Below are positions 1-64,000 of a stretch of 64,000 bases of DNA, piece after piece. Under the pieces are notes generated by a model. That model was not told the origin of the DNA. It saw nothing but the letters and a program-made list of their open reading frames with translations, and searched no databases. The stretch's first letter is position 1. Every line of letters starts with the position of its first letter. The translations under genes were made by a program, and so were the position numbers. Origin of the DNA: Nitratireductor aquimarinus (GTDB taxonomy: Bacteria > Pseudomonadota > Alphaproteobacteria > Rhizobiales > Rhizobiaceae); the NCBI RefSeq assembly GCF_017255295.1, contig NZ_JAFKDE010000006.1, forward strand, positions 186,001 through 250,000, read 5' to 3'.

Positions 1-338
1 CGCAACGCCCCCATAAGTCATTGGAAACATTGGCATAAATATTTATTTGCTACAGATTGACCGTTTTTGAGCCTTTGCCTATTGTCCGCGACCTGCATGG
101 ACAATTTCCGTTTCGGCCTGAATCCACCGGCGATTTCGCCCGGGGCTGGACCCATGTCGATGGGCCATATGGCCTATAAGGCACTTTCTTTCAAGGCCCC
201 TCGGGCGCAAGCCTCTTGCGCTCGGCGGCAAAAAGTGAGAACCGGTCTGCTCGCAGATCATGCTAAAGGAACCTGAACGAAGCGCCCGGTCATATGACCG
301 TGATCGCGCCCGGGCACACGAAGGATGGAGACTTCCCA
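1..338 (+). other. Leader and promoter region of carA
   Basis: I see no convincing gene here; the short open frames on both strands have no ribosome-binding site and no recognisable product. The first 70 bases are AT-rich compared with the rest of the window and probably hold promoter sequence. The 11-mer GCCTATAAGGC lies at 172-182 and recurs upstream of carB. A purine-rich Shine-Dalgarno stretch (AAGGATGGAG, 321-330) sits 8 bases before the carA start chosen at 339. Confidence 0.5.
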
Positions 339-1538
339 ATGGCGACCAAGACCGCCCCATGGAGCACGACCCGGCCAACGGCTCTCATCGTGCTTGCCGA
401 TGGCACTGTCATAGAGGGCAAAGGCATTGGCGCTGGCGGAGAGGCCATTGGCGAGCTCTGCTTCAACACCGCGCTCACCGGCTATCAGGAGGTTCTGACC
501 GATCCGTCCTATGCCGGGCAGATCGTCACCTTCACATTCCCGCATATCGGCAATGTCGGCGCCAATGACGAAGACATCGAAGACCTGCACCCGGCGGCGC
601 GCGCTGGCGCGGTCGGCGCTGTTTTCCGCGCTGACATCACCAACCCCTCGAACTACCGCTCCGGCGGCCATCTCGATGGCTGGCTGAAGCGCCGCGGCAT
701 CGTGGCCATCAGCGGCGTGGACACGCGTGCGCTGACCGCGCTTCTGCGCGAAAAGGGTGCGGCCAACGCGGTGATCGCACATAATCCCGATGGCGCGTTC
801 GACATCGAAGCCCTGAAGAGCAAGGCGCGCGAATGGTCGGGTCTGGTCGGCCTCGACCTCGCCAAGGAGGTTACCTCCGGCCAGTCGATGGGCTGGACGG
901 AAACGCCGTGGGTCTGGGATGAAGGGTTTGGCGCGCAGGACGAGCCGACCCACCACATCGTCGCTGTCGACTATGGCGCGAAGCGCAACATTCTGCGCCT
1001 TCTGGCCGGTCTCGGCGCGAAGGTGACGGTGGTGCCCGCCAAGACCAGCGCCGCAGACATCCTCGCCATGAAGCCCGACGGTATCTTCCTCTCCAACGGC
1101 CCGGGCGATCCGGCGGCAACCGCCGATTATGCCGTACCGATGATCCGTGAACTGCTTGAAACCGACATTCCGGTCTTCGGCATCTGCCTCGGCCACCAGA
1201 TGCTTGCCCTGGCGCTTGGCGGCAAGACGGTGAAGATGCATCAGGGTCATCATGGCGCAAACCACCCGGTCAAGGACTTCACCACCGGAAAGGTGGAGAT
1301 CGTGTCCATGAACCACGGCTTTGCGGTGGATGGCGACACGCTGCCGGAAGGTGTGGAAGAGACCCATGTCTCGCTGTTCGACGGCAGCAATTGCGGCCTG
1401 ACCATCGCCGGACGCCCGGTCTTTTCGGTGCAGCACCACCCGGAGGCCTCGCCCGGCCCGCAGGACTCACACTATCTCTTCCGCCGCTTCGCCAATCTGA
1501 TCCGCGAACGGCGCGGCGAGCCCGCACTGGCGGAATAA
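339..1538 (+). CDS. carA: Carbamoyl-phosphate synthase small chain (glutaminase)
   Basis: This is the glutamine amidotransferase subunit of carbamoyl-phosphate synthase. It releases ammonia from glutamine and passes it to CarB for arginine and pyrimidine synthesis. The 399-residue protein has the CPSase small-chain N-terminal domain followed by a class I amidotransferase domain. The catalytic triad is visible: Cys283 in GICLGHQ, and His367 and Glu369 in HHPEAS. I chose the ATG at 339 because AAGGATGGAG lies 8 bases upstream; the in-frame ATG at 294 would add 15 residues unlike the family. carB is on the same strand but 5.5 kb away, a split arrangement common in rhizobia. A hairpin terminator follows directly. 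Confidence 0.97.
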   Translation: MATKTAPWSTTRPTALIVLADGTVIEGKGIGAGGEAIGELCFNTALTGYQEVLTDPSYAGQIVTFTFPHIGNVGANDEDIEDLHPAARAGAVGAVFRADITNPSNYRSGGHLDGWLKRRGIVAISGVDTRALTALLREKGAANAVIAHNPDGAFDIEALKSKAREWSGLVGLDLAKEVTSGQSMGWTETPWVWDEGFGAQDEPTHHIVAVDYGAKRNILRLLAGLGAKVTVVPAKTSAADILAMKPDGIFLSNGPGDPAATADYAVPMIRELLETDIPVFGICLGHQMLALALGGKTVKMHQGHHGANHPVKDFTTGKVEIVSMNHGFAVDGDTLPEGVEETHVSLFDGSNCGLTIAGRPVFSVQHHPEASPGPQDSHYLFRRFANLIRERRGEPALAE

Positions 1539-1549
1539 CGACACAGCAA

Positions 1550-1580
1550 AAAGGGCGGCTCACAGGCCGCCCTTTCTTTT
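1550..1580 (+). terminator. Rho-independent terminator of carA
   Basis: The arms AAAGGGCGGC (1550-1559) and GCCGCCCTTT (1566-1575) pair perfectly around a 6-base loop and are followed by a T-rich tract. It begins 12 bases after the carA stop codon. Confidence 0.85.
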
Positions 1581-1598
1581 TCAGCACTCCGGCTTCCG

Positions 1599-3170
1599 TC
1601 AGGTCGACAGACGAAGCCGGACGATCTTCTCGCCAATGTTCTCGAACACCTTCTTGAGCTGACTGCTGGAGGGGGTGTCGTAATACTGGTCCGGCCGGCT
1701 CGCGCAGGCGCTCATCAGCGTACCTGTATCGGAGTCGTCCTCTTCAAGCCGGATCGTATAGATGTCGATCCCGTCCGCTTTGGCATAGGTGCAGGCTTCA
1801 AGCGTCTTGCTGTTCATCAGCTTGGTCGACTTGCTGGAGCTGGCGTTCACTTCACCATCAAGGCGGCCGTCGACCATGTATCCAAAGCTCGAGTAGCGCG
1901 ACCGCAGCCTGTCATCACGAACACCGAAAATGTTTTTGCCGTCGGTCAGCACAACCATCACCTTGATGATGCCGTCATTCGGATCGCCGCCGGCAAAGGG
2001 CTCGTGCGGCGAGAGAACCCGCGTGCCCCACGCCACACCTTCCATGATGTTGGTGTTGCCGCTTGCCTTGAGCTTTTTAACCTTCGTTTTCAGATCGGCG
2101 TAGTCGTTCGTCAAAGGCGTCAGGGGCTCGGAAACGCACATATAGTTCGGACCGCGATTGTCCTCCAGGTCTTCCAGCGCGACGCGCTTGAAGATTTGCT
2201 TGTAGCCGTTGTAACCGTATTTCTTGAGCTTCTTTTCCCGGTCATTGCCGCGCGGGTCGACCTCGGACTCGATGTAATCGTTGCGATAATCCTCAGGTTC
2301 ATCAATCGCAAACGTGGGTACGAACAGTGACGCCTGATGCGTCTGAACGGCCTCGGTGTCGGCGACATCGTGACGTTTGTCGCCATCGGGCATGCGTGTC
2401 TCAACGCAACCTTTCCATTCAAGCCCCATATTGTGATAGGCTTCGAAGCGGCTAACCCCGGCTTCCAGCTCAAGCTGCGGGATTTCGCTGACGCCTTCGA
2501 GATCAAGCCATGGAGCGCCAGTATCCTTGACGATCTTGCCGTTCTTGTCGAAATCCGGTGCAAATTGCGGACCGACATTGACGAAAGTCGAGAATGGCAC
2601 AAGCGAAAACCGCAGGCGCTCGGGATCCTTGACCTGCGCAGAGATGTTGTCGACCAGTCCCTCGACCGCCGTTTTCATGTCGCGGAGTTTGCGTCCGCTC
2701 ATGGAGCCCGTCGTGTCCAGAACCAGAGCGATTTCATAGGAAATCAGCGCCACATCCGCCTTCGACAGGGCGGAAACCGGCATGCTTTCCTTCCCCAGAA
2801 TACCGCCGAAGAACAGCTTGACGTCCACGTCCGCCGTTACGGTGACGGATTCACCGACACGGTCAACGTCCAGATTCTTGAAAACAACGGGAAGATTGCC
2901 CGCAAGATAGGATTCGGCGATCGCGCGCGCCTCGGTATCCGTGATCGTCTTGCCCTTTTGCGCGACAGCAAGTGCTGCGCTGTCCAGACTGTTCTGGAGA
3001 CTTGCGCGCACGCGGCTCATATTCGCGTAGTCCAGGGCAAAGCCAGAGCCCCCGATGAGGGCCATCGCCGACAGAGCCGTGATCATTGCAAAATTGCCGG
3101 ATCGGTCCGCTCCGAAACGCTCACACAAGCGCGTCCCGGAACGCAAAAAGCGTTCTAAAAGAGAAATCAT
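1599..3170 (-). CDS. TadG-like pilus-assembly protein with VWA domain
   Basis: The protein is about 523 residues. Near the N-terminus is a TadE/TadG-type segment (GNFAMITALSAMALIGG followed by an amphipathic LDYANMSRVRASLQ stretch) that anchors it in the inner membrane. A von Willebrand A domain follows, with the metal-site motif DTTGSMSG and a later VVLTDGKN strand. Family members work with tight-adherence (Flp) pili, but no tad/cpa cluster is nearby, so the role here is inferred. The open frame extends to a TTG at 3182; I prefer the ATG at 3170 although its ribosome-binding site is weak. The 78 bases upstream are AT-rich and probably hold the promoter. Confidence 0.8.
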   Translation of the reverse strand: MISLLERFLRSGTRLCERFGADRSGNFAMITALSAMALIGGSGFALDYANMSRVRASLQNSLDSAALAVAQKGKTITDTEARAIAESYLAGNLPVVFKNLDVDRVGESVTVTADVDVKLFFGGILGKESMPVSALSKADVALISYEIALVLDTTGSMSGRKLRDMKTAVEGLVDNISAQVKDPERLRFSLVPFSTFVNVGPQFAPDFDKNGKIVKDTGAPWLDLEGVSEIPQLELEAGVSRFEAYHNMGLEWKGCVETRMPDGDKRHDVADTEAVQTHQASLFVPTFAIDEPEDYRNDYIESEVDPRGNDREKKLKKYGYNGYKQIFKRVALEDLEDNRGPNYMCVSEPLTPLTNDYADLKTKVKKLKASGNTNIMEGVAWGTRVLSPHEPFAGGDPNDGIIKVMVVLTDGKNIFGVRDDRLRSRYSSFGYMVDGRLDGEVNASSSKSTKLMNSKTLEACTYAKADGIDIYTIRLEEDDSDTGTLMSACASRPDQYYDTPSSSQLKKVFENIGEKIVRLRLST

Positions 3171-3248
3171 ATGCCCACCCAAGCTTTTATTGTTTGGGGC
3201 AATCTATTTCTCTGCTTTTAAAAACACGTTAAACGCGAGTTGTAAATT

Positions 3249-3764
3249 TTACACGCGTAAATTGTGAGCCGGGTAATGCTTTTTTCTACGGAACAGTAGT
3301 CCCAGGAGCCAGACTACAGAAAAGCCAAATAGAACGCCCACGCCTGTCCAGATAAATCCGTGCAGCGTCAGTGGCACGGCTGGCTCATAATCATCCAGCG
3401 CGCCCTGTAGAAGCGGTCCATCGGGAGAACGCGCGACGATAAGCGGCCGCAGAACGGGCGAAGCCTCGTCAAATGCAGCCGACTGCCGCTCCAGATCGCC
3501 AAGCCGCCCGATCGCGACACGAACGGACGTGGCGCGGTCACGCAGAAAGTCGCTTCCAGCCTCTTCGTAGACGACAATCGCTCTCTCACGGGTGAGGTTG
3601 TTCCGGGTGGCGTCGGCATCGAAAGCCGAAACCACCAACCTCAGTTCATGCAGGGCGCCATTGAGGCGCTGGCGGTATTGCTGTGCGAACTCCGGCGCCT
3701 GCGAGGTTGCGGCTCCACATGCCAAAGCCACGGCAAGGCCGAGAATTCGTCCTGTTCCAAACAT
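3249..3764 (-). CDS. DUF2937 family membrane protein
   Basis: This 171-residue protein has a hydrophobic N-terminus, then a helical middle beginning APEFAQQYRQRLNGAL. The C-terminal membrane segment (FIWTGVGVLFGFSVVWLLGLLF, shown here only by its start and end) is followed by a basic tail. This layout, and the PEFAQQY and YEPAVPLT motifs, match the uncharacterised DUF2937 family. It lies between the TadG-like gene and a zinc peptidase on the same strand, with gaps of 45-80 bases. Its function is unknown. Confidence 0.75.
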   Translation of the reverse strand: MFGTGRILGLAVALACGAATSQAPEFAQQYRQRLNGALHELRLVVSAFDADATRNNLTRERAIVVYEEAGSDFLRDRATSVRVAIGRLGDLERQSAAFDEASPVLRPLIVARSPDGPLLQGALDDYEPAVPLTLHGFIWTGVGVLFGFSVVWLLGLLFRRKKHYPAHNLRV

Positions 3765-3809
3765 GTTCAGATCTACCTCTTGGGTGGCAGCAGAACAGCC
3801 GGCTTCGGC

Positions 3810-4733
3810 TTAGATCGGATCGTTGAACGTATCGCAATCGGCCAGCCGTCCGCTTTTGAGCCCCCGCGCAAACCATGTCCGCCGTTGCTGCGACGTGCCA
3901 TGATTGAAACTCTCCGGCACCACATATCCCTGGGTGCGGCGCTGCAAGGTGTCGTCGCCAATCTGGTTGGCAGCGTTCAGCGCTTCCTCGATATCGCCAT
4001 CTTCCAGAAGCCCTTTCTGGGCCGTGTAATGCGCCCAGATGCCGGCGAAGCAATCCGCCTGCAATTCGACACGGATGGACATGGCGTTGGCCTCGGCCTG
4101 GCTCATGCGCTGGCGCATCTGGTTGAAGCGCGGCAGGATGCCGGTCACGTTCTGCACGTGATGCCCAACCTCATGCGCCACGACATAGGCCTGGGCAAAA
4201 TCGCCGGTCGCCCCGAAACGCCGGGCAAGCTGATCGAAGAAGCTCAGGTCGATATAGACCTTCTCATCGCCCGGGCAATAAAATGGCCCGGTCGCCGCCG
4301 AAGCAAAACCGCAGGCCGAACGCACGGAATCGCTGAACAGAACCATCGAAGGTTCTTTGTAATCGAGGCCCTGGGACTCGAAGATGCCGTTCCAGGTGTC
4401 TTCCGTCTCGGCGAGAACGACGCTGACGAACTGCTTCATCTCGTCGCTTGCGCCGCCTGTTTCCTGACGCTGTGTCGTGGTCGTCTGGCTACCACCGCCC
4501 GGCTCGCCAGTGAGCATGCCCAGCGGATCAATCCCGCAGGCCCGCAGAACGAAGAACAGGACGACAAGAACAATGATCCCGGACAAGCCGCCGCCAGCGC
4601 GCCTGCTACCACCGGAAGGCAACCTTATGCGCCCGCCGGATCGACCAAACCCACCCGGTAAAGAACCACCGCCGCTCGAGCGGCCCCGGCGGTCTTCGAC
4701 ATTGCTGCTTTGACGGCGGCCTTTCCAGCGCAT
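3810..4733 (-). CDS. Neutral zinc metallopeptidase, YpfJ family
   Basis: This 307-residue protein has a Gly/Arg/Ser-rich disordered N-terminus, one membrane segment (GIIVLVVLFFVLRACGI) and a C-terminal zinc-peptidase domain. The zinc motif HEVGHHVQ is intact, and a NxxEL-QADCFAG segment provides the third ligand region, as in the YpfJ/Zn_peptidase family. The catalytic domain should therefore be membrane-tethered and outside the cytoplasm. No substrate is established for most members. The 97-base gap to the next gene upstream gives it room for its own promoter. Confidence 0.88.
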   Translation of the reverse strand: MRWKGRRQSSNVEDRRGRSSGGGSLPGGFGRSGGRIRLPSGGSRRAGGGLSGIIVLVVLFFVLRACGIDPLGMLTGEPGGGSQTTTTQRQETGGASDEMKQFVSVVLAETEDTWNGIFESQGLDYKEPSMVLFSDSVRSACGFASAATGPFYCPGDEKVYIDLSFFDQLARRFGATGDFAQAYVVAHEVGHHVQNVTGILPRFNQMRQRMSQAEANAMSIRVELQADCFAGIWAHYTAQKGLLEDGDIEEALNAANQIGDDTLQRRTQGYVVPESFNHGTSQQRRTWFARGLKSGRLADCDTFNDPI

Positions 4734-4830
4734 GCGTGCAATTCCCAGTTGTCTTCAGTGAACTCTAGTTATCGGCTTATACACCACAACGCCAGAGATT
4801 GTTTCCCGTCAGAATCATATCCGAAGCGGC

Positions 4831-5841
4831 TTAGGACATGATGACAAAGTCCTTGCCCGAACGTGTTTCCGGATGAAGCGGGGCGTCAGTTAAAATCATC
4901 ACCATGCCCGGATGCATGCGGTCATGCATGGCCGCGGAAAAGGCATTGTCCGTGGTCAGCCGCGACAGAAGTCGCTGCTCGGGCTGGAAATTGCCATCCG
5001 CGCCACTGTCATGGCTGATGACATACCAGCTCATGCCCTGCGCCTCTCCATCAGCGCCGTGAAGCACAAAGGCGTGGCTGCCAAGCTTCCCGCGCCCGGA
5101 GATGTTCAGATCTCCCTCGGCCAGAACGCGGCCATTCTCGACAAGCATGATGCGCCGGTCGGCGGATGAGGCAATCACCGAGGTAACGGGATATTGCTCG
5201 GCCGCGCTCCAGTCCTTCGGGTGCTTCTTGCCGTCCAGTGAGGCTTCGATCTTCTCGAACTCATGCTCGGCATAACCGGACAGGACCATGCCCGGATGCG
5301 TCAATTCCCAGGGGTCTCCATGCGCGCCGGAAATGATGACCGGCGTGCCCAGATGGGTAACCTCAAAGAGTTTTTCGGAAAAGGCCATCGGCAGGCGCAC
5401 ACAGCCATGCGAGGCGGGATATCCCGGCAGATTGCCTGCGTGAAGCGCGATGCCCGACCAGGTCAGCCGGTTCATGTTCGGCATGGGCGCATTGTTGTAG
5501 GTGCTGGAGCGATGGTCCCTGTCTTTCTGAAGAACCACGAAAACACCGGTCGGCGTCTCATGCCCCTGCTTGCCCGTCGAGCAGGTGGAGGCAGCGATGC
5601 GGATGCCGTTGCGGTAGACATGCACGCGCTGCTCCGGCAGCGACACGACCACCGCAACCGGCCCTGAAGGTTGACGGTCCGGGTGCCAGGTGAACTCACC
5701 GGGCTTCAGCGCATTGATGTCCTTAAGCACCTGCTCTGCGGCCACTTCCAGCCCGATCAGGCCTGCCGCTCCCAAGGCCCCTGCCCCGACCATAAAGCGC
5801 CTGCGGTTCATGCCTGACATTCCCAAGTCGCGCATTCCCAT
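4831..5841 (-). CDS. L,D-transpeptidase (YkuD) with Tat-type leader
   Basis: The protein is 336 residues and carries a twin-arginine leader (NRRRFMVGAGALG near residue 13). A YkuD domain follows with the signature HAGNLPGYPASHGCVRLP; the Cys in SHGC is the nucleophile. Such enzymes form 3-3 crosslinks in peptidoglycan or attach proteins to it. The roughly 150-residue region after the catalytic domain has no motif I recognise. I start it at the ATG at 5841, which has GGAG about 9 bases upstream, rather than the TTG one codon earlier. It appears to be transcribed alone. Confidence 0.92.
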   Translation of the reverse strand: MGMRDLGMSGMNRRRFMVGAGALGAAGLIGLEVAAEQVLKDINALKPGEFTWHPDRQPSGPVAVVVSLPEQRVHVYRNGIRIAASTCSTGKQGHETPTGVFVVLQKDRDHRSSTYNNAPMPNMNRLTWSGIALHAGNLPGYPASHGCVRLPMAFSEKLFEVTHLGTPVIISGAHGDPWELTHPGMVLSGYAEHEFEKIEASLDGKKHPKDWSAAEQYPVTSVIASSADRRIMLVENGRVLAEGDLNISGRGKLGSHAFVLHGADGEAQGMSWYVISHDSGADGNFQPEQRLLSRLTTDNAFSAAMHDRMHPGMVMILTDAPLHPETRSGKDFVIMS

Positions 5842-5969
5842 CAAGCTGGCTCCTCTCCCCGATGCCCTCCAGAAGCGCGGGAAGCGCGGAAGGCTTCAAA
5901 GACAGCATTACAGCCAAGCTTTCCACCCAAGTAAAGCAACCATAGGCGGTGAGGCGCTAATCCGTCCGG

Positions 5970-6719
5970 TCAACGCAGAAGCCAACTGAAAGCCCGCTTC
6001 AGCGCTTCCGCACCATCACGTTCGAACCAGCGGCCATGTGCAATGATGACACGCTCCGGTCCCCAGCCGATCATTGTTTCCACGGCCCGTTTCAACGCGG
6101 GGCGCTGGCTGGCGAAGGTGAGGCGCATGTCGCGCGGCATCGCGCCTTGCGGCGCAAGAACGCCGCCAAGCCGCGCCATGATGCGCCGCCACCAGTTGAG
6201 TTTCTGCGGCTCGAAATTCTCGATGAAATCCGTCAGGATCAGCGTTCGGCTTTCGATGTGGAAGAACTCCACCTCCGTCATGAAGCTGCCCGCAACCGGC
6301 AGGGTGCGGATTTCATCATCCCACGGATAGCCGTTCTCGTCCGTGAGTTCGCGTGTCGGGAAGTCGATGTGGCCCCTGGCCTGTTCGCGAATGCGCGGGG
6401 CCATCCAGATTTCAGCATCGGGAAAGGCAGCGCGCCACACCGGCACCCACCAGTAATGGATGCGGTTCGGCGCGACGATGAAGCGAACCGGCCCCAGCGT
6501 CTCCACGGCCGCACGCAGATCCTCCGTCATATGCGTCGGCGAATGCACGAAAAGACCGCCACCGCGCAGCCGGATGATCGTCATGCGCGTGGGGAACGGC
6601 ATTTTTAGACCGGGCGGACCAAAGGGAATTGTCGGGCCGTCAACAATCCAAAGATTTTCCGTCACCGGCTTCAGCGTGTTGAGCGGCGGATAGGTGGCTG
6701 TTTCTTCATGTGCGCCCAT
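5970..6719 (-). CDS. DUF4336 domain protein (metallo-hydrolase-like)
   Basis: This 249-residue protein matches DUF4336: it starts with LWIVDGPTIPFG and continues with FVHSPTHMTEDL, VAPNRIHYWWVPVW and IAHGRWF. The fold resembles metallo-beta-lactamase hydrolases, but the classic HxHxDH motif is absent, so catalysis is doubtful. The ATG at 6719 has GGGAG 7 bases upstream; the longer frame to 6848 adds a segment with no family match. It lies just before the carB promoter region on the opposite strand. Its function is unknown. Confidence 0.75.
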   Translation of the reverse strand: MGAHEETATYPPLNTLKPVTENLWIVDGPTIPFGPPGLKMPFPTRMTIIRLRGGGLFVHSPTHMTEDLRAAVETLGPVRFIVAPNRIHYWWVPVWRAAFPDAEIWMAPRIREQARGHIDFPTRELTDENGYPWDDEIRTLPVAGSFMTEVEFFHIESRTLILTDFIENFEPQKLNWWRRIMARLGGVLAPQGAMPRDMRLTFASQRPALKRAVETMIGWGPERVIIAHGRWFERDGAEALKRAFSWLLR

Positions 6720-6914
6720 GGCCTGCTCCCAACGGTTTGATGCCGGCTTGAGATGCCGCGCCTGCGAGAATCGGGGCAGCAGAAATGAGCGTCCCCCGCT
6801 CCGATACGGTGCCACCCGCCCCTCACAAGCGCAACTTGCCGTGTACAATATGCCTTCGTAACCTCTGGTCGCGTTGAAATCGTCATTTTCGGGGTTCCGT
6901 CAGGGCCGCCCATT

Positions 6915-6925
6915 GCCTATAAGGC
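6915..6925 (+). promoter_or_regulatory. GCCTATAAGGC element upstream of carB
   Basis: This exact 11-mer also occurs 167 bases before carA (172-182). In both places CCAT lies a few bases upstream and RC follows. It may be an extended -10 promoter element or a shared regulatory site for the two subunit genes. The link is inference from the two matches only. Confidence 0.4.
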
Positions 6926-7008
6926 GCGCCTAGCCCGACAATTTTTTGCCCGGCCTGCGCGCGGCATCCGCCCGTGCGGCGACGGCTTCTACGCGCGAGT
7001 GTACTTCC

Positions 7009-10506
<3,498 letters not shown>

Positions 10507-10521
10507 CCGCAAGCAACACTA

Positions 10522-10560
10522 CGCAGCCGCCCGCAAATGACAGGCGGCTGCGCCTTGCTC
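10522..10560. terminator. Hairpin terminator between carB and the GlxA-type gene
   Basis: CGCAGCCGCC (10522-10531) and GGCGGCTGCG (10543-10552) are perfect 10-base arms with an 11-base loop, followed on the plus strand by a pyrimidine-rich tail. It lies between two convergent genes and could serve both. Confidence 0.65.
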
Positions 10561-10563
10561 TCC

Positions 10564-11556
10564 TTATGGAAGCGCGCGCTCATCCGCCCCGGCAGTGCGA
10601 AACTGCCGTCGATAGGCTATGGGTGAAATGCGGAACGCATCAACAAAGCGCTGCCGCATGGTGACGGCCGACCCGAAACCCGCCGCCTCGGCAATGGTTT
10701 CCATCCGCCTGTCCGTGGTTTCGAGAAGGCGCTGAACAAGCGCCAGCCGCTGCGCAAGAATCCACTGCGACACCGTTGTGCCGGTTTCCTTACGAAAGCG
10801 GCGCGAGAAGTTGCGCCGGCTCATTGCCGCCTTCGCGGCCAGACGGTCAAGGCAGAGCGGCTCGCTGAGATTACCGGCGGCCCACTCCAGCGTTTCCTTC
10901 AGAAGATCGCCCTGAAGCGTCTTGTGCAGCGGCTGTTCGATATACTGCGCCTGTCCGCCGCTGCGATGCGGCGCCACCACCATGCGCCGGGCAACGCGAT
11001 TGGCCGTCTCTGCCCCGTGGTCACGCCGCAGGAGGTGCAGGCAGCAATCGATGGCCGCAGCCGTTCCCGCCGAGGTCAGAACATCGCCTTCATCCACATA
11101 GAGCACGCTGCGATCCAGAAACACATGCGGATAGCGCTCGGCGAAATCCTCCGCAAACACCCAGTGGGTGGAAGCCCGTCGCCCATCGAGAAGGCCCGCC
11201 TCGGCCAGAACAAAGGCCCCGACGCACAGCCCCACCAGCCGCGCGCCGCGTGCATGGGCACGTTGAAGAGCCTCGAGAAGCGCCTCAGGCGGTCTGATCT
11301 CTGGCCCTGGCCAGGCCGGTACGATCACTGTATCCGCAGTCTCAAGCGCCGAAAGATCGTGTTCCACGAACAATGAAATCCCCGAGGTGGTCCCGATCCG
11401 CCCCGGTGTCTCGGCGCACACGATCAACGCGTAACGCGGCGCTGTCAGGCGCGCCAGGTCGTCGGCAAACACCATGCAGGGCACCGAAAGGTGGAACGGG
11501 CTGATCCCCTCGAAAGCCACGACCGCAATCCTGTGCACCCCTTCACTCCCCTTCAT
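10564..11556 (-). CDS. GlxA/FtrA-type transcriptional regulator (DJ-1/PfpI plus AraC HTH)
   Basis: The 330-residue protein has an N-terminal DJ-1/PfpI-like domain, including the nucleophile-elbow-like LVGLCVGAFVLAEAGLL, and a C-terminal AraC double helix-turn-helix (RRNFSRRFRKETGTTVSQW and ETIAEAAGFGSA). GlxA-type regulators usually act on a neighbouring catabolic or detoxification gene. Here it is divergent from the isochorismatase-fold hydrolase and the cupin gene, with about 140 bases between it and the leader ORF at 11695. These genes are its most likely targets. This is inferred from position. Confidence 0.88.
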   Translation of the reverse strand: MKGSEGVHRIAVVAFEGISPFHLSVPCMVFADDLARLTAPRYALIVCAETPGRIGTTSGISLFVEHDLSALETADTVIVPAWPGPEIRPPEALLEALQRAHARGARLVGLCVGAFVLAEAGLLDGRRASTHWVFAEDFAERYPHVFLDRSVLYVDEGDVLTSAGTAAAIDCCLHLLRRDHGAETANRVARRMVVAPHRSGGQAQYIEQPLHKTLQGDLLKETLEWAAGNLSEPLCLDRLAAKAAMSRRNFSRRFRKETGTTVSQWILAQRLALVQRLLETTDRRMETIAEAAGFGSAVTMRQRFVDAFRISPIAYRRQFRTAGADERALP

Positions 11557-11694
11557 GGCCCAAATCCATCGCTCTTTGTCGTCCGGGACACTTGTGACTG
11601 AAAGGCAGTTAAACGATTTTCCGGATCGTTACAAATCGACTGGTAATCACGCAGCGAATTATCGTAACTGAGCCTGTAAACGAGAGGCAGATTG

Positions 11695-11748
11695 ATGACC
11701 GAAGCATTGCATCCGACCATTAGAACCATGACAGGAAGCACGCCATAA
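11695..11748 (+). other. 17-codon frame ending in TAA, in frame with the hydrolase
   Basis: An ATG at 11695 has GAGAGG about 8 bases upstream, the best ribosome-binding site in this region. It opens MTEALHPTIRTMTGSTP and stops at TAA (11746-11748). The frame continues straight into the hydrolase at 11752. The HPTIR-x-MTG segment resembles N-termini of related hydrolases as I recall them. This is either the true 5' end of the gene cut by a nonsense codon, or a short leader peptide. Confidence 0.5.
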
Positions 11749-11751
11749 GAG

Positions 11752-12315
11752 GTGATAAATCCGGGAAAAACAGCACTTATTGTTATTGATTTTCAAGAAG
11801 AATATTTTTCCGGTAGAATGCCTGTCCCCAATGGCGAAGCAGCGCTGTCCAAAGCGCTTGAGCTGATCGCATGGGCCGACGCGAACAAGATTGCTGTTTA
11901 TCATATACAGCATGTAACGCCGAAAGGTGCGCCAATCTTCGCGCAAGATGGAGAAACGGTCGCATTTCACCCGGAAATCGAGCCGGCAAAGCATCATCAT
12001 GTCCTTTGCAAGACGTCCGTCAGCGTGTTCCCAAGCACCGATCTCGATGCCCGTCTCAAGGTGGATGGGATCGACACGCTCGTCATTGCCGGACTGATGA
12101 CCCATGCCTGCGTTTCGGGAGCGGCGCGTGATGCGGTTCCGCTCGGATATGACGTGATCGTTGCCTCCGACGCCTGCGCTACACGCGACATCACCGGACC
12201 GGATGGCAAGGTGATTTCCCACGACGTTCTACACGAGGCATCGCTGGTGACGCTTTCCGACACCTTTGCCGAAATCCTCGACACGAAGGCCATTCTCGCT
12301 CTGAAAACCCGTTAG
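11752..12315 (+). CDS. Cysteine hydrolase, isochorismatase family (5' end uncertain)
   Basis: The 187-residue product has the isochorismatase-like fold: catalytic Asp in ALIVIDFQEEYF near residue 14, Lys in CKTSVSVF, and Cys in GLMTHACVSGAARDA. Relatives hydrolyse amides such as nicotinamide, ureidoacrylate or N-carbamoyl compounds; the substrate here is unknown. The only alternative start codon is GTG at 11752, which overlaps its own purine stretch and is a poor start. A better start at 11695 is separated by an in-frame TAA. It may be translated by re-initiation or be a nonsense-damaged gene. It is followed by a cupin gene and faces a GlxA-type regulator. Confidence 0.75.
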   Translation: MINPGKTALIVIDFQEEYFSGRMPVPNGEAALSKALELIAWADANKIAVYHIQHVTPKGAPIFAQDGETVAFHPEIEPAKHHHVLCKTSVSVFPSTDLDARLKVDGIDTLVIAGLMTHACVSGAARDAVPLGYDVIVASDACATRDITGPDGKVISHDVLHEASLVTLSDTFAEILDTKAILALKTR

Positions 12316-12384
12316 AGCGCGAATCCGGGGCTCCGTATTTCAAGGCCCCGCGCACACATTTAAAGCACCAAGGACTTTTCTGAA

Positions 12385-12843
12385 ATGAAGCGCTTTGCAA
12401 GACATGCCCTGCCTCTTGTGGCAATGCTGGCTGTGATAGCAGCCTGTACGGACCAGGCATTGATCAAGAAAAGGATGATTTCCTTTCCCGTATCCGAACT
12501 CGAATGGATCGAGCTCCCGGATTCGGGTGGCATAAAATACGCGAATGTTCGCGGCGACCTTGCAGGCGAGAGCCCTTACGAGGCTTTCGTCCTGTTTCCG
12601 GCCGGCAAGAGCAATCCGTATCATTATCACAGTCGGGACATTTCGACGGTGGTGATGCAGGGCACATTTTACGCCGTGGTCGACGGCGAGCGTACAGAAT
12701 ATCCGGCTGGATCATTCTACTTCCTGCCGGGACGACTGGACCACTTCAGCGGTTGCGCTGAAGGCCAAGACTGCCTTCTCTACCAGTATCAGGACGAAGG
12801 GTTTGACCTTGTCCCGCAAAAGGTGAAGGCCAAGGCAGATTGA
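12385..12843 (+). CDS. Cupin-domain lipoprotein
   Basis: The 152-residue protein starts with a lipoprotein signal (MLAVIAAC lipobox, Cys near residue 21). A single cupin barrel follows with HYHSRD and PGRLDHFSG metal-site motifs. It should be anchored in the envelope. Cupins of this type bind a metal and may be dioxygenases, isomerases or sensors; nothing here decides which. It lies 69 bases after the cysteine hydrolase on the same strand and probably shares its transcript and its GlxA-type regulator. A strong hairpin terminator follows. Confidence 0.8.
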   Translation: MKRFARHALPLVAMLAVIAACTDQALIKKRMISFPVSELEWIELPDSGGIKYANVRGDLAGESPYEAFVLFPAGKSNPYHYHSRDISTVVMQGTFYAVVDGERTEYPAGSFYFLPGRLDHFSGCAEGQDCLLYQYQDEGFDLVPQKVKAKAD

Positions 12844-12850
12844 ATGAAGC

Positions 12851-12885
12851 AGAGCGCGCCCTTCCAAAGGGCGCGCTCTATTCTC
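12851..12885. terminator. Bidirectional hairpin terminator
   Basis: AGAGCGCGCCCT (12851-12862) and AGGGCGCGCTCT (12868-12879) pair perfectly around a 5-base loop and are followed by a T-rich stretch. It separates the cupin gene from the convergent ABC permease gene. Confidence 0.85.
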
Positions 12886-12905
12886 TCACGCAAAGAATGC
12901 ACCGC

Positions 12906-13733
12906 CTAACGGCGACGGTAAAGCCACAGAACGACTGGCGAAAGAACGACCGTCAGCAATGCCGGTGCAAGAAGCGCCAGGAGCACTTCACCACCTGTGG
13001 CCGTTCCCGCCATCAGCCCCCTCAAAGCCGTCGTCATATGCGAAACCGGGTTCCGGACCACAAAGGCCTCCAGCCAGCCAGGCATTGTTTCGGGACGCAC
13101 CATGATGTTAGAGGCGAAGACCAGCGGGAAGATGAAGGTGAAGCCGATTGTCATCACCGTCATCGGCGTGCGGATCAGAAGCCCGAGCACGATGAAGATC
13201 CAGCCCGTGCCAAACCCGATTGCGATAAGCAGCAGGAAAGAGGCGACGATGCCCGTCAGCCCCGCTTCGGGCCGATATCCCAAAACCAGCCCGACAGTCA
13301 GGATGATGAGGCCCGCAATCGTGTGACGCAGGACATCTCCGACCATCAATCCGGCAAAGGGTGACAGGGACCAGATGGGGAGTGAGCGAAAACGTTCGAA
13401 AAGCCCCTTCGACAGATCTGTCGAAAGCCCCATGCCCGAATAGACGGAATTGAACACCACCGTCTGCACGAGAATGCCCGGCAGGAAAAACTGGAGGTAA
13501 TCGCTGGTCGAGCCCGCGAGCGCGCCGCCAAACACGAATGTGAAAAGCAGCGTGAACATGAGCGGCGTCATGATCAGATCGAACAGCTGCTCGGGTACAT
13601 GTTTGAATTTCAGCACCGCCCGCCAGCCAAAGGTCAGCGCATTTGCCAAGGCCGAAGGCCGCGGCGGCCGCGCCACATTGGAAAGCATGGCAGGGCCAGT
13701 CTCTATGGCAGGACCAGTCTCTGCGGAACTCAT
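12906..13733 (-). CDS. ABC-2 type exporter permease (DrrB-like)
   Basis: The 275-residue membrane protein has about six transmembrane helices and the ABC-2 layout FKHVPEQLFDLIMTPLMF, then PGILVQTVVFNSVYSGMGL. It pairs with the ATPase encoded just upstream; the start ATG overlaps the ATPase stop as ATGA (13730-13733), so translation is coupled. Daunorubicin-type (DrrAB) exporters pump hydrophobic drugs or lipids, but the substrate is unknown. The first residues contain a short duplication (two ETGPA units) from an 18-base tandem repeat. The rest is intact. Confidence 0.9.
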   Translation of the reverse strand: MSSAETGPAIETGPAMLSNVARPPRPSALANALTFGWRAVLKFKHVPEQLFDLIMTPLMFTLLFTFVFGGALAGSTSDYLQFFLPGILVQTVVFNSVYSGMGLSTDLSKGLFERFRSLPIWSLSPFAGLMVGDVLRHTIAGLIILTVGLVLGYRPEAGLTGIVASFLLLIAIGFGTGWIFIVLGLLIRTPMTVMTIGFTFIFPLVFASNIMVRPETMPGWLEAFVVRNPVSHMTTALRGLMAGTATGGEVLLALLAPALLTVVLSPVVLWLYRRR

Positions 13734-14740
13734 GACACGTCTCCCTGTGCATCCTCTTCGATGGGCTGGCCTGTCAGCGCGAAGAACACTTCATCAAGGC
13801 TGGGCGAGCCCATGGAGAAATCGGAAAGTTCAATGCCAGCCGCAAGCAGCCTGGCGATTGCCTCATTGGCGGCTTTCGGAGACCCGGCGACAATGGAGAG
13901 CGTCGCCCCCTCGGCGCTGCGCTGCGCCGTACCGTCCAGCGCATGCTCCAGAATGGCCTCGGCCTCATCCAGACGCTCCGTATCGGCAACGGCCACATGC
14001 AGAAAGCCCGAGCCGATTGCCGACTTCAACTCGCGGCTCGTGCCCTCGGCGATCTTGCGGCCGTGATCGATCACGGCAATGCGGGCGGCGAGCTGGTCGG
14101 CTTCCTCCAGATACTGTGTTGTCAGGAGAATGGTGACGCCCGACTTCGCCAGCGCGCGGATCATCTTCCAGACACCCTGGCGCGCCTTGGGATCAAGACC
14201 AGTGGTCGGCTCATCGAGAAAGAGAACGCCCGGCGTTACGATCAGGGACGCGGCGATGTCGAGACGCCGACGCATGCCGCCCGAATAGGACTTCACCTGC
14301 TTCTTCGCCGCATCGGAAAGCTCGAAGGCGGAAAGCAGCTCATCCGCCCTCGCCTTTGCGGTGCGCCCGGCAAAGCCCCAGAGCCGCGCCAGCATGATCA
14401 GATTTTCGCGCCCCGTGAGATCCTCATCCAGCGAGGCGAACTGCCCGGTCAGCGCGATTGCGCCGCGCACGGCATGCGGCTCGGTCGCCAGATCGTGCCC
14501 CATGACGCGCGCGGTTCCACCATCAGGCTGCGCCAGCGTCGCCAGCAATCGTATGAGCGTTGTCTTCCCCGCGCCATTGGGGCCGAGAATGGCGAAAATC
14601 ATGCCGCGCGGCACGTCGAGGTCGATCCCGTCCAGCGCCTTGACGTCACCGAAACGCTTGATCAGCCCGCGCACTGAAATGGCGAGCTGCGCGGCGTCCT
14701 GCGCCGCTGAACCGGTCTGAACCGGTAAAGTATCGTTCAT
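13730..14740 (-). CDS. ABC transporter ATP-binding protein (DrrA-like)
   Basis: This 336-residue ATPase carries Walker A GPNGAGKT (near residue 54), the signature SYSGGMRRRLDIA, Walker B VLFLDEPTTGLD and a switch His region. The roughly 100-residue C-terminal extension (beginning FLHVAVADTERLDEAEAIL) is the DUF4162-type domain seen in DrrA ATPases. It forms a coupled two-gene operon with the ABC-2 permease downstream. The likely role is drug or lipid export at the inner membrane; the cargo is not visible from sequence. Confidence 0.93.
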   Translation of the reverse strand: MNDTLPVQTGSAAQDAAQLAISVRGLIKRFGDVKALDGIDLDVPRGMIFAILGPNGAGKTTLIRLLATLAQPDGGTARVMGHDLATEPHAVRGAIALTGQFASLDEDLTGRENLIMLARLWGFAGRTAKARADELLSAFELSDAAKKQVKSYSGGMRRRLDIAASLIVTPGVLFLDEPTTGLDPKARQGVWKMIRALAKSGVTILLTTQYLEEADQLAARIAVIDHGRKIAEGTSRELKSAIGSGFLHVAVADTERLDEAEAILEHALDGTAQRSAEGATLSIVAGSPKAANEAIARLLAAGIELSDFSMGSPSLDEVFFALTGQPIEEDAQGDVS

Positions 14741-14892
14741 GCCTGTTCCTCCGGCAGCCTGTTGTCAGCTGCAAGACGGATCCGGGGGGCGGAATCCGAC
14801 AGCGCGGAGAAATACACCAATGAGCAATTGCCCTGAACCGCATTTCGCGGGAAGCGGGCAGGTTTGCTGACATCTCTTGCCGTCAGCTGACG

Positions 14893-15522
14893 TCAGTTGC
14901 GCAGGCCGGTTTCCTTAAGGATACCCTTGCGCTTTGCGTCGTAATAATAGCCGCTTGCATAGAAACGAACGGCTTTATCCTCATTGCCGTCGGCCGTCAT
15001 ATAAGCGCCGCGCAGATATTTGACGGCGTATTTGAGGTTCGTTTCCGCATCCAGAAGACCGGAAGCAGGCCCACGGTAGCCCATGGTCTGCGCGGTATCG
15101 TGACGGATCTGCATGAGACCCCAGTAGATACGGTTGCGGGCAGCCGGGTTGAAATTGCTCTCGCGCTTGACGACACGCCGCACCAGCCGCTCGGGCACCT
15201 CGTAAATGCCGGCATATTGCGCGATCAGTGCATCGAGCTCGGCGCTGCGCGGAGCAACCGGCGACACCTTTCCGCCAGCCTCCAGCGCCGTCAGGGCAGC
15301 ACTGGGCGGACGCTGGCCCGCAAAGGCGTCCGGCGTCACATCTCCATCGCTGATCTGGGCGTCCTGCTCTGCCACCAGGCTGTTTGCCACAAGCTGCGCA
15401 TCGGCACGGCTTTCAGCGGCATCAGCCTTCACCTGAACGTCGCTCCCCGCGGTCGTGCATGCAGCCAGCGACGGCAGCGCGATCACAAGTCCGGCAACGA
15501 GATAACGGGAGAAAAGAGGCAA
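14893..15522 (-). CDS. Lytic transglycosylase lipoprotein (SLT domain)
   Basis: The 209-residue protein has a lipoprotein signal (LPSLAAC, Cys near 22), a linker of about 90 residues, and a C-terminal SLT domain. The catalytic Glu lies in VKRESNFNPAARN and the GLMQI motif follows. Such enzymes cleave peptidoglycan glycan strands to 1,6-anhydro products and are here tethered to the envelope. The start appears to be TTG at 15522, with AAGGAA 7 bases upstream; the overlapping ATG is out of frame. It stands alone. Confidence 0.87.
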   Translation of the reverse strand: MPLFSRYLVAGLVIALPSLAACTTAGSDVQVKADAAESRADAQLVANSLVAEQDAQISDGDVTPDAFAGQRPPSAALTALEAGGKVSPVAPRSAELDALIAQYAGIYEVPERLVRRVVKRESNFNPAARNRIYWGLMQIRHDTAQTMGYRGPASGLLDAETNLKYAVKYLRGAYMTADGNEDKAVRFYASGYYYDAKRKGILKETGLRN

Positions 15523-15678
15523 GGCGCATTCCTTCGATCAACGAGTCCCCACCCGCGCGCCTTCTATCGCGCAACCTTGGGTAAGGCAATCATTTGTCAG
15601 GTGACCCTTCGTTCACTCTTCGTGCCAGAATGTATCCATGTTAGAGCTGGGCCGCGAAACGATCGGAATGGAAGCGCC

Positions 15679-16233
15679 ATGTCCGTGCCCGGCCATCATG
15701 TGTTTGAAACCGCCTTCGGCTTTTGCGGCGCGGGCTGGAGCGATGCCGGCCTCGTGCGCTTTGTCCTGCCAACGCCAGAGCCTGACGCGGTTGAGCAGCA
15801 GCTGAAAGCCCGGCTGCCGGATGCCGCGACTTCCACCCCATCCGGCGCGATGGCCGGGCTTGTGGCGGCAACGCAGCGCTACTTCGCAGGAAGCGAAGAG
15901 GATTTTTCCGGGTTTACCCTCGATCTCTCGGGCATCAGCCCGTTTCACCGCACGCTCTACACGGCCATGCGAAGGCTCGCCTATGGCGAGACCACGACCT
16001 ATGGCGCGCTTTGCGAGAGCGTCGGCTTTCCCAGGGCCACCCGAGAAACGGGCGCAGCCATGGGGCGTAATCCCATGCCGCTCATCATACCCTGCCATCG
16101 TGTTCTGGCAGCCGGTGGCAAGATCGGCGGATTTTCGGCTCATGGCGGCATCGCCACCAAGCAGAAGATGTTGGCCATGGAGAACGCCCGCTCTCCGAAT
16201 GCGGAGCCAGCCCAGGCGTCATTCTCGTTCTAG
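15679..16233 (+). CDS. ogt: Methylated-DNA-[protein]-cysteine S-methyltransferase
   Basis: This 184-residue repair protein takes the methyl group from O6-methylguanine onto its own cysteine. The acceptor site IPCHRV is intact, preceded by GAAMGRNPMPLI and followed by the GGFS loop; an N-terminal methyltransferase-like domain precedes it. The open frame reaches back to 15100, but that part overlaps the lytic transglycosylase on the other strand and has no family match. The ATG at 15679 has GGAAG 4-5 bases upstream. There is no AraC-type Ada domain, so it is the Ogt-like single-function form. Confidence 0.92.
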   Translation: MSVPGHHVFETAFGFCGAGWSDAGLVRFVLPTPEPDAVEQQLKARLPDAATSTPSGAMAGLVAATQRYFAGSEEDFSGFTLDLSGISPFHRTLYTAMRRLAYGETTTYGALCESVGFPRATRETGAAMGRNPMPLIIPCHRVLAAGGKIGGFSAHGGIATKQKMLAMENARSPNAEPAQASFSF

Positions 16234-16240
16234 CCGGGCT

Positions 16241-16258
16241 CCAGGGTCAGGGCCCTAG
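16241..16258 (+). repeat. Short palindromic repeat downstream of ogt
   Basis: The core AGGGTCAGGGCCCT (16243-16256) occurs again, inverted, at 59845-59858, where it includes the stop codon of a GNAT gene. Here it lies 7 bases after the ogt stop. Two copies in 64 kb suggest a small dispersed repeat. Confidence 0.45.
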
Positions 16259-16442
16259 CCTCTGGTTGAATCTTGCTCTTGCGCACAAACACAGGTCGCG
16301 CATAATTACAGCGATTCTGGCGGTCCCGGTGGTTAGTGGGGACAGCCACAATCTTGCCGCCAATCGGTCGATTTCTTGGCGGTATTCTTGTTCAGCGTTG
16401 GGTCTCTTTTGCGTCAGTGTCATTCAAACCGACGAGAATTCC

Positions 16443-16700
16443 ATGCGCCATTCAACCGACAACGGTATCAAGGACCGCCTGACCGAACCTTCCGAGATGG
16501 TTGCGGAGGTCAAACGCCTCCTGTCCAGCGGCATAAAGCTCGATCAGGTCCCCGCCGAGCTCTCCCAGCTGTATTACATCGACGTTGACCTCTTGAATGC
16601 CGTCCTGCGTGTCGTGCGCAAACATGCCAGCACGAATGCAGCAAAAGCCGGAAGCGCTTCGAGCCAGCGTCCGGATATTGACTCTCAGGCAGCGGCCTGA
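16443..16700 (+). CDS. Conserved-looking hypothetical protein, 85 aa
   Basis: The product is a small, soluble, mostly helical protein: EMVAEVKRLLSSGIKL, then YYIDVDLLNAVLRVVRKHAS, with a polar Ala/Ser-rich tail. I do not recognise a family. The ATG at 16443 is preceded by a modest GACGAG purine stretch; the frame upstream to 16266 looks non-coding. An imperfect hairpin (GCCGCCAA with TTGGCGGT) lies about 60-100 bases upstream of the start and a clean terminator follows the stop, so it is probably a monocistronic gene. Confidence 0.6.
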   Translation: MRHSTDNGIKDRLTEPSEMVAEVKRLLSSGIKLDQVPAELSQLYYIDVDLLNAVLRVVRKHASTNAAKAGSASSQRPDIDSQAAA

Positions 16701-16708
16701 ACAACAGG

Positions 16709-16735
16709 AAAGCCCTGAAAGAAGGGCTTTTTCAT
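16709..16735 (+). terminator. Rho-independent terminator
   Basis: AAAGCCCT (16709-16716) and AGGGCTTT (16723-16730) pair around a 6-base loop, and the T-run continues at 16728-16732. It lies 9 bases after the stop of the 85-residue gene. Confidence 0.8.
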
Positions 16736-16845
16736 CAAATTGTAGAGAAGGCAGACACGGTTTCAAAATCCTCCTCTGGTAGCAAGAGAACAACGGGCGC
16801 AACCAGCCGCCCAAACGCATCGACCAGAAAAGAGGATAGACCCTG

Positions 16846-17334
16846 TTGCTCGGCAATATCTTGAATCTGCCGCTGATTGGCGGACACACCTCCAGGCCAC
16901 CGGCCCCCGCGCCCTCCACTTCCGAACCGTCTTCCGCCACGCCAGCACAGGGTGGAACCAGCCAGTCGCCGGCGGCGGCGGACACGTCCGGCATACCGGC
17001 ATCAGGCGCAAGACCGGGCGCGCAGCCAGCGGCGGCGTCACATGCGCGCGGCGGCCCCTCCACATATCAGGCGAGTTCCGGAAACTTCGCACCGGCAAAG
17101 GCCGATGACGACATAGCTGTTGAAGCATGGGCAAGACGTGCCGCAGTCGAGGTGCAGAGAAACGAACAGTTTGCCTCCATGCTCTCGCGCATTGCAAAAC
17201 CGGAGGCATCAGAAAGCATCGTGCTGATGCAGAACCATCGGGAAGGCACGACGGATCTGGCATCGGCCACCGCCGCCTATGGCGAGAACGAAGCCTACGA
17301 TGCACCGCCGGCAAGAGACAAGGCAGGCGCGTAG
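16846..17334 (+). CDS. Hypothetical Pro/Ala-rich protein
   Basis: The reading frame encodes 162 residues. Residues 15-80 are rich in Pro, Ala, Ser and Gly and should be disordered; the second half has a helical stretch (AVEAWARRAAVEVQRNEQFASML). It starts at TTG (16846) because a TAG lies just upstream in frame; AAGAGGA lies about 12 bases before the start, a long but possible spacing. I do not recognise a family. It sits between a terminator and the repeat at 17432, so it is probably its own unit. It could also be a chance frame in GC-rich DNA. Confidence 0.45.
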   Translation: MLGNILNLPLIGGHTSRPPAPAPSTSEPSSATPAQGGTSQSPAAADTSGIPASGARPGAQPAAASHARGGPSTYQASSGNFAPAKADDDIAVEAWARRAAVEVQRNEQFASMLSRIAKPEASESIVLMQNHREGTTDLASATAAYGENEAYDAPPARDKAGA

Positions 17335-17431
17335 CTGCTCTCAGTTACAGGCGCGGTACAAGCCGGGCCTGGATCGCCGGTCGCTTCTCTGGAAGCCGAG
17401 GAACGATACAGGCGCGTGATGGAACATCGGG

Positions 17432-17471
17432 GCGCCGAAAACCGGATTCCACTTTTCGGCCCGATGCTCTA
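17432..17471. repeat. Mosaic repeat, module 2 only
   Basis: GCCGAAAA and TTTTCGGC form an inverted repeat, followed by CCGATGCTCTA. It matches the second half of the 101-bp repeats at 39893 and 54133. Read on the minus strand, its edge supplies the TAG stop codon of the EAL gene (17469-17471). Confidence 0.7.
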
Positions 17472-18320
17472 ACGCAATGAAACGACAACCTTTTCAGGAT
17501 CCCGGAAAAAGCGGTCGATTTCGAGTGGGCCAAGCTCCTGCACCGACCCGGCCATTGCCCGCCTTGCAAGCAGATCGCCCTGCACCAGATCTGCCCCGGC
17601 ATCCAGCGCCGCTTCGAGCTGCGGGGGTGTCTCCACACCCTTCACAAGAACGCTGGCTCCCTGCCGCTTCAGCCCTTCCACGAGCTTTGCAAGGAGGCGT
17701 CTGGCAGGCGCAACGGGCGCGATCCGGCGGAACCAGCCCCCATCAATCTTGACGATTTCAGGCCGCAGCTTCTCGACGCGCTCAAGCGCGCTCTGCCCCG
17801 GTCCGAAACCATCGACCGAAAGGCGCACACCGCTGCTGCGCATCGTCTCCAGAAGGCGCTCCGACACTTCTGCCAGCGGATCCGGAGCAGCCCGGAAACC
17901 GCAGACAAGCGCCTGAGGCGCAACGCCGGTCTGCGCAAGCCGCGCGAGCATGAAGGCAAGATGGCTCATCGCATCCGCGTCGCTCTGCCGCTCTGTGTCG
18001 AACCCCAGATGCAGCGACAGACCGTCCTCACGCATCTGGTGGCAGTTTCCAATGTGCAGGAGACTGCAAAGTGTTCGCACCTGCCACTCGCGCTCCGGGG
18101 CGACCGACAGCAGGAACATTTCTGTCTCGACGGACTGTCCATCGAGCATTGGCTTTGCGCAGGCATCCAGCGCCTCCGGCTCAAGGCTCTCGCCGGAGAC
18201 ACGGAAGACCGGCTGATAAAAGGATTTCAGCCGGTAGGCTCCATGGAATCCTGTCTCCAGACCGATTTCGTCGGCGATGATGGATCCGGCAGGCGCGCCG
18301 GGGACAGTCACGGCTCCCAT
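17469..18320 (-). CDS. Degenerate EAL-domain protein
   Basis: This 283-residue protein has the EAL fold, but most metal-binding positions are changed. The EAL motif survives as PEALDAC (residues 48-54). The Asn of the NxS strand is replaced (LGFD, 106), the Glu of the ExTE strand is Gly141, the DD pair is D170-G171, and the EGVE Glu is Lys227; only KID (191-193) is kept. It should not hydrolyse cyclic-di-GMP and is more likely a binding or regulatory protein. Its ATG is 4 bases after the stop of the upstream EAL gene, so the two are co-translated. The stop codon falls in a mosaic repeat. Confidence 0.82.
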   Translation of the reverse strand: MGAVTVPGAPAGSIIADEIGLETGFHGAYRLKSFYQPVFRVSGESLEPEALDACAKPMLDGQSVETEMFLLSVAPEREWQVRTLCSLLHIGNCHQMREDGLSLHLGFDTERQSDADAMSHLAFMLARLAQTGVAPQALVCGFRAAPDPLAEVSERLLETMRSSGVRLSVDGFGPGQSALERVEKLRPEIVKIDGGWFRRIAPVAPARRLLAKLVEGLKRQGASVLVKGVETPPQLEAALDAGADLVQGDLLARRAMAGSVQELGPLEIDRFFRDPEKVVVSLR

Positions 18321-18324
18321 GACA

Positions 18325-19245
18325 TTACGCTCCGCGCCGGCCAAATGTGCGCCTTGCACGCGCAGCAGGCGCAGACGAAGTGTCGTCCGCTGGCTTGCTC
18401 CGCTCCAGACGGGCCGCTGCATTGGAAAGGATTTCCTTGCGCGCAGTCTCGCGCGCAACTTCGAATTCATCGAACGCACCCGGCGCAAGCTGCGGTTTCG
18501 CCAGCGCAAAACCCTGCACCATCGAAACACCACAGCGCTCGGCCAGCTGAAGCTGCTCGCCGTTTTCGATGCCTTCGAAAACCGTGCGAATGCCTTTTTC
18601 GGAAAACGCGCTGACCATGTCGGTGAGCAGGCTGACGCCGGAGGCGGAAGCGAGCAGGCGCGCCGTCCACGCCCCGTCGAACTTCACGATGTCCGGTCCC
18701 AGAGCCTCAATCCGCTTCATGTCGGAATTGTCGGCGCCGTAATCGTCCACCGCCACGCGGTAACCAAAGCCTTTCAGGGCGCGCACAAACTCAAGCAGGG
18801 ACGCATCGGAACCGGTTTCCTGCTCGGTGATCTCACAGACCACGCGGTGCGGCTCGACGCCTGCCTCGGCCAGCACTGTCTGAATGTCCCGCAGGGCGAT
18901 TGTCGCAGAAGCAGCATCCACGAAATGCGACGGGTCGAAATTGACGAACAGGGAAGCCCCCCGGTTCAGGCATACACCGGCATTCAGAAGATGCACGGTT
19001 CGCGCCAGCGTCTCCACGTGAAAACGGTCGACTTCGGGTATGCTGGAGAAGAAAATGCCCGGCCCCACGGGCTGGCCATCGCGAAAAGGGCGCAACAGCC
19101 CCTCATAGGCGCTCACCAGAAGTCGTCCACCGCGAAAGGAGAAGATCGGCTGGAAGGCGGTTCTTAATGTGTAGCCACCCCAGACACCCACTGCACTTGC
19201 GTCCGCCTGTCGGACGATGTGGGCCAGGCCGATGCTGCGCGACAT
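18325..19245 (-). CDS. EAL-domain protein (possible c-di-GMP phosphodiesterase)
   Basis: This is a 306-residue stand-alone EAL protein with no membrane segment. Catalytic positions are mostly kept: EGL at 48-50 in place of EAL, Asn102, Glu138 in CEITE, Asp167-Asp168 in DDYG, Lys188 and Glu224 in FEGIE, with QGFALAKP later. It could therefore hydrolyse c-di-GMP to pGpG, although DDYG replaces DDFG. The C-terminal 40 residues are charged and probably disordered. It is the first gene of a pair with the degenerate EAL protein, suggesting the two partner or titrate one another. Confidence 0.85.
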   Translation of the reverse strand: MSRSIGLAHIVRQADASAVGVWGGYTLRTAFQPIFSFRGGRLLVSAYEGLLRPFRDGQPVGPGIFFSSIPEVDRFHVETLARTVHLLNAGVCLNRGASLFVNFDPSHFVDAASATIALRDIQTVLAEAGVEPHRVVCEITEQETGSDASLLEFVRALKGFGYRVAVDDYGADNSDMKRIEALGPDIVKFDGAWTARLLASASGVSLLTDMVSAFSEKGIRTVFEGIENGEQLQLAERCGVSMVQGFALAKPQLAPGAFDEFEVARETARKEILSNAAARLERSKPADDTSSAPAARARRTFGRRGA

Positions 19246-19364
19246 TCTGCGCTTCCTTGCAAGTCGTCATTCAATCCCGGCAGAATGGCACCCCAGCCTT
19301 TATTCGCGGTTAACGACTGGTTTAACGCTGCAAATTCGCTGGCGGCTTGCGATTTTGCTCGTGA

Positions 19365-20630
<1,266 letters not shown>

Positions 20631-20635
20631 TTGCC

Positions 20636-20705
20636 TTAGGGGGTGTTTTGATTGCGCGGCAAAATATCTTTTTTGCCGCGCAACATTCTTAACGCCCCCT
20701 TAGAG
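20636..20705 (+). terminator. Nested hairpin downstream of aatA
   Basis: An inner hairpin of TTGCGCGGCAAAA (20652-20664) and TTTTGCCGCGCAA (20671-20683) is enclosed by TTAGGGGGTGTT and AACGCCCCCTTA, which pair with one G-U. The T-run lies within the inner stem. It probably ends the aatA transcript, but the outer stem is unusual for a simple terminator. Confidence 0.6.
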
Positions 20706-20755
20706 TTTCGTATTGTTCTCTCCGTCTCCAGGGGCCTTGGGGAGAAAGCGGGGGC

Positions 20756-22291
20756 ATGAGCATCCTCTCCACCGTGCAGCGTAATGGCGAACGGTTTTAC
20801 AGCGGCGTTCAAGCGCTTTTGATTTCGGCGACGGCGATGGTGGCCATCGCCTATTTTGCGCCGCCTGAGGAAAGCGCTTTCACGACCTGGCTGCTGCTGA
20901 CCTGCATGGTGCTCAGTGTCGCAGGCCTGGCCCTGCTCACCTATCTGCGACGCACCGTTTCACAGCAGCTTCAGGATGCCGTGCGCATCGAAGCCGAGCG
21001 CCACAGGGTCACCGAAACCGACCTCATGACAACCGCGCTCACACGCGGCCGTTTTCTTGACGAACTGAGCGCAAGCATCGGCACGCTGTCCAAGCCGCGA
21101 CGCATCATGCTCCTGCTCGTCGATCTCGACCATTTCAAGCAGCTCAATGACGGTTTCGGCCACCAGTTCGGCGATGAGGCGCTTGCGCATCTGGTCGCCT
21201 GCGCGCGGCATTGCTTTCCCGACTGCGCCATTGGCCGACTGGGCGGCGATGAGTTCGCCATCCTGATGTACGGCAATGACCTCAACCGCTGCCGCACGCG
21301 CGCCCAGAAGCTGCTTGCCATGCTGCAGGACGGGCGCGCCTGCGAAGGACATCAGGTGCCGCTCAGCGCTTCCATCGGCATTGCCGTCGCGCCACAGCAC
21401 GCGAGCAGCCACAAGGAACTGCCACTTCTGGCGGATCTGGCTCTTTACGAAAGCAAGGGCGCAGGACGCGGCAGGGTGACGGTTTTCGATCCGGACATGC
21501 TGTCGGAGAAACGTCAGCGCCGACTTCTCGAGCGTGAACTCAGGGCGGCTGTCTACCTAAACGAACTCGAGCTGCACTATCAGGTGATCACCGACACGGA
21601 GCGAAACCGCGCGGCCGTGGAGGGGCTTGTGCGGTGGCGACACCCGGTGCGCGGAATGATATCGCCGGGCGAGTTCATCCCCATTGCCGAACGGTCAAGC
21701 CTGATCGACATGATCGGCGAATGGGTTTTCCGCCGGGCCTGCCTCGATCTGCACCGCTTCCCCGACAACCGCATCAGCATCAATGTCTCGGGCGAGCAGC
21801 TGAAGCGTGATGGTCTGGTGCACATGCTGGACCGCGTTCTGCAGGAGACGGATGCGCAGGCCAACCGCTTCATTCTCGAGATTACCGAAACCGTGGCCAC
21901 CGCCGCCACGCCGGAGATCATCGCCCGCATCGTTCGGCTGCGCGAGATGGGCTTCCACATTGCGCTCGACGATTTCGGCACGGGTCACTGCGGCTTCAAC
22001 TATATCAAGACGCTGCCCATCGATGCGATCAAGATCGACCGCAGCTACATTCACAATCTGGACGATGACCGCATCGCCCAGGTGTTCGTCTCCGCCCTCA
22101 CCCAGATCGCGCGCATTCAGGATCTCGTCATCGTGGCGGAGGGGATCGAAACAGAGGAAGAGTTCCGGCTGGCCCGCTCGGCCGGCTGCAATCGCTTTCA
22201 AGGCTATTATCTGGGAAAACCGCAGCCTCTGCCCCCTTTTCGAGAAGCGCCCGGCCTCACTGAACGTCGGGCGCTAGCTCTCTCGGCCTGA
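20756..22291 (+). CDS. GGDEF-EAL bifunctional c-di-GMP protein
   Basis: This 511-residue protein has two N-terminal membrane helices (about 18-35 and 43-63), a GGDEF domain and an EAL domain. The GGDEF motif is intact (163-167) and no RxxD inhibitory site precedes it, so cyclase activity is possible. The EAL domain has EGLVRW in place of EAL, with INVS, EITETV and DDFGTG all intact, so hydrolase activity is also possible. No periplasmic sensor domain fits between the short helices. The ATG at 20756 has GGGGAGAAAG upstream. It is monocistronic. Confidence 0.92.
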   Translation: MSILSTVQRNGERFYSGVQALLISATAMVAIAYFAPPEESAFTTWLLLTCMVLSVAGLALLTYLRRTVSQQLQDAVRIEAERHRVTETDLMTTALTRGRFLDELSASIGTLSKPRRIMLLLVDLDHFKQLNDGFGHQFGDEALAHLVACARHCFPDCAIGRLGGDEFAILMYGNDLNRCRTRAQKLLAMLQDGRACEGHQVPLSASIGIAVAPQHASSHKELPLLADLALYESKGAGRGRVTVFDPDMLSEKRQRRLLERELRAAVYLNELELHYQVITDTERNRAAVEGLVRWRHPVRGMISPGEFIPIAERSSLIDMIGEWVFRRACLDLHRFPDNRISINVSGEQLKRDGLVHMLDRVLQETDAQANRFILEITETVATAATPEIIARIVRLREMGFHIALDDFGTGHCGFNYIKTLPIDAIKIDRSYIHNLDDDRIAQVFVSALTQIARIQDLVIVAEGIETEEEFRLARSAGCNRFQGYYLGKPQPLPPFREAPGLTERRALALSA

Positions 22292-22498
22292 CGCCCCTTG
22301 CCCAAAACACGCAGCCGTGTGACGATATTTTCACGGAGAACGTCGGCGCTCCGGCATGCAGATGCCACGCACGGGTTTCTCAAGGGCGCAGAATGCTCCT
22401 GATCATCCGTCAACGCGCCACGACCGCGCGACGGCCGCCGAGGCCGGCCGCCGCTCATGAAACGTGTGGGTGAAACGCGTGACAGGAGACCGCCAGCC

Positions 22499-24547
22499 AT
22501 GGGAACACGCTCGGGAGAAAGAAGCCGCGGACCGAAATGCATCGCCATTGTCGGTCCGTTTGCAAGCGGTAAGACCACCCTTCTTGAAGCCATTCTGGAA
22601 CGTACCGGCGCCATAATGAAACAGGCTGCGACCGGCTCCGGCGCGACAGTCGGCGATCATTCGGCAGAGGCCAGAGAGCACCAGATGAGCGTCGAGGCGA
22701 GCATCGCCACGACGGAGTTTCTGGGCGAGAGCATGACCTTCGTCGACTGCCCGGGCTCGATAGAATTCGCCCATGAGGCCGATCCCGTTCTGGCGGCTGC
22801 CGACATGGCCATCGTCGTGACGGAACCCGACGAAAAGAAGATCGCCGCCCTTCAGCTCACCCTCCACCGGCTGGACGAGCTGGGCATTCCGCGCATGATC
22901 TTTCTCAACAAGATCGAGCATGCCACGCTCGGCGTGCGCGACATGCTGAAGATGCTGCAGCCGACCAGCGACACACCGCTGATGCTGCGCCAGATCCCGC
23001 TGCGCAAGGACGGCATTGTCATCGGCTCCATCGATCTGGCGCTTGAGCGCGCCTACATCTACCGCGAACACGCCAGCAGCGAGATCGCGCCCATCGACGA
23101 CGACGACAGGGCGCGCGAGGTGGAGGCCCGCTTCTCCATGCTGGAGACGCTGGCCGACCACGACGACAAGCTGATGGAGCAATTGCTCGAAGAGATCGAA
23201 CCGCCGCGCGATGCGATCTTCGACGATCTGGCGGCCGATTTGCGCGACGGCAGTGTTACGCCGGTTCTCATCGGCTCGGCGGAAAAGGGCAATGGCATCC
23301 TGCGGCTGCTGAAGTCGATACGGCACGATTCACCCGACATCGAAGCCACCCGCGAGCGTCTTGGCCTGCAGGAGACGGGCGACACGGTTCTTCAGGTCAT
23401 GAAGACCATCCACACGCCCCATGGCGGCAAGCTCTCGGTCTCGCGCGTGCTGTGCGGCACGCTCACCGACGGAACGGAAGTGCGCAACGAGAAGGCATCC
23501 GACAAGGTCTCGGGCATCTACACGCTGCTTGGCCGCGAGCAGAACAAGGTCGCCAGCGCACAGGCCGGCGAAACGGTTGCTCTCGGCAAGCTGGACGACG
23601 TGCGGACAGGCGATACGCTCACCACCGGCAAGACGCCGATTGCGCCGCTGATCGCGCTTGAGCCGCCTCAGCCCGTCTACTCCATGGCTGTGCGGCCCGG
23701 CGACAGAAAGGACGAGGCAAAGCTCTCGCTCGGCCTGCAGAAGCTGGCGGAGGAAGATTCAGCACTTGGCCTCGAACAGCGGCAGGAAACCGGAGAGACG
23801 GTGCTGTGCGGCCAGGGCGAGATGCACCTGCGCGTCACCCGCGAGCGGCTGGAAGGCAAATACCAGGTGCCGATCACCACGGCCCCGCCCAGCGTCGCCT
23901 ACCGTGAGACGATCCGCAAGAACACCACCCAGCGTGGCCGCCACAAGAAGCAGTCGGGCGGGCACGGGCAGTTCGGCGATGTGGTTCTGGATATCCGCCC
24001 CCTGCCCCGCGGCTCGGGCTTCGAGTTCACCGACACGATCACCGGTGGCGTGGTGCCCAAGCAGTACATCCCGTCCGTGGAAGCCGGCGTCGTCGATTAT
24101 CTGAAATGCGGGCCGCTTGGCTTTCCCGTCATCGATGTGGCGGTGAACCTTGCAGACGGCTCCTATCACAGCGTCGATTCCTCCGACATGGCCTTCCAGC
24201 TTGCCGGCAGGCTGGCCATGAAAGAAGGGCTTGGCGACTGTTCGCCTGTTTTGCTGGAGCCGATCCTCAAGGTGGAGGTTCACACGCCGTCCGATGCGAC
24301 GGCGCGGGTGACCGCCATCCTCTCTCAGCGACGCGGGCAGATCCTCGGTTTTGACGCGCGCCCCGGCTGGAACGGCTGGGACGTGGTGGAAGCGATGATC
24401 CCGGCATCGGAGACCGGCGACCTGATCATCGAACTGCGCTCGGCCACGGCAGGCGTGGCGGGCTATCGCGCAAGCTTCGATCATATGGCCGAGCTTACGG
24501 GGCGGCTGGCAGACGCCGCAATGAACGCGCAGGGGAAGGCGGCGTAA
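22499..24547 (+). CDS. Elongation factor G-like protein with altered GTPase motifs
   Basis: The 682-residue protein aligns with EF-G in domain order: G domain, domain II, then the III-IV-V region (GGHGQFGDVVLDI, GFPVIDVAVNLADGSYH and the final ferredoxin-like fold). The P-loop GPFASGKTT (19-27) is kept. Three other G motifs are changed: switch I RGIT reads MSVE, G3 DxPGH reads DCPGS so the catalytic His is lost, and G4 NKxD reads NKIE. It is unlikely to be the translocase; the standard fusA should be elsewhere. FusA2-type paralogs of unclear role are known. The ATG at 22499 has AGGAG 10 bases upstream. Confidence 0.87.
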   Translation: MGTRSGERSRGPKCIAIVGPFASGKTTLLEAILERTGAIMKQAATGSGATVGDHSAEAREHQMSVEASIATTEFLGESMTFVDCPGSIEFAHEADPVLAAADMAIVVTEPDEKKIAALQLTLHRLDELGIPRMIFLNKIEHATLGVRDMLKMLQPTSDTPLMLRQIPLRKDGIVIGSIDLALERAYIYREHASSEIAPIDDDDRAREVEARFSMLETLADHDDKLMEQLLEEIEPPRDAIFDDLAADLRDGSVTPVLIGSAEKGNGILRLLKSIRHDSPDIEATRERLGLQETGDTVLQVMKTIHTPHGGKLSVSRVLCGTLTDGTEVRNEKASDKVSGIYTLLGREQNKVASAQAGETVALGKLDDVRTGDTLTTGKTPIAPLIALEPPQPVYSMAVRPGDRKDEAKLSLGLQKLAEEDSALGLEQRQETGETVLCGQGEMHLRVTRERLEGKYQVPITTAPPSVAYRETIRKNTTQRGRHKKQSGGHGQFGDVVLDIRPLPRGSGFEFTDTITGGVVPKQYIPSVEAGVVDYLKCGPLGFPVIDVAVNLADGSYHSVDSSDMAFQLAGRLAMKEGLGDCSPVLLEPILKVEVHTPSDATARVTAILSQRRGQILGFDARPGWNGWDVVEAMIPASETGDLIIELRSATAGVAGYRASFDHMAELTGRLADAAMNAQGKAA

Positions 24548-24667
24548 GCGGCAACAGCCGCAGGGCTTCAGCCCCTGCGGCACACAATCGTGAAGTCGTG
24601 TGATTTTGACAGGCGGGCATCTGGCCCTACCACTTGGACAAACTGGAAAAGCAAGCTGGAGAAAGCC

Positions 24668-25651
24668 ATGCCCGCCATCCACCGCCGCCCGCGCTGGGCG
24701 GTCGCCGAACATGCGGCCACGCCGGAAGACGTTTTCGCCAACCGCCGGACCATTCTGAAAGGGCTGGGGCTTGGCATGGGCGCGATTGCCGGCGCCGGGT
24801 TGCTACCCGGGATGGCACGGGCGCAGGGCGGGGATGACGCCGCAGGCCGCACCGCCGCGCTTTATCCGGCAGAGCGCAACACGGCCTACACGATCGAACG
24901 TGACGTGACGCCGGAAGACGTCAGCAGCGCCTACAACAATTTCTACGAATTCGGTTCCCACAAGCAGATCGCGCGCGCCGCACAGGCGCTGCCCACCCAT
25001 CCGTGGGACATCGAGATCGACGGTCTGGTGGAAAAGCCCATGACCATCGCCTTCGAGGATCTGGTCAAACGCATGCCGCTGGAAGAACGTCTCTACCGGC
25101 ATCGCTGCGTTGAGGCATGGTCGATGACCGTTCCGTGGACGGGTTTTCCGCTTTCCGCCCTTGTGGCGCTCGCCAGTCCGCTCTCAGCCGCCCGCTATGT
25201 GCGTTTCGAGACGTTCAACGACCCGAGCGTTGCCGGCGGACAGAAACAGGTCTGGTATCCCTGGCCTTATGTGGAAGGCGTCACGATGGAGGAAGCGGCC
25301 AACGACCTCGCCTTCATGGTGACGGGCGTCTATGGCAAGCCGCTTGCAAAACAGTTCGGCGCGCCCCTGCGCCTCGCCCTGCCCTGGAAATACGGCTTCA
25401 AGTCCATCAAATCGATCCGGCGGATCAGCTTCACGGAAGAGCGGCCCGTCAGCTTCTGGGAAGAGATCGCGGCCAGCGAATACGGCTTCTGGGCCAATGT
25501 GAACCCGCAGGTTCCGCATCCGCGCTGGAGCCAGGCGGAAGAGCGTGTCCTCCACACGGGCGAGACCGTGCCCACGCAGCTCTTCAACGGCTATGGCGAA
25601 GAGGTTGCCGCGCTTTATGCGGGGCTCGAAAACGAACAGCTCTATCGCTGA
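24668..25651 (+). CDS. msrP: Protein-methionine-sulfoxide reductase catalytic subunit MsrP
   Basis: This 327-residue molybdopterin enzyme (YedY) reduces oxidised methionine in periplasmic proteins. It has a Tat-type leader (NRRTILKGLGLGMGAIAGAG) and the Mo-ligand cysteine in YRHRCVEAWSM, and the GVTMEEAANDLAF and LPWKYGFKSIKSI segments match the family. The ATG at 24668 has GGAGAAAG upstream. The usual membrane partner gene msrQ is not next to it; downstream is the small-RNA region on the other strand. The function still needs a haem-b membrane partner, presumably encoded elsewhere. Confidence 0.94.
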   Translation: MPAIHRRPRWAVAEHAATPEDVFANRRTILKGLGLGMGAIAGAGLLPGMARAQGGDDAAGRTAALYPAERNTAYTIERDVTPEDVSSAYNNFYEFGSHKQIARAAQALPTHPWDIEIDGLVEKPMTIAFEDLVKRMPLEERLYRHRCVEAWSMTVPWTGFPLSALVALASPLSAARYVRFETFNDPSVAGGQKQVWYPWPYVEGVTMEEAANDLAFMVTGVYGKPLAKQFGAPLRLALPWKYGFKSIKSIRRISFTEERPVSFWEEIAASEYGFWANVNPQVPHPRWSQAEERVLHTGETVPTQLFNGYGEEVAALYAGLENEQLYR

Positions 25652-25675
25652 CAATCGCGATTTTGGGGTGCAGAT

Positions 25676-25707
25676 AAAAAAAGAGCCGGATCAAAAGAGA
25701 TCCGGCT
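25676..25707 (-). terminator. Terminator of the candidate small RNA
   Basis: Read on the minus strand, AGCCGGATC and GATCCGGCT pair perfectly around a 6-base loop and are followed by C and seven T. On the plus strand there is no T-run, so it serves minus-strand transcripts. Confidence 0.85.
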
Positions 25708-25803
25708 TAGTCATTGGAAGTGCCATATAGGCGAAACCTCCAGAGGGGAACACTCGCGGGGGCAAATGGGAGGAGAACGCCCCCGGGAGTGCCTCTCATA
25801 TGG
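25676..25803 (-). ncRNA. Candidate AbcR-type small RNA
   Basis: On the minus strand, downstream of the LsrB-type gene, about 125 bases contain no frame but strong structure. A long hairpin has arms at 25779-25791 and 25751-25763 (12 of 13 bases paired) and a 15-base loop reading GTTCTCCTCCCATTT. CTCCCA (25767-25772) is the anti-Shine-Dalgarno motif I recall for AbcR RNAs. An outer stem (CCATAT with ATATGG) encloses it, and the 3' end is a clean terminator with a T7 run. In Agrobacterium and Brucella, AbcR genes lie beside the LsrB/VtlR regulator, which fits this place. Identity with AbcR is inference; the exact 5' end is unknown. Confidence 0.6.
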
Positions 25804-25832
25804 GCAATCGCCGCCTAAATAACAACCACATG

Positions 25833-25862
25833 ATTTTGCAATTCACCCATGCAATTTTGCAT
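25833..25862 (-). promoter_or_regulatory. Possible LysR-type binding site before the small RNA
   Basis: ATTTTGCA occurs at 25833-25840 and at 25854-25861, exactly 21 bases apart (two helical turns). The second copy is part of a perfect inverted repeat ATGCAA-TT-TTGCAT (25849-25862). It lies upstream of the candidate AbcR RNA and right after the end of the LsrB-type gene. Binding by that regulator is inferred. Confidence 0.45.
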
Positions 25863-25892
25863 GACACGCCGTATTTCTTTGGAAATACTGCG

Positions 25893-26783
25893 TCAAAATG
25901 CCCAATGACGCGATTTTGAAATCAAGAAATCGCGGAAGGCATGCAGCTTTGCCTGATTTTTCATCACGTTCGGATAGCAGAAATAGGTGTCGAAGGATGG
26001 CACCGCCGTTTCGGGCATAAGCTGCACGAGATCGTTGCTCTTGCCGACCACATAATCAGGCAGCATCGCGATGCCGGCACCACGCTGAACGGCCAGCTTG
26101 ATCGACAGGATGTTGTTGATCTGAAGCGCTGTCTGGCGCTTTTGGCCCTCTGGTCGGCCAGCGGTCTCCAGCCAGTTCATGTCGCTCAGATGCGGCGGCA
26201 CTGCCTCGCCAAACGTCACGATCCGGTGCTTGTCCAGATCCGCGATCGACGAGGGCTTGCCATGCTTGTTCACATAGGATGGCGATGCGAACAGGTGGAA
26301 ATGCACGGTGAACAGCTTGCGCTGAATGAGATCCGGCTGCTGCGGCTGACGCATGCGAATGGCGCAGTCGGCCTGCCGCATGGTCAGATCCAGCTCCTCA
26401 TTGTCGAGGATCAGCTGCAACTCGATGTCCGGATAGAGTTCGATGAACTCCGGCAGACGCTCCGTCAGCCAGCCCGTGCCAAGCCCCACCGTGGTGGAGA
26501 CCTTCAACAGGCCGGATGGGCGATCCTTCGCCTCGGTCAGCCGTACGCGCACGCTTTCGAGCTGCATCAGCACCTCATGCGCGGTGCGGTAGAGCATCTC
26601 GCCCTGCTCGGTCAGAACGAGGCCGCGCGCGTGCCGATGAAAAAGCGGCACGCCCACTTCCTGCTCCAGCGCACTCACCTGGCGCGAAATCGCCGACTGC
26701 GAAAGATGCAGTATCTCAGCGGCGTGCGTAAACGAGCCAGCCTCTGCGGCAGCGTGAAAAACTCTGAGCTTGTCCCAGTCCAA
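25893..26783 (-). CDS. lsrB: LysR-type regulator, LsrB/VtlR type
   Basis: This 296-residue LysR regulator begins MDWDKLRVFHAAAEAGSF with a winged helix (LHLSQSAISRQVSALEQEVG), followed by the usual effector domain. The N-terminus and the trxB neighbour fit LsrB of Sinorhizobium and VtlR of Brucella, which control envelope, redox and AbcR small-RNA genes. It has two cysteines (Cys140, Cys269), which could matter if it senses oxidants as LsrB does. It lies 77 bases after trxB and may share its transcript. The orthology call rests on recall of the family and on synteny. Confidence 0.82.
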   Translation of the reverse strand: MDWDKLRVFHAAAEAGSFTHAAEILHLSQSAISRQVSALEQEVGVPLFHRHARGLVLTEQGEMLYRTAHEVLMQLESVRVRLTEAKDRPSGLLKVSTTVGLGTGWLTERLPEFIELYPDIELQLILDNEELDLTMRQADCAIRMRQPQQPDLIQRKLFTVHFHLFASPSYVNKHGKPSSIADLDKHRIVTFGEAVPPHLSDMNWLETAGRPEGQKRQTALQINNILSIKLAVQRGAGIAMLPDYVVGKSNDLVQLMPETAVPSFDTYFCYPNVMKNQAKLHAFRDFLISKSRHWAF

Positions 26784-26860
26784 CGCCTCGTTCTCCTCTG
26801 TCAGGCGCTCGTACCGTTATGGGCGTTGCCACCCGGCTGTCGTTGCGTGTTGTTCCCGCT

Positions 26861-28303
<1,443 letters not shown>

Positions 28304-28777
28304 ATGCCGCTACAGGCCGATCTTGACGCAATCGACTGGAAAATTCTGCGCGAGCTTCAGGCCGACGGCAAAATGACCAATGTGGAACTGTCGCGGCGCG
28401 TCGGCATTTCCGCCCCGCCCTGTCTTCGCCGTGTCAAACGGCTCGAAGAGAGCGGCATCATCAAGGGGTACCGCGCCCTCCTGAATTCACCGGCCCTTGG
28501 TCTCGACGTGGTGGCGTTCTGCCTCATCGGGCTGCATTACCAGTCCGAGACGGAGCTCAAGACGTTTGCCGAGCGCACGCTCAAATGGCCAATCGTGCGC
28601 CGCGCATGGATGGTGTCAGGAGATTCCGACTTCATGCTGCATTGCGTGGCCCCGGACCTCACCACCTTCCAGACCTTCGTGATCGAGCAGTTAACCTCCG
28701 CGCCCAATGTCGACACGGTGCGCACCGCGCTCACCATCCGCCAGGTCAAGGACGAAGGCCTCGTCGCCATAGACTAG
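28304..28777 (+). CDS. lrp: Lrp/AsnC family transcriptional regulator
   Basis: This 157-residue regulator has an N-terminal helix-turn-helix (NVELSRRVGISAPPCLRRVKRLEESGII) and a C-terminal RAM ligand-binding fold. I prefer the ATG at 28304, with GGGA 6-7 bases upstream, over the ATG at 28280, whose upstream DNA is a mosaic repeat without a ribosome-binding site. In Sinorhizobium an Lrp gene lies next to the lps core cluster and trxB-lsrB, as here. It is convergent with the glycosyltransferase block and divergent from trxB. The effector is unknown. Confidence 0.92.
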   Translation: MPLQADLDAIDWKILRELQADGKMTNVELSRRVGISAPPCLRRVKRLEESGIIKGYRALLNSPALGLDVVAFCLIGLHYQSETELKTFAERTLKWPIVRRAWMVSGDSDFMLHCVAPDLTTFQTFVIEQLTSAPNVDTVRTALTIRQVKDEGLVAID

Positions 28778-28824
28778 GCACGCGGAAGCTGCATATCGCG
28801 ACTTCCTGCACCTACCCGGCATTG

Positions 28825-29607
28825 CTATTCGTAGTTTTCGAAATCGGGCGCGGGCACCAGTTGCAGAATGCGCCGGTGATATTCGAGCGTGAGCGGCGCA
28901 AGCACATCCCCAAGCAGAAAGCTCCACGGCACCGGGTAGCGTGAAGGCCCGTCGCCATAATCAACGCCCGGCACTTCCTTCGGGTATCGCGCGGGATTGG
29001 CCTTGAGATGTGGCAGAAGAATATCCAGCCGCTTTTCGACAATCGAAAGCCAGCGGCCCGTCAGTTCCGTGTCAGGCCGGAAGATGAAAGCGCCGTTGCC
29101 GATCACATGCGCACGCAGCCGCTTTGTCCTGTGATAGCGCCAGGCCATCTCCAGCGCACCGGCCGGCCTATCCAGAAAATACCGCTGGCCCGCGATTTTC
29201 GACTTATGGAAACGCGCCGTGCCACCCGGCACTTCACGATATCCCGCGCCAAGCGCTTCTTCCCGCTCGATTGCCTCAAATGCGGGTTTCCATGAAGCGT
29301 GGCAGCGCTTGATGTCCGTGTAGCCGCCACCGAAATGATGCATGAAATAAGCGCGCAGATAATCGGACTGATGAATGGGCGAAAGGAACTGGAACGCCGC
29401 ATGGAAGGGCCGACCGGGCAGAACAAAACTCGCAAGCGTCTGCTCGGTCACGAGATGGATCCTGCATTCGCTTGTTGTCAGTGTGCGCAGCCCCTCAAGC
29501 CGCGTTTCGGAAAGCTCCACTGGCCCCAGCCAGAACACGAAAATGCGGTCTCGCCAATCAGGTGCGATCTGATCACGGCTGGAAAGCCAGGAAGACGGAT
29601 ACTGCAT
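28825..29607 (-). CDS. Glycosyltransferase with DXD sugar-binding motif
   Basis: This 260-residue enzyme has HQSDYLRAYFMHHFGGGYTDIK, the hallmark of the Gly_transf_sug/capsular-polysaccharide synthesis family; TDIK supplies the metal and nucleotide-sugar site. The ATG at 29607 is one base after the TAA of the GT25 gene upstream, so translation is coupled; the frame further 5' overlaps that gene. It is the last gene of the greA-lpsB transcription direction and takes the position where Sinorhizobium has lpsC. It probably adds a sugar to the LPS core or O-chain; donor and acceptor are unknown. Confidence 0.85.
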   Translation of the reverse strand: MQYPSSWLSSRDQIAPDWRDRIFVFWLGPVELSETRLEGLRTLTTSECRIHLVTEQTLASFVLPGRPFHAAFQFLSPIHQSDYLRAYFMHHFGGGYTDIKRCHASWKPAFEAIEREEALGAGYREVPGGTARFHKSKIAGQRYFLDRPAGALEMAWRYHRTKRLRAHVIGNGAFIFRPDTELTGRWLSIVEKRLDILLPHLKANPARYPKEVPGVDYGDGPSRYPVPWSFLLGDVLAPLTLEYHRRILQLVPAPDFENYE

Positions 29608-29608
29608 C

Positions 29609-30400
29609 TTAACGGAACTCCACGACCTGCCGCCGGCGTTTACCGGCAAGTCCCATGAGTTTGTTTGTCAGCGTCCGGCTTTCCTTACCCCAGACCTCGC
29701 GCAGCCTCTCGCCTGGCGGCAGCCTGCGCTTCACCTTGTCGTCGCGCCCTTCAATGCTGGTGTGCGGGTCATGCGTTCTGCCGTCGCCCGTCGTTTCCCA
29801 TTGCTGAACGCAGATCGCCGGTGAAAGCTGATAGATCCTCGATGACTTGAAGACCGGCGAGAGACCACTGAAGAGAAAATCGTCCAGCGCCTCGCAGAAT
29901 GCTTCGCTCTGCGACAGAAGCCTCTGCGCGCAATCGCGCGAGACGATGTAACCTGCCGCGCAATAGTGCGACGAACGCAGACGATGGAGCGTTCGACCAT
30001 CGACAGCGCCACGGGCTTCTGCGTCCAAAAAGACACGCGATGCGGTCGTCTCGATCTTCACGATATCCGCGTCCTCGGGGATCCAGGCAGTGTCGCCCAG
30101 AACCGCGCCGGCATTCTCGCCAAGCAGAACATCATCCTCAAAGACAGCGCCAAAGCGCCCGCCATCCTCAAGCAGGGCGCGCCAGCAGGCCCGATGGCTC
30201 AGAAAACAGCCGACCTCGCCCGGCGTCAGCCGTCCCCAGCGCCCTTCCCCGGAAATGTGCCGATCCAGCTCGGACTGGTCCAGCAATCTGCCGTCGACGC
30301 CTTCGACGCGCGTAACCTCAAGCCCCGCCGCCCCGAAACGCTCGCGGAGCAGCGCCAGGCGATCTTCTGCCCTGCGAAGGTTTATCAGGTATAGCTTCAT
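29609..30400 (-). CDS. GT25 family LPS glycosyltransferase (copy 1)
   Basis: This 263-residue protein matches glycosyltransferase family 25: MKLYLINLRRAEDR at the start, GEVGCFLSHRACWRALLE, and the metal-binding EDDV near residue 90. GT25 enzymes add galactose or other hexoses in LPS outer core. It is one of three GT25-type genes in a row, and they are diverged rather than recent duplicates. A 155-base AT-rich gap separates it from the next one upstream, so it may have its own promoter. The basic C-terminal tail suggests membrane-surface contact. Confidence 0.9.
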   Translation of the reverse strand: MKLYLINLRRAEDRLALLRERFGAAGLEVTRVEGVDGRLLDQSELDRHISGEGRWGRLTPGEVGCFLSHRACWRALLEDGGRFGAVFEDDVLLGENAGAVLGDTAWIPEDADIVKIETTASRVFLDAEARGAVDGRTLHRLRSSHYCAAGYIVSRDCAQRLLSQSEAFCEALDDFLFSGLSPVFKSSRIYQLSPAICVQQWETTGDGRTHDPHTSIEGRDDKVKRRLPPGERLREVWGKESRTLTNKLMGLAGKRRRQVVEFR

Positions 30401-30555
30401 TTACTCGACACTGCCAATTTATTGCAGAAATCAGATTAAACCGACTCCTGAGTCGCAATAAACGACCTTATAAACCAGCAATTGCCACGTAAATTAGGCG
30501 GAATTTAATTTAATCAACAAGGGCCCATCATTCTGGTGAGATCCGTCCCTTCCTT

Positions 30556-31350
30556 TCAGCGGAAAGGGACACGCACCCAGCGACGGTCGGAGAAAAGTCC
30601 GGTTACCACGCCGCTGATCACCCCACCCAATTGCTCGAAGGGGCGCGCCGCTTCACGGCGCAGCTTGTCAAAGCCCGTACGCCGCTTGGTGCGCCGCTCA
30701 CCCTGCAGAGCGCTGCCAAGCGCCTGACCGGATGCCGGTTTCAGAAAAACTTCCTGGATCGCCACTGCGGGCATCAGCTGATAGATCGGCCTGCCATGCC
30801 ACCCCGGCACCGTACGGTTGAACAGAAACTGATCCGCAGGATCGCAAAACGTCTCCGTCAGCGCCAGCAGTTCGCGCGCGCAGTCGCGGGAGATGATGTA
30901 GGCGCCCGCACCGGCATAATCGCGATGAAGCGCGAAGACGCCATGGCCCGCAATTTCCGCCACGGGAACCTTGCCCACAAGGGTCTTGAAGCGTGACGCT
31001 TCCACCTTCACGATCCCGCCGTCGGCAGGCATCCAGTCTCCACTGGCCAGCACTTCCCCGGCATTCTCGCCCAGAAAGAGGTCGTCCTCGCACACAAGCG
31101 TGTGGTTTTCCGCACTTTCCGCCGCGATTTCCCAGCATTTTCGATGGGAAAGAAAACAGGCCACCTCACCGACGCCGAGTTCGTAGAAATTCGGTTTGCC
31201 CTTTCGATACGCCGCAATGGTCTCGTCGGAAAGCCGGGCGGCATCAACCGCCGCAACACGCTGAAACGCGAGCCCATGCGCGGAGAACTCCTTGCGCATG
31301 TGTTGAAGACGCTTTTTCTCCCGGTCGAGATTGATGACCAGAATCAGCAT
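30556..31350 (-). CDS. GT25 family LPS glycosyltransferase (copy 2)
   Basis: This 264-residue GT25 enzyme starts MLILVINLDREKKRLQ, has GEVACFLSHRKCWEIA and the CEDDLFLGENAGEVL metal site, and ends in a basic tail. Its first codons overlap the end of the upstream GT25 gene by 7 bases, so the two are translated together. EDDLFLGENAGEVL here and EDDVLLGENAGAVL in copy 1 show they are the closest pair among the three. It probably adds a core hexose; specificity cannot be read. Confidence 0.9.
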   Translation of the reverse strand: MLILVINLDREKKRLQHMRKEFSAHGLAFQRVAAVDAARLSDETIAAYRKGKPNFYELGVGEVACFLSHRKCWEIAAESAENHTLVCEDDLFLGENAGEVLASGDWMPADGGIVKVEASRFKTLVGKVPVAEIAGHGVFALHRDYAGAGAYIISRDCARELLALTETFCDPADQFLFNRTVPGWHGRPIYQLMPAVAIQEVFLKPASGQALGSALQGERRTKRRTGFDKLRREAARPFEQLGGVISGVVTGLFSDRRWVRVPFR

Positions 31351-32075
31351 CGGTCTGCAGCCGACAGGCGTCGCACGGCCTGCCTGTACATGAAACGGTG
31401 ATACTCACGCGAGACCCGCTGCCAGGGCGTCTTGCCACCCTGAATCGTGCTGCCGCCCGTCTCTTGCGTGCGATCGGAAACGCCAGACGGAACAACGCAG
31501 ACCGGCGTAATGCCCGTCAGCCAGCGCATCTGCAGAAACGTGTCCACCGGACGGTCGAAACGTTCGCTGAGATCGAGCAGTTTTTCCGCCGTTTCGCGCG
31601 AAACCAGCTGGGCAGACGTGCGCAATTGCGTGATTTCGGGCGAAACCACGTCAATCCCATCACCGCGTGCAACAGTGCGAAAAGCGCCTTTCACAGGCCG
31701 CGTCTGAAACTGCACATAGGCAGCCCCCTTGCAGGCGGCCTTCCCCATCTCAAAGCAGCGCCCGAAAAGCGCGACGTCGAGCGCCACATCGTCTTCGATG
31801 ATCAGCCCCGCATCGAGCCCGCGCTCCACGATCATGCGCCACACCTTGCGGTGCGACAGGAAGCAGGCGACTTCGGATTTGCGCAGGGCGAACGGATAAG
31901 CCGGCCTGTGAAGCTCCTTCACATAATGGCCTGCGATCTCTTCATCGCTCATTGCCTGACCGTCCACCGCGTCCACCACGCTGGCCTTGACCGGCAGTTC
32001 TTTCAGAAGATGATCCACCTGCTGTCGCCGGGCGGTCGCGCGCTGAAGGTGAATGATGAAGCCTTCGATCTTCAC
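31344..32075 (-). CDS. GT25 family LPS glycosyltransferase (copy 3)
   Basis: This 243-residue GT25 enzyme has KSEVACFLSHRKVWRMIVE and the IEDDVALDV metal site. I start it at GTG 32075, which overlaps the lpsB stop as GTGA (32072-32075), a typical coupled junction; a GTG six codons earlier is the alternative. It is more distant from the other two GT25 copies. Its place directly after lpsB suggests it acts early in outer-core assembly. Confidence 0.87.
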   Translation of the reverse strand: MKIEGFIIHLQRATARRQQVDHLLKELPVKASVVDAVDGQAMSDEEIAGHYVKELHRPAYPFALRKSEVACFLSHRKVWRMIVERGLDAGLIIEDDVALDVALFGRCFEMGKAACKGAAYVQFQTRPVKGAFRTVARGDGIDVVSPEITQLRTSAQLVSRETAEKLLDLSERFDRPVDTFLQMRWLTGITPVCVVPSGVSDRTQETGGSTIQGGKTPWQRVSREYHRFMYRQAVRRLSAADRC

Positions 32076-33166
32076 TTTGAAGCCTTTCGCCACAGATCCT
32101 CATAGATCCCGTTCAGCGTTTTTGCCTCACCTTCAAGGGGAAAATGCGACCGTGCATGCAAAAGCGCTGCATCGGCTGCCCTGCCCCGCAAGGCGTCGTC
32201 ATCCATGTAATGCGCTGCCGCAGAAACCATCGCTCCGAGATCATCAACGGCAACAAGCGTGCCCGCACCGCTATTTTCCAATAACTCGGAGAATGCGCCC
32301 ACATCCGTGGCGACGACAGGCACCGCCGTCGCCATCGCTTCGAGCGGCGTCAGGCCAAACCCTTCCCAGCGTTGCGGCGCGATGAAAAGCGAAAGCGCAC
32401 GGTACCAGGCGGGAATGTCTTCGCGGGTGCCGACGAAATGAACACGGTCGGCAAGTCCGGCAGCGCGCACCTTTTCCTTCAGCCCTGCCTCGAAAGCGGC
32501 GTGCGGCTGCGTCGCCTGACCGGCGATGATCGCAGACCAGCCCGGTCGCTCCGGCAGCAAGGCAATCATCGCATCGACGAAGAGATCGGTGCCCTTTTGA
32601 TGCCGCACCCGGCCAAAGCAACCGACATAGCGCTGCCCTTCAGGCATGCCAACAGCCGCCGCCCCCTCGGCGGGGCCTGGCGGCGGCGAGAAGCGCGTGG
32701 TGTCGATGCCATGCATCACAACCTGATTGGGGACCTCGAGATAGCTCGCCGTCTTGCGGCTCGTCGCCACCACGCGGTCCATGCGGTTGATCAGAAAGCG
32801 CGTCCAGCGCGTGTGATGACGCTGGGAAGCGGAGGTGAAGACCAGTTTCAGGGGCGCGCGGAAAACATCACGCAGCACCACACCGGCCAGCATCTCCGGA
32901 TTGCGCCGGGCATGCCAGACACGGAACGGACGGTTTTCGGGTTTCAGCAAAAGACCCGGCACCTGCCACCAGCGCAGCTTCGGCAGTGTGTCGGGAAGGC
33001 CCGGCCCCACGGTTGTGATGGCCAGGCTCTCGGCCTGTTTGGGCACCAGTTGCACGATTGTGCTGGTGACGCCCGAAAGCCGCTTCTTGAAGTTCGGGGC
33101 CACCACTTCCACGTCTCTGACGGGAAGTGGCTGGCCGCTCGCGCTTGCGGGCACTTTGCCGGACAT
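32072..33166 (-). CDS. lpsB: LPS core glycosyltransferase LpsB/LpcC type (GT4)
   Basis: This 364-residue GT-B enzyme carries VEVVAPNFKKRLSGVTSTIVQLVP near the start and VGCFGRVRHQKGTDLFVDAM plus PQRWEGFGLTPLEAMATAVPVVATD in the C-terminal half, matching rhizobial LpsB/LpcC mannosyltransferases, which act on the inner core of LPS. The E-x7-E donor site (EGFGLTPLE) is intact. It begins two bases after the greA stop, the same greA-lpsB junction as in Sinorhizobium. The activity is inferred from that family. Confidence 0.93.
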   Translation of the reverse strand: MSGKVPASASGQPLPVRDVEVVAPNFKKRLSGVTSTIVQLVPKQAESLAITTVGPGLPDTLPKLRWWQVPGLLLKPENRPFRVWHARRNPEMLAGVVLRDVFRAPLKLVFTSASQRHHTRWTRFLINRMDRVVATSRKTASYLEVPNQVVMHGIDTTRFSPPPGPAEGAAAVGMPEGQRYVGCFGRVRHQKGTDLFVDAMIALLPERPGWSAIIAGQATQPHAAFEAGLKEKVRAAGLADRVHFVGTREDIPAWYRALSLFIAPQRWEGFGLTPLEAMATAVPVVATDVGAFSELLENSGAGTLVAVDDLGAMVSAAAHYMDDDALRGRAADAALLHARSHFPLEGEAKTLNGIYEDLWRKASK

Positions 33167-33168
33167 GG

Positions 33169-33642
33169 TCAGCCGTAGCGGACTTCTATCACTTCGTAGC
33201 CCCGCGCACCGCCCGGAGCATTCACTTCGATGGAATCACCAACGGCCTTGCCGATCAGCGCACGCGCGATGGGCGAGGAAATGGAAATACGACCGGCCTT
33301 CACATCGGCTTCCTGATCGCCAACGATCTGGTAGGTCTTTTCCTCTTCCGTGTCTTCGTCGACCAGCATCACGGTTGCACCAAACTTGATGGTGTCGCCG
33401 GACAGCTTCGACACGTCGATCACTTCAGCGCGGGCGATGTAATCCTCGAGCTCGCCGATGCGGCCTTCATTGAGGCTCTGCGCCTCCTTGGCTGCATGAT
33501 ATTCAGCATTCTCCGAAAGGTCGCCATGCGCGCGCGCCTCGGCAATTGCCTCGATGATGCGCGGGCGCTCTTCCTGCTGACGCCAACGCAGCTCTTCCTT
33601 CAACGCCGCAGCTCCGGCGAGCGTCATCGGAACCTTGATCAT
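33169..33642 (-). CDS. greA: Transcription elongation factor GreA
   Basis: This 157-residue factor rescues backtracked RNA polymerase by stimulating transcript cleavage. The coiled coil with [35 protein letters not shown] and the acidic tip is intact, followed by the FKBP-like domain ending [11 protein letters not shown] take the ATG at 33642 (MIKVPMT), with AAGG 8 bases upstream, over the GTG at 33651. It leads the LPS block on the same strand, with lpsB two bases after the stop. Confidence 0.97.
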
Positions 33643-33920
33643 TTCATTCACCTTCCAGACATGAAAACAGGAACAGCTTCCGCACGCGATGCGCGAAACG
33701 CCGCCCTGCCACAGGCGCAGACATAAAAAGAAACGGTCCGAAAGCTTCTGCCTGCGGAACCGCTTCTCATGCCCCCTGTCAATATAACAAGGTCATGACG
33801 TTTTTCACGCAAATTTTTGCGTTCCGAACGTACAACTGCTCCAATCGCGAACAAATCTGTCTTGCCTGAATGTGGCTACATCCTGTCTGTTGACGGAATC
33901 GCGTAATGGGAGAAAGTTTC

Positions 33921-35054
33921 ATGCACAACCTGGTCCTGCGAACAGCTCTGGCTTCCGCCCTTCTGGCCCTGCCCTCATTTGCGGCTGCCAAATCGTTTGC
34001 CACGGACAAGGTGACCGTCTCCTCCGAAACGCTCGCGCGCGGTCTTTCCAATCCCTGGGGGCTCGATTTCCTGCCCGACGGCAGCGCTCTCGTCACGGAG
34101 CGGTCGGGCCAGTTGCGCCTTTACGCCGATGGCGCCCTCTCGGCTCCCATTCCGGGTGTGCCTGCCGTCGCCGAAACCGGACAGGGCGGGCTTCTGGATG
34201 TTGCAGTCGCGCCGGACTTTGCCGAGACGGGAACGATCTTCCTCTCCTATTCAGAACCTGGTGAGGGCGGAGCCGGCACGGCCATCGCACGCGCCCGGCT
34301 GGTTCTGGACGGCGAGACCCCACGACTTGAAGACGTGACCACCATTTTTTCGATGAACCGGAAAACCGGGGCCGGTCAGCATTTCGGCTCGCGCATCGCG
34401 CTGCATCCCGACGGAACGCTGTTCTTCACCATCGGCGACCGCGGCGAAGGCGGCCGCGCGCAGGATCCCACGGATCATGCCGGCTCCGTCCTGCGCATCA
34501 ATCGCGACGGCAGCATCCCGCAGGACAACCCATTTGCAAACACGCCCGACGCCGCGCACGAGATCTGGTCCATGGGTCACAGAAACCCGCAGGGCATGGT
34601 CTTCGATCCCGTCACCCAGTCGATCTGGACGGTGGAACATGGCGCGCGCGGCGGGGATGAAGTCAATCGCCCCGAGGCCGGCAAGAACTATGGCTGGCCG
34701 GTCATCTCCTACGGGGTCAATTATAGCGGAACGCAGATCGGCCAGGGAACCGAAGCCCCCGGCTACGAACAGCCGGAATATTACTGGGACCCCTCCATCG
34801 CCCCGTCGGGGGCGGCTGTCTATGAAGGCGAAATGTTCCCCGAATGGGAAGGCGATCTTCTGGTTGCGGCCCTTAAATACCACCTCGTTGCCCGTCTCGA
34901 ACGCGATGAGGACGGGGAAATCACCGGTGAGGAACGCCTGTTCCGGGGCGCGTTCGGCCGTATCCGCGATGTGAATGTCGCGCCTGACGGTTCGATCTGG
35001 CTTCTGACCGACAAGCGCAAGGGTGAGATCATCCGCATATTCCGACCGGAATAG
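33921..35054 (+). CDS. PQQ-dependent aldose sugar dehydrogenase
   Basis: This 377-residue exported protein has a cleavable signal (ALASALLALPSFAAA) and a six-bladed beta-propeller of the soluble glucose/sorbosone dehydrogenase (GSDH, YliI) family. Key motifs are LSNPWGLDFLPDG, HFGSRIALHPDG with the catalytic His, and GHRNPQGM. It oxidises aldose sugars in the periplasm with PQQ. The ATG at 33921 has GGGAGAAAG upstream. It is monocistronic; whether the cell makes PQQ is not visible here. Confidence 0.92.
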   Translation: MHNLVLRTALASALLALPSFAAAKSFATDKVTVSSETLARGLSNPWGLDFLPDGSALVTERSGQLRLYADGALSAPIPGVPAVAETGQGGLLDVAVAPDFAETGTIFLSYSEPGEGGAGTAIARARLVLDGETPRLEDVTTIFSMNRKTGAGQHFGSRIALHPDGTLFFTIGDRGEGGRAQDPTDHAGSVLRINRDGSIPQDNPFANTPDAAHEIWSMGHRNPQGMVFDPVTQSIWTVEHGARGGDEVNRPEAGKNYGWPVISYGVNYSGTQIGQGTEAPGYEQPEYYWDPSIAPSGAAVYEGEMFPEWEGDLLVAALKYHLVARLERDEDGEITGEERLFRGAFGRIRDVNVAPDGSIWLLTDKRKGEIIRIFRPE

Positions 35055-35163
35055 CCCGAAACTTTCCTGCCGTTCTGGACCATAGGCCGCCGGGCCTGCG
35101 GCCCTTGCGCCGCAGGGTTGCGCTGCGTAAGGAATACGCTCTTTCTACGATCCGGATACGCGC

Positions 35164-36054
35164 ATGACACGGGTTCAGGCCAATCTTCTTCTGCTTCTTG
35201 CCGGCGCCATGTGGGGCATGGGCTTTGTTGCCCAGTCCACGGCCATGGATGCGATTGGCCCGTTCCTTTTCATCGGTCTGCGCTTTGCAATCGCCTGCCT
35301 CTCGGTGCTGCCCTTCGCCCTGTGGGAAAGCCGCCGCAGCACAGCGAGCCTGACGGTTCTGGACAAGCGCAATTTCGTGGTCATCGGCGTGCTCCTCTTT
35401 GCCGGCATGGCTGCGCAGCAGGTGGGGCTTCTTACAACGACCGTCACCAATTCCGGTTTTCTGACCGGGCTTTATGTGGTGATGGTCCCCTTTCTCGCCG
35501 TCCTCCTGTTTCGGCAATGGCCGCACCGGATTGTCTGGCCGGCAGCACTTTCCGCCCTTGCCGGCATCTGGCTCCTTTCCGGCGCAGGCAAGGTTTCGCT
35601 CCAGATCGGCGACTGGCTCACGATCCTCTGCGCCCTGTTCTGGGCTCTTCAGGTGATCATGATCGGGCGCAGCGCCAGCCACACGGGGCGTCCCGTCACC
35701 CTGTCCGTGACACAGTTCGGGGTAACTGCCGTCATCGCGCTCGCCATCGCTTCATTCATAGAGCCCATCGATCTTGCCGCCATCCGCATCGCGCTGCCGG
35801 AAATCCTCTATGCGGGCGTCTTTTCCGGCGGCATCGCCTTCACGCTGCAGGTCATCGGCCAGCGCTATACGACAGCGCCGCAGGCAGCCATTTTCCTCTC
35901 CACCGAGGCCGTGTTTGCCGCCCTGTTTGGCGCGATTTTCCTTGGCGAACGGCTTCCGCCACTCGGCCTTGCGGGCTGCGGTCTGATCTTTGCGGCGATC
36001 CTTGCCGTCGAGATCGTTCCCGCCATCCGCAGCCGCCGGCGAAGCGTGGCCTGA
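35164..36054 (+). CDS. DMT-superfamily transporter (two EamA domains)
   Basis: This 296-residue membrane protein has ten predicted helices in two EamA repeats; the second ends with the typical STEAVFAALFGAIFLGERL segment. Members export metabolites or amino acids. It is alone, 109 bases after the sugar dehydrogenase and before DUF3775, with no substrate clue. The last residues are a short basic tail. Confidence 0.92.
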   Translation: MTRVQANLLLLLAGAMWGMGFVAQSTAMDAIGPFLFIGLRFAIACLSVLPFALWESRRSTASLTVLDKRNFVVIGVLLFAGMAAQQVGLLTTTVTNSGFLTGLYVVMVPFLAVLLFRQWPHRIVWPAALSALAGIWLLSGAGKVSLQIGDWLTILCALFWALQVIMIGRSASHTGRPVTLSVTQFGVTAVIALAIASFIEPIDLAAIRIALPEILYAGVFSGGIAFTLQVIGQRYTTAPQAAIFLSTEAVFAALFGAIFLGERLPPLGLAGCGLIFAAILAVEIVPAIRSRRRSVA

Positions 36055-36133
36055 GCGTTTTCTCACGGAGCGATCGACAGGCATCGCGCTTTCAACATTT
36101 TCTGCGCTATCATGACAGCGTTTGCTGGAGGAT

Positions 36134-36568
36134 ATGGACGTGCAGAAGCCTGTCGAACGAGAATGGGAACTGTCGATCGATCCCGACACAGTGCGCCTGC
36201 TCGCAGGCAAGGCGCGCGCCATCAGCGCCGGCCTCAACAGCGACTATGACGACGGCCATGAGCATGAAGTGGAGATCGATGGCGAAGCGCGCGACACCCA
36301 CCAGCATGACGGCCTCATTGAAGAGGAAGAAGAGGATCTGACGGAAGAGGAGTTCCGCGAACTCGTGGCCGACCTCAACGTGGATGAAGCGGCCGAACTG
36401 ATGGCGCTCGCCTGGATCGGTCGGGGCGACTACGACATCAGCGAATGGTCCAATGCCGTCAATGACGCCAAACAGCACGGCGCGAAACGGGTGGCCACCT
36501 ATCTTCTCGGCATGCCGATGCTCGGCGACTGGCTGGATGAAGCCCTCGACGCCATTGGCGCGCGATAA
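36134..36568 (+). CDS. DUF3775 domain protein
   Basis: The product is 144 residues and soluble, with an acidic middle (LIEEEEEDLTEEEF) and the conserved VADLNVDEAAELMALAWIGRGDYD and LGMPMLGDWLDEAL segments of DUF3775. The start is uncertain: ATG at 36134 lies close to GGAGG, and GTG at 36140 has better spacing from it; the frame opens at TTG 36122. The function of the family is unknown. Confidence 0.8.
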   Translation: MDVQKPVEREWELSIDPDTVRLLAGKARAISAGLNSDYDDGHEHEVEIDGEARDTHQHDGLIEEEEEDLTEEEFRELVADLNVDEAAELMALAWIGRGDYDISEWSNAVNDAKQHGAKRVATYLLGMPMLGDWLDEALDAIGAR

Positions 36569-36613
36569 AATGCCGATCAGAAAAAGCGCTTATTTCCCGA
36601 TTATCGGGTTTTG

Positions 36614-37471
36614 ATGCAATCAACCCGCATGATCCACAGACCTGCCGTCCGGCGCGCCTTTCGGCCCATTCTGCTCAGTCTTTTCGCGCTGACACTGTCT
36701 CCGGCGCAGAGTGTCCTTGCCGAAAAGGGCGGGCGCATCACGCTTCCCCCTTCGGGACCCATTCCGCATATGCGGGGTGAGGTAAAGCGTCAGGAGATGT
36801 CGGTCGTTGTGCCGATCCCCTCTCCGCGCCCGACAGACAAAGGCAAAGAAAAAGAAAAGGCCGGGACCAAAAAGGATCAGCCAGCACCGCAGCGCAAGGA
36901 TCAGCCCAGACCACAAAGCACACCGAAGGAAGAAACAGCCTGCCGCAAGGCGCTGTCCGAGCTTGGCGTCACCTTCGAGGATCTGGAGCCGATTGGGGAC
37001 AAGGACATCGGCTGCAGCATCCCGCATCCCCTTGTCATCAAAGACCTGTCGCGGAAGATTTCGCTGGAGCCTGAAGCCACGCTCAACTGCACGACTGCGC
37101 TGGCGCTGGCCCGCTTCTTCGCCGGGCAGGTGCCAGCCCTTGCACGCAAGCACCTGAAGCAACCCATTCGTTCCGTGCGTCACGCCTCCGCCTATGTCTG
37201 CCGCGCGCGCAACGGCACGAACACGCTCTCCGAACACGCCTTCGGCAATGCGCTCGACATTGCAGCCTTCACGCTGGCAGACGGCACCACACTGACCGTC
37301 TCCAAGAAGGAAGACCTCAAGAGCGACGGTGCGCGCTTTCTCGACGCGTTCCGCAAGGCGGCCTGTGGCCCGTTCCTCACCGTGCTCGGTCCCGGCAGCG
37401 ACGCGGACCACGCCGATCACTTTCACCTGGACATGAAATCGCGCCGCAACGACCGCCCCTATTGCCGATAG
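36614..37471 (+). CDS. Extensin-like family protein (copy 1)
   Basis: This 285-residue exported protein has a signal region ending LTLSPAQSVLA, a Lys/Pro/Gln-rich linker of about 50 residues and a C-terminal extensin_2 domain. SEHAFGNALDIA and DHADHFHLD carry the His/Asp/His metal site of an M15-like peptidase fold, so a D,D-carboxypeptidase or endopeptidase role on peptidoglycan is plausible. Cysteines at conserved places suggest disulfides. A related gene follows 121 bases later. The start is the ATG at 36614, with a weak ribosome-binding site; 36629 is possible. Confidence 0.87.
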   Translation: MQSTRMIHRPAVRRAFRPILLSLFALTLSPAQSVLAEKGGRITLPPSGPIPHMRGEVKRQEMSVVVPIPSPRPTDKGKEKEKAGTKKDQPAPQRKDQPRPQSTPKEETACRKALSELGVTFEDLEPIGDKDIGCSIPHPLVIKDLSRKISLEPEATLNCTTALALARFFAGQVPALARKHLKQPIRSVRHASAYVCRARNGTNTLSEHAFGNALDIAAFTLADGTTLTVSKKEDLKSDGARFLDAFRKAACGPFLTVLGPGSDADHADHFHLDMKSRRNDRPYCR

Positions 37472-37592
37472 GTCCTCCCCCCTCGCCACAAAGACGTCAC
37501 AGGTCTGAACGGCGTCACTGATACTTCCTTTACCTTGACGCGCTAACCTTCAGCTTCTCTCAGCAAATTCGAGAGGTGACGGGGGCGTGTTC

Positions 37593-38522
37593 ATGGCGGG
37601 TATTCGAGTTGACAGGCTGGTTGCACCGGTGCGGCGTCCGCGCGTGCGGCTCATGCTCGCCGGCCTGACGCTTGCAACCCTCTCCGCATGTTCCGTCAGC
37701 GATGTGATGTCGCCGCGCCCGTCCGTGGATCTCGGTGCGCGCACCGCTGCCGTTCCCGCGGCCACGGTGAGCCAGATCGCACCGCCAGCGCCAGTCATGC
37801 AACAGGTTGCACCGCCGGCACCGGTTCAGGCTCAGCTGGTGCAACCTGCATCACCGGCTGCATCACCGGCACCGGCCAGGGCGCAGGGCCTTCAGGCGCT
37901 CGTCCCGTCCAATCCGATGATGGTGTCCTATCCGCGTTTTACCGTACCGCGTGACGAAAGCTCCGCGCGCGTCATGCCGCCGGAAGAGGTCGCATGCCGC
38001 AAACGTCTGAAACGCCTGGGCGTCCAGTATCAGGATCTTGAGCCGATCAATGATGGCGGCGCATGCCGCATCGACTGGCCGATCAAGGTCAGCGGACTGT
38101 CCGGCGGCATCGAGATGGCGCCCGCCGCGACGCTTAACTGCCAGATGGCAGAAACCTTCGCCCGCTGGACAAAGAACGAGCTCGCACCAGCCGCACGCAC
38201 CCGCTATTTCACCGGCATCGGCAAGATCCGCCAGGGCTCGAGCTATTCGTGCCGCCGGATCGCCGGAACCAGCGTCGCCTCGGAGCATTCCAAGGGCAAC
38301 GCGCTCGACGTGATGAGTGTGGAACTGAAGAACGGACGCGAAGTCGATGTGCGCAAGCCCGGCTTCTTCGCCTTCCGCCAGCGCGGCCTGCTCAACTCGG
38401 TTCGCGCCGAAGGCTGCGACTATTTCACCACCGTTCTCGGCCCCGGCTACAATTACGATCACCGCGATCATTTCCACTTCGACCTGAAGGGCCGCCGCAA
38501 CGGCTATCGCGCCTGCAAGTAA
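37593..38522 (+). CDS. Extensin-like family lipoprotein (copy 2)
   Basis: This 309-residue protein has a lipoprotein signal (LTLATLSAC, Cys near 32), a Pro/Ala/Gln-rich spacer with repeated APPAPV units, and an extensin_2 domain. SEHSKGNALDVM and DHRDHFHFDLKGRR keep the metal-site residues. It is the tandem paralog of the gene before it, but is membrane-anchored rather than simply exported. The ATG at 37593 has GGGGG at good spacing; GTG at 37587 is the alternative. Confidence 0.87.
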   Translation: MAGIRVDRLVAPVRRPRVRLMLAGLTLATLSACSVSDVMSPRPSVDLGARTAAVPAATVSQIAPPAPVMQQVAPPAPVQAQLVQPASPAASPAPARAQGLQALVPSNPMMVSYPRFTVPRDESSARVMPPEEVACRKRLKRLGVQYQDLEPINDGGACRIDWPIKVSGLSGGIEMAPAATLNCQMAETFARWTKNELAPAARTRYFTGIGKIRQGSSYSCRRIAGTSVASEHSKGNALDVMSVELKNGREVDVRKPGFFAFRQRGLLNSVRAEGCDYFTTVLGPGYNYDHRDHFHFDLKGRRNGYRACK

Positions 38523-38595
38523 AGCTGTGCGCTGAAACAGTCATACACACACGCCAAGGCTCGCGCCGTTCTTTCCGGGGTGCTAAAGAGCAACC

Positions 38596-39894
38596 ATGCT
38601 CATCGTTGAAATCGTCATTCTGTTCGTCCTCATTCTCTTCAACGGCTTCATGGCCATGTCGGAACTTGCCGTGGTGTCGGCAAGGCCCGCGCGCCTCAAG
38701 TCGCGCGCCGATCAGGGGCAGCGGGGTGCGGCCCGCGCACTGGCGCTTTCCGCCGATCCCGGCCGTTTTCTCTCCACGGTGCAGATCGGCATCACGCTGG
38801 TCGGCGTCCTTTCCGGCGCCTTCTCCGGCGCAACGCTGGGCACCCGGCTTTCGGAATGGCTGATTACGCAGGGCTTTTCGACCAACGTGGCAAACCCGCT
38901 TGGCGTCGGCATCGTCGTGGCGCTCATCACCTATGGGTCGCTGATCGTCGGCGAGCTGGTGCCCAAGCAGATCGCGCTCAAGAATGCCGAAGGCATTGCG
39001 GTCAAGGTCGCGCCGATCATGGGGCTCCTGTCACGCATCACCCTGCCCCTCGTCTGGCTGCTCGACGTGTCGGGCCGTCTGGTTCTGGCGCTGCTCGGGC
39101 AGAGCGCGGAATCGAGCCAGCGCGTGACGGACGAGGAGATCAGGACCCTGATCGCCGAAGCAGAGAGCAGCGGCACCATCGAATCCGACGAACGCCGCAT
39201 GATCGCCGGCGTGATGCGTCTTGCCGACCGCAAGGCGCGCGCCATCATGACGCCGCGTGGCGAAATCGACTGGTTGGACCTTTCGGCGGGCGAAGAGGCG
39301 CTGGCGGCCAACCTCAAGACTTCGGGACATTCACTTCTGCCGGCCGGCGAAGGCTCGATCGACGAGATTGTGGGCGTCGTCAAACTGCGCGACCTTCTGG
39401 CGTCCGATCTGGCGGGCGACCCCCTCGACATTCGCGCCCATGTGCGCCCTGCCCCCGTCGTGCATGACATGGCGGATGCGCTGGATGTGCTTTCCATCCT
39501 GCGCGAAGCCGACATGCCCATGGCGCTTGTGCATGACGAGCACGGTCATTTCGAGGGCATCGTCACGCCGTCGGATATTCTGGAATCGATTGCCGGCCTG
39601 TTCCGCGCCGATGCCGAAGAAGGCGAGATGGACATTGTCGAGCGCGCTGACGGTTCGTGGCTGCTGCCGGGCTCCATGCCCGCCGACGAAATGGCGGACC
39701 ATCTGGGCTTCACCCTGCCGCTTGACCGCAGCTACACGACGCTCGCCGGCTTCCTTCTGTCCGAGTTCACGCATCTGCCGAAGACCGGCGAAAGCACCGA
39801 TGCGATGGGCTGGCGGTTTGAGATCATGGATCTCGACAATCGCCGCATCGACCGTGTTCTGGCGACCCGCCTCGACGAGACGCCGGAGGCCTGA
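38596..39894 (+). CDS. CNNM/CorC-like membrane protein (DUF21-CBS)
   Basis: This 432-residue protein has a DUF21 membrane domain with about four helices (starting MLIVEIVILFVLILFNGF), two CBS domains and a C-terminal CorC_HlyC domain. TVQIGITLVGVLSGAFSGA and the VPKQIALKN motif are typical. Such proteins, often labelled hemolysin-family, take part in Mg/Co transport or efflux, not haemolysis. Its stop codon TGA lies at the edge of a mosaic repeat. Confidence 0.92.
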   Translation: MLIVEIVILFVLILFNGFMAMSELAVVSARPARLKSRADQGQRGAARALALSADPGRFLSTVQIGITLVGVLSGAFSGATLGTRLSEWLITQGFSTNVANPLGVGIVVALITYGSLIVGELVPKQIALKNAEGIAVKVAPIMGLLSRITLPLVWLLDVSGRLVLALLGQSAESSQRVTDEEIRTLIAEAESSGTIESDERRMIAGVMRLADRKARAIMTPRGEIDWLDLSAGEEALAANLKTSGHSLLPAGEGSIDEIVGVVKLRDLLASDLAGDPLDIRAHVRPAPVVHDMADALDVLSILREADMPMALVHDEHGHFEGIVTPSDILESIAGLFRADAEEGEMDIVERADGSWLLPGSMPADEMADHLGFTLPLDRSYTTLAGFLLSEFTHLPKTGESTDAMGWRFEIMDLDNRRIDRVLATRLDETPEA

Positions 39895-39993
39895 GCGCCG
39901 TGCGTCCATTCGGACGCACAAAGGACGCTCCAGCCTGTTGAATCTGCGCACCGTGCTTTCCGAAAATCAATTCCGATTTTCGGGCCGATGCGC
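39893..39993. repeat. Mosaic repeat, full copy A (modules 1 and 2)
   Basis: This 101-bp unit is about 90 percent identical to 54133-54233 by eye (roughly 10 differences). Module 1 holds the perfect inverted repeat GTGCGTCC with GGACGCAC; module 2 holds CCGAAAATC with GATTTTCGG. It overlaps the last bases of the CNNM stop codon and ends 6 bases before the thioesterase stop. Such units resemble rhizobial intergenic mosaic elements. Confidence 0.85.
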
Positions 39994-39999
39994 CAAGCC

Positions 40000-40389
40000 T
40001 CACTCCTCCGGCGGGACAGGCGTCGGTTTGCCATTGACGTCGAGCGCCACCATCACGAAATCCGCATGCGTCACCATCTCGATGGTCGGCGAGAGATAAC
40101 GCTGCGCCCAGGCTTCCACCTTGAGCCGGATCGATGTGCGCCCCACGCTTTCAATGTGCGTGTAGATGCACAGCGTGTCGCCCACCTTCATGGGCTTGGC
40201 GAAGGCCATTTCCTTCACCGCTGCCGTGACCACGCGGCCATGCGCACGCTCGGCAGCGCGAATGCCGCTGGCAAGGTCCATTTGCGCCATGACCCAGCCA
40301 CCGAAAATGTCGCCGGCGGCATTGGCGTCACCGGGCATTGCCTGTGTGCGCAGCGTCAGGTCGCCGGTGGGTTTTTCCGGTGCATTCAT
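40000..40389 (-). CDS. Acyl-CoA thioesterase, hotdog fold (YciA-like)
   Basis: This 129-residue protein matches YciA-type thioesterases: GDANAAGDIFGGWVMAQMDLASG with the catalytic Asp, then VVTAAVKEMAFAKPMKVGD. It hydrolyses acyl-CoA to free acid and CoA. The frame opens at 40536, but the ATG at 40389 gives family length and has AAGGGA and AGGA upstream. It is convergent with the CNNM gene, separated by the mosaic repeat. Confidence 0.9.
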   Translation of the reverse strand: MNAPEKPTGDLTLRTQAMPGDANAAGDIFGGWVMAQMDLASGIRAAERAHGRVVTAAVKEMAFAKPMKVGDTLCIYTHIESVGRTSIRLKVEAWAQRYLSPTIEMVTHADFVMVALDVNGKPTPVPPEE

Positions 40390-40770
40390 GGTTCCTGGTC
40401 CCTTCATCCTGTCTGAACCGGGCGTAGCTGCGCGCCAATGACAGGTCAAGAAACCTGCCGCATGACTCCGCCCCGATATCCGGCACGCCGCCCCTTTACG
40501 CAAAGAATGCAGCGCGATTTTTCGATTCTGCGCCAAGGCCTTGGCGCAACAACGTGAATCATTGCGCGAAAAACATGAATCAATACATCAACATCTTGAA
40601 TCGATGGATGAGGTTTTACCGTAAACGTGCGGCAACGACTCGCATAACCGCAGGCAGCGCCCGCCGGTTTCGCCACTTTTCACCAGAAATGCTTCACGGG
40701 GAAAATTTCGGTGGTGGTCTGCCGCCGCTCATGCCGAACGGCGACACAACACCATCTCACCACAACACGG
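40390..40770. other. Intergenic region between thioesterase and sqdC
   Basis: These 381 bases hold no gene I can support; the short frames have no family match or clear ribosome-binding site. It includes the thioesterase promoter region and the 3' side of the sqd operon. I do not see a clear terminator for the sqd operon. The middle is AT-richer than its surroundings. Confidence 0.5.
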
Positions 40771-41673
40771 TTAATAGCCGTTTAACAACTTACTGACGGT
40801 GCGCTCCAGAAGCGCTTCGCCGCCGGGGTTCCACCCCAGTGCGCGCAGCCGTTCGGTGTGCATCGCGTTGACGGCACTGCGGTCGGCAGCCTCCGGCAGC
40901 GCATTGCCGCATCCCGTTTCACGCGCCACCAGCGCCAGAAGATCGCGACGGTCGAGCACCAGATCGGACACGTTGAAGAGGCCCTGCGCAAGCGCCGCCA
41001 CCGGTGCTTCCAGCATCAGCCGCACCGCGGATCCGACATCCTCGCCATGCACCTCGGTCGCCGCGCGCGGTGCGATCTCACGGCCGGCCAGATAGTCTTC
41101 GAAGAGCCCTGCCCATTTGTGCCGGCGGCCGATGCCAGCCGCCCCGTAGACGCCGGTCACCCGCAGGCTGATGCCGTGAAAGCCATCATCGCAGAGCGCT
41201 GAAAGCGCCTCTTCGGCAGCGCGCTTCACCTCGCCATAAAGCGTATCGGGAAGGCAGGTCTCCATCTCGTCCAGCATCACGCCGGGCGCGCGCGGCCCAT
41301 AGACAGCGCGCGTGGAGAGGAACACCGTTCGGGAAACCCCAGCGGCCCTTGCCGCGCGAAAAAGGGCAAGGCTGGCATCGAGATTGCGCCGCCGAAACCC
41401 TTCCGCGTCATCACCCTCGCCGCCCCGGTATTTTCCGGGTGCATGGTCGAAGGCTGCATGCACGAAGAAATCCGCCCCTTCGAAAAGGGCAGTCGATATC
41501 GACGCCGGTTCGAGGCGAAGCGGAGCAAAGGCAACGGGCTCAGAAAAGAAACCATCCGGCGGAGCGTTGCGCCCCATGATTGTGACCCGGTGCCCGGCCG
41601 TCAGCAGCGCCTCGACGATGAAGCGGCCGACAAGCCCGGTTCCGCCGGAGACGATGCTGTGCGGCATGCTCAT
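40771..41673 (-). CDS. sqdC: NAD-dependent epimerase/reductase, SqdC-like
   Basis: This 300-residue short-chain epimerase-like protein has a slightly altered Rossmann start (IVSGGTGLVGRFIVEALL), and YGEVKRAAEE carries the Tyr-x3-Lys pair. It begins ATGA-overlapped with the glycosyltransferase gene (41670-41673). In Rhodobacter the sqdBDC operon makes the sulfolipid SQDG, and SqdC is the reductase-like third gene; order, overlap and families agree here. The precise reaction of SqdC is not settled. Confidence 0.83.
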   Translation of the reverse strand: MSMPHSIVSGGTGLVGRFIVEALLTAGHRVTIMGRNAPPDGFFSEPVAFAPLRLEPASISTALFEGADFFVHAAFDHAPGKYRGGEGDDAEGFRRRNLDASLALFRAARAAGVSRTVFLSTRAVYGPRAPGVMLDEMETCLPDTLYGEVKRAAEEALSALCDDGFHGISLRVTGVYGAAGIGRRHKWAGLFEDYLAGREIAPRAATEVHGEDVGSAVRLMLEAPVAALAQGLFNVSDLVLDRRDLLALVARETGCGNALPEAADRSAVNAMHTERLRALGWNPGGEALLERTVSKLLNGY

Positions 41674-42479
41674 GGCGCAGGGTTCGCCAGCGTATCGATG
41701 TCGGGAATGTTCTCGCCCGAATGATAGGCGTGCCAGAGATCGATGAGCGGCTTGAGCTCGCCCGCCCTGGGATGATCGCGCTCCCACGGCTTTTCATACT
41801 GGTAGTGAACCACGGAAACGGACGTCCAGTCCCACAGCTCCGGCAGGTTGAACCAGACATATTGCAGCATGTTGAAGAACACCGGCAGGCCATGCCAGTC
41901 GGGAAAGAAATCCTGCAGGAAGGTCTGGTCGGTGCGCCGCCAGAAGGCGTCGGGCCGGTCGAGCCGCTCAAGCATCGCAGCGAAGGTCGCCTGCGAAGGC
42001 TGCGCGACAAACACGCCGGAGTTCAGCCGGTGAAAATCCGCCAGCCCCTCATAGACATTGGGGGCGGCGGAGAATTCGGGATAACCGAACAGCCGGTCGA
42101 TGTTGCGCACGACAACGGCGTCGGCGTCGATGAACACCACCCGCTCATATTCGGTGAGCTGCCACAGGCGCAGCTTGGCGAAATTGTCGAGCGGTGTGTG
42201 GAAGGCCGGCTTGTTGCCCTTGGTGAAGGGCGCATTGGCGTGAAGCCGCGCCCGCTGATGCCGCTCATTGAAGGCATCAGAGGTCGGCAGAAGCTCCGCC
42301 GGCACCAGAAGCGCGCCAAGAGCCGCAAGCGGCTCCAGCGCCTCGGCCGGCGTGCCGCCGGTGTGCATCACCACAAGATCGGCATCGGTGCCCGTCAGCC
42401 GCAGGGAGCGCACCAGAGCCAGTGCGCCCATTGCATAATCGGCATTGGTGACGAGCGTCACATAGGCCTGTTTCGGCAT
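41670..42479 (-). CDS. sqdD: Glycosyltransferase family 8, SqdD-like
   Basis: This 269-residue protein resembles glycogenin-type GT8: YVTLVTNADYAMGALALVRSL at the start and the metal-binding VFIDADAVV near residue 116, with FNAG-like FNMLQYVWF later. In the sqdBDC operon this enzyme is thought to transfer sulfoquinovose to diacylglycerol. It lies 12 bases after sqdB and overlaps sqdC, so the three genes are one operon. No plant-type SqdX/SQD2 is in the window. Confidence 0.85.
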   Translation of the reverse strand: MPKQAYVTLVTNADYAMGALALVRSLRLTGTDADLVVMHTGGTPAEALEPLAALGALLVPAELLPTSDAFNERHQRARLHANAPFTKGNKPAFHTPLDNFAKLRLWQLTEYERVVFIDADAVVVRNIDRLFGYPEFSAAPNVYEGLADFHRLNSGVFVAQPSQATFAAMLERLDRPDAFWRRTDQTFLQDFFPDWHGLPVFFNMLQYVWFNLPELWDWTSVSVVHYQYEKPWERDHPRAGELKPLIDLWHAYHSGENIPDIDTLANPAP

Positions 42480-42491
42480 TGGGAGCGCCGC

Positions 42492-43712
42492 TTAACCGAC
42501 GCTCTTGAGGCGCTTGCCCTCGGGATCGCGCTCGATTGTCGGCGCGATGTCCTTGGTCCATGCGGAAACGGCAGGGATGCGCGAACGGTCGACGCGGTAG
42601 TCGAACTTCTTCGCCACATCCACCACTTCGGCCAAGAGCCCTTCCTCAAGCGTGATCGGGTTGAGGCCCAGCGCAAGGAACTTGTCGTTCTTGACCACGA
42701 GTTCGTTTTCAGCGGCTTCCTTGCGCGGGTTGGGCAGATAGGCCACCTCGGCGCCGGTCATGCGGGCGATCATTTCGGCCAGATCGCGAACGCGGTGCGT
42801 CTCGGTCATCTGGTTGAAGATCTCGACGCGGTCGCCGCGCTTGGGCGGATTGGCGAGCGCAATCTCCACGCAGCGCACGGAATCCTGAATGTGGATGAAA
42901 GCGCGTGTCTGACCGCCCGTGCCGTGAACGGTCAGCGGGTAGCCAATGGCCGCCTGGATCAGGAAGCGGTTGAGCACCGTGCCATAGTCGCCGTCGTAAT
43001 CGAAGCGGTTGATGAGCTGCGGATGCTGCTTCGTCTCTTCCGTGTGCGTGCCCCAGACGATGCCCTGGTGCAGGTCGGTGATGCGCACGCCGTCATTCTT
43101 GGCGTAGAACTGGAACAGAAGCTGATCCAGCGACTTGGTCATGTGGTAGATGGAGCCCGGATTGGTCGGGTAGAGGATATCGAGCGAAGCCGTATCGCCC
43201 GACAGCGTCTCGACGCCAACCGGCAGATAGCCTTCGGGAATGGCTGCGCCGACCGAGGAATAGCCGTAAACGCCCATCGTGCCCAGATGCACCAGATGCG
43301 CGTCGAGGCCGATCTCCGTCATCGCGTTGAGCAGATTGTGCGTCGCGTTGACGTTGTTGTTGACCGTGTAATTCTTGTGCCGGTCACTCTTCATCGAATA
43401 GGGCGCGGCGCGCTGCTCGGCAAAGTGCACGATGGCGTCGGGGCGATGCTCATCGAGCCACGCCTTCAGCACATCGTAATCGCGCGCAAGATCGATCAGG
43501 TGGAAATGGATGCGCCGTCCGGTCTCCTGATGCCAGATGCGCGTGCGCTCCTGGATCGAATCCATCGGGGTCAGCGACTGGACACCGAGCTCGGTGTCGA
43601 TCCAGCGCCGGGACAGATTGTCAACGATATGAACATCATGTCCGCGTGCCGACAGGTGAAGCGAGGTCGGCCAGCCGACGAATCCATCGCCGCCAAGAAC
43701 TGCAATCTTCAT
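42492..43712 (-). CDS. sqdB: UDP-sulfoquinovose synthase
   Basis: This 406-residue SDR-type enzyme makes UDP-sulfoquinovose from UDP-glucose and sulfite. The Rossmann motif GGDGFVGWPTSLHL, the long FAEQRAAPYSM region, and YHMTKSLDQ with the Tyr-x3-Lys pair identify SqdB. The ATG at 43712 has GGAGG 9 bases upstream; the longer frame to 43757 is not family-like. It leads the sqdB-sqdD-sqdC operon. A Pho-box-like site lies about 80 bases upstream, consistent with phosphate control of SQDG synthesis. Confidence 0.96.
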   Translation of the reverse strand: MKIAVLGGDGFVGWPTSLHLSARGHDVHIVDNLSRRWIDTELGVQSLTPMDSIQERTRIWHQETGRRIHFHLIDLARDYDVLKAWLDEHRPDAIVHFAEQRAAPYSMKSDRHKNYTVNNNVNATHNLLNAMTEIGLDAHLVHLGTMGVYGYSSVGAAIPEGYLPVGVETLSGDTASLDILYPTNPGSIYHMTKSLDQLLFQFYAKNDGVRITDLHQGIVWGTHTEETKQHPQLINRFDYDGDYGTVLNRFLIQAAIGYPLTVHGTGGQTRAFIHIQDSVRCVEIALANPPKRGDRVEIFNQMTETHRVRDLAEMIARMTGAEVAYLPNPRKEAAENELVVKNDKFLALGLNPITLEEGLLAEVVDVAKKFDYRVDRSRIPAVSAWTKDIAPTIERDPEGKRLKSVG

Positions 43713-43783
43713 GGAATTCTGCCTCCGGTAATCAAAGCATCGGGCTATGGGAACCATTCGATTCCCTTTCAGAGAGCCCCCTT

Positions 43784-43801
43784 AGCAAAGTTTTATGACA
43801 G
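43784..43801 (-). promoter_or_regulatory. Pho-box-like site upstream of sqdB
   Basis: On the minus strand the 18 bases read CTGTCATAAAACTTTGCT: an exact CTGTCAT half, a 4-base spacer, and a weak second half. PhoB boxes have this two-half layout. One half is good and one is poor, so it is only a candidate. Confidence 0.4.
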
Positions 43802-43821
43802 TTTGTTCCGAAACAACAAAC

Positions 43822-43855
43822 AAAAGAAAACCGGCCTCGCGTGGAGACCGGCTTT
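43822..43855 (-). terminator. Terminator of the DUF1344 gene
   Basis: Read on the minus strand, an 11-base stem (AAGCCGGTCTC with GAGGCCGGTTT, including G-U pairs) and a 5-base loop are followed by TCTTTTG. It lies 24 bases after the stop of the small DUF1344 gene. Confidence 0.75.
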
Positions 43856-43879
43856 CCGTTCAGGTGAGAGTGGGCAGGA

Positions 43880-44122
43880 TTACATTTGCGCGTCTACGGA
43901 CGTCACCTCATTGGTCGTGTCATCGATGGTCAGCGTAACCGCCGCTCCGGACGCTATGCTGGCAAGATCGACGCCCTCACCAGCGGTGTAGACCGTGCCG
44001 TCGTCAAGCGCGATCGTCCGGGTCTCCGCATCCACGGATTGCACCGTGCCCTGCACTTCGGCGGCATAGGCCGAGAGCGTGAGAAAACCGGTGGCGGCCA
44101 GGGTTGCGAGGATCTTCTTCAT
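43880..44122 (-). CDS. DUF1344 small exported protein
   Basis: This 80-residue protein has a signal peptide (MKKILATLAATGFLTLSAYA) and a mature part of about 60 residues, EVQGTVQSVDAETRTIALDDG, an OB-like fold typical of DUF1344. Such proteins are periplasmic, common in rhizobia and of unknown function. The ATG at 44122 has GGGAG 7 bases upstream. A clear terminator follows, so it is a monocistronic gene. Confidence 0.88.
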   Translation of the reverse strand: MKKILATLAATGFLTLSAYAAEVQGTVQSVDAETRTIALDDGTVYTAGEGVDLASIASGAAVTLTIDDTTNEVTSVDAQM

Positions 44123-44589
44123 CAACAGAACTCCCTTTGTTGCTCAACTGTCGGCCCAGTCCCCGGTGACAGTTCTTGGGGGAAGCGGGAACCAGGCCGA
44201 CGGACAGAAAGATGGGGCGGAACACCGCCAATCTCAAATCAATCAGAGTGACCATCCAAAACACGGCCTGCGCCAAAGCTTTGCCGCAATCGCCCCTGCG
44301 GCGGGCACTCACCGCCGAACAACGCGCAACAGCGCCAATGGTTCAATCATGCCGTGCTGCAAAGCGGACAAAATCCATGAAATGCGCGATCACATCCGCG
44401 CGTGTTTTTCCGCGTTCGGGCAAAGCCCGATAAACAACGGTTACCGAACGCACCCGACACGTGAATCGGGCCGGCGCCTGAGGGAAGCGCCGGCCCGCGA
44501 ATGACCGCGATGAATGGGAGAGAGGGATAAAACGGTCATCCGGCGTCCGCTTGCACCTCCTTTCCTTTGTTGCACTTCAGAAATGAGGG
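44123..44589. other. Intergenic region with a GC-rich hairpin
   Basis: I find no gene in these 467 bases. A perfect hairpin, GGGCCGGCGC (44468-44477) with GCGCCGGCCC (44487-44496) and a 9-base loop, lies about 95 bases downstream of the BA14K gene on the minus strand and may end its transcript, though no T-run follows. The rest should hold the DUF1344 promoter. Confidence 0.5.
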
Positions 44590-44916
44590 TTACAGGCGAC
44601 AGCGATGACGGTAGCCGTCGTAACCAAGGAACGTATCACTGTAGGCGTCATAAGAGCGGTACCGCGCATGACAGCGCGCCACATGGCGGTCCCAGGCGGA
44701 AGGAACGCCGTAAACAGGTGCAGGGCCGTAATACCGGGCGCGGGAGTCCGCGATCAGACCACCGGCGATGAAGCCGCCAAGCCCGGCAATCGCAGCCGCC
44801 TCACCCGGAGACAGGCTGCCGGCGCGGCTCTCAGACGGCGCAAACGAATGCGCGGAAGCGGTGAGCGCGAGAGCCAGCAGGCCACGGGTAACAGTGCGTT
44901 TCAGGGTCAGGGTCAT
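44590..44916 (-). CDS. BA14K family exported protein
   Basis: This 108-residue protein has a signal segment (GLLALALTASAHSFA), a glycine-rich membrane-like stretch and a C-terminal BA14K motif (CHARYRSYDAYSDTFLGYDGYRHRC). The family is named after a Brucella immunoreactive protein and is found across rhizobia; its role is unclear but envelope-linked. The ATG at 44916 has AAGGAGG 8 bases upstream; the frame further upstream is not needed. Confidence 0.9.
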   Translation of the reverse strand: MTLTLKRTVTRGLLALALTASAHSFAPSESRAGSLSPGEAAAIAGLGGFIAGGLIADSRARYYGPAPVYGVPSAWDRHVARCHARYRSYDAYSDTFLGYDGYRHRCRL

Positions 44917-45170
44917 TTCATCATCCTCCTTTTGCAATGAAGGGCCGGCCATCCCGGCCGTCCGATATGCGTCTGTCGCGGAGGTAAGCGAAAAGGTTCA
45001 CGCGCCCGGGCATTTTTTTGCCTCCAGAGCTGTCGCGTGGGCGCAACATAGATTCGCCATAATGGAAAGAGGAAATAAACGTGTTACCGTATAGCGTGGG
45101 GCGAAGGTGGACGGCGGCAGAGGAGGTAACGCACGCCGACCGCAGCTCAACGACAGAGGAGGGCCGGACG

Positions 45171-45404
45171 ATGGCCAAGTCTGGAGTACCGCATATCAGC
45201 GCCGGCATCTATGACGCAGCAGAGATGGCTGAAATGGAAAGCGCCATCGAAGCTGTCTGCAGCGAACTTGGCATAAAGCGTAGCGACAACAAGACCCGCG
45301 AACGTGTGGCAGGACATGTCATGCGATCATGGGCCGATGGACGCCGCACACCGCTCAACCTGGTTCAGGCCGGACTGGACGGCGGAACGCGGCTGGAAGC
45401 CTAG
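45171..45404 (+). CDS. Hypothetical protein, 77 aa
   Basis: This small soluble protein (MAKSGVPHISAGIYDAAEMAE) has two helical parts (MESAIEAVCSELGI and TRERVAGHVMRSWADG) and ends LDGGTRLEA. The ATG at 45171 has GAGGAGG about 10 bases upstream, supporting it as real. I do not know the family. It is monocistronic. The TAG stop opens TAGAGCATC, the same junction as in mosaic repeats, but the rest does not match well. Confidence 0.65.
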   Translation: MAKSGVPHISAGIYDAAEMAEMESAIEAVCSELGIKRSDNKTRERVAGHVMRSWADGRRTPLNLVQAGLDGGTRLEA

Positions 45405-45927
45405 AGCATCAGCCGAACAGAGACTGCCCGACGCGCCGTGGCGCGAAAGGGTTTTGCTGCGCCCAGCTCCTCCCCCGAAAACTCTCGGAGAACCAGCGGA
45501 CGCTGTCCATGACTGCGTCTCTCGCTTTGCCCGCCGTCAGGCCAGAATTACAAGCAGTGCGGCCAGCAACCATGGCAGCGCTGCAATCGAAACGCACTCC
45601 AGATTCAGAAACTCCGATGGCGTAACGGCGCAGTCCGGCCGCCAGCCATTGCGACCGCACATCAGGCTCTTCGCCATGCGCCAACAGGCAACCGATGCGA
45701 AGAAGGCGATCATCCCCTGCCCGGAACAAGAGAACTCCCGCCTTTCCCCCCGGGACCCCGGGCCTGCTGAGGAGCCCCTGCATTGCCTCCTATGGCATAT
45801 CGACAACAGGGCCGGGCGAAAACGGAGTATTTCACACAGAAACACGCCGTGATCATTCCGCTCGCGCTCCGATCATTCTATCTTCGTGGGCGTGTTCGTC
45901 CCAAACAATGACCGGGGCCTTTCAGGA
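45405..45927. other. Intergenic region before the outer-membrane barrel gene
   Basis: No gene is well supported in these 523 bases. On the minus strand a frame from about 45710 to 45537 ends with a hydrophobic stretch (PWLLAALLVILA) and could encode a small membrane protein, but it has no family match. The plus-strand frames lack good starts. Confidence 0.35.
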
Positions 45928-47022
45928 ATGTTCTTCGCCCGCAAACGCTCCACCCCCGTGGTGGCAGCGCTCGCCATGACTGTCGCATTATCATCCGCGC
46001 CTCCGGAAGGAGCACGTGCGGCGGAACTGTCGTTCGACATGACGGCGATCCATGCGCGGCAGCGGGCGCGCGCGGCTGACAGCGAAGCGCGGCAGCTCTC
46101 CATCGTTCGTGAGCGGATGGCCAATACGCGCCAGCTCAGGGCGCGTGGCGGCAATGCCGAGGCAAGCCTCGTGCGGCTGCATGTGAAGCGCAGGCACGGT
46201 CATGATGCTGAAAGCCGGCTGCTCGACACCCGCCGGATCGTCGCGGCGGAGAAGCTGCGACGCACACCAAGGCTCGCCCGCTGGATGGGCGGCAAGGCCG
46301 TGCTGAGCGAGACGCGCGCCAATGACCGCCGCGCTTCGGCGTTTTCCACCAAGGGGCTGGCGTTTGGCGCAGATTACCGGGTGAGCCCTCGGCTCCTGAT
46401 CGGGCATGCAACGGGCCTTGCCTATGACCGCTCGCCGCTTGCCACCGACATGACCTATTCAACACGCATCCTGAGCCAGACCCTCTATGGTACGCTGTTT
46501 ACCGGCGACCGGACCTATCTGGATGTGGCGCTGGGCGCATCGCGCAGCAGCTTTTCAGGATGGTCTTCGCTTGGCGTCCGGGCTCCGGGCGGCGATGGCG
46601 ACCGACTGTTCGCCATGCTGCGCGCCAGCCGCGCCTTCACACTGGATCGGCTAAAGCTGCACAGCTATGGTGAAGCCACGTTTTCGCACATGCGCTTCAG
46701 CGGCGCGGCCAGCGGCCACCGCAATGAAGCGGCGAAGATGAAACTCGGCCTGACCGGCGAAACCCGGATTGAAACCCGGCGCGGACGGGTCACGCCGCGC
46801 GCAGGTCTGGAATGGAGCGCTGCCCGCAGCGAACGCACCGCGCCCGTCGCAACGCAGAAGGTGCGCCGCCTGGAAGACAGCGCAAAGATCACGGCCCGGG
46901 CGGGCTTCGACTGGGCGCTCAATCCGCGCGCAACGCTGACCACGGATTACGGCCTGAGCGCCGACACGCGCGGCAGCGGCAGAAAGCAGACGCTGAAAAC
47001 CCGCTTCACTCTCCGCTTCTGA
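45928..47022 (+). CDS. Autotransporter-like outer-membrane beta-barrel protein
   Basis: This 364-residue protein has a signal peptide (AALAMTVALSSAPPEGARA), about 90 residues rich in Arg/Ala helices, and a C-terminal domain of alternating strands that ends in Phe (TLRF), the usual outer-membrane insertion signal. This fits an autotransporter-type barrel with a short or absent passenger. I do not recognise a named family. The start ATG at 45928 has AGGA nearby; GTG at 45886 is the alternative. It is monocistronic. Confidence 0.7.
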   Translation: MFFARKRSTPVVAALAMTVALSSAPPEGARAAELSFDMTAIHARQRARAADSEARQLSIVRERMANTRQLRARGGNAEASLVRLHVKRRHGHDAESRLLDTRRIVAAEKLRRTPRLARWMGGKAVLSETRANDRRASAFSTKGLAFGADYRVSPRLLIGHATGLAYDRSPLATDMTYSTRILSQTLYGTLFTGDRTYLDVALGASRSSFSGWSSLGVRAPGGDGDRLFAMLRASRAFTLDRLKLHSYGEATFSHMRFSGAASGHRNEAAKMKLGLTGETRIETRRGRVTPRAGLEWSAARSERTAPVATQKVRRLEDSAKITARAGFDWALNPRATLTTDYGLSADTRGSGRKQTLKTRFTLRF

Positions 47023-47215
47023 CGCCGCTCCAGCGCATTTTTGGCACAACCCTGCCGACGCTTTCCGGCCCTGCCTCCTCCATTCAGAGCGCGTAACGCA
47101 CCCGTAAAATTGCCTCCAGAGTACTTCCTCTACCGGGGGGCACCTCAATCATGGGGTGCAACCTCACGCTTACCCGGAAACGGAAAACCGGGCGAACATC
47201 CAATGGGAGGGGAAT

Positions 47216-47755
47216 TTGAGCGGAATCAAGGATGCCATCAGGCGTCAGATCGACACGAGTGGAACACTGCTATTACGTGTATCCAAGACACTTTCGGACG
47301 ACGGCTTTTTCGATGAGCCCGCCAATGGCGGCTCCATGGCCTGGACATTGACACATCTCTTTACGCTGCAGGACTGGGCGCGGAACCGCGTCTTTGGCGG
47401 TGTTGAACCAAGGGTCGACCGCGCGTCCCGCGAAGCCTTCAAGGGCGGGCGCGCCGTTTACGATGAAGACCGCGACCGCTTCGGCACAAGGCGAGAGATC
47501 GAGAACGCCTTCGCCAATGAGCAGTACCGAACGATTGCTGCACTGAACGCCTTCGATGTGGCCAAGTGGGACCAGCCAACCCCATCCGGTTGCCGCTTTC
47601 CGGCCTATGGAGCCCTGTGGGAACACCTCGCCGCGCACAATTACTGGCATCTGGGCGCACTCTCGGTGAGCCATCCCCACATCCTGCACCTCACACTGGT
47701 GGCGCCCCGCTTCTACAGCGTGGATCCGGAAGAAATGGCTGCTGAGGGAGTATGA
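47216..47755 (+). CDS. DinB-like superfamily protein
   Basis: This 179-residue four-helix protein has GGSMAWTLTHLFTLQDWARNRVFGG and LWEHLAAHNYWHLGALSVSH, giving the scattered His residues of a DinB/YfiT metal site. Members are thiol-dependent transferases or damage-related proteins. The start appears to be TTG at 47216, preceded by GGGAGGGG; no ATG is well placed. It is the first gene of a tight group with two unknown proteins downstream. Confidence 0.72.
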   Translation: MSGIKDAIRRQIDTSGTLLLRVSKTLSDDGFFDEPANGGSMAWTLTHLFTLQDWARNRVFGGVEPRVDRASREAFKGGRAVYDEDRDRFGTRREIENAFANEQYRTIAALNAFDVAKWDQPTPSGCRFPAYGALWEHLAAHNYWHLGALSVSHPHILHLTLVAPRFYSVDPEEMAAEGV

Positions 47756-47757
47756 AA

Positions 47758-48279
47758 ATGCCCGGACAAGACACACATCACGCAGCAGCTGCCGAAGAAC
47801 TGGCGCGCTTCTTCCAACTCCATGTCGCGCTCGACCGCCCGATCGAAATGTGGTCGGAGCGCATCGACAGGCACTGGCACGACATGTTGCCCGGCAGCGA
47901 GACCGCCGAGCCGGGCACATCCTCTTCGAAAGCCCATGAAGCCTATGACCGGTTCTGCATCGAGGCATGCGGCCGGCGCATCATCCACGCCGAAGGCAAG
48001 GGCCACGGGCTGATTTCATGGACTGCTGAATATGAAGAGCGGTTTGGGAAACTGCCCGAGATCTGGTTCATGAACGAGGGCGGTGTGGTGGATCGCCCTG
48101 CCCGCGACCACTATCTGCAAACAGGCATGGTCATCGCCTCATGGGATTGCAGCCCGCTTCAGCCCGATCCGATGGAACGCAGGCCAAAGGATGACGGCAA
48201 GGACAGCGGGAAGACAGCACCTCCCAAGCCGATACGCGACAGCGACAAGGACAAGAAAACCTCCTCGCGCGGCGGGTAG
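47758..48279 (+). CDS. Hypothetical protein, 173 aa
   Basis: The soluble product contains DRPIEMWSERIDRHWHDMLPG near the start, GKLPEIWFMNEGGVVDR in the middle, and a very charged Lys/Asp-rich tail. The HWHDM segment could bind a metal. I do not know the family. GAGGGAG lies 7 bases before the ATG at 47758; the ATG at 47752 would instead overlap the DinB stop by 4 bases. Either way it is coupled to the DinB gene and followed 8 bases later by another gene. Confidence 0.72.
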   Translation: MPGQDTHHAAAAEELARFFQLHVALDRPIEMWSERIDRHWHDMLPGSETAEPGTSSSKAHEAYDRFCIEACGRRIIHAEGKGHGLISWTAEYEERFGKLPEIWFMNEGGVVDRPARDHYLQTGMVIASWDCSPLQPDPMERRPKDDGKDSGKTAPPKPIRDSDKDKKTSSRGG

Positions 48280-48287
48280 GCCCGGCA

Positions 48288-48905
48288 ATGCGCAAAGTCC
48301 GGGCACGGATGCGACTTGCGGAGACGGGAGAAGCCGAGATTGACGGCTTTCTCACCGCCTCCGCCCGCTATTGCCCCTTCATCCAGCAGGCACGGGCTGC
48401 GGGCACGATCAGAACGTTCAAGCTGGCGCAGCGCGACGCCGCATGCGACCCCACATACGACCCCACATGCGCCGCCGGCACGGCGCATCTGGAGCTCTTT
48501 CGTGATGCTCTCCACGGTCTGACCCACACTTTCCTTGCCGAGCGCAGCAGGCTTGACCGCGTTCCGGGACGCCTGCTCTGCTACAATGTGCTTCTCGCCG
48601 GCCTGCCGGAGAACACCGATCACGCATCCTTTCTCGGCGCGCTGCACTGGCCATTGAAGCGGGACTACACGAAAGCCGGCCTCATGTTCGGCAAGTTCTG
48701 GCCCGGCGAAGACAGTCATTCCCCAAAACACCGGCAGGTAATGCCAAATGCCCCTTTCCCGCTGATCTCGATACGCAGCGCGCAAAGGCGCGGTGACGGG
48801 CGGTTTTTCAGCCGTTCAGCCGATCTGCTTCAGGATTACATAAGCTGGCGGGCAAGCGCTGAGACAGACCAGCCCCTCTCCCCCCCTGCCTCACAGCCCC
48901 CGTGA
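48288..48905 (+). CDS. Hypothetical protein resembling DUF6875
   Basis: The 205-residue frame has FLGALHWPLKRDYTKAGLMFGKFWPG followed by NAPFPLISIRS, a pattern like DUF6875-type proteins I recall, though the match is by memory. An Asp/Pro/Thr/Cys duplication (two DPTYDPTC-like units) lies near residue 55. It begins 8 bases after the preceding gene and completes the three-gene unit. The function is unknown. Confidence 0.6.
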   Translation: MRKVRARMRLAETGEAEIDGFLTASARYCPFIQQARAAGTIRTFKLAQRDAACDPTYDPTCAAGTAHLELFRDALHGLTHTFLAERSRLDRVPGRLLCYNVLLAGLPENTDHASFLGALHWPLKRDYTKAGLMFGKFWPGEDSHSPKHRQVMPNAPFPLISIRSAQRRGDGRFFSRSADLLQDYISWRASAETDQPLSPPASQPP

Positions 48906-48972
48906 ACGCTTGCAGCCTTTCTGATCAGGCGTCAGAGTTCGCGCAACGTATCGACAGCGAAGGAAAGGCGGC

Positions 48973-49359
48973 ATGGATCATTTTGCAGGAGGGTGCCTGT
49001 GTGGCGCCGTGCGCGTCGAAGCGAAGGGCCAGCCCGACAGGGTCGGGATCTGCCACTGCCTTGACTGCCGCAAGCACCATGGCGCGCTGTTCTATGCTGC
49101 GGCGGTCTTCCCGCAGGACAGGGTGACCATCACCGGCGAGACACGCGATTATGAGGGGCGGCATTTTTGCCCGCGCTGCGGTTCATCCGTTTTCGCCAAG
49201 ACCGGTGATGAAACCGAGGTGCATCTCGGCACGCTGGACGAACCCAACCAGTTGAGCCCCTCCTATGAGTTGTGGAGCATCAGGCGCGAGGCCTGGCTCC
49301 CGCCCTTTCCGGTTGAAGAACGATACGAGCGGAACCGGGAAGACGACCAGCCACACTGA
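48973..49359 (+). CDS. GFA family zinc protein (CENP-V/GFA)
   Basis: This 128-residue protein has the GFA zinc-binding pattern: GGCLCGAVRVEA, CHCLDCRKHHGALF and FCPRCGSSVF. The family includes glutathione-dependent formaldehyde-activating enzymes, but most members are unassigned. The ATG at 48973 has AAGGAAAGG upstream. It follows the DUF6875-like gene by 67 bases on the same strand and could be the last gene of that transcript. Confidence 0.92.
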   Translation: MDHFAGGCLCGAVRVEAKGQPDRVGICHCLDCRKHHGALFYAAAVFPQDRVTITGETRDYEGRHFCPRCGSSVFAKTGDETEVHLGTLDEPNQLSPSYELWSIRREAWLPPFPVEERYERNREDDQPH

Positions 49360-49386
49360 ACCGGCCCCGCATCCGGCGCCCGTCCC

Positions 49387-49908
49387 TCATCGGACAGGCA
49401 GACCAGCTTCCCTGCGCCTCTTGCGGATAAGATCGCGGTTTCCGTCCACCTGCACGATCAAGTCGCGCAGTCCCGAGCGGATCGCGGCGAGATCCGAGGC
49501 ATGGGTCGTTTTCGAGGTCAGGGCATTGCCATGGGCGGCGTCCCAGTCCAGCGCCCACTTCATCGCCTCGATCCATTCATCCGGATCGGCGGCGATATAT
49601 TCGTTCACCGGACGCCCGACGGATTCCGTCAGGGCGGAAAGCAGGATGTTTTCATCCTGCCCGGCATCGCCGAGCGCCGTTACAAGAAACCGGTAGCGCA
49701 ACTGGCCGGCATACATCCACTTTGCCGCCTCCAGTCCGCGCCCCTGCGCCATGAGGCGCGAAGAAAGAACGTAGAGTGCAGCCGGATGTGCCTCCGGCGC
49801 GACGTCAATCAGCTCCGGCGTGGACAGTGAATCAAAATCATCAATCGGCTGCGCCACCACCGCGCCCGACAGAAGAAGCGCGAAGGCGCAGGCAATAATA
49901 CGTTTCAT
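49387..49908 (-). CDS. Hypothetical exported protein
   Basis: This 173-residue protein begins with a signal peptide (MKRIIACAFALLLSGAVVAQ). The mature part is helical, with LYVLSSRLMAQGRGLEAAKWMYAGQLRYRFLV resembling a helical repeat, so a periplasmic location is likely. I do not recognise a family. The start at 49908 is chosen for the signal peptide; the ribosome-binding site is weak. It lies just downstream of uvrB on the same strand, 110 bases away. Confidence 0.68.
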   Translation of the reverse strand: MKRIIACAFALLLSGAVVAQPIDDFDSLSTPELIDVAPEAHPAALYVLSSRLMAQGRGLEAAKWMYAGQLRYRFLVTALGDAGQDENILLSALTESVGRPVNEYIAADPDEWIEAMKWALDWDAAHGNALTSKTTHASDLAAIRSGLRDLIVQVDGNRDLIRKRRREAGLPVR

Positions 49909-50018
49909 GATGCACTCGATTTCAGTCGCTGTTCGATAGGTGTCCGTACTGGATAGAGCCAGGCACCGACCACAGATGAAACATCCGCCCCCATGCACTG
50001 CAGCGAAAACCCAGCTCC

Positions 50019-52844
50019 CTACCGTCCCGGCCGCCCAGTCTTTCCTGGCCGGCGCTTGCGGGCGCGGTCGTCGGCTGGGTCTTCATAAGAGCCAAGGCCG
50101 ATCTTGTGGCGTCGAACGGGCTTGGCGTCATCCTCCGGCTTCTGCGGAACCGGCTTGCGGACCGGCTTTTCCGTGCGCCCGACCGTCATTTCATCCAGAT
50201 CGTTCTTGCGGAAGAGCCCCTTGCCAGCCGGCACTGCATGCGCGCCGGACGTGCCCATCTCATCAAGATCCGGCTTGTGGAAGAGAGAGGAAGCGGAGGC
50301 CGCTCCCCCCTCACCCTGCGCCTGCTTCTGCGGTGCCTTCCTGCTGCGCGCCTTGTCGCGGCGGGACTTCTGGGTGTTCTCCACACCGGCGTCGCGGGCC
50401 AGCGGGTCGTCCATGATGGCGAGCTCGGTCTCCTTGAGGCGCTTGATCTCGTCGCGAAGGCGCGCGGCCTCCTCGAAGTCGAGATCGGCAGCCGCATCGC
50501 GCATCGCCTTCTCCAGATGCTCCAGATGGGCGGCAAGATTGTTGCCCACGAGGTTGTTGAGGTCCTCGCCCTTGCCGCGACCGCCGATATCGGCGCGGAC
50601 ATGGTCGCGCTCATAGACGGAGTCGAGAATGTCGGCGATGTTCTTCTTGACGGAAGCCGGCGTGATGCCGTGCTCCTCATTATAGGCGAGTTGCTTGTCG
50701 CGGCGGCGGTTGGTCTCCTCCATCGCGCGCTCCATGGAACCGGTGATGCGGTCGGCATAGAGCATGACCCGGCCATCGACATTACGCGCCGCACGGCCGA
50801 TGGTCTGGATGAGCGATGTTTCGGAGCGGAGAAAGCCCTCCTTGTCGGCATCGAGGATGGCGACAAGTCCGCATTCGGGAATGTCGAGGCCCTCGCGCAG
50901 AAGGTTGATGCCGACCAGAACGTCGAACGCGCCAAGACGCAGATCGCGAATGATCTCGATGCGCTCCAGCGTGTCGATGTCGGAGTGCATGTAGCGCACG
51001 CGCACGCCCTGCTCGTGAAGATATTCCGTGAGATCCTCCGCCATGCGCTTGGTCAGCACGGTCACCAGCGTACGATAGCCCTTGGCTGCGGTCTCGCGGA
51101 TTTCGCCCAGAACATCGTCCACCTGGGTCTTGGCGGGACGCACCTCGACGGGCGGGTCGATGAGACCCGTGGGGCGAATGACCTGCTCGGCGAACACGCC
51201 GCCAGACTGCTCCATCTCCCAGTTTCCAGGCGTGGCCGAAACGGCGACGCTGGCGGGGCGCATCGCGTCCCATTCCTCGAAGCGCAGCGGACGGTTGTCC
51301 ATGCAGGAGGGCAGACGAAAACCGTATTCGGCAAGCGTCGCCTTGCGGCGGAAGTCGCCGCGATACATGCCACCGATCTGCGGAATGGTGACGTGGCTCT
51401 CGTCGATGAAGACCAGCGCATTGTCGGGAATGTACTCGAACAGGGTCGGCGGCGGCTCGCCCGGCGCACGGCCGGTCAGATAGCGCGAATAGTTCTCGAT
51501 GCCGGCACAGGAGCCGGTGGCCTCCAGCATTTCCAGATCAAAGCGGGTGCGCTGTTCGAGGCGCTGCGCCTCCAGCAGACGGCCGGCGCGCTCAAGCTCC
51601 GCCAGACGCTGTTTCAGCTCGGCATTGATGCCCTTCACAGCCTGATTCAGCGTGGGGCGCGGCGTGACATAGTGCGAGTTGGCGTAGATCTTGACCGACT
51701 CCAGGTCGCCGGTCTTCTTGCCGGTAAGCGGATCGAACTCGGTGATGGTCTCGATTTCATCGCCAAAGAGGGAAATGCGCCAGGCGCGATCCTCAAGGTG
51801 GGCAGGAAAGATTTCAATCGTGTCGCCGCGCACCCGGAAGGAGCCGCGCACGAAATTGATGTCCTGACGCTTGTATTGCTGGGCAACCAGATCGGCCAGT
51901 AGCTGGCGCTGGTCCAGCCGGTCGCCAATCTGCATCTGGAAGGTCATGGCCGTGTAGGTTTCGACAGAGCCGATACCGTAGATACAGGACACGGAAGCGA
52001 CGATGATCACGTCATCGCGCTCGAGCAGCGCGCGCGTGGCCGAGTGGCGCATGCGGTCGATCTGCTCGTTGATCGAGGATTCCTTCTCAATGAATGTGTC
52101 GGAACGCGGAACGTAGGCCTCCGGCTGATAGTAATCGTAGTAGGAAACGAAATACTCGACCGCATTGTCGGGGAAGAAGGACCTGAACTCGCCATAGAGC
52201 TGGGCGGCCAGCGTTTTGTTCGGCGCGAGGATGATGGCCGGGCGCTGCGTCTCCTCGATCACCTTGGCCATGGTGAAGGTCTTGCCCGAGCCGGTAACAC
52301 CGAGCAGCACCTGGGTGCGCTCGTTCTCGTTCGCGCCCGCGACCAGATCGGCAATGGCCGTCGGCTGGTCGCCGGAGGGCGTAAACTCCGTGACCATCTT
52401 GATCGGCACGCCGCCTTCCGACTTTGCTGGCCGGGAGGGGCGGTGCGGGGTCCAGTTGGACTGAAGGTTGGGATCGCCCCCCTCGATCAGCCGCGAAAGA
52501 GCGGCGACCGTAGCGGTAACGCCCGAGGAAGACAGCCCCTCGGCCTCCTCCAGCGTGACGTCGAGACCGGCGACGGGCATCATGCCGGCAGCCGCGCGCT
52601 CTCGCGCAGAGGCCGCGCCGCCCATGGAGGTGCCGCGCGCGGTCTTCGAGCCGCCGGCGGAACGCTCAGCCGTTTTCTTCGGTTTCTTCGCCTTGTCCCT
52701 GGCCTTCGCCCGCGCGGGCTTCTCTGCTTCCTGCGCAATCTCGCTTGCCCAGTCCGCGATGGAACCGGTCAGCGGCGTGCCCGAAAGCTCGGGCTGCGGG
52801 GCTTCGGCGAAGCCGCCATTCTTCTTCTCGGATGATTTGGCCAT
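50019..52844 (-). CDS. uvrB: Excinuclease ABC subunit B
   Basis: UvrB is the damage-verifying helicase-like subunit of nucleotide excision repair. Walker A GVTGSGKT lies at 182-189, the beta-hairpin [12 protein letters not shown] follows, and DESHVTIPQ and the C-terminal UVR domain ([24 protein letters not shown]) are present. The protein is 941 residues; Escherichia coli UvrB is 673. The extra length is about 140 residues of Ala/Lys-rich sequence at the N-terminus and over 100 residues of basic sequence at the C-terminus, both likely disordered. No LexA box is obvious upstream. Confidence 0.97.
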
Positions 52845-52879
52845 GCCCTGAATATGGAATCGCTGCCCCCAAATGGAAA

Positions 52880-52939
52880 GGGGTGACGCATGGGGAAAGC
52901 ATCACCCCGCACAGCTCCTGACACAAGGGTGTCAGGAGC
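52880..52939. terminator. Two adjacent hairpins between the GNAT gene and uvrB
   Basis: GCTCCTGACAC (52914-52924) and GTGTCAGGAGC (52929-52939) form a perfect 11-base stem with a 4-base loop. A second hairpin of about 10-base arms (GGGGTGACGC with GCATCACCCC) lies at 52880-52908. No T-run follows either one. They may end the GNAT transcript or structure the uvrB leader. Confidence 0.55.
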
Positions 52940-52956
52940 CCCCGCCTGTCCGGATA

Positions 52957-53385
52957 TCAGGCCGGGTAGCGCAGATGCAGAACCGGCTCGCCCGTGGGTT
53001 CGTCGATGCGCTGCTCCACTTCCGCAAAGCCGTAGCGTTCATAGAAGCGCCTGCCGATGTCATTCTTCACGAAGACATCGAGTTCCAGCGCGCCCATGCG
53101 CGCAACCGCATCGTCCACCATCGCCCGGCCCAGCCCCCGACCGTGACAATCCGGGTCGAGAAAGAGGCCACCCACCTGGTTGCCCAGAAGCGAGATGAAG
53201 CCGACAAGCCGGTCATCCGCCCAAACGGTGCGGGTGTCAGCCATGGGCAGATAGACATTGCGGATGTTGTCGGCTTCGCGCGTCAGGAAATCATCATCCA
53301 GAAACGCGTGGGCGAGCCGGCTCGCCTTGAGCCAGATGTCGACAATGGCGTCGTCATCGACGCCGGGTTGATAGGTCTTGATCAT
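52957..53385 (-). CDS. GNAT family N-acetyltransferase
   Basis: This 142-residue protein has the GNAT core: a hydrophobic strand, then LFLDPDCHGRGLGRAMVDDAV, the acetyl-CoA pyrophosphate loop (Q/RGxGxA/G), and FYERYGFAEVE near the end. The substrate is unknown. It is upstream of uvrB on the same strand, separated by 112 bases with hairpins. Confidence 0.88.
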   Translation of the reverse strand: MIKTYQPGVDDDAIVDIWLKASRLAHAFLDDDFLTREADNIRNVYLPMADTRTVWADDRLVGFISLLGNQVGGLFLDPDCHGRGLGRAMVDDAVARMGALELDVFVKNDIGRRFYERYGFAEVEQRIDEPTGEPVLHLRYPA

Positions 53386-53668
53386 TTTCGTTTATGTCCA
53401 GCTATGCAGCATCAAGCGCGTCGACAACGACACGCGCACTGCAGAATAATTTGGTTTGAAAGCGAAACGGATGCGCGGGACGGAACTGCGCCATCCATCA
53501 TCCATTTCCGGGGCGAGACCCGCCCCCGCTTCACCGGGACATAAAACCTCCAGACATTTTGGCGCGATCTAGCGCGATCATGTAGGAAAGGCAAGCTTGC
53601 AGAAGCCACGCGCGGACATGTGAGGGTGATATGCTGCGCGCCACAAGAACAGTCGAGCGCCACTTCTC

Positions 53669-54133
53669 ATGCAACTGATCCTCGCGAAAAAGACCGACAA
53701 GCCGCTGATCGACCGGATGCTGCGGGAATACCTTGAAGAACTCTCGCCCCATGGCGGCGTCGATGACGATTATCCCTATCTGGACCTCTACTGGCAGGAG
53801 ACCGACAGGCGCTGGCCTTATCTCTTCCGCGACAGCGAGACCGTTACCGGTTTCGCGTTCGTGCGGGCGCTGGAGGAAGATGGCGTCACCTTCTCCATGG
53901 CGGAGTTCGCGGTTCTGTCGAACGCACGCCGCAGAGGACTTGGCCGGTCGATGGCCGTGAGCACCATGCACCGGCACCCCGGCACGTGGGAGGTCAGCAT
54001 CATGGCCGGCAATCAGGCAGCACAGATCTTCTGGCCAAAAGCGATCATTGCCGCCGGTGCGGAGAACATCGAGAAAAGCAGCGACACGGACGAAACGATC
54101 TATCGTTTTTCGATTGCGCCGGCTGTCAGCTAG
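53669..54133 (+). CDS. GNAT family N-acetyltransferase
   Basis: This 154-residue protein has YFLFRDSE-like strand sequence, AEFAVLSNARRRGLGRSMAV as the acetyl-CoA loop, and VSIMAGNQAAQIFWPKAI. It resembles small stand-alone GNATs. The ATG at 53669 has no strong ribosome-binding site. Its TAG stop begins mosaic repeat B. The 283 bases upstream hold no other gene. Confidence 0.85.
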   Translation: MQLILAKKTDKPLIDRMLREYLEELSPHGGVDDDYPYLDLYWQETDRRWPYLFRDSETVTGFAFVRALEEDGVTFSMAEFAVLSNARRRGLGRSMAVSTMHRHPGTWEVSIMAGNQAAQIFWPKAIIAAGAENIEKSSDTDETIYRFSIAPAVS

Positions 54134-54233
54134 AGCGCCGTGCGTCCATTCGAACGCACAAAGGACGCTCTAACCTGTTGAACCTGCGCATGGTGCTTTC
54201 CGAAAACCTGTTCCGATTTTCAGGCCGATGCGC
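54133..54233. repeat. Mosaic repeat, full copy B (modules 1 and 2)
   Basis: This copy is about 90 percent identical by eye to copy A at 39893-39993, with the same inverted repeats GTGCGTCC/GGACGCAC and CCGAAAA/TTTTCRG. It starts on the GNAT stop codon, and its far end encodes the last residues and stop of the phosphatase on the other strand. Confidence 0.85.
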
Positions 54234-54747
54234 TGAAGTCTTTCGGCTTCATGAAATGGAGCAGTCGCGCACCGCCAAAGGCCAGAGCGTCCCACTGTCC
54301 ATCAAAGGCGAACCGGGCAAGCGCAGCGGTGGGGAATTTCTCGCGCATGCGCTCCAGCGCGTCTTCCCCGGAACCGTTTCCGGCCAAAAGGCTGGCGAAG
54401 TCCTCCATGCCCGGATTGTGCCCGACAACGAGCACGCGCCCCGCCTCTTCCGGCACTTTGTGGAGAGCGGCCAGCAATTGCCCGGGCGTTGCCATGTAAA
54501 GCCCGCTTCCATCGCCAATCGCCGGAGCAGGCCCCTTCAGCGCTGACGAGACCAGTCGCCATGTCTGCTGCGCCCTGCGCGCCGGCGACACCAGCACCAG
54601 ATCCGGCAACCAGCCACGCTGCGCGAGTTCTCGCCCCATGCGTGGCGCGGCGCGTCGTCCACGCGGCGCAAGCGGACGCTCGGCATCGCTCAGGCCGGGC
54701 TCATCCCAGCTCGATTTCGCATGCCGTAAAAGCAGAAGCTCTTTCAT
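54220..54747 (-). CDS. SixA-like histidine phosphatase
   Basis: This 175-residue protein starts MKELLLLRHAKSSW with the RH catalytic motif, and VVGHNPGMEDFASLLAG carries the second active-site His. It matches the SixA branch, which dephosphorylates phosphohistidine proteins such as PTS or HPt domains. The C-terminus (about the last 4-5 residues, SASA) and the stop codon lie inside mosaic repeat B. Confidence 0.93.
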   Translation of the reverse strand: MKELLLLRHAKSSWDEPGLSDAERPLAPRGRRAAPRMGRELAQRGWLPDLVLVSPARRAQQTWRLVSSALKGPAPAIGDGSGLYMATPGQLLAALHKVPEEAGRVLVVGHNPGMEDFASLLAGNGSGEDALERMREKFPTAALARFAFDGQWDALAFGGARLLHFMKPKDFSASA

Positions 54748-54830
54748 TCGCCCTCCAAGAAACGCGTTGAATCAGCCTTCAAGCGCGCCAGAACGCTAGG
54801 CACAGAGGCTCAGCCAGCGTCAAGGCTGTA

Positions 54831-54874
54831 TTTTATCCGGGTATATTGACAGAAATATTATACCCGGGTAAAAG
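54831..54874 (+). promoter_or_regulatory. Operator-promoter of the DUF2239 gene
   Basis: TTTTATCCGGGTATA (54831-54845) and TATACCCGGGTAAAA (54859-54873) form a 15-base inverted repeat with one mismatch and a 13-base spacer. TTGACA (54846-54851) lies between the arms, and a possible -10 (TAAAAG) lies 17 bases on, inside the right arm. A dimeric repressor bound here would block polymerase. Confidence 0.7.
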
Positions 54875-54904
54875 CTATTCGACATTCAACGGAGCCCCAC
54901 CCCG

Positions 54905-55462
54905 ATGTCCAGCTTCACAGGTTTTCATGGCGAGAAGTTTCTCGCCAGCGGCACCGCAACCGAGGTTGCCCTGGCAGCCAAAGCATTGCTCAGCGACTAT
55001 CCCGGCGCGGATGTGCTTATCTTCAATGATGCGACTGGCCGGCAGACCGACTTCAACCTGACGGGCAGCGAGGCCGAGGTTCTGGAGCGGCTCGCCCCGA
55101 AACCGCAGGAGGCAGCGCCCGAGAAGCGCGCGCCGGGGCGCCCGAGGCTCGGCGTGGTGGCCCGTGAGATCACCTTGCTGCCGCGCCAGTGGGAATGGCT
55201 CAGTGAACAGCCCGGCGGCGCGTCGGCAACCCTGCGCAAACTGGTGGACGCGGCCCGCACAGCCGATATGCCGCGCGAGCAGATCCGCAGGGCGAAGACC
55301 GCGGCCGACAGGTTCATGATGGCGATGCTCGGCGACAAACCCGGCTACGAGGAAGCGGCGCGCGCTCTATGCAGGCGATGCAAAAACCTTCAAGAGCCGG
55401 ATCAGCAACTGGCCGAAAGATCTCAGAACACATCTGGAGCGCTTGGCGGCGCCAGCCTTTGA
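54905..55462 (+). CDS. DUF2239 family protein
   Basis: This 185-residue protein has TGFHGEKFLASGTATEVALAAKALL, then PGRPRLGVVAREITLLPRQWEWL, the DUF2239 signature, which resembles a short ribbon-helix-helix-like or nucleic-acid-binding segment. Function is unknown. A strong inverted-repeat operator lies upstream, so expression is regulated, possibly by the protein itself or a distant repressor. It is convergent with the ArsR-rhodanese gene. Confidence 0.87.
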   Translation: MSSFTGFHGEKFLASGTATEVALAAKALLSDYPGADVLIFNDATGRQTDFNLTGSEAEVLERLAPKPQEAAPEKRAPGRPRLGVVAREITLLPRQWEWLSEQPGGASATLRKLVDAARTADMPREQIRRAKTAADRFMMAMLGDKPGYEEAARALCRRCKNLQEPDQQLAERSQNTSGALGGASL

Positions 55463-55475
55463 CACGAACTGAAAC

Positions 55476-56138
55476 TCAGTTCAGTCGTTCAACAGGCAGG
55501 CCAGCCGCTTTCCAGTCCGGGAAACCATCGGAAAGACGGCTGGCCGCCAGACCTTCACGCTGGAGCAGAAGGGCGGCGTCCAGCGACAGCATGCAATAGG
55601 GGCCGCGACAATAGGCGATGACCTCGCGGTCTCGCGGCAATTCGGCAAGGCGCTTCTCCAGCGCATCGAGCGGCACATTCACCGCACCGGGCAGATGCCC
55701 CTGCGCAAACTCCTCCTCCGGGCGGACATCGAGCAAAAGAACCGTCTCGTCGCGCAGGCGCGAGAGAAGCTCGTCACGCGAGACGGTTTCCACCGCCCCC
55801 ATGCCGTTTTCGCCCCCGGTGACCAGCGCCATAACCTCGGCATGAGTATGCGCCACCTGCGCACGCAGGGCTGCCAGAAGCGGCACCACCGGCCCCTCCC
55901 CCAGACGATAAAGCACATTCTTGCCCTCGCGCCGGGCCAGAACGAGGCCGGCACGCCGAAGATGCTGCAGATGTTGCGAGGCATTGGCCATGGAAAGCCC
56001 TGTCAGCGCGGCGAGCCGCTCCACCGGGCGCTCACCCTGAGCAACATGCTCCAAGAGCGCAATGCGGTGCGGGCTTGCGAGCGCGCGGGCAAGCTCCGCC
56101 GCCTGGGCATAAAGCTGCTGCCCGGTTCGATCCGCCAT
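55476..56138 (-). CDS. ArsR-type regulator with C-terminal rhodanese domain
   Basis: This 220-residue protein has an ArsR winged helix (LTGLSMANASQHLQHLRRAGLVLARREG) followed by a rhodanese domain (LLLDVRPEEEFAQGHLPGA) with the active-site loop YCRGPYCM. Fusions of this type respond to sulfur or redox signals via the rhodanese cysteine. It is divergent from the DUF2938 gene over 170 bases of AT-rich DNA, its likely operator region. The ATG at 56138 has AAGGAGG 8 bases upstream. Confidence 0.92.
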   Translation of the reverse strand: MADRTGQQLYAQAAELARALASPHRIALLEHVAQGERPVERLAALTGLSMANASQHLQHLRRAGLVLARREGKNVLYRLGEGPVVPLLAALRAQVAHTHAEVMALVTGGENGMGAVETVSRDELLSRLRDETVLLLDVRPEEEFAQGHLPGAVNVPLDALEKRLAELPRDREVIAYCRGPYCMLSLDAALLLQREGLAASRLSDGFPDWKAAGLPVERLN

Positions 56139-56310
56139 TGACAAGTCCTCCTTCATTACGCAATCAATCAATAAAACAATTGAATGTTTATATGAAGTGC
56201 TTTCACCAAGTGAAATGTGCTGCTGCGCGCGCCTACCCAAACGCTGGACACGGCCATGTGCGGCAAAAAAAAGCAACGCCCGGTCAGGGCAACGAGAAAA
56301 CGGAACAAGC

Positions 56311-56817
56311 ATGACGGCCGAAGCAATCGAGTTCAGCATACGCGCATTTCTGATCGGCGTGGGCGCTACCGCCTTCATGGATCTATGGGCGCTGTTTCAG
56401 AAACGGGCCTTCGGCATTCCCGCCCTCAACTACGCAATGGTGGGACGCTGGATCGGACATCTCGGCTCGGGAACCCTTTGCCATCAGGCTATCGGCGCTG
56501 CCCGGCCCATCCCCGGCGAGCGCGCCATCGGCTGGGCCGCACACTATGCCATCGGCGTGCTCTTCGCCGGTATTCTGATCGCAATGGCAGGGCTGGGCTG
56601 GGCGCGCCAGCCAAGCTTTCTGCCCGCACTCGCCATGGGCATCATAACCGTGCTTGCGCCCTTTCTCATCCTGCAGCCCGGCATGGGCGCGGGCATCGCC
56701 GCAGCGAAGACACCAGCGCCCAACACGGCAAGACTGCGCAGCCTCATCGCCCACACCTCCTTCGGTGTCGGGCTTTATCTGGCCGCACTTGGCACGAACT
56801 GGCTCACCGGAGGATGA
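56311..56817 (+). CDS. DUF2938 family membrane protein
   Basis: This 168-residue membrane protein has about four helices, starting FLIGVGATAFMDLWALFQKR and including HYAIGVLFAGILIAMAG, characteristic of DUF2938. It faces the ArsR-rhodanese gene across an AT-rich intergenic region and is its probable target. A role in sulfur or thiol transport is possible but inferred. It is convergent with opgG, 6 bases apart. Confidence 0.87.
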   Translation: MTAEAIEFSIRAFLIGVGATAFMDLWALFQKRAFGIPALNYAMVGRWIGHLGSGTLCHQAIGAARPIPGERAIGWAAHYAIGVLFAGILIAMAGLGWARQPSFLPALAMGIITVLAPFLILQPGMGAGIAAAKTPAPNTARLRSLIAHTSFGVGLYLAALGTNWLTGG

Positions 56818-56823
56818 GCCGGA

Positions 56824-58410
56824 TCAGGCCCCGCCTCTGACATCATCCCGGTTCGGGAAATACTGATAGAGCCATGTCTCGGTCAGCGCGCGGTCATCCC
56901 CGCCCTTCACATACATGCGCATATCGACGGGGTCCGTACCCTCAATCCGCGCATCGAAGAAAGCGCGGTAGAGGCCCGGCTGACCGACAACGGGATGGGC
57001 GTCCGCCAGCGTCACCTCGCCGCGTGAGAGATCAACCACCGGCTCGGCATCGCCGCGCTCCAGCGCGCCCACCTCTCCACCGCGATAGTCAACCACGAAG
57101 CGGGTCGTGTTTTCCGGACGCGGCTGGCCGGGAATGCCGCCAGTGCCGGTATAGGTCGCCATGACGCGCCCGAGCTCTGCCGGGAAAGGCTCGTCGGCCG
57201 TCCAGTAAAGACGATAATCGAACTGGAGCGGCTTGCCCGGCTCGACCGGAGCATCCGGCACCCAATACATGACAATGTTGTCGTGGATCTCGTCATCGGT
57301 GGGTATTTCGACAAGCTGCACCTGACCGGAAGCCCACTCATTGACCGGCTCGATCCAGGCGGAGGGACGTCGCTCGTAGAAGACGCCGTCATCCTGATAG
57401 TGGTCGAAATCACGGTCGCGCTGCAGCAGGCCGAAACCGCGCGGGCGCTCATCCATGAAGGCATTGGTGACGGTTTCGGGCGGATTGTTGAGCGGCCGCC
57501 AGAGGCGCTCGCCATTACCCATCCAGATGGCAAGCCCGTCGGAATCGTGGATTTCCGGCCGCCAGTCGACAGCCTGTTTTCGGTTCGTTTCGGAATACCA
57601 GTACATGGAGGTGAGCGGCGCAACGCCCAGCCGCTCGACGGTTTTGCGCGGATAGAGCCAGGACGAGACATCCATCACCGGGCCGTCGCCCCGCGCACAG
57701 TCAAAACGATATGCGCCAGTGATACCGGGACTGTCGAGCAGCGCATAGACCAGAACGCGGTCCGGCTCTCCCTCCACGCGCTCAAGCCAGATGCGGCTGA
57801 ACCGGGGAAACTCCTCCGGCTTCGGCAGGGCCGTGTCGATGGCAAGACCACGCGCGGAGAGACCATACTGGTTCAGCTCGCCTGAAGACCGGAAATAGGA
57901 TGCGCCGAGGAATGCCAGCCAGTCGGTCTTCTGCGACGGCTCATGCAGGCGGAAGCCGGAGAAACCGATATTGTCGGGCAGTTCGCGCGCGGGATGATCT
58001 TCGGGCAGATCGAAATAATCCGGCCGGTAAAGCACTTCCCGCGCCTCGCCATTCTCCACGACATGCATGAGAACCGGTTCCTGAAAGTAGCGCCCGAGAT
58101 GGAAGAACTGCACCGGCGCGCCGCCTTTCCCATCCGCCCAGAGCGCATGATCCTTGCGAAAACGAATCTTCTGAAAGGCGTCGTAATCGATCTGCTCAAG
58201 GATCTCGCCATGGGGCGAGCGGCCATCCTGCCACGGGGCCGCGGCCAGCGCCCCGGCCTCTTCTTTCAGTGCATCGAAGCTGAAGGTCTTTGCGGGACCG
58301 AAGGTCAGCCCCGGCGCTTCGGCTGCGGCAAACGCGCTGCCCGACAGTCCTGCGACCACAGAAGACGACAGCGCGAACGAAAGAAAATCCCGTCGGTTAA
58401 GATCGGTCAT
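56824..58410 (-). CDS. opgG: Glucan biosynthesis protein OpgG/OpgD (MdoG family)
   Basis: This 528-residue periplasmic protein has a Tat signal (LNRRDFLSFALSSSVVAG) and the OpgG fold: YFQEPVLMHVVENGEAREVLY, FLGASYFRSSGELNQYGLSARGLAIDTA, ARGDGPVMDVSSW. It shapes osmoregulated periplasmic glucans after backbone synthesis. The Tat leader is the trait of OpgD rather than OpgG, so either label fits. It follows opgC on the same strand, and no opgH is present nearby. Confidence 0.93.
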   Translation of the reverse strand: MTDLNRRDFLSFALSSSVVAGLSGSAFAAAEAPGLTFGPAKTFSFDALKEEAGALAAAPWQDGRSPHGEILEQIDYDAFQKIRFRKDHALWADGKGGAPVQFFHLGRYFQEPVLMHVVENGEAREVLYRPDYFDLPEDHPARELPDNIGFSGFRLHEPSQKTDWLAFLGASYFRSSGELNQYGLSARGLAIDTALPKPEEFPRFSRIWLERVEGEPDRVLVYALLDSPGITGAYRFDCARGDGPVMDVSSWLYPRKTVERLGVAPLTSMYWYSETNRKQAVDWRPEIHDSDGLAIWMGNGERLWRPLNNPPETVTNAFMDERPRGFGLLQRDRDFDHYQDDGVFYERRPSAWIEPVNEWASGQVQLVEIPTDDEIHDNIVMYWVPDAPVEPGKPLQFDYRLYWTADEPFPAELGRVMATYTGTGGIPGQPRPENTTRFVVDYRGGEVGALERGDAEPVVDLSRGEVTLADAHPVVGQPGLYRAFFDARIEGTDPVDMRMYVKGGDDRALTETWLYQYFPNRDDVRGGA

Positions 58411-58477
58411 GGATGTACAGTCCCTTGCTCATTCATGAAATGCTGGAGTGAAATTGCGCGAACCGCCGGACGGCGGA

Positions 58478-59710
58478 TCACTTGGCGGGTGCGGCCCGGG
58501 CTTTCACGTCATCAGACGAGGCCCGGTCACGCAGAAAAGGAACCCTGCCGAAATAGGTTGCGCGCTCGCGATAAAGCGCCGGCACGGCAAGCGAAGTAAT
58601 GGCCGAGAGCGCAATCGCCGTCTTGGTCCACTCCGAGAACGGACCATAGTGATGCTCGAACCCTTTCAGGAGGTAGATGACGATCACGTGCCAGGCATAG
58701 ACCTGCAGTGAATGGCGACCGATCAGCCGCAGGAAGGAAAGGCTGAATATCCAGCGCAGGCCATTGCCGAGCGCCCGCACGATCCGGTTGTCCGCGAGTG
58801 ACCCCGCCATGACCATCCAGGCCACGAGGTAACCGGTGGCCATGAAGTTCACCAGATAGACGAAGCTGAACTCGGTTCGATTGTCGAGGCTCCTGAAGCG
58901 CTCCATCATCGGCTCGGGCAGAAGCTTGAAAGTGAAACCGAAGCGGAAACCCATGAAGACCAGCACCAGAGCGAAGGCCAGCCAGACGAGCGCCGTGCGC
59001 TTCGGGTTCATCACCTTTTCCCAGTCGATCCTGCCGGTAGCGGTGAGCGCACCGAGAACGAGGCCCGACATGAAGACCGCCTGCCAGGCAAGCACATTAA
59101 AGGCCGTGCGAAACATCTCGCCCTCATGCACCCGCTCAAGCAGCGCGCGAATGCCGCCTGCAACGGGGAAGTGAAGGCCCAGCTGAACGGCCGCCCAGAG
59201 AAACGCGGACAGTGCCGCAACCCACATCCAGCGCCCGGTGACGCAAAGCCAGATCAGCGGCGGCGACACCAGCATGTAGACGATGTATTGCGGCAGGATA
59301 TCCATATAGGTGGGCTGGTAGAGCAGAAGCAGCGAGGCCAGCGCATAGAACGGATTGTGTTCGGCGAGATCCCAGAGCCACGGCTCCCAATAGGTGGAAG
59401 AGGCGCTGAGCACGAAGCCGAGCAGAAAGACGATCGCGAGGCAGGCCACCGCATAGCGATAGATCTCGAAAGCGCGCTTTCTCACCTTCGCCGCACCCGC
59501 AGCATAACCATCGCGGAGCATGCGGCGCGCATAGACCATGCCGACAAGCAGGCCGGACAGGAACACGAAGCCCTGCGCATCCTGCACATATCCCAGTTCG
59601 CCGTGATTGAATTTGACCAGCAGATATCCGCCGGCAAAGGTCAGGTGGTTCAACACCATGAAGACGAGGAAATATCCTCGCATGCCGTCCAGTATTTCCA
59701 GGCGTCGCAT
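58478..59710 (-). CDS. opgC: OpgC protein (periplasmic glucan succinyl/acyl transferase)
   Basis: This 410-residue membrane protein has about ten helices, beginning MRRLEILDGMRGYFLVFMVLNHL, and belongs to the OpgC family that adds succinyl groups to periplasmic glucans. SLQVYAWHVIVIYLL near the end is typical. It precedes opgG by 67 bases and is likely co-transcribed. The ATG at 59710 has GGAAGAG upstream; the frame to 59761 is not needed. Confidence 0.93.
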   Translation of the reverse strand: MRRLEILDGMRGYFLVFMVLNHLTFAGGYLLVKFNHGELGYVQDAQGFVFLSGLLVGMVYARRMLRDGYAAGAAKVRKRAFEIYRYAVACLAIVFLLGFVLSASSTYWEPWLWDLAEHNPFYALASLLLLYQPTYMDILPQYIVYMLVSPPLIWLCVTGRWMWVAALSAFLWAAVQLGLHFPVAGGIRALLERVHEGEMFRTAFNVLAWQAVFMSGLVLGALTATGRIDWEKVMNPKRTALVWLAFALVLVFMGFRFGFTFKLLPEPMMERFRSLDNRTEFSFVYLVNFMATGYLVAWMVMAGSLADNRIVRALGNGLRWIFSLSFLRLIGRHSLQVYAWHVIVIYLLKGFEHHYGPFSEWTKTAIALSAITSLAVPALYRERATYFGRVPFLRDRASSDDVKARAAPAK

Positions 59711-59843
59711 ATTCTCTTCCGCAGACTTGGAACCACCCCCGTGGACAAGCGCGGGTACCATGTGCGGGTTCCATCAACGCCATCACGATCTGTTCGCAAC
59801 GGTGTCAGGCGCGTGAGGTGGAGCACCGTCCGCCCACGGAAAA

Positions 59844-59860
59844 CAGGGCCCTGACCCTAG
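59844..59860 (-). repeat. Short palindromic repeat at a GNAT stop codon
   Basis: Inverted copy of the 14-base core found at 16243-16256. On the minus strand it starts CTAGGGTCAGGGCCCTG, and its TAG is the stop codon of the GNAT gene (59857-59859). Confidence 0.45.
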
Positions 59861-60399
59861 ACCTCCAACCGCTTGTACATCACCGTCGTTGGGTCGAGAC
59901 GATCATCAAAGGGATCGCGGCAAAAATCCGGAATGACGCCCGAAACCGCGTAACCAAGTGCTGCGTAAAGCGGCTCGGCGCTGTCGCCCGTGCGGGTGTC
60001 GAGCGTGATGAGGCTGCGGCCACGCATGCGGGCTTCGGCCTCGAGCGCGAGCATCAAGGAGCGGGCGAGCCCGCGACGACGGAACGCCGGACTGACCAGA
60101 AGCTTGGAGACTTCTGCCCGGTGCGGCTGATTGGGCGGCATGTCCACCACAAGATGAACCGTTCCCGCGAGCACCGCCCCCTGTCGCGCCACGAACAGCA
60201 CGCGATCACCGGATCTGACCGCAGGCAGGATCTTTTCACGCCAGAAGCCCTCCGCCTCATGCACATCAAAGGGCAGGACAAAGCCGACGCTTGCCCCGTC
60301 ATGCACGCATGCATGAAGAAGGGACGCCAGTTCGGGCAGCATTCCTTCAGCCTGTGGAGCGTCGAGACGGTCTATCGAAAAGGCGGCGGCCTCCTGCAT
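59857..60399 (-). CDS. GNAT family N-acetyltransferase
   Basis: This 180-residue protein has VSKLLVSPAFRRRGLARSLMLALEAEA as the acetyl-CoA loop and LYAALGYAVSG near the end. The ATG at 60399 lies two bases after the stop of the XRE-cupin gene, so translation is coupled; the longer frame to 60486 would overlap that gene. XRE-cupin regulators with an adjacent GNAT occur in many proteobacteria. The substrate is unknown. Confidence 0.9.
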   Translation of the reverse strand: MQEAAAFSIDRLDAPQAEGMLPELASLLHACVHDGASVGFVLPFDVHEAEGFWREKILPAVRSGDRVLFVARQGAVLAGTVHLVVDMPPNQPHRAEVSKLLVSPAFRRRGLARSLMLALEAEARMRGRSLITLDTRTGDSAEPLYAALGYAVSGVIPDFCRDPFDDRLDPTTVMYKRLEV

Positions 60400-60401
60400 G
60401 G

Positions 60402-60974
60402 TCACACCGTAAAGAGGAGATAGCGCGCGCCGCCCTCTTTCCCGGCCTCGAAACGGCTGGGACCGCGCAGCTGATAGCGAAGGCAATCGCCCGGATGAAC
60501 CATATGAACAGCACCATCGACCGTGATGCGGAGCGCACCTTCAAGCATGACGAGATGATGCTCCAGGCCCGGGCGCGGCGGACCATCATATGAGACGGAA
60601 GCGCCCGGACGCAGGCACCCCTCCATCACCTCTCCGGCAAGCGCACGGGCCGGTGGCGAGACGACGCGGCGAACGAACCCGGACTGCGCATCTTCCCAAA
60701 GCGCCTGCGCCGCGCGTGGCGCCAGCGGCGGGAAATCGTCTTCCACGAGATGCATCAGCCGCGAGAGCGTCATGCCATAAGCGGCGCAGAGCCTGCCCAG
60801 CACATTGGCCGTGGCGCTCACCTCCGCATTCTCAAGCCGCGAAAGCGTGGCGCGACTGACGCCACTGCGACCGGCAAGATCGTCAAGCGACCAGCCACGC
60901 TCCTGACGCAGCGCCCGCAGGCGCCCGGCAATGCGCTGATCAATCGCGGGGTCGGGTATCGAGATAGAATCCAT
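60402..60974 (-). CDS. XRE family regulator with cupin domain
   Basis: This 190-residue protein has an N-terminal XRE helix-turn-helix (SLDDLAGRSGVSRATLSRLENAEVSATANVLGRL) and a C-terminal cupin (HHLVMLEGALRITVDGAVHMVHPGDCLRY). Such regulators bind a small ligand in the cupin and control neighbouring catabolic genes. It heads an operon with a GNAT gene. It is divergent from bioR, so they share about 126 bases of promoter DNA. Confidence 0.92.
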   Translation of the reverse strand: MDSISIPDPAIDQRIAGRLRALRQERGWSLDDLAGRSGVSRATLSRLENAEVSATANVLGRLCAAYGMTLSRLMHLVEDDFPPLAPRAAQALWEDAQSGFVRRVVSPPARALAGEVMEGCLRPGASVSYDGPPRPGLEHHLVMLEGALRITVDGAVHMVHPGDCLRYQLRGPSRFEAGKEGGARYLLFTV

Positions 60975-61088
60975 ATTTGAGAAATTATCCCGGATATGAA
61001 ATCCGTCAAGCGTCGGGCGAGCCGCCCATCTATCCGAAGCCGAACGGGGAAGCGAGAAAGATGGCTCGACAAATCAGCGCGAAGCAAA

Positions 61089-61098
61089 TTATCTATAA
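61089..61098 (+). promoter_or_regulatory. BioR box at bioR
   Basis: TTATCTATAA matches the BioR consensus TTATMTATAA as I know it and lies 3 bases before the bioR start. It implies that BioR represses its own gene. Confidence 0.8.
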
Positions 61099-61100
61099 TC

Positions 61101-61766
61101 ATGAGTGATCGCAAAGAGACCAAAGCCGCACAGATCGCGCGCACGCTTGCCGACCGCATCGTCTCCGGCGCGCTGGAGCCGGGTGCACGCCTGCGGCAGG
61201 ACCACATAGCCGAAGAATTTGGCGCAAGCCATGTGCCCGTGCGCGAGGCCTTTCGGCTGCTCGAAGCGCAGGGGCTCGCCAAGAGCGAACCGCGCCGCGG
61301 CGTGAGGGTGGCGGCGTTCGATCTGAACCAGGTGCGCGAAGTGGCCGAGATGCGCGCCGCGCTCGAAGTTCTCGCCCTGCGCAACGCAGCACAGCACCTG
61401 ACACCGGCAATCCTCAAAGCTGCGGAAGAGGCAATCCTTGAAGGCGATCAGGCGCGCGACGTGATCGCGTGGGAGACCGCAAACCGGCGGTTTCACAGGC
61501 TTCTGCTCACGCCGTGCAGCATGCCCCGCCTGCTGGCGGCGATCGACGATCTGCATGCGGCAAGCGCGCGCTTTCTTTTTTCGGCCTGGCGCTCGAACTG
61601 GGAAACCCGCACGGACCGCGACCATCGCGCGATCCTTGAGCACCTGCGGCGCGGCGAAGTGGATGCGGCCTCGGCCGTGCTCGCGCGGCATGTGCAATGG
61701 ATCGGACGCAGGCCAGTTGAAACCGCATCCGGCAAGCGACGCGAAGCCTTCGTGATCGAAGGCTAA
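61101..61766 (+). CDS. bioR: GntR family regulator BioR
   Basis: This 221-residue FadR-type GntR regulator has the winged helix (LRQDHIAEEFGASHVPVREAFRLLEAQG) and an all-helical C-terminal domain. A BioR box at its own start and another before bioY, the next gene, identify it as BioR, the biotin-gene repressor of alphaproteobacteria that replaces BirA control. The ATG at 61101 is chosen because the box directly precedes it; the frame back to 60996 would run through the operator. Confidence 0.9.
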   Translation: MSDRKETKAAQIARTLADRIVSGALEPGARLRQDHIAEEFGASHVPVREAFRLLEAQGLAKSEPRRGVRVAAFDLNQVREVAEMRAALEVLALRNAAQHLTPAILKAAEEAILEGDQARDVIAWETANRRFHRLLLTPCSMPRLLAAIDDLHAASARFLFSAWRSNWETRTDRDHRAILEHLRRGEVDAASAVLARHVQWIGRRPVETASGKRREAFVIEG

Positions 61767-61953
61767 TTAAGGCTCATTCCGGCCCGACGGCCACCACCAA
61801 AATCGCGTCCAACCTGTTCTCCGAGCGTCACACTGCACTGCCGTGGCGCAATTGCGTCTGGGCGCAGCGCAGAAGACGCAATGCGTGAGATTTTGCACAC
61901 CCCCTTGCCAAGCCGGCGCGAATATGGACTCAATAATAGATGAACACTCATAA

Positions 61954-61963
61954 TTATCTATAA
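61954..61963 (+). promoter_or_regulatory. BioR box at bioY
   Basis: TTATCTATAA is identical to the box at 61089 and lies 13 bases before the bioY ATG. A second, imperfect match in opposite orientation (AATAATAGAT, 61932-61941) lies about 20 bases upstream. Confidence 0.82.
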
Positions 61964-61976
61964 TTTGAGAGAGACC

Positions 61977-62579
61977 ATGCCTCATAGCTTAGCTTCACAG
62001 CAGACCACCGGCCTCATCGGCCATGCCGGCGCACTCCGGCTCAACGAGAAGTCGCTCGCCTTCAAGGCCGGCGCAGTCGTGCTCGGTACGCTCTTTCTGG
62101 CAGTGGCGTCACGCATCGAAGTTCCAATGGTGCCCGTCCCCGTGACCATGCAGACATTCGCCGTCGCCATGATCGGCGCACTTTACGGCGCAAGGCTCGG
62201 CACCCTGACGGTGCTCGCATGGCTCGGCGAAGCCATGATCGGCATGCCGGTTCTGGCCGGCGGCGCAGGCGGCCTTGCGCATTTCGCAGGCCCGACGGGC
62301 GGCTATCTCGCCTCATTCCCGCTTATGGCGCTGCTCGTCGGCGCACTCACGGAACGCGGCTGGAATGCGCAGCGCCCGCTCCTTGCCTTCACCTCCATGC
62401 TGGCCGCGAACGCCCTCTGCCTCGCCATGGGCGGTCTGTGGCTTGCCGGCATGATCGGCCTCGAAAAGGCAATCATGCTTGGCGTCACCCCCTTTATTAT
62501 CGGCGCAATCCTGAAATCGGCACTGGGCGCTGCGTCGCTGGTGGCGCTCTCGCGCACCGCAAAACGGGGCGATGCGTAA
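61977..62579 (+). CDS. bioY: Biotin transporter BioY
   Basis: This 200-residue S component of the biotin ECF transporter has six membrane helices, with SRIEVPMVPVPVTMQTFAVAMIGALYG and the GPTGGYLASFPLMALLVGAL region that forms the biotin site. BioM and BioN are not encoded nearby, so BioY works alone, as it can, or uses a shared module. A BioR box precedes it and GAGAGA provides the ribosome-binding site before ATG 61977. Confidence 0.95.
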   Translation: MPHSLASQQTTGLIGHAGALRLNEKSLAFKAGAVVLGTLFLAVASRIEVPMVPVPVTMQTFAVAMIGALYGARLGTLTVLAWLGEAMIGMPVLAGGAGGLAHFAGPTGGYLASFPLMALLVGALTERGWNAQRPLLAFTSMLAANALCLAMGGLWLAGMIGLEKAIMLGVTPFIIGAILKSALGAASLVALSRTAKRGDA

Positions 62580-63016
62580 TGACGGTGCGGCTGCGTGCAC
62601 ACCATCTCCTGTGCATGCTGACCTATGTCGGGCGGGGCTACAGCCCCGCCTTCACCGCCAATTACGACCGGATCATCGAACGCCTCAACGCAGGTGAGCA
62701 GATCCTGATCGTCGACGGTCCGGACGACATCTGCCAGCCCCTCATCGCGGAAGAGGCAACGCCGCATTGCCTGAATGGCAGCGTCCGCGAACGCGACCGG
62801 CGCGCCGCAGGGGCGCTGACACGCTGGCTGGGACAACCAGTCGAAATCGGCCATTTGCTGACGCCCGACCGAAAGCTCCTCGACCGGATGCGGACCAGCT
62901 TCGCCAGAGGCGCGACACGCCAGGCATGCCTTGGCTGCGAATGGACTTCGCTCTGCTCATCGGTTGCCGGCAACGGTTATGCCGAAAGCCTGCTGACACT
63001 CACTGCCAGCGACTGA
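62579..63016 (+). CDS. DUF1284 domain protein
   Basis: This 145-residue protein begins MTVRLRAHHLLCMLTYVGRGYSPAFT, the DUF1284 signature, and has cysteines at the start (C12), in HCLNG and in CLGCEWTSLC, fit for an iron-sulfur cluster or zinc. Its ATG overlaps the bioY stop (TAATG), so the two are co-translated and co-regulated by BioR. A biotin-related role is therefore inferred but the reaction is unknown. Confidence 0.9.
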   Translation: MTVRLRAHHLLCMLTYVGRGYSPAFTANYDRIIERLNAGEQILIVDGPDDICQPLIAEEATPHCLNGSVRERDRRAAGALTRWLGQPVEIGHLLTPDRKLLDRMRTSFARGATRQACLGCEWTSLCSSVAGNGYAESLLTLTASD

Positions 63017-63122
63017 AACAACATCAGCCACGACCGGCAGGGCATCCTTTTGTCGGAAAACCGCCCTCTCCTTCGTCCTTGGGGTCCCCCCCCAAGGCAA
63101 ACCAGAAGGAAAGGACGTGACC

Positions 63123-63593
63123 ATGAACATCACACAACACCTCTGGTTCGAGAAAGACATGGAGGCCGCAATCGGCCTCTACACGTCGCTGATACCCAAT
63201 TCCCGGATCGACAACGTCACCACGCTGCCGGCAGAGACGCCGGCCGGACCTCCAGGCAGCGTGAAAATCGCAGAACTCACACTTGCAGGCCAGCGCTATC
63301 GGGCGCTGGAAGCCGGGCCGCTCGACAGTTTTAACCACAGTTTCTCCATCGTCGCCGAGTGCGAAACGCAAGCCGAGATCGACAGGCTCTGGGAGGCGCT
63401 GAGCGAAGGCGGCGCGACAGAGCAATGCGGCTGGCTGAGGGATCGCTGGGGACTGAGCTGGCAGATCGTTCCCGCAATGCTCAACGCCCTCATCAGCGAT
63501 CCCAACCGCCCCAAAGCGAGACGGGTGACGGAGGCAATGCTGGAAATGGTGAAGCTCGACATCGCGCTGCTGGAGGCCGCAGCCCGCGATTGA
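63123..63593 (+). CDS. VOC superfamily protein (PhnB/3-demethylubiquinone type)
   Basis: This 156-residue protein starts MNITQHLWFEKDMEAAIGLYTSL and has the paired beta-alpha-beta units of PF06983, including FNHSFSIVAECETQAEIDRLWEALSEGG and CGWLRDRWGLSWQIVP. Family members are often misnamed 3-demethylubiquinone methyltransferases; they lack that activity. AAGGAAAGGACGTG precedes the ATG at 63123 (GTG at 63117 is possible). It is the last gene of the biotin direction, but a 107-base gap makes shared transcription uncertain. Confidence 0.88.
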   Translation: MNITQHLWFEKDMEAAIGLYTSLIPNSRIDNVTTLPAETPAGPPGSVKIAELTLAGQRYRALEAGPLDSFNHSFSIVAECETQAEIDRLWEALSEGGATEQCGWLRDRWGLSWQIVPAMLNALISDPNRPKARRVTEAMLEMVKLDIALLEAAARD

Positions 63594-63822
63594 AGCCGGC
63601 TCAGCATGCGTAAATCATAGACAATTAGCTAGTACACGCAGTCTTGTAGCCATTTCCCTTTCGTGTCATAGATTCCCCGCGCTCGGGTGATTGCAGACCC
63701 GGAGACTGGAAGCTTTATGATTTGGACGGCCCCTTTCCCCGATTTTCTTCAAACTCTCGAACCACCGCTAATCTGTGCACGTTGCGCAGGCGCGAACTCT
63801 CAAAGGGAAAAGGAGTTTCCCA

Positions 63823-64000
63823 ATGGCCCAGACAGGCACCGTTAAATTCTTCAATGCGAGCAAAGGCTTCGGCTTCATCACCCCGGACGATGGCGCGAAA
63901 GACGTTTTCGTACACATCTCCGCAGTTGAGCGCTCCGGCATGACCACGCTCACCGATGGCCAGAAGGTTTCCTTCGAGGTCGAGCCCGATCGCATGGGCA
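63823..64000 (+). CDS. cspA: Cold-shock protein CspA family (5' part, cut by window end)
   Basis: The visible 59 codons give [24 protein letters not shown] with RNP1-type KGFGFI and RNP2-type VFVHIS, so it is a single-stranded nucleic-acid-binding cold-shock protein. The reading frame continues past base 64000. AAAAGGAG lies 7 bases upstream of the ATG. The 229 bases before it hold no gene and probably form the long structured leader typical of cold-shock messages. Confidence 0.95.

Follow-up and report, generated by a model that had tools for sequence, protein, structure and literature searches.

Does the DNA just downstream of an lsrB-like gene of Nitratireductor aquimarinus encode an AbcR small RNA, as a first-pass annotation of the surrounding 64-kb stretch (hereafter the window) had proposed? 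In rhizobia and related bacteria, AbcR small RNAs lower the expression of genes for nutrient uptake. We find that the locus is a real and ordinary AbcR, an expected find of a known type. This reading follows from the match to the ar15 family, from exact copies of the aSD1, aSD2 and LsrB-box motifs in the published order and at the published distances, from the trxB-lsrB context, and from conservation and covariation in relatives. Taken as a whole, the best explanation, with a probability of roughly 95%, is an abcR gene of the AbcR1 type that is activated by LsrB, whose RNA pairs through its anti-Shine-Dalgarno (aSD) motifs at ribosome-binding sites, and which appears to be the only ar15 copy in the genus. 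With it, a circuit of LsrB and AbcR that has been studied well elsewhere, including the control box and the two targeting motifs, is extended to the little-studied Nitratireductor: among titles and the opening parts of abstracts, we found no paper on small RNAs of this genus.

An ar15 match behind lsrB

The scan with Rfam covariance models that the first-pass annotation had recommended gave a match to RF02345 (ar15, the AbcR family) at 25790-25679 of the minus strand, with 48.0 bits (E 1.1e-6) and thus above the gathering score of 40. It is the sole match above any Rfam family's cut-off within the window. This score, together with a loop that is kept in relatives, bears out the proposed AbcR identity.

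The position just downstream of an lsrB-like gene is also correct: the gene product has LysR-family domains, and the predicted RNA starts on the same strand, 101 nt past the stop codon (Table 1). The protein shares 98% identity with its counterpart in Nitratireductor sp. B36, which assigns the window to Nitratireductor or a close neighbour, and 67-69% with the Sinorhizobium/Ensifer copies among the relatives listed; its only cysteines are at positions 140 and 269. As is characteristic of LsrB/VtlR, this LysR-family protein is encoded behind trxB, and a trxB-lsrB operon has been described for Rhizobiales (PMC11975290).

Table 1 Features of the abcR locus (positions in the window).
Feature	Position	Strand	Remarks
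msrP	24590-25651	+	Convergent, on the far side of the candidate RNA
Rho-independent terminator	25676..25707	-	9-pair stem (25707-25684), then C and seven T; helix paired in 100% of alignment A1 cells
Predicted AbcR (ar15) small RNA, ~110-116 nt	25676..25791	-	RF02345 match; fold; start placed by -10/-35 and LsrB-box spacing
aSD2 TTCCCCTC	25743..25750	-	Single-stranded between hairpins 1 and 2; motifs from PMC8844928, PMC5461406
aSD1 CTCCTCCC	25768..25775	-	Loop of hairpin 1; motif sequences from PMC8844928, PMC5461406
-10 box CCATAT	25798..25803	-	-12 to -7 for start 25791; consensus CTATAT from PMC8844928
-35 box GTTGTT	25821..25826	-	17 nt from the -10 box; -35 to -30; weak match to CTTGAC (PMC8844928)
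LsrB/VtlR box GCATGGGTGAATT	25840..25852	-	Exact GCAT-N3-TG-N3-T; -61 to -49 for start 25791
lsrB/vtlR, LysR-family regulator, 296 aa	25893..26783	-	Pfam LysR_substrate and HTH_1
trxB, thioredoxin reductase	26861..27835	-	Upstream of lsrB; TIGR01292 394 bits, cut-off 343

Elsewhere in the window, the cspA thermoregulator family has a full-length match below its cut-off at 63681-63992 (+), with 60.2 versus 78 bits (E 1e-12), and this may be the leader of a cold-shock gene that lies at the edge of the window. A weak match to the type I hammerhead ribozyme at 35616-35658 (-), with 26.1 versus 34 bits (E 0.044), is perhaps due to chance. Neither of these sub-threshold matches affects the AbcR identification. 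A tRNA gene search of the window returned 0 genes. The ar35 family (RF02346) has one match above its cut-off in the genome, on another contig.

Anatomy and predicted fold of the RNA

The candidate RNA contains exact matches to both experimentally known targeting motifs of AbcR, aSD1 CUCCUCCC and aSD2 UUCCCCUC, whose action in S. meliloti was demonstrated with mutants (PMC8844928). The Brucella targeting motifs M1 CUCCCA and M2 GUUCCC were likewise shown by mutation to act (PMC5461406). Here M1 (CTCCCA) corresponds to the last five bases of aSD1 and the next A, and M2 (GTTCCC) is contained in aSD2 with the preceding G. Over the whole window and both strands, this site is the only one where aSD1 and aSD2 are found 20-40 nt apart. 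The long minus-strand hairpin with CTCCCA in its loop, noticed in the first pass, is present, and so is the terminator with its seven T.

The fold of 25676-25803, the slightly longer stretch of the first pass and not 25676..25791, has an energy of -58.7 kcal/mol, whereas shuffled versions average -34.9 (z -6.78) and 0/200 of them are as good. The RNA is predicted to form three hairpins and to measure 110-116 nt, depending on its end within the T run. Length, hairpins and terminator fit AbcR (~114-121 nt), the length being tied to the position assumed for the start.

As 25803-25798 (CCATAT) reads as a -10 box, the RNA probably starts at about 25791 and not at 25803. We picked 25791, between 25790 and 25793, because this puts the end of the -10 box at -7; the Rfam match starts at the next base. 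In the fold predicted from this start, aSD1 is placed in the first loop with a mean unpaired probability of 1.0, in line with the unpaired anti-Shine-Dalgarno motif that the first pass had ascribed to AbcR RNAs, and aSD2 lies between hairpins 1 and 2 with 0.93, as expected of AbcR; with a start at 25797, the value for aSD2 is 0.44. The original extent of 25676..25803 thus contains the RNA but also takes in the -10 box. Similarly, the outer stem of the first pass does exist in the fold, but its outer part, drawn with bases 25796-25792, falls outside an RNA that starts at 25791 and is probably untranscribed.

The longer fold, where 25796-25792 pair with aSD2, suggested that the outer stem could occlude aSD2 in Nitratireductor. 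We judge this unlikely, since the spacing from the -10 box sets the start at about 25791 and leaves aSD2 free; a start at 25797 would revive the idea, as aSD2 would then be partly closed in the predicted fold.

The motif content also bears on whether the candidate could be ar14 (NfeR1-type) or another anti-Shine-Dalgarno RNA instead of AbcR. The genome does hold four ar14 matches above the cut-off elsewhere, and in Ahrensia marina (L121:3486-3609) the site behind lsrB is matched by ar14 (74.2 bits) instead of ar15. The window, by contrast, matches ar15, nothing in it attains the ar14 gathering score, and a single CTCCTCCC loop with a separate aSD2 is found here, versus three CTCCTCCC loops in each tandem ar14 copy. 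We give this alternative hardly any credence.

Three of the ar14 RNAs of the genome (L169-L171), all above the cut-off, stand in tandem at G000:C10:168153-168608 (-) and present nine CTCCTCCC motifs in a row. A DUF1127 gene directly precedes them, with an LsrB-type box, GCATTGCTGTCATGCA, upstream of it. The fourth match (L172, G000:C2:220064-220172, +) scores 59.8 bits versus a cut-off of 58.8, and no LsrB box was found within 300 nt upstream of it.

Candidate promoter and LsrB box

For abcR1 of S. meliloti, PMC8844928 describes a sigma-70 site CTTGAC-N17-CTATAT and, at -61 to -49, the LsrB box GCAT-N3-TG-N3-T. At the level of sequence, the same layout of a box followed by -35 and -10 elements with 17-nt spacing is found here, the distance of the box being accurate only to a few bases because it depends on the assumed RNA start. 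The short form of the box is not rare on its own, as each strand of the window has 6; its extended form here, TGCATGGGTGAATTGCA, is the genome's only match to TGCATRNNTGNNNTGCA without mismatch. A box identical to the published one, at nearly the distance reported, supports LsrB control of the candidate RNA but does not prove it. On this control, published accounts of S. meliloti disagree: AbcR levels are not altered by LsrB according to PMC7486931, which finds AbcR1 of Agrobacterium to depend on VtlR, whereas AbcR1 needs LsrB according to PMC8844928.

A generic promoter scan found no minus-strand promoter at the candidate RNA and listed neither the -10 nor the -35 box. This would suit another view, in which the trxB-lsrB operon merely ends in these hairpins, as its 3' untranslated region and terminator, and no separate transcript is made; so would their location on the same strand, ~100 nt behind lsrB, and the good terminator, and the RNA could be processed from an lsrB read-through message. 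Yet a conserved LsrB box and -10/-35 spacing separate lsrB from the RNA, and loop motifs conserved letter by letter, covariation of hairpin 1 and an ar15 match are unexpected of a plain 3' untranslated region. We therefore consider this origin very improbable and retain an AbcR with its own promoter.

Conservation and covariation in relatives

We examined 700 nt behind lsrB in each of 80 named loci, the best 80 of at least 530 relatives. The exact aSD1-aSD2 pair is found in 51 of these best 80 loci and the order box-aSD1-aSD2 in 35; in the remaining 29 loci, the exact pair is absent from the 700 nt. Neither the pair nor the triple appeared in 4000 dinucleotide shuffles (50 per locus). In the first 29 of the best 80 loci, with LsrB identities of 75-98%, the pair is found in 26, the triple in 23 and a second pair in 0: the loop that had drawn attention to the site is conserved in relatives. 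Of the three loci that lack the pair, L090 shows an ar15 match ~850 nt behind lsrB; in L085 and L087, no ar15 match above the cut-off was found in the locus DNA examined. Two aSD pairs behind lsrB occur in 7 of the best 80 loci, all named Sinorhizobium or Ensifer. Within the genus, the ar15 match is on the same strand, 105-107 nt past the last lsrB codon, in 9/9 other genomes (coordinates compared by eye; 2 of the 9 are 86% complete).

Covariation was assessed on 24 sequences (alignment A1), namely the window and 23 of the 26 loci with the pair (the near-identical L065, L069 and L082 were left out), rows that had been chosen for exact aSD motifs. Hairpin 1 and the terminator pair in 98.2% of cells. 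Changes on both sides with pairing kept are seen in 7 of 19 pairs, versus a shuffle mean of 2.7, with 0/500 shuffles reaching 7; slid versions give at most 3, a comparison that favours the structure because it was derived from the same alignment. Less can be read from the count of further pair types (15 versus a shuffle mean of 12.8, reached by 41/500). Hairpin 1 covaries.

Behind lsrB (~3510-3810 of the loci), AbcR-like RNAs that carry aSD1 and aSD2 exactly, at a distance of 31-32 nt, also occur in Stappia (L112), Cohaesibacter (L120), a Tepidamorphaceae assembly (L127) and a Rhodobiaceae assembly (L129), with ar15 scores of 22.9-37.5 bits, below the cut-off. In a further locus (L134), an aSD pair is found 38 nt apart behind lsrB, and ar15 gives no match there with an E of 1 or below. 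The Rfam ar15 model thus places the Nitratireductor lineage near its cut-off and the lsrB-linked RNAs of these four other lineages below it.

Copy number

The genome (4.57 Mb) has 1 ar15 match above the cut-off, two others being at 14-15 bits. A lineage model, R1, built from the 24-sequence alignment with the window sequence among its members, scores 135.3 bits at the candidate site and 22.6 bits at the next best, which has neither aSD motif. The first-pass annotation had advised testing for a second tandem copy elsewhere; none was found across the genome with RF02345 or R1. The weak hits of R1 (L163-L168) and ar15 (L003-L004) were rejected as second copies, as no aSD1-aSD2 pair occurs on either strand of the 500 nt examined; L165 alone among them has one aSD2 octamer.

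AbcR has been described as present in multiple copies per genome in Rhizobiaceae and Brucellaceae (PMC3712013). The one copy found here departs from that description, which we do not treat as needed for AbcR membership. Each of the 10 genomes of the genus searched, the source genome and 9 others, has a single ar15 match, so that Nitratireductor appears to keep one AbcR copy. Such a genus would be a simpler place to ask what one AbcR does. In the family, R1 matches 158 of 199 genomes (sources of the model included), 94 with one match and 64 with two or more; the search was filtered more strictly, at the risk of missing weak or divergent copies, and the single-copy counts are hence upper bounds. 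Family is used here in the sense of the genome collection, which may differ from the families as meant in 2013.

With somewhat more doubt than conviction, we suggest that Nitratireductor and many of its neighbours run their AbcR network on a solitary LsrB-driven copy, a stress-driven second one having been lost or never gained, while this genome has in addition the four ar14 RNAs, three of them in tandem behind the DUF1127 gene with its LsrB-type box, so that LsrB would control most of the cell's output of anti-Shine-Dalgarno RNAs. Just two points are mildly new, the single copy and the lineage's low Rfam score.

Proposed mode of action

In the pathway that we propose, LsrB, made from the adjacent upstream gene on the same strand, would bind its box at about -61 to -49 and activate the sigma-70 promoter. 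The RNA would then expose aSD1 in the loop of hairpin 1 and aSD2 in the stretch that joins hairpins 1 and 2, as in the predicted folds. Judging from work in S. meliloti, Agrobacterium and Brucella, it would act in trans and, helped by Hfq, pair with messages for transport and metabolism at their ribosome-binding sites; the genome has an hfq gene. As for published members, such pairing would block translation of the target messages or speed their decay.

We compared duplex energies of the aSD segments with the start regions of 54 substrate-binding-protein (SBP) genes of the genome and 41 control genes of the window, start codons being set by a simple rule. The 54 are the usable part of 57 SBP genes above family cut-offs (L195, L199 and L206, with no start, were dropped; the sub-threshold L214 and L230 were excluded). 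Complementarity to aSD1 is better in SBP genes than in controls (p 0.002), but their Shine-Dalgarno sequences are also stronger (p 3e-5) and reversed aSD1 gives p 0.04. For aSD2, p is 0.14, and 0.12 when reversed; the better of the two motifs gives p 0.003, again in SBP genes with the stronger Shine-Dalgarno sequences. The leaders of L237, L240, L217 and L192 scored best. The complementarity of SBP genes does not demonstrate targeting over and above strong ribosome sites.

Comparison with known systems

NfeR1 (ar14) is likewise an anti-Shine-Dalgarno RNA and is activated by LsrB in S. meliloti (PMC10746234). It differs by its three like aSD motifs and its Rfam family, which is represented elsewhere in this genome.

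With Brucella abortus AbcR1 and AbcR2, the candidate shares both M1 CUCCCA and M2 GUUCCC (PMC5461406); there, in contrast, each of the two copies sits on a chromosome of its own, and VtlR controls abcR2 alone (PMC7486931). Like AbcR1 and AbcR2 of Agrobacterium tumefaciens, the RNA lies directly downstream of vtlR/lsrB, and VtlR drives AbcR1 in that species (PMC7486931), which has two copies versus one here.

Finally, S. meliloti AbcR1 (RF02345) also adjoins lsrB, with an LsrB box at -61 to -49, identical aSD1 and aSD2, three hairpins and an oligo-U terminator (PMC8844928, PMC3712013). The stem of the first hairpin and the second hairpin are of other sequence in Nitratireductor, which accounts for the Rfam score of 48 bits, versus 65-127 in several family genomes with adjacent copies. 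A tandem pair in S. meliloti corresponds to a single copy here, and its far-side neighbour is an ArsR-type gene, whereas in Nitratireductor this place is taken by the convergent msrP.
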